Shown here: positions 1 through 38,485 of the stretch, one piece after another
How positions within the stretch are numbered: position 1 is the stretch's first letter
How the letters are laid out: each line of letters opens with the position of its first letter
NCBI RefSeq assembly: GCF_027859075.1
Contig: NZ_JAQIBL010000093.1
Span: 1 to 38,485, forward strand
Length of the DNA: 38,485 bases
From: Oceanispirochaeta sp.
Lineage (GTDB): Bacteria; Spirochaetota; Spirochaetia; DSM-2461
Direction: 5' to 3'
Notes under the pieces: model-generated
The model's input: the letters and a program-made list of their open reading frames with translations, nothing else
The model's database searches: none
What the model was told of the DNA's origin: nothing
Translations under genes and position numbers: made by a program

Positions 1-149
1 TTGAGGAGAATATAGAGCATATTTGACAATTGAGTGACGAAGAAGAGATGAAAAAGATCAAAAATAGAACAATAATGATTAAGTCCGACAGGCTGCTGGA
101 GCCTCCCTGTCCTGGATAAAAGAAGGCAGGCCCCATGATGTACACCCTC

Positions 150-186
150 ATATTCCCGGATTTATCCGGGAATATCATATTTTCTC
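150..186 (+). terminator. Probable rho-independent terminator
   Basis: An 11-bp perfect stem (150-160 pairing with 165-175, TTTA loop) is followed by the T-rich run CATATTTTCT. The orientation suggests it ends a plus-strand transcript entering from the left edge. No gene can be read with confidence in bases 1-149: all three plus frames hit stops within the first 40 bases. Confidence 0.6.
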
Positions 187-229
187 ATGCAAATAACGAC
201 AGGAACGGAGAACCAGCGGGGAATCAAAT

Positions 230-1303
230 TTGAAAATCATTGCTGAAATCGGAACGACCCACCGCGGCTCCCTTCAAAAGGCCGAGCGGCTGATCAGAGA
301 AGCTTCCCTTAGCGGCGCGGATACCGCCAAGTTTCAGATTGTCATCGCTCATGAAATCCTGCATCCCCGCACAGGTTCTGTTCCCCTGCCGGGAGGTCCG
401 ACTCCCCTGTATGAGGTCTTTGAGTCGCTGGAACAGGAGCTGTCTTTTTATGAGGCACTCAAAGAGATGACCGAAGCAGAAGGCATGTCATTTCTGGCAA
501 CCCCCTTCGGGCTGGAAAGCGCGGCTCTTCTAAAATCCCTGAATCCCGATGCTGTCAAAATTGCTTCTCCCGAACTCAATTATACGGATCTTCTCAGGGA
601 GATTTCCTCCTGGAAGATTCCCGTCATCCTGTCCTCCGGGGTCTGTGAATTAGAAGACATCCAGGAGGCGACGACGATCCTCGGAAAAGATGACCTGACC
701 CTCCTGCATTGTGTGACCGCCTACCCGGCTCCTGTGGAAGACTACAACCTGTCTCTCCTCCCGGCCCTGCGGGAAGAACTGGCCCTGCCTCTGGGGGTTT
801 CCGATCACTCTTTGAATCCCTCACTGGTTCCCTGTGTCGCCTACAGCTTCGGCGCTGTCATGGTGGAGAAACACTTTACTCTGTCCCGTGAGGAAGACGG
901 GCTGGATGATCCCATCGCCCTTGAACCGGCAGATTTCAGGCTGATGGTGGATCGGCTCCGGGAACTGGAGAGTCTGAACGCTCCTTCTGAAGTCAAAAAG
1001 AGGCTGGAACAGTGGTTTTCATCCCATGATATCAAAGCCGTCAGCGGCTCGGGGATCAAGACCCTGGCCCCTTCTGAGAAAGAGAATTACGGCAGAACCA
1101 ACCGGAGTGTTCATGCCCTGCTGGATCTAAAGGCCGGTACGATCCTGACCGAAGAGAACAGCTGTGTGGTCAGAACGGAAAAAGTGCTGACCCCGGGCAT
1201 GCATCCCCGGTATTACAGGGGAATCCTGGGAATGCGTGTGAATCGAAACATCCCCTCAGGGGAAGGCATTCTGGAAACAGACATCGAGGCCTTTCAGTCT
1301 TGA
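230..1303 (+). CDS. NeuB/SpsE-family sialic-acid-type synthase with SAF domain
   Basis: The 357-residue protein has the two-domain layout of N-acetylneuraminate synthases, which condense phosphoenolpyruvate with an amino sugar to form nonulosonic acids. Residues 1-250 form the TIM barrel. Visible family motifs are AEIGTTHRG at the N-terminus, KIASPEL, LLHCVTAYPAP, GVSDHS and VEKHFTL. Residues about 290-355 form the C-terminal SAF/antifreeze-like lid (RTNRSVHALLDLKAG). The usual GPDH motif after EKHFTL reads GLDD here, so the usual histidine is missing and the substrate is uncertain. The start is TTG at 230, preceded by GCGGGGA; no in-frame ATG lies upstream. No CMP-transferase or epimerase gene is nearby. 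It leads a same-strand run with a phosphohexomutase and a HAD phosphatase, which fits sugar metabolism but does not prove it. Confidence 0.85.
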   Translation: MKIIAEIGTTHRGSLQKAERLIREASLSGADTAKFQIVIAHEILHPRTGSVPLPGGPTPLYEVFESLEQELSFYEALKEMTEAEGMSFLATPFGLESAALLKSLNPDAVKIASPELNYTDLLREISSWKIPVILSSGVCELEDIQEATTILGKDDLTLLHCVTAYPAPVEDYNLSLLPALREELALPLGVSDHSLNPSLVPCVAYSFGAVMVEKHFTLSREEDGLDDPIALEPADFRLMVDRLRELESLNAPSEVKKRLEQWFSSHDIKAVSGSGIKTLAPSEKENYGRTNRSVHALLDLKAGTILTEENSCVVRTEKVLTPGMHPRYYRGILGMRVNRNIPSGEGILETDIEAFQS

Positions 1304-1328
1304 CCCTCTAGCCTCAAACGTTAAAATA

Positions 1329-1356
1329 ACCGGAGCTCCCTGAGGGAGCCCCCGGT
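1329..1356 (+). other. Intergenic hairpin between synthase and mutase
   Basis: Two nested stems, ACCGG/CCGGT and GCTCCC/GGGAGC, close on a TGA loop just after the synthase gene. No T-run follows, so it is a poor rho-independent terminator. It may be an mRNA-processing or 3'-end-stabilising structure inside an operon. The mutase ribosome binding site AGGAG (1361-1365) begins just beyond it. Confidence 0.4.
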
Positions 1357-1372
1357 ATTCAGGAGTCATATA

Positions 1373-3274
1373 ATGTCAGTCATGATGGATAAAAATACAG
1401 GATTTTTACTGGGAGATCCCGAAAGGAAACCCTTTGACGGATTCGAAATCTCCCGGAAGGATCTGGACAAAGCCCTGTCAGAGATGATCCTCTCAGCCTC
1501 GGGGTGGAGAAAGGTCTTTGCCGCCGATGGTAATGAGGAGAGCCGGGGGGAGGAGTTGACCCCCCCCGACCGGCTTCTGGCTGCCGCCATGGCAGAGGCC
1601 TATACCGACTTTCTTCTGAGCAGAACCAGTTCCGTCCGCCCCGTTGTCGTCGTGGGACTGGATTCCCGGTTCACCGGACCGGCCCTGGCGGATGTGATGA
1701 TCCGGGTCCTCCTGAGTCGTGGGATGGGGCTGCGCTATCTCTTTATCACAGCGGCTCCTGAATTGATGGGCTATACCCGGCAGTCTGAGGACTGCAGCGG
1801 TTTTATTTATATTTCGGCCAGTCATAATCCCATCGGACATAACGGCGTTAAATTCGGCCTGAACACCGGGGGGGTTCTCTCGGGAGAACAGGCGGGAGAG
1901 CTGATCGGAGCCTACAAAAATATTCTGGCTGACAGAACCGCACTGGATCTTCTGATGACCAGAGTTGACGGGGTTAATCCGGCAGATGTGGAAGACGTCT
2001 TTTCACAGGTTCCCCATTGGAAAAGCGAGGCCTACGCCGTCTATAAATCATTTACCCGTCAGGTGGTTAGCGGACTGGATGCCCCAGCGGAGCAGAACCG
2101 CTTTTTTGATATCCTGAAAGCGGGAATTGCCTCCTCTCCTCTCTCTGTCGTGGCAGAACTCAATGGAAGCGCCCGGACCCTGACGGTGGATTCTGAATTT
2201 CTGGGTGATCTGGGCATCAGGGTCAAGGTGGTGAATGGAACTCCCCGTCAGATAGTCCATAGAATCATCCCTGAGGGAGAGTCTCTGAACCAGTGCCGCA
2301 GGGTTCTGGAAGAAGAGGCCGTCTCTGATCCAGCCTTTCAACTGGGCTATGTGCCCGATAATGACGGAGATCGGGGGAACCTGGTGTATTGCAGCCGCCG
2401 GGACGGTGTGGCCCAAATCCTGGAAGCTCAGGAGGTCTTTGCCCTGTCCGTCCTTTCAGAGCTGGCATATTTATACTGGAATGAGAAGATGACCGAAAAG
2501 ACAGGGGTCGTTGTAAACGGACCGACCTCAGGCCGGATAGAGGACATCTGTGAGGCCTTCGGCTGCACTGCCTTCCGGGCGGAAGTGGGTGAGGCCAATG
2601 TGGTCAATCTCGCTTCTGCGAAGCGGGATCAGGGCTGGCAGATCCGCATTCTGGGAGAGGGTTCCAACGGTGGCAATATTACCTGGCCCGCAGCGGTTCG
2701 AGATCCTCTGAACACCTTGGGCGCTCTTATCAAACTCCTTGTCCTCCGCAGCAGGAATGATAAACCTGGTCTCTTTGAAATCTGGTGTCACCTCTCCGGG
2801 CAGAGCGGCAGATACAAAGACGATTTTGATCTGAAGGATGTGATTGACTCCCTCCCTTCCTATGTGACTACCAGTGCCTTCGAAGACCGGGCGATTTTCA
2901 AGATCAATACCAGGAATCATGCCCTTCTGAAAAAGAACTACGAAGAGGTCTTTTTAAGAGAGTGGAATTTGAAGAAGGATGAACTTTTTCGGCGTTTCGC
3001 CATTGTCTCCTGGGAGGAATGGAACCAGGAGGGGACCTCTTCCCGCCAGGGAATGGGAGCCGAATTTCGAAGCGGCAGCCACAGCGGGGGGCTGACCATC
3101 CGCTTCCTGGGATCAGACGGGGGAGTCCTGGGGTATATCTGGATGAGGGGCAGCGGTACAGAACCTGTCTTCCGGGTCCTGGCCGACTGGAAAGGGGATC
3201 AGAGGGAGGCCGAAGAGTATCTGCTGGACTGGCACAAAAATATGATCGCTCAGGCAGACGGTGCCTGCGGGTGA
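1373..3274 (+). CDS. Phosphoglucomutase/phosphomannomutase-family protein
   Basis: An alpha-D-phosphohexomutase, interconverting sugar 1- and 6-phosphates in the cytoplasm. All four catalytic signatures are visible in order: the phosphoserine loop SASHNPIGHNG near residue 150, the metal-binding loop PDNDGDRGN near 325, the sugar-binding loop GEGSNGGN near 425 (the family usually has GEESG) and the phosphate-binding loop RGSGTEP near 590. At 633 residues it is longer than the usual 450-580, with extra sequence between the first two loops and before the last domain. The ATG at 1373 has AGGAG seven bases upstream. The precise sugar (glucose, mannose or glucosamine) cannot be read from sequence. 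It follows the NeuB-like gene by 69 bp and is followed within 5 bp by a phosphatase gene. Confidence 0.88.
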   Translation: MSVMMDKNTGFLLGDPERKPFDGFEISRKDLDKALSEMILSASGWRKVFAADGNEESRGEELTPPDRLLAAAMAEAYTDFLLSRTSSVRPVVVVGLDSRFTGPALADVMIRVLLSRGMGLRYLFITAAPELMGYTRQSEDCSGFIYISASHNPIGHNGVKFGLNTGGVLSGEQAGELIGAYKNILADRTALDLLMTRVDGVNPADVEDVFSQVPHWKSEAYAVYKSFTRQVVSGLDAPAEQNRFFDILKAGIASSPLSVVAELNGSARTLTVDSEFLGDLGIRVKVVNGTPRQIVHRIIPEGESLNQCRRVLEEEAVSDPAFQLGYVPDNDGDRGNLVYCSRRDGVAQILEAQEVFALSVLSELAYLYWNEKMTEKTGVVVNGPTSGRIEDICEAFGCTAFRAEVGEANVVNLASAKRDQGWQIRILGEGSNGGNITWPAAVRDPLNTLGALIKLLVLRSRNDKPGLFEIWCHLSGQSGRYKDDFDLKDVIDSLPSYVTTSAFEDRAIFKINTRNHALLKKNYEEVFLREWNLKKDELFRRFAIVSWEEWNQEGTSSRQGMGAEFRSGSHSGGLTIRFLGSDGGVLGYIWMRGSGTEPVFRVLADWKGDQREAEEYLLDWHKNMIAQADGACG

Positions 3275-3279
3275 ATAGG

Positions 3280-3924
3280 ATGAATATAAGAACACTGCTT
3301 TTTGATGTGGATAACACTCTCTACGATGCCCATTGCGGGGTCGAGGAAGAGATGAACAGGAGGATCAATATCCTCGTCTCAGATCGTCTGGGCATCAGCA
3401 CCGAAGAAGCCATAGAGATGAGAAAGGTTTTTCTGCCTGAATATGGTACCACCCTCCGCTGGCTCCAGGTCTGTCACGGTCTGGAGGATGCAGAGGCCTA
3501 TATGGAGCATGTTCATCCCGAGAATATCAAGGAATACCTCTGTGAAAATCCAGAGTTGAGAGAGATGCTTCAAAAGACAAGCTGCCGCCTGGAAATATTG
3601 ACGAACGGACCCGAGTTCCATGCCCGCAGAGTCTTGAAAGCCCTGGGGATCAATGATCTTTTTCCCCATATGTATGCTTTGGAGTGGATGGGATTCCTGG
3701 GAAAACCCTATACTTCAGCCTACGAGAAGGTTCTTGCTCATATGGGCGAGTCGGCCGATACCGTTCTGTTTCTGGATGATAAGGAAGTGAACCTGGAGGC
3801 CTTTGCCCGGCTGGGCGGACACGGCATAATCGTCGGTCCTGATAAGGGATCAGGGAAATTTCCCTGGATTCGGGATATAGTCGATTTAGATAAGATACTT
3901 CCCGCCTGCTGCGGGATGACTTAA
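3280..3924 (+). CDS. HAD-family phosphatase, pyrimidine 5'-nucleotidase type
   Basis: A 214-residue HAD hydrolase. Motif I is FDVDNTLYD at residues 8-16, motif II is the T of EILTNG, and motif IV is LFLDDKEVN. Between them, EYGTTLRWL and the VHPENI block match the subfamily of yeast Sdt1-like pyrimidine nucleotidases, so a nucleoside monophosphate or similar small phosphate ester is the likely substrate. The ATG at 3280 is preferred because GGGTGA stands five bases upstream. A GTG at 3271, overlapping the mutase stop as GTGA, is a possible alternative adding three residues. Its close coupling to the mutase suggests co-transcription. Confidence 0.85.
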   Translation: MNIRTLLFDVDNTLYDAHCGVEEEMNRRINILVSDRLGISTEEAIEMRKVFLPEYGTTLRWLQVCHGLEDAEAYMEHVHPENIKEYLCENPELREMLQKTSCRLEILTNGPEFHARRVLKALGINDLFPHMYALEWMGFLGKPYTSAYEKVLAHMGESADTVLFLDDKEVNLEAFARLGGHGIIVGPDKGSGKFPWIRDIVDLDKILPACCGMT

Positions 3925-3936
3925 AGAGGTTGATTA

Positions 3937-4866
3937 ATGATTAAAAAACCCATCCCCGGTGATACTAAAAAGTCCATGCTGAAGGCCCGCTCCCGTGACC
4001 GGCGCTACCACTTTGTCATGGCCGGAGGTGCCGTGAGAGGCGTCCTTATTCAGGGGAGCAGAATGCTCCGTGAAATGCAGCTGAACCATAATCTGGGTGT
4101 CCTTGAGAGTATTGTTCTCGGTCAGGCCTATCTCGGTACGGCTCTCATCGCTTCAGGGCTGAAAGAGGATGGGCTGATTCAGTTTAAGGTGGAGTGCGGA
4201 GGTCCTTTGAAGGGCCTCTCTGTAGAGGCCGATTCCCATGGTACGGTGAGAGGATTTCTGATGGAAAATCCGATTCCTCTGGAAAGAGTGCCCGAGACTC
4301 TGGATACGTCCTTGCTTTTCGGTCCTGGTTTTCTTTCGGTGACCCGCTACACGGGAGATCTGAATAAGGCCTTTACCGGGCAGGTTGAGCTTCGATCTGG
4401 CCGTCTGGCCGAAGATCTGGCCGCCTACTATGAAGAATCTGAACAGATACATACGGTCTTTAACCTCAGTGTCCATCTGGAAACCACCGGCGAGGTCTCC
4501 GGCGGTGCTGCCTTGTTCCTTCAGGCCATGCCCGGGGCAGATGAACATGTTCTGGACATGGTTCAGGATGCCATTCTGGAGATTCCCTCTTTGAGCCGCA
4601 CATTCACGGCCGAAATGGATGTTCATGAATTTCTCGATACCTATCTGGCCGATTTTCAACCCGATCTTTTAGCGGATAAGCGGGTAGAATTCATGTGCGG
4701 ATGCAGCAAGTCCAGATTTGAAAAATTCCTGGCCAATCTTTCACCTGCCGAACAGAAAGAAATTGTGGATAATGGTCCATTTCCAGTGATCACAACCTGC
4801 CATAATTGTAATACCTCTTATGATTTCAGCAGAAATGAATTGGAGTCTTTATTTAAACTGGGATAA
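3937..4866 (+). CDS. hslO: Redox-regulated chaperone Hsp33
   Basis: Hsp33 holds unfolding proteins during oxidative stress and is switched on when its C-terminal zinc centre is oxidised. The 309-residue length fits the family. The C-terminus shows CGC near residue 249 and CHNC near residue 287, the CxC...CxxC zinc-binding redox switch. The body carries the expected GQAYLGTALI and SGG blocks. The ATG at 3937 is preceded by AGAGG. It lies 12 bp after the HAD phosphatase and is probably the last gene of this run, since a terminator follows. In an anaerobe it fits a role in surviving transient oxygen exposure (inference). Confidence 0.93.
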   Translation: MIKKPIPGDTKKSMLKARSRDRRYHFVMAGGAVRGVLIQGSRMLREMQLNHNLGVLESIVLGQAYLGTALIASGLKEDGLIQFKVECGGPLKGLSVEADSHGTVRGFLMENPIPLERVPETLDTSLLFGPGFLSVTRYTGDLNKAFTGQVELRSGRLAEDLAAYYEESEQIHTVFNLSVHLETTGEVSGGAALFLQAMPGADEHVLDMVQDAILEIPSLSRTFTAEMDVHEFLDTYLADFQPDLLADKRVEFMCGCSKSRFEKFLANLSPAEQKEIVDNGPFPVITTCHNCNTSYDFSRNELESLFKLG

Positions 4867-4887
4867 ATAATAGTACCATTCCGGCAT

Positions 4888-4927
4888 GTCCATCTCTTAT
4901 AATGAGTAGGGGATGGGCTCTTTTCTC
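4888..4927 (+). terminator. Probable rho-independent terminator after hslO
   Basis: A nine-pair stem with two G-U pairs joins 4888-4896 to 4910-4918 and is followed by TCTTTTCTC. It lies 21 bp after the hslO stop and before the htrA ribosome binding site. Confidence 0.5.
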
Positions 4928-4957
4928 ATCAAATAGTCTGTTCCAGAGGATATTCTT

Positions 4958-6157
4958 ATGAAAAACAGATTTTTCCAGCTCTCTTTGGTCCTTCTTTACC
5001 TTTGGTTCAGCCTAGGTTCATGCATATCCATGGATTCTCAGCTCAACAGGAGTGATGAAATCTCCTCAGCCTCCTGGAGTGATCCCGACATGGGAGCCGG
5101 TTATCAGGAGCCGCCGCTGCCTAAAATCAGGGAAGAGGGGTTGAATAACCAGGAAATAAACAGCATGCAGGTATACCGGGATAATATCCGGGCCATTGTC
5201 AATGTGACAACAGTCAATCTCTATCAATCCCGTTTTGCCGGTTCCTACTCTCAAGAGGGGAGTGGTTCTGGTGTCATCGTCTCGGACAAAGGGTATATTC
5301 TGACAAACAAACATGTCATCGCCGATGCCGATTTTGTGGTGGTGACTCTCTATGACGGCACAAATTATCAGGCCAGGACCATCGGGAGCGATGCCGAAAA
5401 TGATCTGGCTGTTATTAAATTCGAACCTGTCGGAAGAACTCTGCAGACCATTATTGCGGGAAGCGCCAAAGACCTTCAGGTGGGGCAGCAGGTCCTGGCA
5501 CTGGGAAATCCTTTCGGTCTGGAAGGAACTTTGACTCTGGGGGTTGTCTCGGGAATCAACAGACCGCTTCAATCAAAGGACGGATTCCTCCTCAAGGGGA
5601 TGATACAGACCGATGCAGCCATCAATCCCGGTAATTCCGGGGGGGCTCTCCTCAATTCCAGGGGAGAGCTGATAGGCATCAATACTATGATTATCAGCCC
5701 CGGTGGAAACGGCAGCGTAGGGATAGGTTTTGCCATCCCTGTCGAGACGGCCCTGCGGGTGATACCTGAATTGATTGAAACAGGACGGGTCAACAGGGGG
5801 TGGATTGAGATAGAAGCCCTGTCCATGACAGCTAATCTGGCTCGGCAGCTGAGTCTTCCTTTTATCAAGCCCGGTATTCTGGTGACATCCGTACTTCCTG
5901 AGGGAAACGCGGAACAGGCTGGACTGAAGGGGGGAGACCAGCGTCGGAGTGTCGGCCTGGGCCTGAACAGTATCTCTGTGGGGGGGGATATCATCACCAG
6001 AATCAATGGGAAGGAAATCAATAATGTTTTGGATTATTTCAGCGTTCTGGAAAGTTCCCGTCCGGGAGATAAGTATGAAATCGAGTATTTAAGAGGGGGA
6101 ATCATGGGGCTCACCACGATTGTTCTTTATGAAAGACCTCCCCAGTTTCAATTTTGA
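4958..6157 (+). CDS. HtrA/DegP-type serine protease, probable lipoprotein
   Basis: An envelope trypsin-like protease that degrades or refolds damaged exported proteins. The N-terminus is basic and hydrophobic and ends in SLGSC, which fits a spirochaetal lipobox with the cysteine at residue 22. The catalytic triad is visible: His in TNKHVIAD, Asp in ENDLAVIKF and Ser in NPGNSGGALL. A single PDZ domain fills residues about 290-395 (GILVTSV, GDIITRINGKEI). With one PDZ it resembles DegS/HtrA1-like forms more than two-PDZ DegP. The ATG at 4958 follows AGAGGA. It is convergent with the Omp85-like gene, with only 11 bp between the stop codons. Gene context (Omp85-like barrel, Psp) suggests envelope quality control. 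Confidence 0.9.
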   Translation: MKNRFFQLSLVLLYLWFSLGSCISMDSQLNRSDEISSASWSDPDMGAGYQEPPLPKIREEGLNNQEINSMQVYRDNIRAIVNVTTVNLYQSRFAGSYSQEGSGSGVIVSDKGYILTNKHVIADADFVVVTLYDGTNYQARTIGSDAENDLAVIKFEPVGRTLQTIIAGSAKDLQVGQQVLALGNPFGLEGTLTLGVVSGINRPLQSKDGFLLKGMIQTDAAINPGNSGGALLNSRGELIGINTMIISPGGNGSVGIGFAIPVETALRVIPELIETGRVNRGWIEIEALSMTANLARQLSLPFIKPGILVTSVLPEGNAEQAGLKGGDQRRSVGLGLNSISVGGDIITRINGKEINNVLDYFSVLESSRPGDKYEIEYLRGGIMGLTTIVLYERPPQFQF

Positions 6158-6168
6158 AAGCGGAATCC

Positions 6169-7497
6169 CTAATAAAACAGCTTTGTGGATAGCAGGATCT
6201 CATAGCGCTCTGAGAGAGGACCCGGCCCGAACAGATCGAATCCGAAGGTGAATCGAAGGTTTACCGACTTCACTTTCTCCGGAAAAAAGACCAGGTCGCT
6301 TCCCAGGCTCATTCGGATGTCTTTCTCCGGAACCAGCTCCCGATTGGAGGGATGGACCATCCCGAAATCCATAAACGGTTGAATCTGAGTCTCCATAACA
6401 CCCTTCCAATTGAAGAGGCTGACGGGAAGAGTCTGATTCAGAAACAGGCCTCTGTCACCGGAGAGATTAAAATCGGGGATACCCCGCATATACTCTCCCA
6501 GGGCATACAGCTCTTCATTGTAGGCGGAGAAGGCTAGAATCCTGTTGTTGTAGGAGAAACGGGAATTGAAGATTGTAAACCATCTGTTAGAGAGAAATAG
6601 AGCCCCTTTCAAGCCCTGAGTGGGGACTATCCGGCTCTGCAACTCGGCTTCCCAATTATTTCCCGTCTGAAAATTACCCTTCCAGTCGACCTGATTCCGG
6701 CCCCCTTTCTGGTAAATTCCATAGGATTGAGGCTCCCTTTTCAAAGGAGTGCTTCTTGTCTCCATTTTGTCCTTGTAGTTGTAGGTGAACTCAAAGGCCG
6801 GAGCCACTTCGTAAAAATAGTCATCTCCCAGGTCAAAGGTTCCTGCCAGGAAAAAATCCGACTTGTTAAAGGTGTAGAAATCGATTATTTCGGTGCCATT
6901 TTTTTCAATAATTCTGGCATAGGCCTGACGCCAGAAAAAAGTATAGGAAATACCATTGAAGTAAATATTGGAAAAACCCGTCTCAAGGTTCCAGTAATTG
7001 ATTTCTAGGCCGGAGTCTACGAAATTCTGCTGAACACCGAATTCTCCATCAATATTGAATTCAACCAGAGACCCCATCACATTGGCATAGTTGATTTTCC
7101 ACTTGAGAGCCAGGTTGTCATTGGTGTCAAAGGTGGGGACGATCAGTGGAAAAAAGGTCCACCCGTCTTTGACCCTGATCTTCAGAATGTAGGGGATTAC
7201 ACCGTTTTCGGTCTGTTTCAGGGGAACCAGTTCCGTTTCAACGCGTTCAAAGACCCTCAGGTTCAGAAGATCCTGGCCCCTCCTTTCGGCATAGGCATTC
7301 ATAGAGGCATAGTCGGGAAAGATGAGATCCCCGGGCATATCGAGAAATCTCTCAAGGGCAGATTCCCTGGTTTTCCCTTCGATTTCATAGTGGCTTTGTG
7401 CAATGGTATAGACCCCGGGGCCTTCCTGTGAAAACAGTATTCCCGCTGCGAACATCAGGATAGGGAGGATCAGTATTTTTGCACAGTTTCTTTCCAT
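6169..7497 (-). CDS. Omp85/BamA-like outer-membrane beta-barrel with one POTRA-like domain
   Basis: The 442-residue protein has a signal peptide (MERN start, hydrophobic core, cleavage near LFSQ-E). One POTRA-like segment spans residues about 45-115 (YAERRGQDLLNLRVF through IRVKDG). The rest is alternating-residue, aromatic-rich barrel. Near residue 350, MRGIPDFNLSGDRG matches the conserved RG(Y/F) loop of the Omp85 surface-antigen family. The chain ends in TKLFY, with the terminal aromatic expected of barrels inserted by the Bam machinery. An open frame continues 96 codons upstream but overlaps lipB. The ATG at 7497 is preferred because it starts a signal peptide and a -10 hexamer ends six bases before it. 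It is much shorter than BamA, so a secretion or lipid-related role is as likely as general assembly. Confidence 0.75.
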   Translation of the reverse strand: MERNCAKILILPILMFAAGILFSQEGPGVYTIAQSHYEIEGKTRESALERFLDMPGDLIFPDYASMNAYAERRGQDLLNLRVFERVETELVPLKQTENGVIPYILKIRVKDGWTFFPLIVPTFDTNDNLALKWKINYANVMGSLVEFNIDGEFGVQQNFVDSGLEINYWNLETGFSNIYFNGISYTFFWRQAYARIIEKNGTEIIDFYTFNKSDFFLAGTFDLGDDYFYEVAPAFEFTYNYKDKMETRSTPLKREPQSYGIYQKGGRNQVDWKGNFQTGNNWEAELQSRIVPTQGLKGALFLSNRWFTIFNSRFSYNNRILAFSAYNEELYALGEYMRGIPDFNLSGDRGLFLNQTLPVSLFNWKGVMETQIQPFMDFGMVHPSNRELVPEKDIRMSLGSDLVFFPEKVKSVNLRFTFGFDLFGPGPLSERYEILLSTKLFY

Positions 7498-7503
7498 GGA
7501 AAG

Positions 7504-7532
7504 ATAGTACAGGAGGGGGTGACACATGGTAA
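7504..7532 (-). promoter_or_regulatory. Predicted leaderless promoter of the Omp85-like gene
   Basis: Reading the minus strand, TTACCA (7527-7532), a 17-base spacer and TACTAT (7504-7509) precede CTTTCC and the ATG at 7497. The predicted +1 is the A of the ATG. No ribosome binding site is present. Confidence 0.5.
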
Positions 7533-7611
7533 AGGTGCCGCTCCATTCATCAGGCAATCCCTGAAGGGGGAATCCTGCCATCCGGGGGTTCTCTTCATCA
7601 CCTTCTCCCGA

Positions 7612-7617
7612 TAGAAT
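7612..7617 (+). promoter_or_regulatory. Predicted leaderless -10 element of lipB
   Basis: TAGAAT ends six bases before the lipB ATG at 7624, so +1 would coincide with the start codon. No Shine-Dalgarno sequence precedes lipB. The -35 region (TTCTCT at 7589) is weak. Confidence 0.45.
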
Positions 7618-7623
7618 AAAGAC

Positions 7624-8277
7624 ATGAAATTGACAGTATATGTACCCGGACAGCTGTCCTATGAGGAAGCTCTTGACTGGCAGTACGATCTGGTTGATAA
7701 ACGGCGGGAAGGAGTCATCACGGATACTCTTATCCTGCTGGAACACCCTCCGGTATTGACCACCGGGCGGCGGGAGCAAGAGCATAATATTCTGATAGAT
7801 GCATCCTCACAGGATATCCCCGTCATCAAGACCAACCGGGGAGGTGAGGTGACCTATCATGGCCCGGGGCAGCTTGTAGGATACCTCATTGTAGACCTTT
7901 CATCCTTTTCCCGCCGGGTTAAACAGTTTGTATTCAACCTGGAGGACGTCTTTGTCCGCTTTCTTGACAGAGAGTACGGTATTCAGGCACAGCGCTATGA
8001 TAAACACCGGGGGGTCTGGGTGGGGGATGATAAAATCACAGCCATCGGGCTGGCTATCGAGAGAGAAATCACAATGCATGGCTTTGCCTTCAATATCAAT
8101 ACGAATCTGGATCATTTCAAGTGGATTGTTCCATGCGGCATTCAGGACAAGGGAGTCACATCCCTGGAAAAAATAACGGGCAAGACACAGGATATGGATC
8201 GGATCATACCGGAAATTGCCGGGATCTACAAAGATGTATTCGGATACGATTCCATGGAGATGATTTATGGACGCTGA
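7624..8277 (+). CDS. lipB: Octanoyltransferase LipB
   Basis: LipB moves the octanoyl group from acyl-carrier protein to lipoyl domains (H protein, 2-oxoacid dehydrogenase E2). The 217-residue protein carries [16 protein letters not shown] near residue 75. It also has the catalytic segment with the lysine in DDKITAIG and the cysteine in VPCGI. The ATG at 7624 has no ribosome binding site and a -10 hexamer ending six bases upstream, so translation is predicted to be leaderless. The end overlaps lipA by 11 bp, and the pair forms the classical de novo lipoylation operon. Confidence 0.95.
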
Positions 8278-9148
8278 GAACACCGGGGATAAGGTCCTTC
8301 GGAAACCGGACTGGCTGAAAATTCCCATCCGCCGGGGAAATAATCTGGCCTACGTGGAAGACCTTTTAAAGGATTCCACTCTGAATACGGTCTGTAAAGA
8401 AGCCAACTGTCCCAACCGGATGGAGTGTTACAGCAACAAAACAGCGACCTTTATGATCCTGGGCAGTGTTTGTACCAGGGGGTGCTGCTTCTGCAATGTA
8501 GAGGGAGGAATCCCTCAATGTGTGGATCCCGAAGAGCCCCGGAAACTGGCTGAAGCGGTGAAGGCCCTGGGCCTTAAATTTGCAGTGGTCACTTCTGTGA
8601 CAAGAGATGATCTTGAAGATGGTGGAGCCTCTCATTTTGCCCTTGTCATCCAGGCCGTTCATGCTCTCGAGCCTGCTGTGGGTATTGAGGTTCTTATTCC
8701 CGACTTTCAGGGTAATAAGGCGGCTCTGGGAATTGTTGTTGCTGCCGGACCGGAGATCCTGAATCACAATGTGGAAACCGTACCTTCCCTGTATGCACAG
8801 GTCCGCCCCGAGGCCGATTACCGTCAGTCTCTGGAGCTTCTGGGACGTGTCAAAAAAATGGATTCCCGTATTTATACAAAGTCCGGACTCATGCTGGGTT
8901 TGGGAGAGACGGAAGATGAAGTCCTGAGTGTTCTGGAGGATCTCCGAAAGTCAGAGGTCGATTTTCTGACCATGGGACAGTACCTGGCTCCCTCCAAAAA
9001 ACATCTGAGTGTCAAAAAATATATAAGTCCCGAGACTTTTGACCGTTACCGGGAAAAAGCCCTGCTTATGGGGTTTAAAGGAGCTGCCTGTGCCCCCTTT
9101 GTCCGCAGTTCCTACAATGCATCGCTTATGCTGGACGCCGTGAAATAA
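8267..9148 (+). CDS. lipA: Lipoyl synthase LipA (radical SAM)
   Basis: LipA inserts two sulfurs into protein-bound octanoyl chains. The 293-residue protein has the auxiliary cluster motif [12 protein letters not shown] (C-x4-C-x5-C) near residues 42-53. The radical SAM motif CTRGCCFC (C-x3-C-x2-C) is near residues 68-75. The conserved RSSY serine motif that ligates the sacrificial cluster is near the C-terminus. The ATG at 8267 lies inside the end of lipB with GGAG eight bases upstream, so the two are translationally coupled. The stop lies 5 bp from the convergent pspF stop. Confidence 0.96.
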
Positions 9149-9153
9149 GAAGA

Positions 9154-10188
9154 TCAGTATTCTTCCTGGTCTTCCCGGTCCAGGAAGGATTGGTATTTTT
9201 TATATAAGCCCCTAAACTGATCATAGGTCAGCCCCAGGGCATGGGCGGCCTTTTTCTGGCTGAAACGGTTCTCTTCCAGAGCCCGGCGGATAAACCTTAA
9301 TTCCACCTCCAGGATATGATCTCTGTATTCAATCAGAGGTATTTCCTTTTCATCCGGGGTATCAGAGATTCCAGGTGCGTCTTCTTCTTCGTCCCTGTTC
9401 AGGGTCTGGTAGGGGTTGTTGAAGGGATTCAGATTCATCTCTTCAATCAAACCCCCTTCCGTCTTATAGACCGCCCTTTCCACTGCATTTTTCAACTCCC
9501 TGATATTCCCGGGCCAGGAATAATCCCTCATCTTCTCTATCAGCTTTGCAGAAAATTCGGGGATTTCGGGCTTTCCCATTTCCCGGGCCATTCTCATGGC
9601 AAAATGCCCCGCCAGCAGGGCGATATCGGTGCTGCGGTAGCGCAGGGGCGGAAGGTAGAGTACCTCAAAAGAGAGGCGGTCCAGAAGGTCTTTCTTGAAT
9701 TTCCCTTCCCGGCAGAGAGCAGGCAGATCGGCATTGGTTGCCCCGATGATTCTGACATCAACCTCCAGCTCTGTAGAACTCCCCACCCGGCTGAATCGGC
9801 CGTATTCCACTGTCCGGAGGATCTTTTCCTGGACCTCTATGGGGACAAGACCAATTTCATCGAGAAAGAGAGTTCCCCCATGGGCCTCTTCAAATCGCCC
9901 TTTCCGCATCTTTCCTGCTCCGGTAAAGGAGCCTGATTCATGACCGAAGAGTTCCGACTCTATGAGAGACGGGGGAAGGGCGGCGCAGTTGACGGGGATA
10001 TAGGGATACTTCCAGCGGCTGGAGAGGAAATGCAGACGCGAGGCTGCCAGCTCCTTCCCGGTGCCTCTCTCTCCCACAAGGAGAACCGGTCTGTCCACCC
10101 GGGCGGCAAGGCTTAGATTTTGCTGAAAGTCCATGAATTCTGCCGATTCCCCCAGGGCATCGGCAGAAGGATTGGTTTCAATGCTCAT
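9154..10188 (-). CDS. pspF: PspF-like sigma-54 enhancer-binding activator
   Basis: The 344-residue protein is a AAA+ activator with no N-terminal sensory domain, as in PspF. It has Walker A GERGTGKE near residue 38, Walker B GGTLFLDEIG, the R-finger region and a C-terminal Fis-type helix-turn-helix (FSQKKAAHALGLTYDQF). The sigma-54-contacting loop reads GSFTGA instead of the common GAFTGA. The gene diverges from pspABC, whose promoter is of sigma-54 type, so it very likely activates that operon. In Escherichia coli PspA inhibits PspF directly. The ATG at 10188 is chosen over an upstream in-frame start because the family-like sequence begins there and a -10 hexamer ends exactly six bases before it; no ribosome binding site is present. 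Confidence 0.88.
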   Translation of the reverse strand: MSIETNPSADALGESAEFMDFQQNLSLAARVDRPVLLVGERGTGKELAASRLHFLSSRWKYPYIPVNCAALPPSLIESELFGHESGSFTGAGKMRKGRFEEAHGGTLFLDEIGLVPIEVQEKILRTVEYGRFSRVGSSTELEVDVRIIGATNADLPALCREGKFKKDLLDRLSFEVLYLPPLRYRSTDIALLAGHFAMRMAREMGKPEIPEFSAKLIEKMRDYSWPGNIRELKNAVERAVYKTEGGLIEEMNLNPFNNPYQTLNRDEEEDAPGISDTPDEKEIPLIEYRDHILEVELRFIRRALEENRFSQKKAAHALGLTYDQFRGLYKKYQSFLDREDQEEY

Positions 10189-10194
10189 TGGTCT

Positions 10195-10224
10195 ATTGTA
10201 CTGATAAATGGTTAAAAATACCAA
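10195..10224 (-). promoter_or_regulatory. Predicted leaderless promoter of pspF
   Basis: On the minus strand TTGGTA (10219-10224), an 18-base spacer and TACAAT (10195-10200) are followed by AGACCA and the ATG at 10188. The predicted +1 is the start codon. Confidence 0.45.
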
Positions 10225-10296
10225 TAAAAAATTCATTCCTTGAAAATAGGAGAGTGATAAGCCGCATAAGACCCTGTCTTTCGGTGAATGGGAAGT

Positions 10297-10311
10297 TGGC
10301 ACAAATATTGC
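10297..10311 (+). promoter_or_regulatory. Sigma-54 (-24/-12) promoter of pspABC
   Basis: TGGCAC-AAATA-TTGC matches the RpoN consensus, with exactly ten bases between the invariant GG and GC. Transcription would start near 10323, giving a leader of about 65 bases before pspA. The 108-bp gap to pspF has room for upstream activator sites, but I could not define them. Confidence 0.9.
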
Positions 10312-10390
10312 GATAGTATAAGTGAAACATTACTATTGTTTATCTTCCCTTTGGGAATCGAAGCCGGGAAGAGAGACACAGGAGGAAATG

Positions 10391-11068
10391 ATGAGTATTT
10401 TTTCTAGATTCAGAGATATTGTAAACTCTAACATCAATGACATTCTGGACAAAGTGGAGGATCCTGAAAAAATGATCCGTCTGATGATTCAGGAAATGGA
10501 AGATACCCTGGTGGAGCTGAAGTCATCCTGCGCCGGCAAAATGGCTTCCAGAGCCGAGATCAACAGGGAAAAGGATTATCTTGAAAAGACCCTGGAACGC
10601 TGGGATGGCAGAGCCCGTCTTGCCCTTGAAAAGAACAGGGAAGACCTGGCTCGGGAAGCTCTTCTGGAAAAGAAGAACAGCCAGAATCAGATTGATCTGA
10701 TGAACAAAGATCTGGAGCACTTTGCCAAGCTTATTGACGAGTGTAAATCCAATATTCTACAATTGGAACAGAAACTGGAAGAGGTTCGTCAGAAGAATAA
10801 AATTCTGATTCAGAGAGGCCGCCATGCCGCCGAAACAAAGCAGGCCCGAACGGTCATGAAACAGGCCGATGGAAGTCATGCCTTTCAAAGATTCAATGAG
10901 CTTGAAAAGAAGGTTGAAATGATGGAAGCGGAAGCTGAAATGTCCTCTTATGGATTATCCGGTGGTCAGAACAGCTCCATCGAACACGAATTTGATAAAC
11001 TGGAGTCAGAGACCGAGATTGACGAGGAGCTGGCTGCCTTGAAGAAGTCCATGAAGGGAAAAGAGTAG
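10391..11068 (+). CDS. pspA: Phage shock protein A
   Basis: PspA is a peripheral membrane coiled-coil protein of the ESCRT-III superfamily that protects the inner membrane and represses PspF. The 225-residue length matches the family. The N-terminus MSIFSRFRDIVNSNINDILD is the amphipathic helix typical of PspA. It is followed by EDPEKMIRLMIQEMEDTL and a long heptad-rich helical body. The start is placed at the second of two adjacent ATGs (10391), which is five bases after AGGAGG. A longer frame from 10322 begins about at the transcription start and is not expected to be translated. It is the first gene of a sigma-54-driven operon, with pspB 3 bp downstream. Confidence 0.95.
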   Translation: MSIFSRFRDIVNSNINDILDKVEDPEKMIRLMIQEMEDTLVELKSSCAGKMASRAEINREKDYLEKTLERWDGRARLALEKNREDLAREALLEKKNSQNQIDLMNKDLEHFAKLIDECKSNILQLEQKLEEVRQKNKILIQRGRHAAETKQARTVMKQADGSHAFQRFNELEKKVEMMEAEAEMSSYGLSGGQNSSIEHEFDKLESETEIDEELAALKKSMKGKE

Positions 11069-11071
11069 ATT

Positions 11072-11299
11072 ATGCAAGCAGTCTGGATCGTCGCTATCGC
11101 CGTGGGAATCCCGGTTTTAAGCGGTACAATTACCCGCATTACAAAACTATACTACGCAAACAGAGATAAAGAGCGGGAAATCAGCCGCGGCGCCGAATCA
11201 GAATCATTGGAAGATATTCAGGCTGGAATAAAAGAACTGAAGAGGAGGGTGGGGAATCTTGAAACCATCCTCCTGGATCAGGAAAATCGAACACAATAA
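11072..11299 (+). CDS. pspB: PspB-like membrane regulator
   Basis: A 75-residue protein with one N-terminal transmembrane segment (residues 3-20) and a charged C-terminal helix ending in RRVGNLETIL. This is the same layout and a similar C-terminal motif as PspB. In enterobacteria PspB acts with PspC to sense membrane stress and relieve PspA inhibition of PspF. It sits between pspA (3 bp upstream) and pspC, as in the classical operon. The assignment rests on position, size and topology more than on strong sequence identity. Confidence 0.75.
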   Translation: MQAVWIVAIAVGIPVLSGTITRITKLYYANRDKEREISRGAESESLEDIQAGIKELKRRVGNLETILLDQENRTQ

Positions 11300-11342
11300 C
11301 GCTTTTTTAAGAAGAGCGGTTTGAGTATAAGAGGAGATCGAA

Positions 11343-11714
11343 ATGATGGCTTATACAGCACAAAAACTGTACCGTTCCCGGAGAGGTAAAATCTTCGGTA
11401 TTTGTCAGGGAATTGCCGACTGGCGGGATCTGCCTGTGGAATACATCCGTATTTTTATGATTCTGGCCTTTCTGTTCACCGGATTCTTTCCGGTGGGAAT
11501 TCTATACTTTCTGGCAGCTCTGATTCTTCCTATGGAACCGGAAGGGTTCAAATCCGCCAGTTCCTTCAGGCAGGAGGAATTCAGCCGGAAAGACCAGTAT
11601 GAAAATGTCCGCCGTGAATATAGTGATTTGAAAGATCGTGTCAGGAATATGGAAGGCAGAGTCTTTGACAAGGAACGGGACTGGGACGAAAGGTTTAAGA
11701 AAGAGAAGAAATAA
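11343..11714 (+). CDS. pspC: PspC-domain membrane protein
   Basis: The N-terminal PspC domain (residues 5-65) is recognisable from KLYRSRRGKIFGICQGIADW, followed by a hydrophobic membrane segment (FMILAFLFTGFFPVGILYF) and the LPMEPEG border. A charged coiled-coil tail covers residues 85-123. PspC is the inner-membrane stress sensor partner of PspB. Start ATG 11343 follows GAGGAG by six bases. A 43-bp gap with a weak hairpin separates it from pspB. A strong terminator follows. Confidence 0.92.
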   Translation: MMAYTAQKLYRSRRGKIFGICQGIADWRDLPVEYIRIFMILAFLFTGFFPVGILYFLAALILPMEPEGFKSASSFRQEEFSRKDQYENVRREYSDLKDRVRNMEGRVFDKERDWDERFKKEKK

Positions 11715-11731
11715 GTCCTTTCAATTGGAAT

Positions 11732-11767
11732 ACCGGCTGATCTGATCACAGATTGCCGGTTCTTTTT
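11732..11767 (+). terminator. Rho-independent terminator of the psp operon
   Basis: Outer stem ACCGGC/GCCGGT (11732-11737 with 11755-11760) and inner stem ATCTG/CAGAT are followed by TCTTTTT. Confidence 0.85.
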
Positions 11768-11780
11768 GCCCCCCGGGCTT

Positions 11781-12557
11781 TCAGCTTTTCAGGTATCCCA
11801 GATTATCGGAAATTTTCCCGGCCCCTTCTTTTACTTTCAAGGCCAGCTTTTTCATTTTTTCTTTTGTCATCCTCAATGACGGTCCAGAAATACTGAGGGC
11901 ACCACAGATGACTCCCTTGTTGTCAAAAATAGGGGCTGCAACGCAACGAACACCGGGTTCATTTTCCTCCAGGTCAAAGGCCCATCCATTTTTTCTGATC
12001 TCAATCAGTCTTACTTCCAGTTCTTCAGGAGTGGTGACAGAATATTCTGTTCGAGCTGTCCAGTCGGCGTGTTCCAGCATGCGCTCTTTTTCATCATGGC
12101 CCATATTTGCCAGGATCACTTTCCCAACACCCGTGCAGACTACCGGAGCAAATCGCCCTTGAGCAGAACCCATGGCTACCCTGAGTGCCAGGGGGGATTC
12201 TATTTTATCAAGATAGAATACCTGATGGTTTTCCATGGAAGCAAGGTGTATTGTCTCCTTCGAGTATTCGGCCAGTTCTTCCATGACAGGAAGTGAAGCC
12301 TTGTGGATATCCAGGCGGTTCAGTGCTTGTACACCAACCTGGAAAAGCTTCAGTGTGAGTGAATATTTCTCATTGTTTCTGTTCTGGCTGACATAACCGA
12401 GACCAGAGAGTGTATTCAGGAATCGGTAGACCGTACTCTTATTCCCGTCCACTGCGGCGGCCAGTTCGGTCACACCCACCTCTTCCTGGGCAGAGAGGGT
12501 TTCCAGCAACTTCATCGTTTTTAATACGGATAATACAGGCTCGGCGGTTTTCATCAT
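11781..12557 (-). CDS. IclR-family transcriptional regulator
   Basis: The 258-residue protein has an N-terminal winged helix-turn-helix (VGVTELAAAVDGNKSTVYRFLNT would be the recognition region, roughly residues 27-50). It also has a C-terminal IclR effector domain (GVGKVILA, RCVAAPIFDNKG, ALSISGPS). Such proteins respond to small organic acids or sugar-acid metabolites. No catabolic genes adjoin it, so the effector and targets are unknown. The start is the first of two adjacent ATGs (12557), six bases after TAAAAT and without a ribosome binding site, hence predicted leaderless. An imperfect palindrome upstream may be its own operator. Confidence 0.92.
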   Translation of the reverse strand: MMKTAEPVLSVLKTMKLLETLSAQEEVGVTELAAAVDGNKSTVYRFLNTLSGLGYVSQNRNNEKYSLTLKLFQVGVQALNRLDIHKASLPVMEELAEYSKETIHLASMENHQVFYLDKIESPLALRVAMGSAQGRFAPVVCTGVGKVILANMGHDEKERMLEHADWTARTEYSVTTPEELEVRLIEIRKNGWAFDLEENEPGVRCVAAPIFDNKGVICGALSISGPSLRMTKEKMKKLALKVKEGAGKISDNLGYLKS

Positions 12558-12563
12558 AAGGGT

Positions 12564-12592
12564 ATTTTACATTGATGCTTTCCCGTTTGTAT
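12564..12592 (-). promoter_or_regulatory. Predicted leaderless promoter of the iclR-type gene
   Basis: On the minus strand TAAAAT (12564-12569) is followed by ACCCTT and the ATG at 12557. Seventeen bases upstream lies ATACAA, a weak -35. Confidence 0.4.
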
Positions 12593-12599
12593 ATATTAA

Positions 12600-12626
12600 T
12601 TGAAATAGAATAAAACTTTGTTTCAA
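12600..12626. promoter_or_regulatory. Candidate IclR-family operator
   Basis: TTGAAA (12600-12605) and TTTCAA (12621-12626) form the ends of an imperfect 27-bp palindrome that also matches at inner A positions. Its centre lies about 56 bp upstream of the predicted iclR start. IclR-family operators are often TGAAA/TTTCA-type palindromes. Confidence 0.35.
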
Positions 12627-12664
12627 AAAGGCGTCCCTTCTCTATTCAATGAAGGGACGCCTTT
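12627..12664 (-). terminator. Strong terminator of the small-ORF operon (possibly bidirectional)
   Basis: A perfect 14-bp stem (12627-12640 with 12651-12664, ten-base loop) is followed on the minus strand by GCCTTTTTG. It begins five bases beyond the stop of the 56-residue minus-strand ORF. A T-rich stretch on the other side allows weaker plus-strand use. Confidence 0.85.
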
Positions 12665-12668
12665 ATTC

Positions 12669-12839
12669 TTATTTATTGATATTTCTGAAGGTCAGAAGCA
12701 TAAGCAATCTGTAAAAGTGCTTCTTGATTTCCTTTCCAGTTCTACAGGCCTTCAGTTTCCGGCTTATTTCCATATTCTTTTCCATTTCAAGCCGGCCTTC
12801 GTGGAACAGTATTTCAAAGTCGTGAAGATTTTCGTACAT
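12669..12839 (-). CDS. Small unknown protein, 56 residues
   Basis: The minus-strand ATG at 12839 has GGGAG seven bases upstream and an open frame of 56 codons ending just before a strong terminator. The protein starts MYENLHDFEILFHEGRLE and is amphipathic, very charged (many Lys/Glu/Arg) and helical in appearance. A hydrophobic stretch HFYRLLMLLTF near the end is followed by a polar tail. I do not recognise a family. It lies 79 bp downstream of a 42-residue ORF on the same strand; the two probably share one transcript. Ribosome binding site, codon use and terminator support translation; function is unknown. Confidence 0.6.
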   Translation of the reverse strand: MYENLHDFEILFHEGRLEMEKNMEISRKLKACRTGKEIKKHFYRLLMLLTFRNINK

Positions 12840-12918
12840 TCTCTTTCTCCCTGACAGATTCCCGGTAGAATCTTGTCATATTACTCAGGGTTAGAAATTG
12901 AAAGCAGGGGTTCACCGT

Positions 12919-13047
12919 TTAGATTCTTTCATTCACCGGCTCCCTACTTTGTCCATTTTCTTTTATGCAGATCTGTCGCCCTTCGGCGGGTGCAGTATCC
13001 ATCAGATAGCTAGCTGATGTGTTCATTTCTCTCATTTCAATATTCAT
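12919..13047 (-). CDS. Small unknown protein, 42 residues
   Basis: The minus-strand ATG at 13047 follows a perfect AGGAGG(T) by seven bases, one of the best ribosome binding sites in the window. The 42-residue product begins MNIEMREMNTSASYLMD and is polar, with one cysteine (RQICIKENG) and no membrane segment. Longer in-frame reading upstream runs through a terminator and is not credible. No family is recognised. It appears to be the first gene of a two-gene minus-strand unit closed by the hairpin at 12627-12664. Confidence 0.5.
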   Translation of the reverse strand: MNIEMREMNTSASYLMDTAPAEGRQICIKENGQSREPVNERI

Positions 13048-13114
13048 TAATTTACCTCCTGTTATTATGTCTGATTCAAGGACAATTCGCCTTTTCCCTA
13101 GAATCACACAGGTC

Positions 13115-13147
13115 AAAAAAAACCCCCCGGAATGGTTCCGGGGGGTT
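13115..13147 (-). terminator. Strong rho-independent terminator, minus strand
   Basis: A 12-bp GC-rich stem (13121-13132 with 13136-13147, three-base loop) is followed on the minus strand by eight T residues. It ends the transcript carrying the 31-residue ORF and insulates the next small ORF. Confidence 0.9.
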
Positions 13148-13163
13148 GTTACTTCATGATTCT

Positions 13164-13259
13164 TTAAAACCAAAGTTGGAATTCCCGGAAATAGTACAAA
13201 TAAATAGTGACAGTAAATTTTCTGTCAGAAGCTGATAAACAGGGTCGGTATGTTGTCAT
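13164..13259 (-). CDS. Possible 31-residue peptide
   Basis: The minus-strand ATG at 13259 is preceded by GGAGGAAGGAAAT and encodes 31 residues, MTTYRPCLSASDRKF followed by an aromatic, hydrophobic tail (TIYLYYF, QLWF). The stop lies 16 bp before a strong minus-strand terminator, so a short dedicated transcript is likely. An in-frame ATG five codons earlier lacks a ribosome binding site. It could be a small membrane-active peptide, a leader peptide or an untranslated regulatory RNA. Function unknown. Confidence 0.35.
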   Translation of the reverse strand: MTTYRPCLSASDRKFTVTIYLYYFREFQLWF

Positions 13260-13419
13260 ATTTCCTTCCTCCATGGTTGGTTTTTAATAGTTTTATCATA
13301 GTGATGCATAATGAACAAGTGTTTTCTGCAAAAAAGTGAATTTATGCTTGCGTCTAACGGGATGACCCCCTGCTGATCTCTTCGAATGGACAGGAAGCTG
13401 TTCACTCCACTTGATCCAA

Positions 13420-13869
13420 ATGAGTTCTATGGATAACCTTGACTCTATCATGAATCGTACAGATCTGATCACACTTATACAGAAGAAGGGGCAATTCTCA
13501 TTTTCCCGTTCCGGAGGTCCCGGGGGGCAGAATGTCAACAAGGTCAATACAAAGGTCCTTTTGACTGTTGCTCTGGATGAATTGGCGGGATTGGATGAAT
13601 CTGAGCTATTGATGATCAGGGAAAAACTCAGCTCCCGGTTGAACAGCAGCGGGGAACTCTTTATTCAGCTCCAGGAGGAACGTTCCCAGTTGATGAACAG
13701 GGAACGAGCCGTAGAAAAAATGGCTGATCTTATCCTGGAATCGCTGATAGTACAAAAAAAAAGAAGAAAAACAAGGCCTTCGAGAGGGGCCAGGCAGAAG
13801 AGGCTGGATGGAAAGAAGATACAGGGGAACAAGAAAAAAAACAGGGGCAGCATCTCAATTGATGATTGA
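13420..13869 (+). CDS. arfB: Ribosome-rescue peptidyl-tRNA hydrolase ArfB (YaeJ)
   Basis: ArfB hydrolyses peptidyl-tRNA on ribosomes stalled at mRNA ends. The GGQ catalytic loop appears as SGGPGGQNVNKVNTKV near residue 31. The C-terminus is a long basic tail (KKRRKTRPSRGARQKR) that in this family inserts into the empty mRNA channel. The length of 149 residues is typical. The start is uncertain: ATGs occur at 13420, 13429 and 13450, and none has a good ribosome binding site or a well-placed -10. The last few codons lie inside the terminator hairpin. Confidence 0.9.
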   Translation: MSSMDNLDSIMNRTDLITLIQKKGQFSFSRSGGPGGQNVNKVNTKVLLTVALDELAGLDESELLMIREKLSSRLNSSGELFIQLQEERSQLMNRERAVEKMADLILESLIVQKKRRKTRPSRGARQKRLDGKKIQGNKKKNRGSISIDD

Positions 13870-13890
13870 GTTCTCCCCCTGTCTTCTTTT
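13841..13890 (+). terminator. Terminator overlapping the arfB stop codon
   Basis: Outer stem ACAGGGG/CCCCTGT (13841-13847 with 13876-13882) and inner stem CTCAAT/ATTGAG are followed by CTTCTTTT. The TGA stop of arfB (13867-13869) lies within the inner stem. Confidence 0.75.
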
Positions 13891-13900
13891 AGAAATGATT

Positions 13901-14383
13901 CTACTCGGGATTCTTTTCCATAAGCTGGTCTTTGAGGTGATTGAAGGATTCGCCGTTGGCTTCAATGGAAACGATGTCCTCTCCCTCAGACTTTAAGACA
14001 AGAGTCTTGACGTTTCCGCCCAGGAGGCTCACATCCAGGTCCAGATTTCCCGCATTATCCACCTCTATTTTACCGCTCATTTCTTTGAATCCAAAAATGA
14101 TTTCTTCATCAACCTCGGTTTCCATCATCTCCGACATGGAATTTGAAAAGTCCTGTACCGGGAATTTTTCAAATTCAATCTTTGCATAACCGGTTTCCAT
14201 ATTCATATCCATGGTTACATTAGCCGGAGTCTCTCCGAACATGGAGGACATAAAAACAAGTCCGAACACAGACAGCACAGCCACAGTGGCCTCGTAAACC
14301 TCTTCATCACTGGGTGATGCGGCAAAAAGAGCCGAAGGTAACAGTATGGACAGCATGAGAACTGTCAGTATGATTTTTTTCAT
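13901..14383 (-). CDS. Exported protein of unknown function
   Basis: A 160-residue protein with a clear type I signal peptide (MKKIILTVLMLSILLPSALFA, cleavage before ASPSDEE). The mature part is acidic and rich in alternating hydrophobic and polar stretches (MDMNMETGYAKIEF, NLDLDVSLLGG, TLVLKSEGEDIVSIEANG), suggesting a small beta-sheet periplasmic domain. I recognise no family. The ATG at 14383 is chosen for the signal peptide and GGGAG ten bases upstream; an open frame extends 25 codons further but has no good start. It follows the metallophosphoesterase gene on the same strand with a 90-bp gap and is convergent with arfB. Confidence 0.7.
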   Translation of the reverse strand: MKKIILTVLMLSILLPSALFAASPSDEEVYEATVAVLSVFGLVFMSSMFGETPANVTMDMNMETGYAKIEFEKFPVQDFSNSMSEMMETEVDEEIIFGFKEMSGKIEVDNAGNLDLDVSLLGGNVKTLVLKSEGEDIVSIEANGESFNHLKDQLMEKNPE

Positions 14384-14473
14384 TTTGTATTTTCTCCCGG
14401 GGATTCGTATTGGAATTGTCTCATAGAAATTGTATGGCAATTTAAGTATTAAATCCATATAGGGGAATAAAAA

Positions 14474-15217
14474 TTATGGAAGGTAATGGCAGCCTGTATG
14501 GATCAGCTTTTGTTTCTCTATGGAAATATCTCTCCAACCGGGGTGGTGGTCCTTGATGACATAATCTTCGGCTGCCGGATCAAGAGAGCCCAGGGTCGGC
14601 GGTGTCACATACACGGTCAATGGGGGTGAACCCAGGCGGATTTCCTTTTCGATATGATAATGCCCGCAAAAAAGGATGAGAGAGCGCCCGGTGTCACGGA
14701 TTGTTTTCTGGAACAGTTCCGGGGTCTTATAGGGGTATTTTGTATCCATGACTCTGACGCCGCAGCTGCAGGGCGGGTGGTGCTGAAACAAAAACAGCTG
14801 ATCATCCTGAATTTCTATTTCCCTCTTCAACCAGAGGATCTGCTTCATTGTCAACCTTTCCGAGGAGCTGTCCAGGAACAGGAGGGATTGTCCCTTCATG
14901 GCCACGGCTCCGGTGGTGATAACCTTGGCGGGAAGGTCTTTCAGGTTGAACACTTCCTGCATCATAAACACATTGTCATGATTCCCGGGAGTCAGGATAT
15001 AGGGGATCTCTGTCGATTCCAGGATCTCTCTGAGCCATGTGTAGATAGATTTACAGCCTTGGGGGTAGCAGACATCCCCGGTATGAATGATTAAATCAAC
15101 ATCCTGCGATCTGATGTCTTCCAGTGTTCGTAAAAATCGATCCCTGTTCTCTATTCCGTCCGGAAACTGATCTTCTTCAGAAATATGTGTATCCGTAATA
15201 TGAGCGATTTTCAGCAT
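14474..15217 (-). CDS. Calcineurin-like metallophosphoesterase
   Basis: A 247-residue cytoplasmic phosphoesterase with the full dimetal motif set: DTH at residues 8-10, HTGDV near 47, PGNHD near 80 and CGHYH near 175. The overall layout resembles class III cyclic-nucleotide phosphodiesterases (CpdA type), but substrate choice between cAMP and other phosphodiesters cannot be read from the motifs. Start ATG 15217 has AAGGA upstream; an ATG eight codons earlier is weaker. It is divergent from the ZIP transporter gene. Confidence 0.85.
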   Translation of the reverse strand: MLKIAHITDTHISEEDQFPDGIENRDRFLRTLEDIRSQDVDLIIHTGDVCYPQGCKSIYTWLREILESTEIPYILTPGNHDNVFMMQEVFNLKDLPAKVITTGAVAMKGQSLLFLDSSSERLTMKQILWLKREIEIQDDQLFLFQHHPPCSCGVRVMDTKYPYKTPELFQKTIRDTGRSLILFCGHYHIEKEIRLGSPPLTVYVTPPTLGSLDPAAEDYVIKDHHPGWRDISIEKQKLIHTGCHYLP

Positions 15218-15374
15218 GAATATTTCCTTGTCTTTGGTCAATGACGACTGATCTCTCGTAGATTACACCAGAGATCTCTTTTCATCAATCAAGATTTTTT
15301 TATTTAAAATGGTCTATATATTGCAGGGATTTCATTAATAAACAATATTATAACTATGACCAGGAGGTTTTTGA

Positions 15375-16187
15375 ATGATTGAATGGATAGCCGGATATTC
15401 ACCGGTTCAACAGGCTTTAATTGGAACACTATTCACATATGCTGTCACAGCCCTGGGGGCCAGCATGGTGTTTTTCTTTAAGGTCATAAGCAAAAAAGTA
15501 CTGGATGGTATGCTGGGATTTGCTGCGGGGGTTATGATTGCCGCCAGCTTCTGGTCTCTACTGGCACCTTCCATCGATATGTCGGAGCAGATGGGTTTGA
15601 TTCCCTGGGTTCCTCCGGTTCTCGGTTTTCTTGCCGGGGGTGTCTTTTTAAGACTCGTCGACAAGATCCTGCCTCACCTTCACTTGAACGCTCCTATGAC
15701 TGAGGTTGAAGGTGTAAAAACAAGCTGGCATAAGAGTATTCTCCTGACCCTTGCCATCACACTGCATAATATTCCTGAAGGTCTGGCCGTGGGTGTCGCC
15801 TTTGGTGCCGTGGCTGCAGGGATTCCCTCCGCTTCTCTCGCCGGGGCTGTGGCTTTGGCTTTAGGAATCGGGATTCAGAATTTCCCCGAAGGGGCGGCCG
15901 TTTCCATTCCTCTCAGACGGGAGGGATTGTCCAGAACTAAGTCATTCCTGTATGGGCAGGCATCAGGGGTTGTGGAACCGATTGCGGGAGTGTTGGGAGC
16001 TCTGCTTGTTCTTGTCATGCAGCCAGTCCTTCCCTATGCTCTTTCTTTTGCGGCAGGAGCCATGATTTTTGTTGTGGTTGAAGAGGCTATCCCCGAGTCT
16101 CAAAGCTCGGGGAATACTGATATTGCCACCATGGGAGCGATGATCGGATTTGCCGTTATGATGACCCTGGATGTCGCCCTGGGTTAG
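15375..16187 (+). CDS. ZIP-family metal transporter
   Basis: A 270-residue inner-membrane protein with about eight hydrophobic helices. The metal-binding helices IV and V carry HNIPEGLAVGV and QNFPEGAAVS, the ZIP signature of zinc/iron/manganese importers of the ZupT/GufA branch. The loop between helices III and IV has HLHLNA, a short histidine segment. ATG 15375 follows AGGAGG. The stop overlaps that of the convergent pentapeptide-repeat gene by 4 bp. Metal preference unknown. Confidence 0.9.
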   Translation: MIEWIAGYSPVQQALIGTLFTYAVTALGASMVFFFKVISKKVLDGMLGFAAGVMIAASFWSLLAPSIDMSEQMGLIPWVPPVLGFLAGGVFLRLVDKILPHLHLNAPMTEVEGVKTSWHKSILLTLAITLHNIPEGLAVGVAFGAVAAGIPSASLAGAVALALGIGIQNFPEGAAVSIPLRREGLSRTKSFLYGQASGVVEPIAGVLGALLVLVMQPVLPYALSFAAGAMIFVVVEEAIPESQSSGNTDIATMGAMIGFAVMMTLDVALG

Positions 16188-16861
16188 TCATCATCATCCC
16201 AGCTGCTGAGTTTTTGTTTGATACCCAGGCGGCGGAGTCTCTTTTTTTGTACTTCTTCTTCCTGGGCCTTTTCTTTCTTGAGACGCAGGTCTTTCCTCTG
16301 CTGCTCTTCCTCTTTGGCTTTCATCCAGGGAGGAGCATTGGTATCATCGGTTTTGGAAACAATTTTAATTTTCCCTGGCATTTTCGTATTGCTGATGATT
16401 GTTTTTGCCAGGTCTTCAGGCTTGACCTTGGCTCCCGTTAAGGAGGCATCAGTCATATCCGTACCCCTCAGGTCGCTGTCTGTCAGGTTGACCCGTTCCA
16501 GTTTGGCTCTGCTGAGATTCGTATTGATCAGTGATGCAAGGGAGAGATCGGCATCATTCAGATTGGCTCCTCTGAGATCAGCTCTGCTGAGGTCGGCCTT
16601 TGAAAGCTGAGCATGCTCGAGCTTGGCAAATCGAAGGTCTGTTTCAACCAGATTAGCGCCTGTCAAATTGGCTCTTGTAAGATTAATCTCTTTCAATTCC
16701 AGTCCGGAAAGGTTAATTCCTTTCAGATTTGCCTTGAACAGGGGGCCGTTACTCAAATTGAATTTATTCCAAATGATAATATTCTCTTCTTCCAGAGCTC
16801 TCTTAATCATTTTAAGTTGACGTTCGTTACCAAAAAAATCAGGTTGTTCACCAAGTATCAT
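16184..16861 (-). CDS. Pentapeptide-repeat protein with charged C-terminal tail
   Basis: The 225-residue protein has about 19 tandem A(D/N)Lxx units across residues 40-140 (examples LTRANLTGANL, LSRADLRGANL, LERVNLTDSDL), which fold into a right-handed quadrilateral beta-helix. No catalytic motif is seen. Residues 175-225 form a Lys/Glu-rich helix ending in an acidic DDDD tail. Some pentapeptide proteins mimic DNA and protect gyrase, but most have no known role, and nothing here points to one. ATG 16861 has AAGGA six bases upstream. A 32-codon TTG-initiated ORF overlaps its start. Confidence 0.85.
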   Translation of the reverse strand: MILGEQPDFFGNERQLKMIKRALEEENIIIWNKFNLSNGPLFKANLKGINLSGLELKEINLTRANLTGANLVETDLRFAKLEHAQLSKADLSRADLRGANLNDADLSLASLINTNLSRAKLERVNLTDSDLRGTDMTDASLTGAKVKPEDLAKTIISNTKMPGKIKIVSKTDDTNAPPWMKAKEEEQQRKDLRLKKEKAQEEEVQKKRLRRLGIKQKLSSWDDDD

Positions 16862-16953
16862 AGGGGTCCTTCTCTCTCATATATGTGCGGATTCAAAGGG
16901 CTTATTCTTAAAATCAACGGCTGATTGTATAGGAAGTAAGAGGGGAAAAGCAA
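16858..16953 (-). CDS. Possible 31-residue leader peptide upstream of the pentapeptide gene
   Basis: On the minus strand AAGGAGG stands eight bases before TTG at 16953. The frame runs 31 codons to a TGA overlapping the ATG of the pentapeptide-repeat gene (ATGA). The spacing and overlap look like translational coupling. The peptide is hydrophobic (LFPSYFLYNQPLILRI). A candidate promoter (TTGCTT-N18-TACAAT) overlaps the same bases, so the ORF may be coincidental. Confidence 0.2.
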   Translation of the reverse strand: MLFPSYFLYNQPLILRISPLNPHIYEREGPL

Positions 16954-17112
16954 CGTCTTATCCTCCTTAAACAGTATTATTCGGGAAAAACTGCGGGAAA
17001 GGACTCAAAACTGTTTTTATCATTAGGATTATTCTATAGTATTGAATCACAAGTAAATTACTGGGGGGGACCCGGGGTTCCGGGCCGTTTCAAAAAGATA
17101 AGGAAGAAAATA

Positions 17113-17700
17113 ATGAGTGAAGTACAGAACAGTATCACTGCCGATTTTGTATTAAAAAGACAGGACGGTACCCTGATCGATAGTTCCGAGCATAGTGGAG
17201 CCATGAATTTTATTGAGGGCCTGAATATGATGGTTCCCGGTATCGAGAAAGCCTTGAAAGGTCTGGAAGAGGGGACCCAGTTTGATATCACCCTGGACCC
17301 TGCCGATATGTACGGCCTCAGAGAAGAGTCCAAAGTCATGGAAGTTTCTGCCAGCGATTTTCATGGTGCTGCCTCGGAACTGGAAGTCGGTACGATCATA
17401 GAAGCCCACACTGCTGAAGGGAAACAGCTGATGACTGTGAAAACCATCGAAGGGGACAAGATCCTCCTTGATGCCAATCACCCCCTGGCGGGAGAAAGCC
17501 TGCAGTTCAGTGGTACTCTCCAGAATGTCCGTCCGGCAACAGAAGAAGAACTCTCTGCCCTGTCCAAAGGCGGCTGCGGTTGCGGTGGTCATGGCGAGGG
17601 GTGTGGTGGTCATGGCGAAGGCCACGGAGACGGTGAAGGTTGCGGCTGCGATAGCAAGAGTGAAGGCCAGGATGGTGGCTGCGGCTGCGGCAATCATTAA
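17113..17700 (+). CDS. slyD: FKBP-type peptidyl-prolyl isomerase SlyD
   Basis: SlyD is a prolyl isomerase and chaperone that binds nickel and helps hydrogenase maturation. The 195-residue protein has the FKBP fold split by the insert-in-flap domain (residues 70-120; FVLKRQDGTLIDSS, FIEG, MVPGIEKALKGLEEG, DPADMYG). Residues 155-195 form a Gly/Cys/His-rich metal-binding tail with repeated GCGCGGHG units. The ATG at 17113 follows AAGGAAG. It is convergent with the gene pair that includes a TM1266-type hydrogenase-associated regulator. Confidence 0.93.
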   Translation: MSEVQNSITADFVLKRQDGTLIDSSEHSGAMNFIEGLNMMVPGIEKALKGLEEGTQFDITLDPADMYGLREESKVMEVSASDFHGAASELEVGTIIEAHTAEGKQLMTVKTIEGDKILLDANHPLAGESLQFSGTLQNVRPATEEELSALSKGGCGCGGHGEGCGGHGEGHGDGEGCGCDSKSEGQDGGCGCGNH

Positions 17701-17798
17701 GCTTCATAAATTACCTGCTCAACGGTCTGACATGGGGTATTTATGCTCCTGCCCAGGCACATGTGACAGGAACTATTGTTAAGTATAATTAAGGGCGC

Positions 17799-18059
17799 TC
17801 AAGTCTGAGCTCTCTTTGTCAGGCCGGATTTTACGGAGACTCCCGGAATCCGGCCCAGCTTTCCTGTCAGAGCACCCAGTTCATCCGTCGTGGACTGAAC
17901 AATCAGGGTGATGACGGCAATCTTGTTCTCTTCCAGATGGGGGAGACCCATCCTTCCCAGAATAGTCTCAGAGTATTCTGATAATACCTTTTGTACCAGC
18001 AGGGCGTGATCCTCTTTATTTTCGATGGTAATCCCCACAAATCCATAACGCTTATCCAT
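17799..18059 (-). CDS. TM1266-family (iron-only hydrogenase system) regulator-like protein
   Basis: An 86-residue single-domain ferredoxin-fold/ACT-like protein. The sequence follows the TM1266 pattern closely: RYGFVGITIENKE, YSETILGRMGLPH, IAVITLIVQSTTDELGAL and TGKLGRIPGVSVKS. Family members usually lie beside [FeFe]-hydrogenase maturation genes and are thought to regulate them. Here the start codon overlaps the ilvD stop (TAATG), so the protein is made from the ilvD transcript. That arrangement suggests an ACT-like metabolite-sensing role tied to branched-chain amino acid synthesis instead (inference). Confidence 0.8.
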   Translation of the reverse strand: MDKRYGFVGITIENKEDHALLVQKVLSEYSETILGRMGLPHLEENKIAVITLIVQSTTDELGALTGKLGRIPGVSVKSGLTKRAQT

Positions 18060-19903
18060 TACTCTTCGCCGGGAAGAATTCGTATGGCGCCCTTGTCGGC
18101 GGATGAAGCCAGGAGGGCATAGGCTTTCAGTGCCTGACTGACCACTCGGCCCCGTCCGACGGGAGTAAATGCCCTACTTCCTTTGGCTTCTTCTTCCCCG
18201 CGGCGTTTTGCCATGTCTTCATCGGATATAAGAAGGTTGATTTTTCTTTCGGGGATATCAATTTCAATCAAATCTCCATTGTGGATAAGAGCAATCTCTC
18301 CTCCCGCAGCTGCTTCGGGAGACACATGACCGATGGAGAGTCCTGAAGTTCCTCCCGAAAACCGTCCGTCTGTGATCAGAGCACACTCCTTACCCAGGTG
18401 CATGGACTTGAGGTAGGAGGTGGGATAGAGCATTTCCTGCATTCCCGGACCCCCCTTGGGACCTTCATAGCGGATAACGACAACATCTCCCGCCACAATC
18501 TCTGCGTCCAGAATAGCTTCACAGGCGGCATCCTGAGAATAAAAGACTTTTGCAGGACCCGTGAATTTGAATACAGATGGATCCACACCAGCGGTTTTCA
18601 CAATACTGCCGTTCCGGGCAATATTGCCCTTCAGGACACCCAGACCTCCGTCTTTGGTATAACAGTTCTCCCCGTTCCGGATGCATCCGCCCGCCCTGTC
18701 TGTATCCAGGTCTTTGTAATAGTTCTCCTGGCCGCCCATGACCAGGCATTTCTTTCTTCCCGGAGCGGATGTGTAAAACTTTTTGACTTCATCAGATGTA
18801 TCGGGAGACATGATATCATAAGTCCGGAGTACCTCTTTGAGGCTGGAGCCGGCCACATGGCCCGACTCTGTCTGGAGAAGCCCCAGGCGGCCCAGTTCTC
18901 CCAGAATCCCCATGATCCCTCCCGCCCGGTGTACATCTTCAATATGGTATTTGGGGGAGTTGGGGGAGACCTTGCTCAAACAGGGGACCTTTTTTGACAG
19001 ATCATTGATATCATCCATTGTGAATTCTATTCCCGCAGACCGGGCGATAGCCAGAATATGGAGGACCGTATTGGTGGAACCGCCCATGGCTATGTCCAGG
19101 CTCATGGCATTCTTATAGGCATCCAGGGAGGCAATGGAACGGGGAAGAACTGAATCATCTCTGTCCTGGTAGTAGGCGTATGTATTTTTAACAAGAATAG
19201 ATGCCGCTTTTTTGAAGAGGCCCAGGCGGTTGGTATGGGTCGCCAGCATGGTGCCGTTTCCAGGGAGCCCCAGCCCCAGAGCTTCCACCAGGCAGTTCTT
19301 GGAGTTGGCCGTAAACATACCCGAGCAGGAACCGCAGGTCGGACAGGCAAGCTGTTCCACTATGGAAACAACTTCATCAGACACGGATGTATCCGCACCC
19401 ATCACCATGGAATCTATCAGGTCCAGACCCTTGCCGTCAGACATGCGCCCGGCTTCCATGGGGCCTCCGGATACAAAAATAGCAGGTATATTCAGCCTCA
19501 TGGCGGCCATAAGCATCCCAGGAGTGATCTTGTCACAGTTGGATATGCAGATCATAGCATCGACCTTGTGGGCATTGCACATGTATTCAACACTGTCGGC
19601 TATGACTTCTCTTGAGGGCAGGGAATAGAGCATTCCGTCATGGCCCATAGCAATTCCATCATCGATAGCTATCGTATTGAACTCGGCGGCAAAGCAGCCC
19701 TGCTCTTCGATATAGCCCTTCACTTTTTGTCCGATATCGTGGAGGTGGGTGTGGCCGGGGACAAACTGGGTAAAAGAGTTGACGACGGCGATAACCGGTT
19801 TATCCATCTGCTCTTCTGTCATCCCGTTCGCTCTCCAGAGGCTTCTGGCTCCCGCCATGCGGCGTCCGTCTTTTGTTTCTGAACTTCTCCATGCTCCGGC
19901 CAT
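18059..19903 (-). CDS. ilvD: Dihydroxy-acid dehydratase
   Basis: IlvD dehydrates 2,3-dihydroxy acids to 2-oxo acids in valine, isoleucine and pantothenate synthesis. The 614-residue length matches the long bacterial [4Fe-4S] form. Iron-sulfur cysteines are visible in [10 protein letters not shown] near residue 122 and [15 protein letters not shown] near residue 190-204. The C-terminal [15 protein letters not shown] motif is present. The ATG at 19903 follows AGGAG. No other ilv or leu genes are in the window; the only partner is the overlapping TM1266-like gene. Confidence 0.96.
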
Positions 19904-19948
19904 ATATATACTCCTGTGTCTGTTAATTTAACCTTTCTTTGACTGATC

Positions 19949-19976
19949 AGTATAAACCTATCGCCGGTGAAATCAA
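19949..19976 (-). promoter_or_regulatory. Probable ilvD promoter
   Basis: On the minus strand TTGATT (19971-19976) and TATACT (19949-19954) are separated by 16 bases. The leader to the ATG is about 39 bases and contains the AGGAG site. No T-box or attenuator fits in the available space. Confidence 0.5.
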
Positions 19977-20078
19977 GGCGAGGTCTGGTGAAAAATAGAG
20001 GATGGGTTGTTGCAATAACTGCAATATTTATTATTCTATGGAATCAATGACCTACTATGGTTAAACTGGTTACTAGAG

Positions 20079-20564
20079 ATGAAAATGAAGGATACAGTAT
20101 TGAAAAAGAAAACCATCGCACTTGTGGCTCACGATAACAGAAAAGAAGACCTCATCGAATGGGTGGAATGGAACTACGAGATTCTGATTGATCATAAATT
20201 GATCTGTACAGGGACTACAGGGAAACTGGTTGAAAAGGCGATCAGGAAAAAGCTTGCCTTTGAAGCTGAGCATGATCTGAACATTATCAAGTTGAAGTCG
20301 GGTCCTCTGGGAGGGGACCTGCAGCTGGGTGCCCTGATCTGCACTGGTGAGGTAGACCTGATCATCTTCCTCTGGGATCCTATGCAGCCCCAGCCTCATG
20401 ACGTGGATGTCAAAGCCCTGTTGCGCATTTCTGTCCTCTACAATCTTCCCATTGCCAATAACAGGGCCACTGCGGATTATCTGATCTCCTCTCCCTTGTT
20501 TGACGGTGATGAGTACGAGCCTGTTTTAAAAGACTACTCTACCTATATTAACAGGATGGGCTGA
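20079..20564 (+). CDS. mgsA: Methylglyoxal synthase
   Basis: MgsA converts dihydroxyacetone phosphate to methylglyoxal and phosphate, a bypass when phosphate is limiting. The 161-residue protein shows the family core: VAHDNRKEDLIEWV near the start, CTGTTG for phosphate binding, SGPLGGDLQLGALI with the catalytic aspartate, and LWDPMQPQPHDVDVKALLRI. ATGs at 20079 and 20085 compete. GAG at the correct distance slightly favours 20085, two residues shorter. The stop abuts the ATG of a Crp/Fnr regulator directly, so the two are one operon. Confidence 0.96.
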   Translation: MKMKDTVLKKKTIALVAHDNRKEDLIEWVEWNYEILIDHKLICTGTTGKLVEKAIRKKLAFEAEHDLNIIKLKSGPLGGDLQLGALICTGEVDLIIFLWDPMQPQPHDVDVKALLRISVLYNLPIANNRATADYLISSPLFDGDEYEPVLKDYSTYINRMG

Positions 20565-21251
20565 ATGACCCAGCAGGATCTGATAGCCCTGTCAGAAGTT
20601 TCTTTGTTCAATAATGTGGATATTCTGGATCTGGAACACTTCTTTAAGGACTTTTCTGTCCAGACTCAGACCTATGATGATGCACAATTGATTGCTCAGC
20701 AGGGAGAGCTGTACATTGAGCTGATCTTCATTCTTCATGGAAAAGCGGCAGCTTCCATGACGGCTCCCAATGGGAAAGTGGTCCGTCTTGAAACATTGCA
20801 GGGTCCCTGTGCCGCCGCGTCGGCGGTGCTTTTTTCCAGCCAGAAGGCCCTTCCTGTGACCCTTCATTCCATCCAATCTTCCCAGATTCTTCGAATTCCG
20901 GAAGACACCATAGTGACGCTGATGCAGAGCTTCCCCGCTTTCCTGCGGGCTTACCTCCGGGAGAATGGGGACAAACTTCTTTTTCTGGCTGAAAAAATCA
21001 GACTGTTTCAGTTCAAGTCACTGAAACAGAAGCTCATAGGTCACTTCCTGATGCTTGCGGCGAGACAGGAGCGGGATGAGATAGAAATGGTTTATTCCCG
21101 GGAAGACCTGTCTCAGTTGATGGGGGTCGCCCGGCCCAGTCTAAGCCGGGAGTTTTCAAATTTGGTGAATGCCGGTCTGATTGAAGCCAAGGGGAAGAAG
21201 GTCCGTTTCATCAATAAAGCGGGTTTGATGAAAATGCTGCAGGAGGAATAA
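20565..21251 (+). CDS. Crp/Fnr-family regulator, HcpR-like by context
   Basis: The 228-residue protein has an N-terminal cyclic-nucleotide-binding-like beta barrel (residues 10-125), a long dimerisation helix (KLLFLAEKIRLF) and a C-terminal helix-turn-helix (YSREDLSQLMGVARPSLSREFSNL). The barrel has one cysteine and no N-terminal cysteine cluster, so it is not an FNR-type iron-sulfur sensor. The cAMP-binding signature is not evident. HcpR-type Crp/Fnr proteins control hybrid cluster protein genes in many anaerobes, and hcp lies convergent 72 bp away with a fitting palindrome in its promoter. Start ATG 20565 directly follows the mgsA stop. Confidence 0.88.
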   Translation: MTQQDLIALSEVSLFNNVDILDLEHFFKDFSVQTQTYDDAQLIAQQGELYIELIFILHGKAAASMTAPNGKVVRLETLQGPCAAASAVLFSSQKALPVTLHSIQSSQILRIPEDTIVTLMQSFPAFLRAYLRENGDKLLFLAEKIRLFQFKSLKQKLIGHFLMLAARQERDEIEMVYSREDLSQLMGVARPSLSREFSNLVNAGLIEAKGKKVRFINKAGLMKMLQEE

Positions 21252-21253
21252 AA

Positions 21254-21305
21254 AAACGGCTCCTTCTTCCCGTCTCTGAGAACAGAGACTCTAAAGGAGC
21301 CGTTT
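21254..21305 (-). terminator. Terminator between the regulator and hcp, chiefly for hcp
   Basis: A 12-bp stem (21254-21265 with 21294-21305) encloses a second stem GTCTCT/AGAGAC. On the minus strand it is followed by seven T residues, and on the plus strand only by CCTTAG. Confidence 0.85.
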
Positions 21306-21323
21306 CCTTAGATTTCTGAGTGA

Positions 21324-22964
21324 TCAGGCACCCATAAACAGTTTGATATCGTCTTCCACTTCACCAATTCCGGCAATGCCGAAGTTTTCAATGAGAACAT
21401 GGGCCACATTGGGGCTGAGGAATGCAGGGAGGGTTGGTCCCAGGTGGATGTCTTTGACACCCAGAGATAAGAGGGCGAGGAGAACGATAACAGCCTTCTG
21501 CTCATACCAGGCAATGTTGTAGCTGATAGGCAGGTCGTTGATGTCGTTCAGTTCGAATACTTCTTTCAGTTTAAGTGCGGTGACAGCCAGGGAGTAGGAG
21601 TCATTGCATTGACCCGCATCCAGAACCCGGGGGATTCCGCCAATATCGCCAAGGGGCAGTTTGTTATAGCGGTATTTGGCGCAACCAGCCGTCAGGATAA
21701 CAGTGTCATCAGGAAGCTCTTTGGCGAACTCGCTGTAGTAGTCTCTGCCTTTCATTCTTCCATCACATCCGGCCATAACAAAGAAGCGTTTGATCGCACC
21801 GGATTTTACCGCAGCCACAACTTTATCTGCCAGAGCCAGGACCTGGGCGTGGGCAAATCCGCCGATAATGCTTCCGGTTTCAATTTCTACGGGGGGAGCA
21901 CATTTTTTGGCTGCCTCGATGACCGCAGAAAAATCCTTGTCTCCATTGTCCAGTTTTGCACTGAGGATCTTCACTCCGGGATATCCGGCGGCTCCCGTGG
22001 TGTACATTCTGTCGATGTAACTGGCTTTGGGAGGGGTGATACAGTTGGTCGTCATCAGGATGGGACCATTGAAGGAGGCGAACTCTTTGTCCTGTTTCCA
22101 CCAGGCGTTTCCATAGTTTCCAACAAAGTGGCTGTATTTTTTAAAGGAGGGGTAGTAGTTGGCAGGAAGCATTTCGCTGTGTGTATAGACATCTACTCCC
22201 GTACCTTCTGTCTGTTTTAACAGGCTTTCCATGTCCCTCAGGTCATGTCCTGATATAAGGATTCCGGGATTGCTGCCTGTACCGATATTCACCTCTGTAA
22301 TTTCAGGGTTGCCGTAGCTTTCTGTATTGGCTTTATCCAGGAGTGCCATGACTGAAACTCCCTTGGCTCCGGTTTCCAGAGTCAGAGCAACCAGATCATC
22401 GACAGACAGTGAGTCATCAAGGGTAGATAAAAGGGCCTTGTACATAAATTGAAGGACTGATTCGTCCTGCTCTGCCAGATGGTCCGCGTGGTAGGCATAG
22501 GCGGCCATTCCTTTCAGGCCGATGATGATGAGTTCCCTCAGGGAACGGATATCTTCGTTTTTGGTCAGCATGACACCGACTTTTTCGCCCTTTTCCTGCA
22601 TTTTCGCAGAATCCAGTATAGTAAAAGTAGACGCATCATGGAGCTTCGAGGGAACAAGACTGCCCAGTTCACCCTTGAGTTTATCTCTGATGGCCAGGCT
22701 TTCGATGATGGTTGCTACAAAGACATCATTATCAAAGTTGGCATTGGTGATGGTCATGAACAAGCCGCGCATGATCGCCTGGTCTGCCTCGGGGAGTGGT
22801 TTCCCCTGCATTCTGGCGGGGCCTGCCACCTGGGCTATTCCTTTCAGGGTGTAGATCAGTAGATCCTGAAGTGCTGCTGTTTCGGGTTCTTTACCGCACA
22901 CACCTCTTATCTCACATCCCGTACCCTTGGCCGCTTCCTGACATTGAAAACAAAACATACTCAT
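21324..22964 (-). CDS. hcp: Hybrid cluster protein (hydroxylamine reductase), class I
   Basis: Hcp protects against nitrosative stress as a nitric oxide or hydroxylamine reductase, using a [4Fe-4S] and a hybrid [4Fe-2O-2S] cluster. The N-terminal cluster motif is C-x2-C-x8-C-x5-C ([14 protein letters not shown] through GVC), the anaerobe-type spacing. Hybrid-cluster ligands are visible in GHDLRDME, the [12 protein letters not shown] cysteine, AGCDGR and [11 protein letters not shown]. The chain is 546 residues, close to the Desulfovibrio enzyme. The start at 22964 has AGGAG eight bases upstream; the frame extends 28 codons further without support. A palindrome likely bound by the neighbouring Crp/Fnr protein lies upstream. 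Confidence 0.96.
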
Positions 22965-23033
22965 ACATAAACTCCTTGATTCCCTGATCCTCAGTGGATC
23001 CCAGGGGAATCTATATTTCCTGTTGATAAAGCA

Positions 23034-23075
23034 AGTATAGGCAGGCATTATAAAGCATGCGGTAACAGATGTTAC
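23034..23075 (-). promoter_or_regulatory. hcp promoter with Crp/Fnr-type operator at -41.5
   Basis: GTAAC-AGAT-GTTAC (23062-23075) is a perfect 5-4-5 palindrome. With TATACT (23034-23039 on the minus strand) as -10 and +1 at 23027, its centre falls at -41.5, the position of class II Crp/Fnr activation. No good -35 hexamer is present, as expected of an activated promoter. An alternative -10, TATAAT at 23047-23052, would put the site at -28.5. Confidence 0.6.
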
Positions 23076-23194
23076 ATAAAACGGTAAATAGGTAATAAAA
23101 TACCGAATTATATGGAATCATCCAAAGAACATTGATGAACAGGATGTCATAATAATTCTAACTCATCCCTCTGGTACAATCAAAATATAAAAAT

Positions 23195-23200
23195 TAAGAT
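23195..23200 (+). promoter_or_regulatory. Predicted leaderless -10 element of the PHP phosphatase gene
   Basis: TAAGAT ends six bases before the ATG at 23207 and no clear ribosome binding site is present. A second candidate, the extended -10 TGGTACAAT at 23172-23180, would give a leader of about 20 bases. Confidence 0.3.
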
Positions 23201-23206
23201 GAAACC

Positions 23207-24043
23207 ATGAAAACCACCTACCATACTCACTGTGATTTCTGTGACGGCATTGCCGATCCCGAGACTGTCGTCAAAACAGCCATTGAAAAGGGGATGGACG
23301 TACTGGGATTTTCCTCACATTCTCCTCTGGAAGGGGAAGACTGGACTCTCTCCGCATCGGATGTGAGTGTCTATGTAGGGAAGATCAAAGAGCTTCAGAA
23401 AAAATATAAGGATCAGATCCTCGTTATGGTGGGGATGGAGCGGGATTTTATTGCCTCCGAGCCTTGCTGGACCCCCGGCCGCTGGGAAGATCAGCCTCTG
23501 GACTATGTGATTGGTTCGGTTCACATGGTGTACTCTGAAAAATTGGACCGCCTTATGTCGGTGGACAATCGGGTAGAGCTGCTTCTGAAGCTGATTGACA
23601 AGGGGTATGACGGGAATGCCCGGAAAATGGTGGAAGATTACTATGATACACTCTTGCTGATGATCCAGAGGGAGCAGTTTGATTTTCTGGGGCATCTGGA
23701 TGTGGTGAAGAAAAGAAACAAGGCTCTCAGTTTTTTCAATGAAGAGGATCACTGGTATCAGAAAAAGGTCAAATCTGTTCTGGAGCTTCTCAGAAAAAAA
23801 GAAATCCCCCTGGAGATCAATACGGGAGGGATCTTCAGAGGGGCGACGGATAGCCTTTACCCGTCACAACCTATTCTGAGGGAGTCATTCAAAAAGAATA
23901 TTCCCATTGTGATCAGCAGCGATTCCCATGATCCCCAGCATCTGGACAGCGGGTTTGATCTGGCCCGGGAAGCCGCTCTGGATGCTGGATATAGGGAACA
24001 GTTGATCCTGGACCTGGATGGCTGGAGGAGTATTCCCCTTTAA
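23207..24043 (+). CDS. PHP-domain histidinol-phosphatase
   Basis: The 278-residue protein has the PHP metal site of the HisJ/HisK family: YHTHCDFCDG at residues 5-14, FSSHSPLE near 36, the GMERDF glutamate, GSVHMV and FLGHLDVVKK, then SSDSHDPQHL near the C-terminus. It would remove phosphate from histidinol phosphate in histidine synthesis. Other PHP phosphoesterases share these motifs, and no his genes are nearby, so substrate is assigned on length and motif spacing. The start lacks a ribosome binding site. It is convergent with purU. Confidence 0.85.
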   Translation: MKTTYHTHCDFCDGIADPETVVKTAIEKGMDVLGFSSHSPLEGEDWTLSASDVSVYVGKIKELQKKYKDQILVMVGMERDFIASEPCWTPGRWEDQPLDYVIGSVHMVYSEKLDRLMSVDNRVELLLKLIDKGYDGNARKMVEDYYDTLLLMIQREQFDFLGHLDVVKKRNKALSFFNEEDHWYQKKVKSVLELLRKKEIPLEINTGGIFRGATDSLYPSQPILRESFKKNIPIVISSDSHDPQHLDSGFDLAREAALDAGYREQLILDLDGWRSIPL

Positions 24044-24057
24044 TGACCAGATGAAAA

Positions 24058-24912
24058 TCAGTCAAAAACGATGGTTTTGTTGCCAAATACCAGAATCTTA
24101 TGCTCCAGATGGAGTCTGACCCCTCGGGAGAGCACACTCTTTTCCAGATTTCGTCCCTTCTCGACAAGATCACTCACATTGTCCCTGTGATTCACCCGGG
24201 CTACGTCCTGGGCGATGATGGGTCCCTGATCCAGATCTTCGGTCACATAGTGACTGGTGGCTCCGATGATTTTTACTCCTCTGGAAAAGGCCTGATGATA
24301 GGGTTTCGCCCCCACAAAGGCCGGCAGGAAGGAGTGGTGTATGTTGATGATTTTGCGGGGGAAGGCATCGATGAAGGTTCCCGATAGAATCTGCATATAA
24401 CGGGCCAGGACAACCAGGTCAATCTTCTCTTTCTTGAGGAGAGCTATTTCCTGCTGTTCCACCTCTTTCTTTGTCTCTTTGGTTACGGGAAAGCAGTGAA
24501 AGGGAATCTTGAAATATTCGGCTATGGGCCGGCAGTCTTCATGATTAGAGAGGATCATCTTAATCTCTCCATTATGCTCGCCTGCCCTGTTTTTGAGGAT
24601 GAGCTCATACAGGCAGTGGTCGTATTTTGAGACCAGGATGGCCATTTTTGCTCTTTCTGTTGAAAACTCAAGACGCCAGTCCATCGCGAACTTGAGGGCG
24701 ATCGGTTCAAAGGCAGGCTCAATCTTCCCGGAGGGAATGGCGAAATCACTCAGATCCCACTCTACCCTCATAAAAAACATCCCTGACTCATCATAATGCT
24801 GGTCGCAATTCAGGATGTTTCCCTCATACATGGTTATAAAATGAGTTATCTCTGCAACAATTCCCTTTCTGTCTTCACAGGAAAGGAATAGTATGGCTGA
24901 CTGGTTTTTCAT
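24058..24912 (-). CDS. purU: Formyltetrahydrofolate deformylase PurU
   Basis: PurU hydrolyses 10-formyltetrahydrofolate to formate and tetrahydrofolate, balancing one-carbon pools. The 284-residue protein has an N-terminal ACT domain (residues 5-85; CEDRKGIVAEITHF) and a C-terminal formyltransferase fold. The latter carries the catalytic motif NIHHSFLPAFVGAKPYHQA and the essential aspartate in EDLDQGPII. GGGAG stands before the ATG at 24912. It lies 90 bp downstream of murD on the same strand, with its own likely promoter. Confidence 0.95.
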   Translation of the reverse strand: MKNQSAILFLSCEDRKGIVAEITHFITMYEGNILNCDQHYDESGMFFMRVEWDLSDFAIPSGKIEPAFEPIALKFAMDWRLEFSTERAKMAILVSKYDHCLYELILKNRAGEHNGEIKMILSNHEDCRPIAEYFKIPFHCFPVTKETKKEVEQQEIALLKKEKIDLVVLARYMQILSGTFIDAFPRKIINIHHSFLPAFVGAKPYHQAFSRGVKIIGATSHYVTEDLDQGPIIAQDVARVNHRDNVSDLVEKGRNLEKSVLSRGVRLHLEHKILVFGNKTIVFD

Positions 24913-24960
24913 GGTTTTCTCCCAAAACAGGCTTAAAAGATCAGATCGATCCGAGGGGAT

Positions 24961-24966
24961 ATTATA
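24961..24966 (-). promoter_or_regulatory. Likely -10 element of purU
   Basis: TATAAT on the minus strand gives a predicted start near 24954 and a leader of about 42 bases. The -35 region (GTTCAA, 17-base spacing) is weak. Confidence 0.4.
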
Positions 24967-25002
24967 GTGAGGATCAAGGATTTTGAACAGCTCTGCTCCG
25001 GG

Positions 25003-26370
25003 TCATGATGAAGGCAGGGCGGCGGCCAGTTCTCTGAACAGATTTCCTCTGTGAAATTCATTGATAAACATGCCGAAGGATGTGGCCCCCGGGGAGAGGA
25101 GGACTACTTCTCCGGCTCTGGCCCTGCTGCTGGCCAGGGCGAAGGCTTCTTCCAGAGACGAAAAAGGCCCCCAGTAGGTTTTACCGGATTCCTGAAGGAT
25201 GGATATTATCTTGGTAGAGGCCGTTCCTTCAAGAAGGTAGATGTCTTGAACCGAGGATAGGACGGGAGCAATCTCTCTGTAATCCAGTTCCTTGTCAGTT
25301 CCGCCGCATATCAGGTGCAGAGGGCTGTCAAAGCTTTGGATTCCTGCGGCCATGGCTTCGGGAATCGTGGAGGTCGTATCGTTGTAATAGTGAATGTCCT
25401 GATGCCGGGCTACCAGTTCCAGCCGGTGAGGAATCCCGGGGTAGTCTTCCAGCCGGGAGCGGATAAGAGAGGCTTTTTCCCCGAAGAGTCTGGCCACTCC
25501 CGCGGCAATGAGGCAGTTCTGCCTGAAATAGAATCCCGGTGTTTTTAACAGAGGCGGCAGCAGAGATTCTTCTTTCCCCTCAAAGTGAAAGAGCCCTTCA
25601 TTGTCCTGCATGTAGAGTTCTGATTCTCCCTTTTGGGTGGAACCGTAGAACCAGCTGCGGGCTTTGCAGTCTGAGGCAAAGGACCGGCCTCTCTCATCAG
25701 CGAGAAACAGGGCATGCTGCCCCCTGGTCTGCCCCTGGTAGATGACCCTCTTGTCATCCACATAATCTTCGAAGGAATTATACATATTCTGGTGATCATT
25801 CATGATGTTGGTCAGCACAGAAATCTCCGGATGGAGGAGGTCTCTTCCCTTCAGATCACCCAGCTGCCAGGAGGATAATTCCAGGATGACAGGGTCCTCC
25901 TTTTGAAGCTCCTTGAGAAAACTCAGGGGGCTGACGGTGATATTCCCCCCCAGTCGGCAACCCGGATACCGGGCCTTCAAGATATGATGCAGCGCAGAGA
26001 CCACCGTGGATTTACCCTTGCTCCCCGTGACAGCCAGAATTGGATTGGAGCAGAGGCTCAGAAAGAGGGACAGGTCGGTCTCCACTCTTCCGGAGGCGGC
26101 CAGGAAGGGAGACGAGGCGGGAACAGCCGGATTTTTGATCACCAGGTCGGCCTTTTCGAAGTCTTCCATCCGATGCTCATTTAGAACATACCGGATATCC
26201 AGATCCTTCAGGCTGTCAATGGTGGGTGCCAGAATGGCGGCGGATCTGAGGTCTGTGGCGGTGACCCGGGCTCCTTGTTCCGCCAGGAATCGTACCGATG
26301 CAACGCCGCCGCCGTTCAGTCCCAGCCCCATAACCGTGACATTCATATTCTTAAAATCCTGTGGCTCCAT
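25003..26370 (-). CDS. murD: UDP-N-acetylmuramoyl-L-alanine--D-glutamate ligase
   Basis: MurD adds D-glutamate to the peptidoglycan precursor in the cytoplasm. The 455-residue protein has the N-terminal nucleotide-binding domain (VMGLGLNGGGVASVRFL), the central ATPase P-loop TGSKGKSTVVSAL near residue 120, NDHQNMY, and the C-terminal domain (YYNDTTSTIPEA, CGGTDKELDY, LLSPGATSF). The P-loop reads GSKGKS where most Mur ligases have GTNGKS. ATG 26370 is chosen because AGGAG lies eight bases upstream; an in-frame start at 26445 overlaps the divergent gene and lacks a site. It stands alone, outside any division cluster. Confidence 0.93.
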   Translation of the reverse strand: MEPQDFKNMNVTVMGLGLNGGGVASVRFLAEQGARVTATDLRSAAILAPTIDSLKDLDIRYVLNEHRMEDFEKADLVIKNPAVPASSPFLAASGRVETDLSLFLSLCSNPILAVTGSKGKSTVVSALHHILKARYPGCRLGGNITVSPLSFLKELQKEDPVILELSSWQLGDLKGRDLLHPEISVLTNIMNDHQNMYNSFEDYVDDKRVIYQGQTRGQHALFLADERGRSFASDCKARSWFYGSTQKGESELYMQDNEGLFHFEGKEESLLPPLLKTPGFYFRQNCLIAAGVARLFGEKASLIRSRLEDYPGIPHRLELVARHQDIHYYNDTTSTIPEAMAAGIQSFDSPLHLICGGTDKELDYREIAPVLSSVQDIYLLEGTASTKIISILQESGKTYWGPFSSLEEAFALASSRARAGEVVLLSPGATSFGMFINEFHRGNLFRELAAALPSS

Positions 26371-26463
26371 TTCTGTGCTCCTGCTGTGATTCTCTGCATA
26401 TAATGGTATAATGGGCATAGTACCAGAATAATGAATACTTGCCAAAGGTGGGAGAAGCTTAAA

Positions 26464-27408
26464 ATGTCATTCAAGTTCAGATACTTATTCATCATCCTTA
26501 TCACTCTGGGAGCCGCCGTCGTTCAGGCGGAAAGTTCTGCCGAAATCGTGTATGCCGAAGGGGAGGGATTTACCATTGTCCGGAAGGGTCAATCCCTTTA
26601 TTACGACCTCTATGAAAGCTCCGTTGAAGGAATGATTCTTCAAGGGGGAGACCTCGTCCTGACAGAAGAGAGTACCTGGGTAGAAATTCAGATAGGAGGA
26701 TCGGCCACCCTCATTAAAATTGCCGAGAATACGACTTTTACCCTCAAGTCCCTTCAGAATGAGGGGGGAATCTTCAAGGTTTCCTACGGCCGTGTGAGAG
26801 CCCGGGTTGAAAAGCTCATCGGGGATACTCCCTTCTGGATGGAAGGTGCGGATACAGTCGCGGGAGTCAGGGGGACAGATTTCGGATATGATCTTTTTTA
26901 TGATGAGGCTTCTCCTGAAAAGAAAAATGTCAGCGTCTACTGCTTTGACGGGAAGGTTGAGGTTGTTCGCCGCCTGGAGACTCCCGAAGGGGAGGACTTT
27001 CAGGCTGATTCGTCCTTTGAAAAGGGAAAAGAGAACACTTCTACCGTGATTCTGAGAAAAAACGAAATGGTTTCGGTGTACAGTGAAGATAGAACCGCCC
27101 CGCTGGACAAAAAAAGAATACAATCAGAGGTGAAAGAGTTCTGGGAAATCAATGACTTTAATTATGAGCCGGCACCCGAAGCAAAAACCGCGTCTCAGGG
27201 CAGTTTTCAAACCTTTCATAATGATGCGGATCTCCTGAGAAGAGGGGCCTTATATTCCTCAATCACGGGAGCCCTTATTGTCGGTGCGGGTTTAACGGCT
27301 TATTGGGGGGCAGATGATATTAATACAGGCATCGGTCTCTCCGTGGTGGGGTCATCCCTTATTACCGCCGGAGGCTACTTTCTGATCCGCTCTCTAATCA
27401 TCCCCTAG
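26464..27408 (+). CDS. FecR-domain exported protein
   Basis: A 314-residue protein with a signal peptide (MSFKFRYLFIILITLGAAVV, cleavage after VQA). Residues about 60-180 form a FecR domain (GDLVLTEESTWVEIQIG, FKVSYGRVRARVEKL, VAGVRGTDFGY), a beta-rich module often found in spirochaetal envelope proteins. Here it is not accompanied by a sigma factor or TonB receptor. Two hydrophobic segments follow near the C-terminus (ITGALIVGAGLTAYWG and LITAGGYFLI), so the protein is probably membrane-anchored. The start at 26464 follows GGGAG; an ATG at 26431 would spoil the signal peptide. TATAAT at 26407-26412 is a likely -10. The end overlaps the next, convergent gene by 15 bp. Confidence 0.75.
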   Translation: MSFKFRYLFIILITLGAAVVQAESSAEIVYAEGEGFTIVRKGQSLYYDLYESSVEGMILQGGDLVLTEESTWVEIQIGGSATLIKIAENTTFTLKSLQNEGGIFKVSYGRVRARVEKLIGDTPFWMEGADTVAGVRGTDFGYDLFYDEASPEKKNVSVYCFDGKVEVVRRLETPEGEDFQADSSFEKGKENTSTVILRKNEMVSVYSEDRTAPLDKKRIQSEVKEFWEINDFNYEPAPEAKTASQGSFQTFHNDADLLRRGALYSSITGALIVGAGLTAYWGADDINTGIGLSVVGSSLITAGGYFLIRSLIIP

Positions 27409-28785
27409 ATCTTTGAGGCTGCGTTCCATCCCCACAATCAGCCAGTTTCCTTTTTTCTGTTCTTCCAGGGTCAGAAGGTCTCTGACCAGGTATCCGACGG
27501 GAGGAATGGGCCCGGTGTTCTCTATATCCTCGGAGCTGCCGGGCATCCACTTTTCATAGTCGACTCTGAACCGGGAATCTCCCATCTTCTGGATATCAAC
27601 CAGAGCCACACCATAAAGACTTGTCCCTGCCTCCAGTGCAGGCCTACCAGAGTCCACCCATTCTCCGGCGTTGATGACACCTGTTTTCCCCTCATATCCC
27701 AGGCGAACCCTGGAGGTCACAAAGAAGTTCATGACTTCATTCAGATCGCCCTTGCCTATTTTTTTATCGATGCAGTCTTCCATGAGCTCCTGATCCATGC
27801 TGTTAAATCCGGCATAGTAGGCTTCCACTACCTCCAGGGGGGCCATTCCCAGAGTCATCGGGGGTTCCATAGATTTTTTGATGGGGGTGCTGATCATGAC
27901 TCCTATCAAAATAATAACCGCCGCCGAGATCATGTAGACGGTGCTTTTCCGTCTCCAGATCTGCCGGCGCTTTTGATTTATTTCTCCCCGCTGGGTCAAC
28001 TGTGAGGCCCGGGCTTCAATACTCTGCCGCTCTTCGTCCTTCAGGGGGTTGAGAGCCCCCTCAATTTTCCACAATTCCATTACCTTGATCCATTTTTTAA
28101 GAAGACCCTGTTCTCCCTTGAAGGAGAGGGTCAGCACATCGGCTATTTCTTCTTTCAGTCCGGGAATCATCAGATCCGGGCTGAGGGCCGGCACTCTTCG
28201 CAATTGTTCATTCCGGTTGTCCTCTTCGCTTTCAAGAGGTGCATAGGGATGACTTCCCCTGAGAATGCTGGCTGCGAGGAGGGCCGTGGTAAACTCCAGA
28301 CCTTCCAGACCGGACCGATCGGGATGGTTGAAGGGATACCAGTGATTCATCCTGGTCTGCTCATTATCGCTCTTGCGGATAAACTCCATCAGACTGTTGG
28401 GCAGAAGAAGAATCCTGCCGTCTTCGAGAAAGACCCAACCCCGGGAGTAAAATCCCTGGTAAGGACTGTTCTTGTCCCTGAGGGATTGGAAAATCCGGAT
28501 CATTTTCTCAAGTTTTTCCCGATCGAGATCCTCTGCTGAAAATTCCCGGCCCTTGAGAGGAGGGCCGTAGAAGATCATGCTTCCCTTTTCTTCGGTCATG
28601 CCTTCCAGTTTCCAGGGTTCCATTCTTCCTTCCGAATCATAGATCCATCCCGGCTCATTCTGGAGAGCCGAAATGTCGACGGATCTGAATATCCTGGAAC
28701 TCAATCCACTGAAGATTCCAGTATAGTCCTTTCCCTCAATGGTCAGGGGAATCAGGTCGTTTATATTCTGCTCAGTTGTAGTCAT
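27394..28785 (-). CDS. Unrecognised single-pass membrane protein, pseudokinase-like N-terminus
   Basis: The 463-residue protein has no signal peptide, a cytoplasmic-looking N-terminal region (1-260), a basic segment (KRRQIWRRK), one transmembrane helix (about 282-300) and a C-terminal domain of about 150 residues with NTF2-like pattern (VVEAYYAGFNSMD). The N-terminal region loosely resembles the C-lobe of a protein kinase (FLEDGRILLLPNSL, then a helix LEFTTALLAASILRGSHPY as in the region after the APE motif). The catalytic HRD and DFG residues are not visible, so a degenerate kinase fold is only a guess. The ATG at 28785 follows GGGAG; an ATG at 28806 is weaker. It is downstream of amrA by 87 bp. 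Confidence 0.65.
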   Translation of the reverse strand: MTTTEQNINDLIPLTIEGKDYTGIFSGLSSRIFRSVDISALQNEPGWIYDSEGRMEPWKLEGMTEEKGSMIFYGPPLKGREFSAEDLDREKLEKMIRIFQSLRDKNSPYQGFYSRGWVFLEDGRILLLPNSLMEFIRKSDNEQTRMNHWYPFNHPDRSGLEGLEFTTALLAASILRGSHPYAPLESEEDNRNEQLRRVPALSPDLMIPGLKEEIADVLTLSFKGEQGLLKKWIKVMELWKIEGALNPLKDEERQSIEARASQLTQRGEINQKRRQIWRRKSTVYMISAAVIILIGVMISTPIKKSMEPPMTLGMAPLEVVEAYYAGFNSMDQELMEDCIDKKIGKGDLNEVMNFFVTSRVRLGYEGKTGVINAGEWVDSGRPALEAGTSLYGVALVDIQKMGDSRFRVDYEKWMPGSSEDIENTGPIPPVGYLVRDLLTLEEQKKGNWLIVGMERSLKDLGDD

Positions 28786-28872
28786 GGGGGCTCCCTGGAT
28801 TTTCATTTCTTCATCACCTTGGTTAATATACTAAATAATGCCCTGGGAGGCATTAGAGAAAGCTTGAACTTT

Positions 28873-29421
28873 CTAAGCTTGCGGGTAGACTCTGGCTGTA
28901 AAACGGAACAGTGTATAGCTGCCCGTCTGCCAGAAATCCGAGCTGAGACCCGCCTTCCTGCAGAGCTGATTCATAAAGGTTTCCCTGTTCCAGTTCTGCT
29001 CAGTCGCCACCTGAGGGAGAAACAGTCCCTGTCCCCGGGGGGCCTTCAGAAGGGCGCCGTGTTCTCCCATCCTCAGTTCATCCGGACTTGATGCTTTCTC
29101 CATGGGACTGAGCAGAGAAATCTCTAGATCAATCTCTTTCCACTCCTCTTCCTTCAGGGGTGAAAAGCGGAAGTCATTAAAGGCCGCCGATGCGGCTGCC
29201 TCCCTAATAGTCAGCTCGAGTGGTCTGTCGGATTGAATGTATCCGATACATCCACGGAGAGCGCCTCCCAGATGAAGGGTGACGAAAACACCGCAGCGGG
29301 GCATCTCAGATAAAAAAGCGGGAGCCGATGGTTCGGGGTGGGCAAAGGAACTCCCGATTACTCCATGAATCCATTGGATCAGTTCGTTCTGTTCTGCTGT
29401 GTTTAAATCCAGACCTGCCAT
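28873..29421 (-). CDS. amrA: AMMECR1-family protein (AmmeMemoRadiSam system protein A)
   Basis: The 182-residue protein carries the family hallmark LRGCIGYIQ near residue 55, followed by AAASAAFNDFRFSPL and LEISLLSPME. Near the C-terminus lies FLPQVATEQNWNRETFM. This is the single AMMECR1 domain. Bacterial members often sit with a Memo-like protein and a radical SAM protein; the joint reaction is not established. Only the Memo partner, 12 bp upstream, is present here. AGGAGG precedes the ATG at 29421. Confidence 0.92.
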   Translation of the reverse strand: MAGLDLNTAEQNELIQWIHGVIGSSFAHPEPSAPAFLSEMPRCGVFVTLHLGGALRGCIGYIQSDRPLELTIREAAASAAFNDFRFSPLKEEEWKEIDLEISLLSPMEKASSPDELRMGEHGALLKAPRGQGLFLPQVATEQNWNRETFMNQLCRKAGLSSDFWQTGSYTLFRFTARVYPQA

Positions 29422-29433
29422 AATAAACCTCCT

Positions 29434-30258
29434 TTAAGACCAGCTGATTCCTGCATAATACACGGCTTTTATTTCACCTCTGTCTGAGACTTCCGTTTTG
29501 GATTCACCCAGAATGACGGGAGATGAATCCTCAAAAATTCCCAGATCCGACATTAAAGTCATCAAAATACTCCCGCAGCTGCTTATCTTTCCTTCTCTTT
29601 CGAGTTCAAGAAGGGAGCTTTTCAGAGGCAGGCTGAGGTTCTCCATAAATGTCCGGGTTTCGACTTCTGTCTCCGAGGCCAGACCATAGCGGCTCATATT
29701 GGCCGACAGGATTATCAAAATCTTCTGCTTGTCAGTGAAGACTGTTTTCTTCAATAATCCGGCCGCCTTTTTCAGTTCTGACCGCTTGAGACTGCCTGCC
29801 AGGAGGGGAATGATTTCAATTTGTGGAAACAGAATCTGAATGAAGGGAAGCTGCAGTTCCAGAGCATGTTCTTCCATATGGGGTGAATCATTATAAATAA
29901 ATAGATCTGACTTTTCTGCCAGGGTTCGGCAGGTTTTTCTGTCTACATCGACGAGTCCGAGGGGTGTCTCAAAATACTTTTTTTCACTCAGATAGAAGAC
30001 CCGGCGGTCTTTTTCCCTGTGAACCGGTCCTAACAGTAGAATTTTATCCGGCTTGAAAAGCGATGCCGCTGCAAAGGCCGCCCCAATGGAAAGTCCTGTT
30101 TTCTCCCAGGTCCCGTGGGGGCAGAGGATCAGCTGTGCGTCTCCCGGGGGGAATCCGTGCAGGAGCTCATGGACTTTTTCCGACAGTTCCAGGGGAGTTT
30201 CAGGATAGAACAAGCCCCTCACAATGGGCTTACGGATCTCTTTTTTTAAAATATCCAT
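29434..30258 (-). CDS. amrB: Memo-family protein (AmmeMemoRadiSam system protein B)
   Basis: The 274-residue protein follows the Memo fold, related to class III non-haem iron dioxygenases. Visible motifs are CPHGTWEKTG (family PHAGYxYSG), GPVHREKD (family GPxHH), HMEEHALELQLPFIQ and SSCGSILMTL. The two histidines and the cysteine thought to hold metal are therefore kept. The SSDxxHYG-like motif has become SANMSRYG, losing an aspartate and a histidine. ATG 30258 is used; a GTG at 30267 overlaps the upstream NFACT stop as GTGA and is an alternative. It is co-transcribed with amrA. Confidence 0.85.
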   Translation of the reverse strand: MDILKKEIRKPIVRGLFYPETPLELSEKVHELLHGFPPGDAQLILCPHGTWEKTGLSIGAAFAAASLFKPDKILLLGPVHREKDRRVFYLSEKKYFETPLGLVDVDRKTCRTLAEKSDLFIYNDSPHMEEHALELQLPFIQILFPQIEIIPLLAGSLKRSELKKAAGLLKKTVFTDKQKILIILSANMSRYGLASETEVETRTFMENLSLPLKSSLLELEREGKISSCGSILMTLMSDLGIFEDSSPVILGESKTEVSDRGEIKAVYYAGISWS

Positions 30259-30263
30259 CTTTC

Positions 30264-31649
30264 TCACACCTTTCCTTTCAGCCGATTTATTCTGGAGTCG
30301 TCCAGTTTCACAAACAGATTTTTTTCGTGGGTGGGCAGAACCAACCCTTTTTTCCCTTCCTTCGGTTTTCTCAGGTATTTCACCTGAGTGTAGTAGAGGT
30401 CGGCCGCACCCGATTCTTTAGACTTGCTGTAAAACAGGGCCAGGTTTCCCGCATCCAGAAGGACCTCCAGAGGGACCGTTTTTCCCCGGGGAAGGCGGAT
30501 GAACACATAGGCCCCCGGAGAATCTCTGCTGTGCAGCCAGTAGTCGTTTCCTCTCACATATCGGCCCAGAAGTGATTCGTTTTCTTTGGCAGACCGTCCT
30601 ACCAGTATGGTAAAAGTTCCCGATGTGAAACTCAATCCCGGAATACCGGGACCCGACTCTTTTTTCTGTTCCTTCACGGCGGGCAACAGGGCTTCCAGAT
30701 CTTCCGGGTCGTCCAGAACCTCAAGATCTTCCAGATCCTTCTCTATCTGTGCCAGACGCATCCTCAGGTTTATGATCTCCTCTTCTCTGAGATCCCTGCC
30801 CCGGGAGGCCTTGCCAGCCTTCTTATAGTAGTCCTGCCCATTCGCAATGGCTGTTTTTGCCGGATCAAGAGGAATCATTTCGTCCGAGTCGGGGGTCCTG
30901 AATTCTGCCTGTCCCCGTTCTATCAGATGGGAATAGGACATCAGTGTATCCGCCATCCTCCTGTATTTCTCTTCATTCCTGTAATCATCCAGTTTCTTTT
31001 CCTGATTTTTCAGGCTGGCTTTGATGCTGTTTTGCCTGTATTCAAGGCTCCTGCGAAGCCTATCCTTCAAATCAGTGATTTTTTCCTCTTTTTCCCGGGT
31101 TCCATACAGTTCTTCCAGAAACTCACTGTAGCTGCCGAAGCCTTCTGGTAATAGGCGGGACTGGTAGTCTTTCCCGGGAGGCTTTCCCTCCTCTTCGGGC
31201 ATAAAGAGTTCTCCCGGAATTTCTTTCCGGGCAGGCCGTCTTGAGAAGGCATCCAGGATCTTATCCTCATGATTGCAGAGGATCAGATTGGATGCTCCCC
31301 CCCAGAGTCTTATGTACAGTTTATCTTCCCGCTCTCCTTTCTTCAGATCAACCCTGATTATTCTGTCCGCACCCAGCTGCCGGGCTCCGGTCACACGGGC
31401 TCCCTTGATTCTGGATCTCATATAAGACGTGAATCGGGGAGGTTTGGAGAGAGAGGGGGGGCGGCCTTGTATCTCGTGGAGTCTGAGGCCTTTTCTGTCC
31501 AGACAGACGAGGATATTAAAACTTTTTCCCGGGCGGTGAAACTCTAGAATCAGCTGGGTGTAGCTGCACTGGCGGATATTCTGAAGGAAGGCTCCCTCCA
31601 GGGGCAGTTCTTCCAGGACCCGATTAATTTCAAGCCAGTTTAAGCTCAT
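30264..31649 (-). CDS. NFACT-family protein, RqcH/Rqc2-like
   Basis: RqcH binds stalled 50S subunits and adds alanine tails that mark nascent chains for decay. The 461-residue protein has NFACT-N (1-130; MSLNWLEINRVLEEL, the DR pair in GADRIIRVDL), a coiled-coil (200-340) and NFACT-R (350-440; GRSAKENESL, NDYWLHSRDSPGAYVFIR). It is about 100 residues shorter than Bacillus RqcH; the helix-hairpin-helix segment between NFACT-N and the coiled coil seems missing. The DR residues needed for tRNA recruitment are kept. The start overlaps the macro-domain gene end by 4 bp. Confidence 0.87.
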   Translation of the reverse strand: MSLNWLEINRVLEELPLEGAFLQNIRQCSYTQLILEFHRPGKSFNILVCLDRKGLRLHEIQGRPPSLSKPPRFTSYMRSRIKGARVTGARQLGADRIIRVDLKKGEREDKLYIRLWGGASNLILCNHEDKILDAFSRRPARKEIPGELFMPEEEGKPPGKDYQSRLLPEGFGSYSEFLEELYGTREKEEKITDLKDRLRRSLEYRQNSIKASLKNQEKKLDDYRNEEKYRRMADTLMSYSHLIERGQAEFRTPDSDEMIPLDPAKTAIANGQDYYKKAGKASRGRDLREEEIINLRMRLAQIEKDLEDLEVLDDPEDLEALLPAVKEQKKESGPGIPGLSFTSGTFTILVGRSAKENESLLGRYVRGNDYWLHSRDSPGAYVFIRLPRGKTVPLEVLLDAGNLALFYSKSKESGAADLYYTQVKYLRKPKEGKKGLVLPTHEKNLFVKLDDSRINRLKGKV

Positions 31650-32215
31650 TCGATTGACTCAGCTGTCATCTCATTCGTAAGAGGTCTAATGGCTTCCAGG
31701 AAAGTGCTTTCTCCTGCGGATGAGAAAAAAACAAGAAGGACTTTTTCCGGAAACTTCAGGGTGGGAAGGGTGCTCTTCAGTGTTTCATAGACAGTCTGGG
31801 CCGCCAGTGATGGAGGATATGCGTACACTCCCGTAGAGATGGCCGGAAAGGCCAATATTTTAAACTGTCCGAGATCTGCCAGGGCGAGACAGTTCCTGTA
31901 GCACGAGGCAAGCACCCCGGGTTCTCCCGCGGTTCCTCCCGTCCAGACGGGTCCTACCGTATGGATTATCCCCCGGAGTTTCAGATCTCCCGGTTCTGTC
32001 AGAACCGCTTCGCCCGGAGGCAGTCCATGGGGGTACTCTTCATTCCTGACCCTGCGGCAGGCCCTCAGGAGAGCCGGACCGGCAGCCCTGTGAATGGCGC
32101 CATCCACACCGCCGCCTCCCAGAAGGCTGGAGTTGGCCGCATTGACGAGCACATCGCAGGGTATCCGGGTGATATCGCCGCAGATTGTTTCGATGCGTCC
32201 CTGTAATAATTTCAT
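31646..32215 (-). CDS. Macro-domain protein (ADP-ribose binding/deacetylase type)
   Basis: A 189-residue single macro domain of the YmdB/MacroD class, which removes ADP-ribose or O-acetyl groups. Motifs: GDITRIPCDVLVNAANSSLL near the start, GGGGVDGAIHRAAGP, and PAISTGVYAYP. The asparagine and glycine-rich loops that bind ADP-ribose in this class are intact. It overlaps both neighbours by 4 bp (membrane protein before, NFACT gene after), so it belongs to a tightly coupled operon. No ADP-ribosyltransferase gene is seen nearby. Confidence 0.93.
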   Translation of the reverse strand: MKLLQGRIETICGDITRIPCDVLVNAANSSLLGGGGVDGAIHRAAGPALLRACRRVRNEEYPHGLPPGEAVLTEPGDLKLRGIIHTVGPVWTGGTAGEPGVLASCYRNCLALADLGQFKILAFPAISTGVYAYPPSLAAQTVYETLKSTLPTLKFPEKVLLVFFSSAGESTFLEAIRPLTNEMTAESIE

Positions 32216-32550
32216 AGAAAGACTCCTGTCAGAAAAGCAGCTGCTATAAACAATCCGTTCAGGAGTGGGAGCAGCAGAGGCCTCTTTCTCCTGATACTTC
32301 TACGGGATAGAATAAACATCATCACAATAGGAAAACACCCGAAAAGAGTGTGAATGACAGGTGATTTTGCCAGTCCCGGCAAGCCGCTGATGATGGTGAC
32401 CGGCAGTAAAATCTGGGACAGACCCATCAGCCATCGGTCAAAGTTCAGGGGCGGTCTGTTCTTTCTAATGAGTGTCCACGACCGGATGAGGAACAAAGAG
32501 TGAGTAAGGAGGAGCAGAATTCCTGCAATTCTATGGAATATTATGGTCAT
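32212..32550 (-). CDS. Small multi-pass membrane protein of unknown function
   Basis: A 112-residue protein with about four hydrophobic helices (residues 5-25, 42-60, 67-82, 92-111) separated by basic loops (RRSIRRKR). Histidines sit in the first helix (FHRIAG, THSLF) and before the third (IHTLFG), loosely recalling haem-binding membrane proteins, but no defined motif supports this. It is the first gene of the five-gene minus-strand operon and overlaps the macro-domain gene by 4 bp. No ribosome binding site precedes the ATG; TTTAAC six bases upstream is a poor -10. Confidence 0.7.
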   Translation of the reverse strand: MTIIFHRIAGILLLLTHSLFLIRSWTLIRKNRPPLNFDRWLMGLSQILLPVTIISGLPGLAKSPVIHTLFGCFPIVMMFILSRRSIRRKRPLLLPLLNGLFIAAAFLTGVFL

Positions 32551-32626
32551 TTCAGGGTTAAATGTACATTTTTCGGATAAAAAATTCCATATCAGATAAA
32601 TTTAATAAACTTAATAAAAGCTTCAA

Positions 32627-32655
32627 TTTACAAACGGTTAGTATCTGTTTATTAT
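32627..32655 (+). promoter_or_regulatory. Strong predicted leaderless promoter of the 968-residue protein gene
   Basis: TTTACA (32627-32632), exactly 17 bases, then TATTAT (32650-32655) and AGTATT before the ATG at 32662. The predicted +1 is the A of the ATG, and no ribosome binding site is present. This is the best-formed example of the recurrent pattern. Confidence 0.65.
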
Positions 32656-32661
32656 AGTATT

Positions 32662-35568
32662 ATGGTTAAACGATACATACTCATTGTTTCAATTTTAGCT
32701 TTAGTCGCTGTATCCCCTCTTTTTGCACAGGATGATTACAGGTCGCGCATCGCCGTTGTTCCCATGGAGAATGGTACGGGTCTTGAACAGTACAACCCCC
32801 TTTGCAGTACAATTACCGATACGGTCTCCCTGGTTCTGGAATTTCTGAAAGATTACAGAGTCCTTGATGAACAGGATGTCAATCTGGGCCGCCTGGAAAA
32901 ATTGGACCTTGATAATCAGGAGCAGATCACTCAGATTGCCAATGAAGAAGGGATTGATGAGATCATATATGGCCGGATGGTCCAGGTGGACGGTGTTTTT
33001 CAGTTTACCATCTCCCTCTACAATGTGAACAAGGGCCGGATATCAAACACCCAGAGTGCAGAAGCCTTTTCCGTCCTGGAAGTCTTTGATGCGGGTGATG
33101 AACTGACTGAAGGACTCATTAGTCAGCTCTCGGATGTTAAGATCGCTTTTGGATCTATCAGGCTGGATCAGAAGGGCGGACAGGGAAACTACACAGTTAA
33201 TCTGGACAGCTTTCCCCTGAGAAATCCGGAAAAGACCTTTAGAAAGGTTCTGAACGGACAATATGAGGTTTCCATTTCCCAGGAACGTCTTACAGGGCGT
33301 GAAGTGGTTTTTAAGGAGCTAATAGACGTCTTTGAAGAGAAAGAGACGGTGGTTGAGTTCGTGATTCCACCGGGAACACCCGAGGAATTTGTATGGATGG
33401 AAGAGGAGGGAGCGGCGCTTCTTGCTCTGGGTCAGAAAGAAGAGACCTTTGACCGGTTTATGGAAGAACTGACTCTCTTTCAGAATAAGACCCTGGCCCT
33501 TGAATATGACAGCCAACTGGAAGGACTCCGGCAGAACTACCTTGATCAGGCGGGAGAACTGGCGACCATTACTCTTCAGACGCGGATGGAAGAGGCGGAC
33601 AAGACCTTTTACAGTAAGCGTGCCAAATTTGATGAAACCCTTCAGCAGTATGAAACGATTTCATCACTGGTGAAGACTGAATATGAGATTAAAACATTCA
33701 GCAGCTCCGAGGATCTTATCATCTCGGAACCCCAGAAAATCCAAATCGGGTCCAATGGATTGATCTATTTTGATGCCTTTGACAGTGAAAACCAATGTTT
33801 TCTATACGGCTGGAACCAGAAGGACGATTCTATCCTTTTCAGATCACTGAAAGGCAAGGAAGGCGAAGTCTACAAGGGAGATTTTACGACTTCCGGATGG
33901 CGCCTGTATCTCTGGGAACCCGGCTCCTCTCAAATTGAGGTTCTGGACAATGAATTGCAGACCCTCAGTACTCTTCCTGTTCCGGATCTGCCGGGAGGCA
34001 TGACAGGTCTCAAGATTGCCCTGTCTCAAAATGGATTAGTCTATCTTGTTTCATCTTCCCAGATCCGTGTCATCGATACGACACGTGTATATGACGAAGC
34101 GGGAGAACTGATGCTTCCCGACCGCTACTATACCATCGAGGAAAAGCTGGGGGATGTGCTGACCAGTGAATCAACTTCCCCTGCGGATCTTTTCTTTGAT
34201 CAGGCCAGGCACCTGAATGTCTTTTATCCGGAAACGGGCAGTCTGTATGTCTGTGATGAAAAAGGGAATCTTCTGAGAAAGATAAGCATTCCTGAATCCA
34301 GACCGGAATCCCGTGTCGCCATTGACAGTACAGGTTTTATCTATATCACTCTCTATGACCAGAACAGCATAGCCAAGTACACCCCCCTGGGAGAAAAGGT
34401 CACCAGCTACGGCCAATACGGCACTGATCCGGGACAGTTTTCACTACCCGTCGGAATCGCTTTGGACAAGGAGGGAATCCTCTATGTGGCCGACTCCTAC
34501 AATGCCCGTGTTCAAAGCATGAATCCCCAGACTCCTCCTGTCATCTATCCGGAGATTGCCCGATACGGTGAAGATCTTGACCGGAGGATCGACAGAACCC
34601 AGGTCGCTGTCCGCAAAGACCGTGCCGCCCGGGGTGAGGTCAACTGGAAAACTCATACGGGCAATATCGTGACAACCTCATCCCTTCTAGGCTCAACTTT
34701 CGGGCTCCTGCTTCTGCAGGATTACTTCGGGAACAATGCTGCCAATGCCTATTATGATTACCAGACCAGTACAGATCCCGGTGAAATTGAAGACGCACGG
34801 GGAAAATCCGAGAGGAATACAATCTTTCAGGGCATTGCTGAAATGTCCTCTTATGCCACCATGGGTTTCGCAGCCGGATATGCCACGGAAACCCTTTTGA
34901 AAATCGAACTGGACAGCACTCTGACCCGCTACAATACAAGGCAGATTCAGAACCTGGATATGAATGACCTCTATGAAACAGATCCCAGCAAGTACCGCAG
35001 CATCCGGGCTACTTCGCGCATTGGTGTGTGGACCGGTATCGTTCCCCCTGTTCTGGGGATGATCGGTATGGCTGCATCGGCGGGAATGGCCAATGAGCAA
35101 TCAATAGATTTGCTGAACTATTCTGTGGCGGGTGGAATCCTGATTCCGCCGATATTCTCCCATCTTCATGGAGGCCGTTTCAGCATGGGCCTTCTGATAG
35201 CCGGATTGTCTGCGGATGTCCTGGCTCTCTGGGGAATTGTTGAATCAGACGTCATCTCCTCGGGAGACTTTGAACCCTGGGGTGCCGACCGCTACAGCAT
35301 CGGGAGTCCCGATACGGTGAGCCTGTCCCGATCTTTCGAGCGCATGGGAGAGCTGAAGGGGTTCTACCTCCTCAGTGCCGCCTTCGGCATTCGCCTGGCT
35401 GCCGGGATGTTTGATACCCGCTACGGATGGACCTATACCAATAACTATAACCGTTACAAAGCTGTCAGGCCAAAAGAAACGGAAACAACTGCCTCGGCTG
35501 ATTTTAATGTAAGACCCTACCTGGATGACCGCGGCGGGATGGGACTGGCACTGAATATTTCATTTTGA
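32662..35568 (+). CDS. Large exported NHL/beta-propeller protein
   Basis: A 968-residue protein with a signal peptide (MVKRYILIVSILALVAVSP, cleavage after LFA). Residues 25-170 resemble the CsgG/TolB N-terminal fold (RIAVVPMENGTG, YRVLDEQDV). A helical or coiled-coil stretch covers about 250-345. Residues 370-640 form a beta-propeller with NHL-type repeats (QFSLPVGIALDKEGILYVAD is the clearest). The rest (680-960) contains several hydrophobic segments and ends in LALNISF, so it may be embedded in or fixed to a membrane. I know no protein with this exact layout. Tyr/Asp-rich propeller repeats suggest binding to a polymer or a partner protein. Confidence 0.75.
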   Translation: MVKRYILIVSILALVAVSPLFAQDDYRSRIAVVPMENGTGLEQYNPLCSTITDTVSLVLEFLKDYRVLDEQDVNLGRLEKLDLDNQEQITQIANEEGIDEIIYGRMVQVDGVFQFTISLYNVNKGRISNTQSAEAFSVLEVFDAGDELTEGLISQLSDVKIAFGSIRLDQKGGQGNYTVNLDSFPLRNPEKTFRKVLNGQYEVSISQERLTGREVVFKELIDVFEEKETVVEFVIPPGTPEEFVWMEEEGAALLALGQKEETFDRFMEELTLFQNKTLALEYDSQLEGLRQNYLDQAGELATITLQTRMEEADKTFYSKRAKFDETLQQYETISSLVKTEYEIKTFSSSEDLIISEPQKIQIGSNGLIYFDAFDSENQCFLYGWNQKDDSILFRSLKGKEGEVYKGDFTTSGWRLYLWEPGSSQIEVLDNELQTLSTLPVPDLPGGMTGLKIALSQNGLVYLVSSSQIRVIDTTRVYDEAGELMLPDRYYTIEEKLGDVLTSESTSPADLFFDQARHLNVFYPETGSLYVCDEKGNLLRKISIPESRPESRVAIDSTGFIYITLYDQNSIAKYTPLGEKVTSYGQYGTDPGQFSLPVGIALDKEGILYVADSYNARVQSMNPQTPPVIYPEIARYGEDLDRRIDRTQVAVRKDRAARGEVNWKTHTGNIVTTSSLLGSTFGLLLLQDYFGNNAANAYYDYQTSTDPGEIEDARGKSERNTIFQGIAEMSSYATMGFAAGYATETLLKIELDSTLTRYNTRQIQNLDMNDLYETDPSKYRSIRATSRIGVWTGIVPPVLGMIGMAASAGMANEQSIDLLNYSVAGGILIPPIFSHLHGGRFSMGLLIAGLSADVLALWGIVESDVISSGDFEPWGADRYSIGSPDTVSLSRSFERMGELKGFYLLSAAFGIRLAAGMFDTRYGWTYTNNYNRYKAVRPKETETTASADFNVRPYLDDRGGMGLALNISF

Positions 35569-35579
35569 TCTTAACTGAA

Positions 35580-36152
35580 TTATTCTTCTTCCAGTTCCCA
35601 GCCGATCATCTGGTAGAGTTCCCAGGCTTTGAAACGCTTTTCACTGACGACTTGAGCAACAGCTTTTTTTCGGATTGTATTGGATGTTGAAAAGCTCTTG
35701 TATGTGGAAAAGCTGTACCATCCGTTTCGGGGGCTCAATTTAATGATGACCGGACTTATAAATACAGTTGACGGTTCTATCAGGAAGGGTGCTGCATTAA
35801 AGTATTCTTCACGAATCTGACTTTCACCTCTTCCTTTTTTATAGCTAATTGAAAGGATAGCTTTTGGATCAAAGGCGTACCTCCCCGGTTCCAGAGGGAT
35901 ACTGGTGTAATCATGGCGGGGACTGAAGACAAGTGATTTTTGCTTGCCTGTTTCCTGATTCACAATTTTAATGGTGACACTGTTTGTTGTATGACCATTT
36001 CCGTTTCGGTCCATACCAAGGTCCCTTGTTACTTCTCCAGTTATCACAAAGAGAGATTCTGTAGGACTTCCCGGCAAAGGCAGTGAGGAACAGGCGCCGA
36101 AGAGCAGTATGATCAGTATTGTGGAGGAGATAATGGTCAGTTTGACTTTCAT
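35580..36152 (-). CDS. Lipoprotein of unknown function
   Basis: A 190-residue protein with a lipoprotein signal: basic N-terminus (MKVKLT), hydrophobic core and lipobox LFGAC with the cysteine at residue 21. The mature part is beta-rich (VTIKIVNQETGKQKSLVF, IPLEPGRYAFDP), a carboxypeptidase-regulatory or transthyretin-like pattern. No family is assigned. AAGGA precedes the ATG at 36152. It is convergent with the 968-residue gene, with 11 bp between stops. Confidence 0.75.
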   Translation of the reverse strand: MKVKLTIISSTILIILLFGACSSLPLPGSPTESLFVITGEVTRDLGMDRNGNGHTTNSVTIKIVNQETGKQKSLVFSPRHDYTSIPLEPGRYAFDPKAILSISYKKGRGESQIREEYFNAAPFLIEPSTVFISPVIIKLSPRNGWYSFSTYKSFSTSNTIRKKAVAQVVSEKRFKAWELYQMIGWELEEE

Positions 36153-36234
36153 AGCATCCTTCTTAAAAAACGGGGGTTTATTTAATTCTGTCCTGTCAAA
36201 GGGCTTTTGTCAATTCAGAGAGAGCTTAAAAGGA

Positions 36235-36609
36235 TTAAACCAGGGGCCGTTTTATCTTAAAGGTCGTATTTTGCCCGGCGGTACTGCTAAAGGTTAGCAC
36301 TCCCTTATTGGCTTCCACTATATGCTGACAGATGAAGAGCCCCAATCCTGCATTTTCTTTACGGCTCTGACCAGGTACTCCTTCAAGGAATTTTCCATGG
36401 CAATTTCTTCCAACTTAAGAAGGGACACCCCCCAGATCAGGCATCCTGACATCCATAGGAATCAGATCAGGGTTCCATCCTGAAAGAAGGTTCATGACCT
36501 TCTGTGGATCTGTTGTGAATGTGACCCTTTAATTCTGAGAACTGAATATCTCAGAAAAGGAGAGGCACATCTCTTCTTCATCGTCTACAATAAGCACATG
36601 GGATGTCAT
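36235..36609 (-). pseudogene. Decayed receiver/histidine-kinase hybrid gene
   Basis: One continuous minus-strand frame of 125 codons contains two internal TAA stops (36529-36531 and 36415-36417) and a final TAA at 36235. It begins with a response-regulator receiver start (MTSHVLIVDDEEEM), continues past the first stop with the receiver phosphorylation site region (DLIPMDVRMPD) and ends with the ATP-binding G2 box and tail of a histidine kinase (ENAGLGLFICQHIVEANKG, FSSTAGQNTTF). The receiver's second half and the kinase dimerisation and N-box regions are missing, so a large internal deletion plus two nonsense changes are inferred. A -10 element survives six bases before the ATG. Confidence 0.85.
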
Positions 36610-36615
36610 AAAAGT

Positions 36616-36621
36616 ATAATA
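36616..36621 (-). promoter_or_regulatory. Surviving leaderless -10 element of the decayed kinase gene
   Basis: On the minus strand TATTAT is followed by ACTTTT and the ATG at 36609. TTGCTG stands 16 bases upstream as a possible -35. Confidence 0.45.
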
Positions 36622-36767
36622 CGGGGCTGTCCTGTTTCAGCAAGTTTATATTCGGGCCTGATGAACGTCCTTTTTCTGCACGCCGGGGAGTATATTTAAA
36701 ATCAGTTATAAGATAAAACAAATTTTAACTGTTTATTCACAAGGAAGATAAGGAAAAGTTTGTGTCT

Positions 36768-36796
36768 TTGACATGGGAATTGCGTTAAAATAAAGA
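36768..36796 (+). promoter_or_regulatory. Probable xylF promoter
   Basis: A perfect -35 TTGACA (36768-36773) is followed after 17 bases by TAAAGA (36791-36796). The short leader carries AAAGGAG. Confidence 0.5.
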
Positions 36797-36819
36797 GAAA
36801 ATTATCTAAAGGAGTTACA

Positions 36820-37896
36820 ATGAAAAAAGCGGCTATTATTCTGCTTTCTCTCGTGATGCTCGCTTCTATGAGCATGGGACTATTCGCCAACGGTCAATCT
36901 AATGGTGGAAAAAAGAAACTGAAAGTCGGTCTTTCTTTCTCTGACTTTGACACAGAAAGATGGTCTACAGAAGCTGATGCCATGGAAAAACTTTTCACCG
37001 AAGCCGGTGCGGAAGTTGTTATCCAGGTTGCCAACCATGATGCAAGACTGCAGAACGACCAAATTGCCAATATGATCACAGGTGGTGTTGATGTTCTTCT
37101 AATTGTTGCAGAAGACGGTGCTGCCGCGGCTACTGCCGTTGATGATGCCGCTGCGGAAGGCGTAAAAGTTATTGCTTATGACCGCCTGATCAAGTCTGCC
37201 AACCTGTCAGCCTATATTTCTTTTGATAACGTAGCTGTTGGTGAAGCCCAGGCTAAAGGGATTATATCCAGAGTTTCTAAGGGTCGCTATGTAATGCTCG
37301 GTGGATCTCCCACTGACAACAACGCTGTTCTCTTCAGAAAAGGACAGATGAATATTGTTCAGCCTCTTGTAGACAAGGGTGATATTACTATCGTTGCTGA
37401 CCAGTGGGTTGAAAACTGGGATAATGCTATTGCTACAACAAAGATGGAAAATATCCTGACAGCTATAGATAATGGTGTTGATGCTGTTGTTGCTTCCAAT
37501 GACGGTACCGCTCTGGGAGCTCTTCAGGCTATGAAAGCTCAGGGTCTGGCTGGTAAAGTTCCTATCTCAGGACAGGATGCAACTACTGCCGGATGTAAAT
37601 CTATTGTTGAAGGTGATCTTTCAATGACAGTCTTCAAGGACCTTAGAAAACTGATGCCCCTGGCTGTTGAAACAACTCTGGCTCTTGGTCGTGGAGAAGC
37701 TATCACAGGTATGACCTCTTACACACTGAAAGAACTCACCGGTGATAACCTTACCGGCGAAGTTCCCTGCAAGTTCCTGAAAGTTATCTCTGTAGATGCT
37801 AAAAATGTTTACGAAGAAGTTATCAAAAGCGGATTCCAGAAATATGATGAAGTTTACAAAGATATTCCTGAAGACAAGAGACCTCCCCGGGTTTAA
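36820..37896 (+). CDS. xylF: XylF-like sugar ABC transporter substrate-binding protein
   Basis: A periplasmic binding protein for D-xylose or a related sugar. The 358-residue chain has a signal peptide (residues 1-24, cleavage after LFA). The mature part tracks XylF closely: DTERWSTEADAM, DVLLIVAEDG, VIAYDRLIKSANLSAYISFD, GGSPTDNNAVLFRKGQM, VVASNDGTALGALQAM and ISGQDATTAGCKSI. ATG 36820 has AAGGAG at ideal distance and a TTGACA promoter. Codon use is strongly biased to GTT, GCT and GGT, unlike the neighbours, suggesting very high expression. No ATPase or permease gene follows, so the transporter partner must be encoded elsewhere. Confidence 0.9.
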   Translation: MKKAAIILLSLVMLASMSMGLFANGQSNGGKKKLKVGLSFSDFDTERWSTEADAMEKLFTEAGAEVVIQVANHDARLQNDQIANMITGGVDVLLIVAEDGAAAATAVDDAAAEGVKVIAYDRLIKSANLSAYISFDNVAVGEAQAKGIISRVSKGRYVMLGGSPTDNNAVLFRKGQMNIVQPLVDKGDITIVADQWVENWDNAIATTKMENILTAIDNGVDAVVASNDGTALGALQAMKAQGLAGKVPISGQDATTAGCKSIVEGDLSMTVFKDLRKLMPLAVETTLALGRGEAITGMTSYTLKELTGDNLTGEVPCKFLKVISVDAKNVYEEVIKSGFQKYDEVYKDIPEDKRPPRV

Positions 37897-37962
37897 TTCA
37901 GGGGCTCTTCCTCATCATTGCAGTTTACTTTGAAATTGCTTCCAAGAAGAAGACATCTTAAC

Positions 37963-37968
37963 TATAAT
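37963..37968 (+). promoter_or_regulatory. Predicted leaderless -10 element of the 144-residue ORF
   Basis: A consensus TATAAT is followed by AGGGTT and the ATG at 37975, so +1 coincides with the start codon. The -35 region is poor. Confidence 0.5.
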
Positions 37969-37974
37969 AGGGTT

Positions 37975-38409
37975 ATGAAAGAAACGAACCCTGAGTTACA
38001 GAAAAAACTGAAAGATTCCCTCGGGATCGATGCGGCGGCCTGGTCTCTGGGCCGCCTCTTTTCTTTCCCTGGAAAACTCTCGAGCCCTGCCTGGGGCCTC
38101 TTCGCAATGGATGCCTCGGGGGACCTGCATTTTATACGCTTTCATCAGCAAAACTGGTATTCATCCCTGACTCAGTCAGGGGCTTCCGGAGGAAACAGCG
38201 ACACCGGAGACATCCAGGTTCACATCTGTTTCCCTTCTGATAAGGCTCTGTCATTCAAGAAAATCAAGAAACGGGGATTCTTCAGTTTTCTGACAAGACC
38301 CTTTCCTCTGTATCATCTGGAACAGGAAGGATCTGAGGGGCTCGTCATCTTTGAACTGGAAGATCCGGATCTGAATTTTTTGACTCTCCTGGATCAGTTT
38401 TTCTCCTGA
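37975..38409 (+). CDS. Unknown 144-residue protein
   Basis: The protein begins MKETNPELQKKLKDSLGID and has no signal peptide or membrane helix. Mixed beta strands (WGLFAMDASGDLHFIRF, GLVIFELEDPDL) and a basic stretch (FKKIKKRGFF) suggest a compact cytoplasmic alpha/beta fold. I recognise no family. The start is fixed by the TATAAT six bases before the ATG; an in-frame TTG at 37918 lacks a ribosome binding site. It follows xylF by 78 bp but has its own promoter. Its end overlaps a possible minus-strand gene by 16 bp. Confidence 0.65.
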   Translation: MKETNPELQKKLKDSLGIDAAAWSLGRLFSFPGKLSSPAWGLFAMDASGDLHFIRFHQQNWYSSLTQSGASGGNSDTGDIQVHICFPSDKALSFKKIKKRGFFSFLTRPFPLYHLEQEGSEGLVIFELEDPDLNFLTLLDQFFS

Positions 38410-38485
38410 TAAGGATTTCCGGTCGTTCTGCCGTGAATGTTAACCATAACGATCGTTTCTGCAGTCCGGATTACGTCTTCTCTGT
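38394..38485 (-). CDS. Possible 3' end of a gene entering from the right edge
   Basis: A minus-strand frame is open from the window edge for 29 codons to a TGA at 38394-38396. Its inferred end is TGNPYQEKN. The tail-to-tail overlap fits the packing of this chromosome, but the stretch is too short to identify a family or to exclude chance. Confidence 0.3.
   Translation of the reverse strand, partial: REDVIRTAETIVMVNIHGRTTGNPYQEKN

Follow-up and report, generated by a model that had tools for sequence, protein, structure and literature searches.

A small island on the minus strand of an Oceanispirochaeta contig, with arfB (RF-1 domain) on one side and iclR on the other, rather probably forms one regulated unit in which a leader peptide of 31 codons (p31), a transcription attenuator and a structured 5′ region are combined with a gene of 56 codons (p56). 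The stretch analysed (38,485 nucleotides, referred to here as the window) belongs to a contig that is part of a 4.36-Mb draft spirochaete genome. On the minus strand, p31 occupies 13259..13164 with its ATG at 13259 (MTTYRPCLSASDRKFTVTIYLYYFREFQLWF), an ORF of 42 codons occupies 13047..12919, and p56 occupies 12839..12669 (MYENLHDFEILFHEGRLEMEKNMEISRKLKACRTGKEIKKHFYRLLMLLTFRNINK). ORFs of 31, 42 and 56 codons had been reported here in a first-pass annotation, each with a ribosome binding site; all of them are indeed present, each has a Shine-Dalgarno-like site, and that of the 42-codon ORF is a perfect AGGAGGT. ORFs of such sizes are common by chance, and positions 12300-13500 are overlapped by 23 ORFs of at least 20 amino acids; it is because of their conservation in relatives that p31 and p56 rise above chance.

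For this comparison, six genomes of the genus were used (G000-G005), in which the loci L013, L014, L015 and L016 correspond to G003, G004, G001 and G002, respectively. The island, which is about 700 nt long, is present in four of the six (G000, G001, G003 and G004); it is absent from G002 and G005, where the spacing from arfB to iclR is about 160-210 nt. Going from arfB to iclR, the order of p31 and p56 is kept in three further species of the genus, and tblastn matched p56 in L013, L014 and L015 with E values of 1e-8 to 8e-5. In the four species, p31 has 31, 31, 34 and 31 codons and p56 has 56, 57, 56 and 57, the pairwise identity of p56 being 27-70%, and the length differences of both are whole codons throughout. 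In a coding test with shuffled alignment columns, differing codons were found to encode more similar residues than expected, both for p31 (p=0.0075) and for p56 (p=0.0015). This test was used because the dN/dS of p56 (0.33-0.71; G003-G004 0.19/0.32) is not a clean measure, since the synonymous sites of p56 are unusually conserved: between G003 and G004 its pS is 0.26, as compared to 0.75-0.79 in iclR/arfB, and in these flanking genes synonymous sites are saturated among the species (pS 0.62-0.86). As far as sequence comparison goes, it is well supported that p31 and p56 are real genes, and that the B:C switch described below is present.

The situation is different for the 42-codon ORF, for which tblastn found no counterpart in relatives. 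An ORF at a similar place in G003 and G004 has a pN higher than its pS, and its third positions change least; the 42-codon ORF thus lacks support as a gene. It is probably not a conserved gene and at most a second translated leader. Conservation of the reading frames in relatives, which the first-pass annotation had proposed as a check, was thus found for p31 and p56, but not for this ORF. The suggestion of a small-protein module holds for p56; the 42-codon ORF has the best Shine-Dalgarno sequence and the least support. In G001, G003 and G004, a further ribosome site, also strong (GGAGGRGGAATATGA), leads into a very short ORF, which overlaps a longer one and encodes MNAIF, MNAIY or MTNDYTKN. 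Counted from arfB, its offset in the islands of G003 (L013) and G004 (L014) is about 437-550, and there is an equivalent in G001 (L015); it may be a second translated leader.

The distribution of the island within the genus can be compared with a tree of IclR and ArfB, in which the islandless G002 is the sister of the island-bearing G000 (bootstrap 99 for DNA and 92 for protein) and G005, which is without the island, is the outgroup. The gap between arfB and iclR in G002 (L016) carries a T-rich sequence, CTTTTTTTAAAACA, exactly where terminator 2 (see below) ends. Because the sister G000 carries the island and this T-rich, terminator-2-like remnant is left in G002, loss by deletion in G002 is probably the simplest account. 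A small accessory gene under such tight control would be in keeping with a conditional role or with a toxin-like element.

The search for p56 was extended beyond the genus. In about 395 genomes of the class, there were weak, stop-containing or partial matches only, none of which holds up, and no match outside the genus holds up in 85,000 GTDB species genomes. The wider genome contigs gave L027 alone, with none holding up beyond the genus, and the viral contigs gave none. So far, p56 thus appears confined to one spirochaete genus. It is also without a match in Pfam, NCBIfam, PHROGs and PADLOC. AlphaFold2 predicts a single helix from residue 2 to 55 (pLDDT 84.7), for which no fold match was found. 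Ubiquitin, suggested as a relative by PDB profile matches, was rejected, as these are composition artefacts in which no stretch passes. At its C-terminus, p56 has a short hydrophobic patch that ends in F-R-N, with a hydrophobic stretch of about 8-12 residues, which suggests that the patch may bind the membrane surface or a partner.

With respect to transcription, the predicted island promoter (13290..13318, minus strand) reads TTGTTC-17 nt-TAAAAC with an extended -10 (TG), and in the four species it consists of TTGTTC or TTGTAT, a spacing of 17 nt and a TG-extended TAANAN, 59-62 nt ahead of the start of p31. Terminator 1, the putative attenuator, is a 12-bp stem followed by U8 (stem 13147-13121, minus strand), and the stem is perfect in all four species. 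Terminator 2 (12625..12664, minus strand), at the end of the unit, was read from the sequence, where the self-complementarity of its 14-bp stem can be seen, because a simple scan misses it on account of its loop; relatives have perfect stems at the same place whose sequences are unrelated. The iclR promoter (12564..12593, minus strand; TATACA-18-TAAAAT) belongs to a separate unit, and its position is conserved in the four species. The two terminators of the first-pass annotation are therefore confirmed (12-bp stem plus U8 at 13147-13121, 14-bp stem at about 12664-12627), but not the independence of the two short transcripts that it had proposed: from terminator 1 to p56, no promoter is conserved in the four species, and those of p31 and iclR, recovered in all four, are the only conserved ones on this strand. 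Since no conserved promoter precedes p56, we propose that there is one minus-strand transcription unit with an internal attenuator, which would start at ~13285 and end at terminator 2.

The iclR side of the island has features of its own. Around the iclR promoter, TGAAACA-type repeats spaced at ~20 bp are conserved (12585-12625, minus strand, and also in L013, L014 and L015), and they likely constitute a putative autoregulatory IclR operator. Furthermore, a phage-shock-like cluster adjoins (9154-11714), with a sigma-54 activator (PspF-like, minus strand), PspA/IM30 (plus strand) and PspC (plus strand), then iclR and the island; a PspC-like gene lies beside iclR in G003 and G004, too.

The leader contains four segments, which by their pairing could constitute the switch. 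On the minus strand, segment A (region 1, 13259..13265) is GGAAATA, the end of the Shine-Dalgarno sequence and start of p31; segment B (region 2, 13184..13193) is TATTTCCGGG, corresponding to the p31 codons Y-F-R-G/E; segment C (region 3, 13136..13147) is the 5′ arm of terminator 1, AACCCCCCGGAA; and segment D (region 4, 13113..13132) is its 3′ arm with the U8 tail. Segment A is predicted to pair with B in consensus and single folds, B with A or C, and C with B (antiterminator) or D (terminator). In all four species, segment B is TAT TTC CGG G, in frame, letter-identical and near the 3′ end of p31; the frequencies of its codons TAT, TTC and CGG in the window are 0.52, 0.40 and 0.24. It is complementary to C (CCCCGGA...; CCCGGA), and its first half is complementary to A (GGAAATA), such that A:B, B:C and C:D are three mutually exclusive helices. 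The B:C antiterminator helix has 7-12 bp in the four species and excludes the terminator helix, though in the window it has only 7 bp as compared to the 12 bp of terminator 1.

Several comparisons bear on whether these pairings exceed chance. Against leaders with shuffled codons, B:C comes out stronger in each species (p 0.034, 0.0005, 0.008 and 0.009), whereas the A:B duplexes, which have 7-15 bp, are weak on their own when compared to shuffles (p 0.07-0.20). When the transcript is folded up to the terminator loop, B:C is predicted in G000, G003 and G004, and mainly A:B in G001; with the full transcript, the terminator forms in four of four species. In a swap test between species, the matched pairings ranked 2nd of 24 permutations for A:B and B:C alike (n=4, with invariant cores), and the covariation support for both helices is modest, as the invariance of A:B and of the B cores among four sequences leaves little covariation to be seen. 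Each of the four island genomes has the ordered pattern of A, B and C a single time, against 0/391 other genomes of the class, and the ordered pattern of B, C and D was found in 4/26, only at the four loci. Matches of the pattern GGAGGAAGGAAATATGAC elsewhere were discarded: some were the usual ribosome sites of unrelated genes, others lay within unrelated genes. Rfam gave no match above the gathering score (His_leader 29 bits with 49 needed, Phe_leader 26.8 with 55 needed), and there was no consistent site for a pairing of the leader RNA in trans with the p56 start.

In the trp and his attenuators, the state of leader translation decides whether the terminator or the antiterminator is formed. 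By analogy, we infer that the ribosome would act as the sensor at this locus. Without translation of p31, A would pair with B and the C:D terminator would form (OFF). With fast translation, the ribosome would be found at the p31 stop, on or beside B, and C:D would again form (OFF). A ribosome that stalls or is slow in p31 before reaching B would prevent A:B, B would take C, and the terminator would be blocked (ON); read-through would then extend to p56. The suggestion of regulatory RNAs with short ORFs, made from the sequence at first sight, is in keeping with this reading for the 31-codon ORF.

As to the signal, codon 20 of p31 is TAT (Tyr) in each of the four species, and a further Tyr follows at position 22 or 23, which suggests that a shortage of Tyr-tRNA, i.e., the supply of tyrosine, is what the leader senses. 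The distance from Tyr-20 to B is 9, 15, 15 and 27 nt in the four species, which is too close in G000: in the window, codons 20 and 22 are 9 and 3 nt before B, such that a ribosome stalled on them would mask B. Also, because the p31 stop in the window is 7 codons past CGG, B would be covered only partly at termination. It is equally possible that the leader senses a general slowdown of translation rather than tyrosine.

A further level of control may lie in the p56 mRNA itself, where a 5′ hairpin is predicted over the p56 Shine-Dalgarno sequence (12843..12893, minus strand; in the window, AACCCTGA pairs with TCAGGGAG). The GGG of this ribosome site is paired with a probability of at least 0.98 in four of four species, via different helices, and the z scores of the folds are -1.4 to -2.4. 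With its ribosome site buried, p56 would be made only when needed, and in these models it seems to be locked twice, at transcription and at translation. Between G003 and G004, conservation is highest in the p56 start region (88-100% per 40-nt block). Codons 1-16 (12800-12839, minus strand) are letter-identical in the two despite saturated neighbour genes; NAY codons (Tyr, Asn, Asp and His) are frequent among them, and weak promoter-like sites on the antisense strand overlap this stretch.

Could the same observations be explained by two separate genes? In this case, p31 would be a micro-gene or a small RNA that ends at an ordinary terminator, p56 would have a promoter of its own, and the match between B and C would have arisen incidentally from codon choice and common descent. 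The great strength of terminator 1 (-22.3 kcal/mol and 12 bp in the window) favours this explanation, given that on average final terminators are stronger than those of attenuators (PMC2965389). The A:B helix, which alone is not significant, points the same way, as does a promoter-like site that G004 carries 178 nt ahead of p56. However, such an incidental origin sits badly with a segment B whose synonymous positions do not vary among four species in spite of saturated flanks, with a B:C helix above the shuffles in each of them, and with the lack of a conserved promoter before p56, such that we regard two independent genes as unlikely.

We consider it more doubtful still that p56 is a type I toxin whose mRNA is locked by its structure and by an antisense RNA arising from within the p56 start region. 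Antisense promoter-like sites are present at +28/+29 from the p56 start, with one at +48 also in G003 and G004, but they are weak, about as many are expected by chance, and the -10 sequence TACATT is just what the start codon region reads on the opposite strand. The size of p56 and its hydrophobic C-terminus would suit a toxin, yet its hydrophobic stretch is short for a membrane-spanning helix. The Shine-Dalgarno sequence predicted to be buried in all four species, the 95-100% identity of the start region in G003 and G004 amid saturated flanking genes and the probable loss of the island in G002 would suit such an element as well, but p56 is single-copy and none of the four family collections gave a toxin match. 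A toxin role and the attenuator could be true together. That all these ORFs are functionless and occur by chance in a noncoding spacer is very improbable. The region is rich in ORFs of this size and the 42-codon ORF is not conserved, but the conserved frames of p31 and p56, their strictly in-frame length changes, the coding tests and the conserved terminators contradict chance for these two, leaving it, as judged from the comparison, for the 42-codon ORF only.

Returning to the attenuator, its layout resembles that of the trpL, hisL and pheA/pheST leaders in having a short ORF in the leader behind a good ribosome site and, as predicted, overlapping 1:2, 2:3 and 3:4 helices. As in the attenuators of amino-acid operons, the last helix is an intrinsic terminator, and codons for one amino acid (here Tyr) precede the switch segment. 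Unlike in these systems, the gene controlled would be an orphan of 56 codons instead of one for biosynthesis or for a tRNA synthetase; the Shine-Dalgarno sequence and start of the leader itself, rather than the stretch of control codons, make up region 1; and there are 3-4 Tyr codons that do not form a run. Leaders that sense antibiotics or slow translation, such as the tylosin-responsive attenuator of B. subtilis yxjB (PMC6851288), are a second point of comparison. In leaders of the ermC and yxjB type, leader translation steers the downstream gene via alternative RNA structures, as proposed here, and ermC also has a buried Shine-Dalgarno sequence ahead of the regulated ORF; however, no resistance gene is found downstream of p31, and no known arrest motif was recognised in it. 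With tisB/istR-1 (PMC4147584, PMC11264685), the locus shares a protein of less than 60 residues with a hydrophobic segment, a structured 5′ region that would inhibit translation, and another short ORF ahead. It differs in that the antisense RNA is a candidate only, that the hydrophobic segment is short, that a transcription attenuator takes the place of SOS control, and that there is no sequence relation.

Leader-peptide attenuators have long been known mainly from Proteobacteria and Actinobacteria (PMC2965389). We tentatively put forward, as a possibility to which we give rather less than even weight, that free-living spirochaetes have in this island a leader attenuator whose first switch strand is the start site of the leader itself, and which controls an orphan single-helix protein; in this way, a stress or toxin-like effector located next to arfB and the psp genes would respond to the state of translation. 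The comparison of four genomes separates conserved leader ORFs from chance ORFs. If the attenuator is real, switches of this kind would be seen to guard tiny effector genes as well, and slowing translation or starving for tyrosine would provide a direct handle by which p56 may be switched on and its role be found.

Follow-up and report, generated by a model that had tools for sequence, protein, structure and literature searches.

The segment at 36235-36609 of the window (the whole stretch of 38,485 nucleotides analysed here) is very probably the scar of two genes, one for an NtrC-type response regulator and one for a histidine kinase carrying an ABC-ATPase domain, which stood beside xylFGH and were dismantled while xylF was left. 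Sequence comparison demonstrates the identity of three gene scraps, the junctions between them, the intact gene pair and operon in relatives, their sigma54-type sites and dyads, and the absence of xylGH from the window. The main reference is L042, a locus on contig 57 (JAQQAM010000057.1) of genome G003, which belongs to the same genus and is the closest relative. The features are as follows:

32662-35568, plus strand: flanking gene for a 968-aa NHL-repeat protein, syntenic in G003 with 68% identity.
35580-36152, minus strand: flanking lipoprotein gene, syntenic in G003 and in a second genome of the genus, G004.
36235-36363, minus strand: 3' scrap of the ABC-ATPase/histidine-kinase gene, covering the final 42 residues and the stop, 76% amino acid identity over 42 codons.
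36357-36413, minus strand: kinase linker scrap, corresponding to residues about 365-383 of a 602-aa kinase, in a frame different from both ends.
36414-36609, minus strand: 5' scrap of an NtrC-like response-regulator gene, residues 1-66, with the start codon kept and a TAA at 36529-36531.
36610-36819, no strand: intergenic region between the divergent regulator and xylF, 210 bp vs 298 bp in L042, without ATGTGCA-N6-TGCACAT dyads.
36769-36784, plus strand: remains of the sigma54 -24/-12 site of xylF, TGACATGGGAATTGCG, at -51; intact relatives have TGGCAY-N5-TTGY.
36820-37896, plus strand: intact gene for a xylF-like sugar-binding protein, 89% identical to L042.
37918-38409, plus strand: open reading frame after xylF, at the place of xylG and xylH in L042; its orthologue lies elsewhere in G003.

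Translation of the minus strand from the ATG at 36607-36609 yields one frame that contains a receiver N-terminus with its acidic pair, the TAA at 36529-36531, the DVRMPD phospho-acceptor region, a second TAA at 36415-36417 and, at its far end, a GLGL-containing HATPase tail closed by the stop at 36235-36237 (minus strand). With X placed at the stops, this translation matched the Pfam families Response_reg (E 3.1e-9) and HATPase_c (E 2.4e-5), the latter falling at 25.1 bits slightly short of the Pfam cut-off of 26.4. These scores, together with the alignment to intact genes in the same chromosomal place of a relative, argue against a chance resemblance. The window's own genome contains three other matches to the remnant, all of them weak (E 1e-4 or worse).

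When 98 genomes, the window's own included, were searched with the remnant, the top two matches after the window itself fell in the single genome G003 and lay 2.8 kb apart (E 6.2e-16 for the receiver end, 1.8e-16 for the kinase end). The original prediction had proposed looking for an intact orthologue at the same position in close relatives, and L042 provides it between the same flanks: the gene order there is 968-aa NHL protein, 187-aa lipoprotein, 602-aa kinase, 441-aa regulator, and then, divergently, xylF, xylG, and xylH, with both flanking genes and xylF in synteny with the window. The L042 regulator consists of a receiver, a sigma54 activator domain, and a Fis-type helix-turn-helix (Response_reg 1.8e-25, Sigma54_activat 3.2e-71, HTH_8 8.8e-14). 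In the L042 kinase (ABC_tran 2.6e-24, PAS_10 6.7e-5, HisKA 2.6e-14, HATPase_c 4.7e-27) a single ABC_tran match at residues 23-170 is followed by the PAS and kinase domains, without a tandem ATPase pair and with no extracellular domain among the Pfam matches. The intact pair thus bears out the earlier description of a decayed two-component remnant divergent from xylF, and the suggestion that it once controlled sugar uptake is probably correct. Elsewhere in the window, an open reading frame at 9154-10302 (minus strand) has 41% identity to residues 125-409 of the L042 regulator, the sigma54-activator part, and leaves the receiver unmatched.

The three scraps align in order to the regulator and kinase genes of L042. 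The regulator scrap, which has a stop at codon 27, shares 60% amino acid identity with the L042 regulator over the first 62 codons and 65.6% DNA identity over 241 columns (36415-36652). The linker scrap, LEEIAMENSLKEYLVRAVK, which matches the L042 kinase linker LEEELMESSLREYLVRAEK, sits in an open reading frame at 36318-36452 (minus strand); its alignment of 23 codons has 70% amino acid identity and begins with four codons from the regulator side of the junction; on the nucleotide level, 36358-36430 matched the kinase gene with a blastn E of 4e-4. The kinase tail is 73% identical in DNA over 36166-36360 (E 2.8e-24). The original prediction, which saw one frame spanning the whole remnant, was therefore right about the kept start codon and about the receiver, phospho-acceptor region, and kinase tail lying in a single frame across two TAA codons, but it missed the middle scrap, which lies in another frame. 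Likewise, the middle was said to be lost, and although about 2.2 and 0.53 kb are indeed missing, the kinase linker survives between the ends. The statement that the frame was intact apart from the stops does not hold in view of a 2-base gap and the different frame of 36357-36413.

Relative to L042, the gaps between the three scraps correspond to losses of about 2,219 bp and 531 bp. The 2-base gap, which shifts the frame, follows the phospho-acceptor region just before the first junction, and the second TAA (36415-36417) sits at this deletion junction between regulator and linker scraps. In the shifted frame the regulator residues SLLK run straight into the kinase residues LEE, so that the first deletion may have created an in-frame fusion, an order of events that we infer. 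The occurrence of both remnant ends in one frame may be a one-in-three coincidence. A repeat check found few bases shared between the ends of the first junction. At the second, both L042 ends carry a run of six A and the window alignments overlap by 7 bases (36357-36363), which makes a short-homology deletion possible.

Changes per codon position between the window and L042 amount to.29/.21/.58 in the regulator scrap,.19/.07/.48 in the kinase tail scrap, and.087/.048/.431 in xylF. Since third-position changes still dominate in the scraps, the decay seems young when compared with the split from L042, and the sequences appear to have been under selection for most of the time since that split. 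The recent decay originally proposed can be kept in this sense, but its stated basis, an intact frame, is gone. The dominance of third-position changes, as well as the retention of the start codon and the key acidic residues, could also be expected if the scraps remained in use, be it as a short receiver peptide, through readthrough of the stop codons, or in some other way. This is quite improbable, as the receiver is cut to 66 residues, interrupted at codon 27 and frameshifted, the middle scrap gains no frame from readthrough, and the promoter and upstream sites of the target are eroded; recent loss explains the codon-position bias.

The comparison of xylF loci concerns this target. The product of the intact xylF in the window matches Peripla_BP_4 (E 1.2e-55) and the xylF model (E 5.9e-99, below that model's cut-off). 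In all nine loci where the regulator and the ABC-kinase are divergent from xylF (L034, L035, L038, L042, L046, L047, L048, L053, and L064; the contig ends within the L047 kinase, of which the ABC part alone is visible), a sequence match to the sigma54-type site TGGCAY-N5-TTGY lies 45-53 bp before xylF, the xylF starts of L034, L035, L038, and L053, like those of L056 and L057, being estimates from alignment. L049, whose regulator is 2.9 kb away and which has no sigma54-type site, is not among the nine, and L050, L052, L067, and L078 were excluded from the counts because their xylF start is cut or unclear. At regulator-less xylF loci (L078 left out) the sigma54 score is 12 or less. A sister arrangement occurs in L054, L056, L057, and L058, where a co-directional NtrC-like regulator and a plain kinase lacking the ABC domain lie upstream of the xylF operon; these loci carry a sigma54-type site too.

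Upstream of the sigma54 site, dyads of the form ATGTGCA-N6-TGCACAT are found, often two of them about 30 bp apart. In shuffling tests, the dyad P was 0.016 or less in eight of the nine loci with the system (L053: 0.49) and 0.57 for the best dyad of the window, and 13 loci lacking an ABC-kinase beside xylF gave 0.11 or more, although these values, like the sigma54 statistics, are optimistic because the patterns were chosen after such sequences had been seen and the dyad consensus was taken from the same loci. In the window the GG of the -24 element has become GA and the site scores 11/15, inside the background range. The same change creates TTGACA at 36768-36773, a perfect sigma70 -35 hexamer, so a switch of the xylF promoter from sigma54 to a sigma70-like type is possible. 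Two promoter claims of the original prediction fared less well: high expression of xylF finds no support here, its ancestral sigma54 site being damaged, and the promoter thought to be retained by the remnant comes down to the only sigma70-like match upstream of it (36640-36613, 9/12), which is within chance (2 matches in the region vs 1.8 expected).

The operon is also truncated downstream. In G003, xylG, xylH, and two further genes come between xylF and the orthologue of the open reading frame at 37918-38409, which in that genome lies 8.3 kb downstream. No close copy of XylG or XylH exists in the window's genome (95.9% complete), where the closest homologs have 49% and 43% identity, respectively. 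The xylF of the window is an orphan binding-protein gene, with xylG and xylH neither adjacent nor present as close copies in the genome; its product is perhaps served by another importer, such as the one on contig 195 (49%/43%). The window contig ends at 38485, and some of what differs downstream may reflect genes gained in G003 instead of genes lost from the window. As judged from the sequence, the two or more deletions, the frameshift, the stop, the loss of the dyads and of the -24 element, and the absence of xylGH together show that regulation and transport were dismantled and xylF was left. The window genome is a fragmented draft of 364 contigs, which might point to a sequencing or assembly error in an intact locus. 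Such an error would have to remove about 2.2 and 0.53 kb internally, introduce a stop and a frameshift, and at once change the -24 element, shorten the intergenic region, and drop xylGH, all with both flanks correct; as the genome contains no orthologue-level copy of the kinase, XylG, or XylH elsewhere either, we consider this explanation very improbable.

A second scar of the same kinase gene was found in G004. There, the same flanking genes are followed by about 3.8 kb that hold a hybrid dCache sensor kinase and then by the last 36 residues of the ABC-kinase (L044:1259-10832; 84% DNA identity to L042 over 118 columns). After the scar come genes for a binding protein, a His_kinase-family kinase, an AraC-type regulator, and a XylF-like binding protein; a xylF match at 1e-80 is absent from G004. 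The tail begins at residue 567 in G004 vs 561 in the window, and this difference, together with the different neighbours, suggests a loss separate from that in the window. It is possible, too, that the first deletion is shared by G004 and the window. Judging by gene content, one sugar-sensing system may have been swapped for a LytS/YesN-like set at the G004 locus.

The intact system belongs to a family of ABC-kinase fusions. In 392 genomes of the window's phylum, Spirochaetota (own genome included), at least 26 near-full-length matches at 1e-45 were found in at least 17 genomes; as the searches scored three candidates per genome, these counts are lower bounds. Twenty-five of the 26 matches were taken with their context, leaving out the G057 copy, which is very like that of G032. 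The window's genome has one intact module elsewhere, with a 626-aa kinase on contig 297; at this locus (L138, G000:C297:1-15000) the regulator and ABC-kinase are divergent from a sugar importer, and a sigma54-type site is present. In the phylum of the Oceanirhabdus genome G466, at least two of 398 genomes matched at 1e-45, over the kinase half alone (248-602), and the 377 genomes of the phylum of the Deltaproteobacteria MAG G453 gave none at the stricter 1e-55, an empty answer that proves nothing. Among the 20 genomes behind the xylF loci, three have full-length fusions (titled Spirochaetia, Spirochaetaceae, and 'bacterium'), and none of the 14 titled as other groups has one; coverage of Chloroflexota is limited to the few genomes of this set.

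In an alignment of 33 distinct fusion sequences (close copies are among them, and two are truncated N-terminally), the Walker A Lys, Q-loop Gln, and Walker B Asp of the ABC domain as well as the phospho-acceptor His and G1 Asp of the kinase are conserved in every sequence. The catalytic Glu is present in 28/33 (Asp in the L042 kinase), the switch His in 17, and the second Gly of the ABC signature in two. In a midpoint-rooted tree of 75 domains, 30 fusion ABC domains formed one group (100/95) nested among the first ATPase domains of neighbouring transporters. A 19-residue hydropathy stretch of 1.6 or more occurs in 9/33 fusions, an ambiguous result that does not establish a lack of membrane segments. 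An AlphaFold2 model of the fusion, computed from five sequences, has a mean pLDDT of 70.2, a pTM of 0.42, and an unreliable domain arrangement; within it, residues 5-247 adopt an ABC-ATPase fold (VIA-align: 1gaj, Z 26.9, rmsd 3.1, 239 aligned) and the kinase part matches PAS- and LOV-kinases. None of the best 60 of 456 matches in a sequence search of the PDB had its best stretch over both halves.

The gene neighbourhood is equally regular. An NtrC-like regulator frame adjoins the ABC-kinase in all 33 context loci, always as a separate open frame. The original prediction read the scar as a decayed single-gene hybrid with an N-terminal receiver and a C-terminal kinase, which agrees with the one frame common to both ends, but we reject it as practically untenable because the ends match two adjacent genes of the same L042 locus (E 6.2e-16 and 1.8e-16), joined when about 2.2 kb disappeared, the scrap between them derives from the kinase linker and does not share their frame, and receiver and kinase are encoded separately in L042 and in 33/33 context loci. 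A sugar-type ABC transporter ATPase is encoded in 31/33 of these stretches, the exceptions being L160 and the 9.2-kb contig L163; as six of the loci had been fetched through xylF, the unbiased count is 25/27, and L161 and L162 are near copies. Strict sigma54 sites are present somewhere in 25 of the stretches and absent from eight, with 29 sites in total vs 2.5 expected from mononucleotide shuffles. In L161 and L162 they are found at a distance from the transporter.

The ABC-kinases are frequently paired with sugar importers, which suggests that the ABC domain reads the state of the importer, and the loss of the ABC signature makes ordinary transport ATPase work unlikely. We accordingly propose a module in which the ABC domain lets the kinase read importer state. 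In the intact relatives, the kinase would bind ATP at this domain, whose ATP-binding residues are kept, and would sense through it the state of the sugar importer or a nucleotide; it would then phosphorylate the NtrC-like regulator, which would bind the dyads and open the sigma54 promoter of the sugar operon. Pairwise distances of the fusion ABC part correlate with those of the transporter ATPase (r 0.57), but the kinase part is nearly as correlated (0.51) and a stronger correlation links the regulator to the fusion (0.80-0.88), so that contact with the transporter is not singled out. The stretch after the Q-loop, the expected place of permease docking, has a mean entropy of 2.03 vs 2.13 bits for the whole ABC domain, which leaves docking unsupported beyond the invariant Gln.

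A more specific evolutionary scenario is offered tentatively. A spirochaete NtrB-type kinase might have captured the ATPase domain of a sugar ABC importer once and turned it into a permease-docking sensor. The captured domain would bind ATP and keep the Q-loop residue, with the ABC signature lost, and would dock on the permease in place of, or beside, the true ATPase and thereby sense the loaded importer. Each kinase-regulator pair would switch on its own importer through a sigma54 promoter, and the window would show such a circuit soon after its dismantling, with the promoter drifting to a sigma70-like form.

The scar alone is ordinary gene decay, and its worth lies in the intact system to which it points: a repeated module of Spirochaetota that combines an ABC-ATPase/kinase fusion with an NtrC-type regulator, usually a sugar importer, and often a sigma54-type site. 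If the proposed function is true, the module would couple the state of a sugar importer directly to transcription in a bacterium, and would explain proteins that are easily mistaken for transporter ATPases or plain kinases. The window and G004, where the same kinase gene has left a scar twice at one locus, are useful for studying how a circuit is lost. Exact-phrase searches of open papers, judged by titles and abstract beginnings and covering also transporter-linked and sigma54 control of sugar transport, returned no description of an ABC-kinase fusion, which is weak evidence of absence. We rate the intact ABC-kinase system as a new variant of two-component regulation.

Among known systems, the NtrB/NtrC type, including AtoSC and ZraSR, is similar in several respects. 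The kinase half of L042 scores best with AtoS, followed by PnpS and ZraS, and the regulator with AtoC and NtrC, in each case below the curated cut-offs, and the target of the intact system has, by sequence match, a site of the sigma54 -24/-12 type. AtoS and ZraS have membrane-bound sensor regions at the N-terminus, whereas the intact L042 kinase has an ABC-ATPase domain there; the window itself retains three scraps and no complete regulator or kinase gene. With XylG/RbsA-type transport ATPases the fusion shares its N-terminus, which matches the first ATPase domain of the YtfR, AraG, AlsA, and XylG models, but it differs by its single ATPase domain, its degenerate ABC signature, and the attached kinase. 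In BceRS-BceAB flux sensing, a kinase is paired with an ABC transporter whose genes it controls, and BceS, a kinase encoded apart from the transporter, reads the state of BceAB by interacting with it (PMC6978683). The present system differs in having the ABC-type domain inside the kinase and a transporter for sugar import, and the putative contact between kinase and transporter is proposed from neighbouring genes and their domains. XylFII-LytS-YesN is likewise a two-component system next to a xylose-type transporter, in which a binding protein together with a LytS-type kinase detects the sugar extracellularly. PMC10384115 refers to the XylFII-LytS complex. The L042 kinase is distinguished from this type by the lack of an extracellular domain among its Pfam matches, but a gene set of this general kind follows the second scar, in G004.
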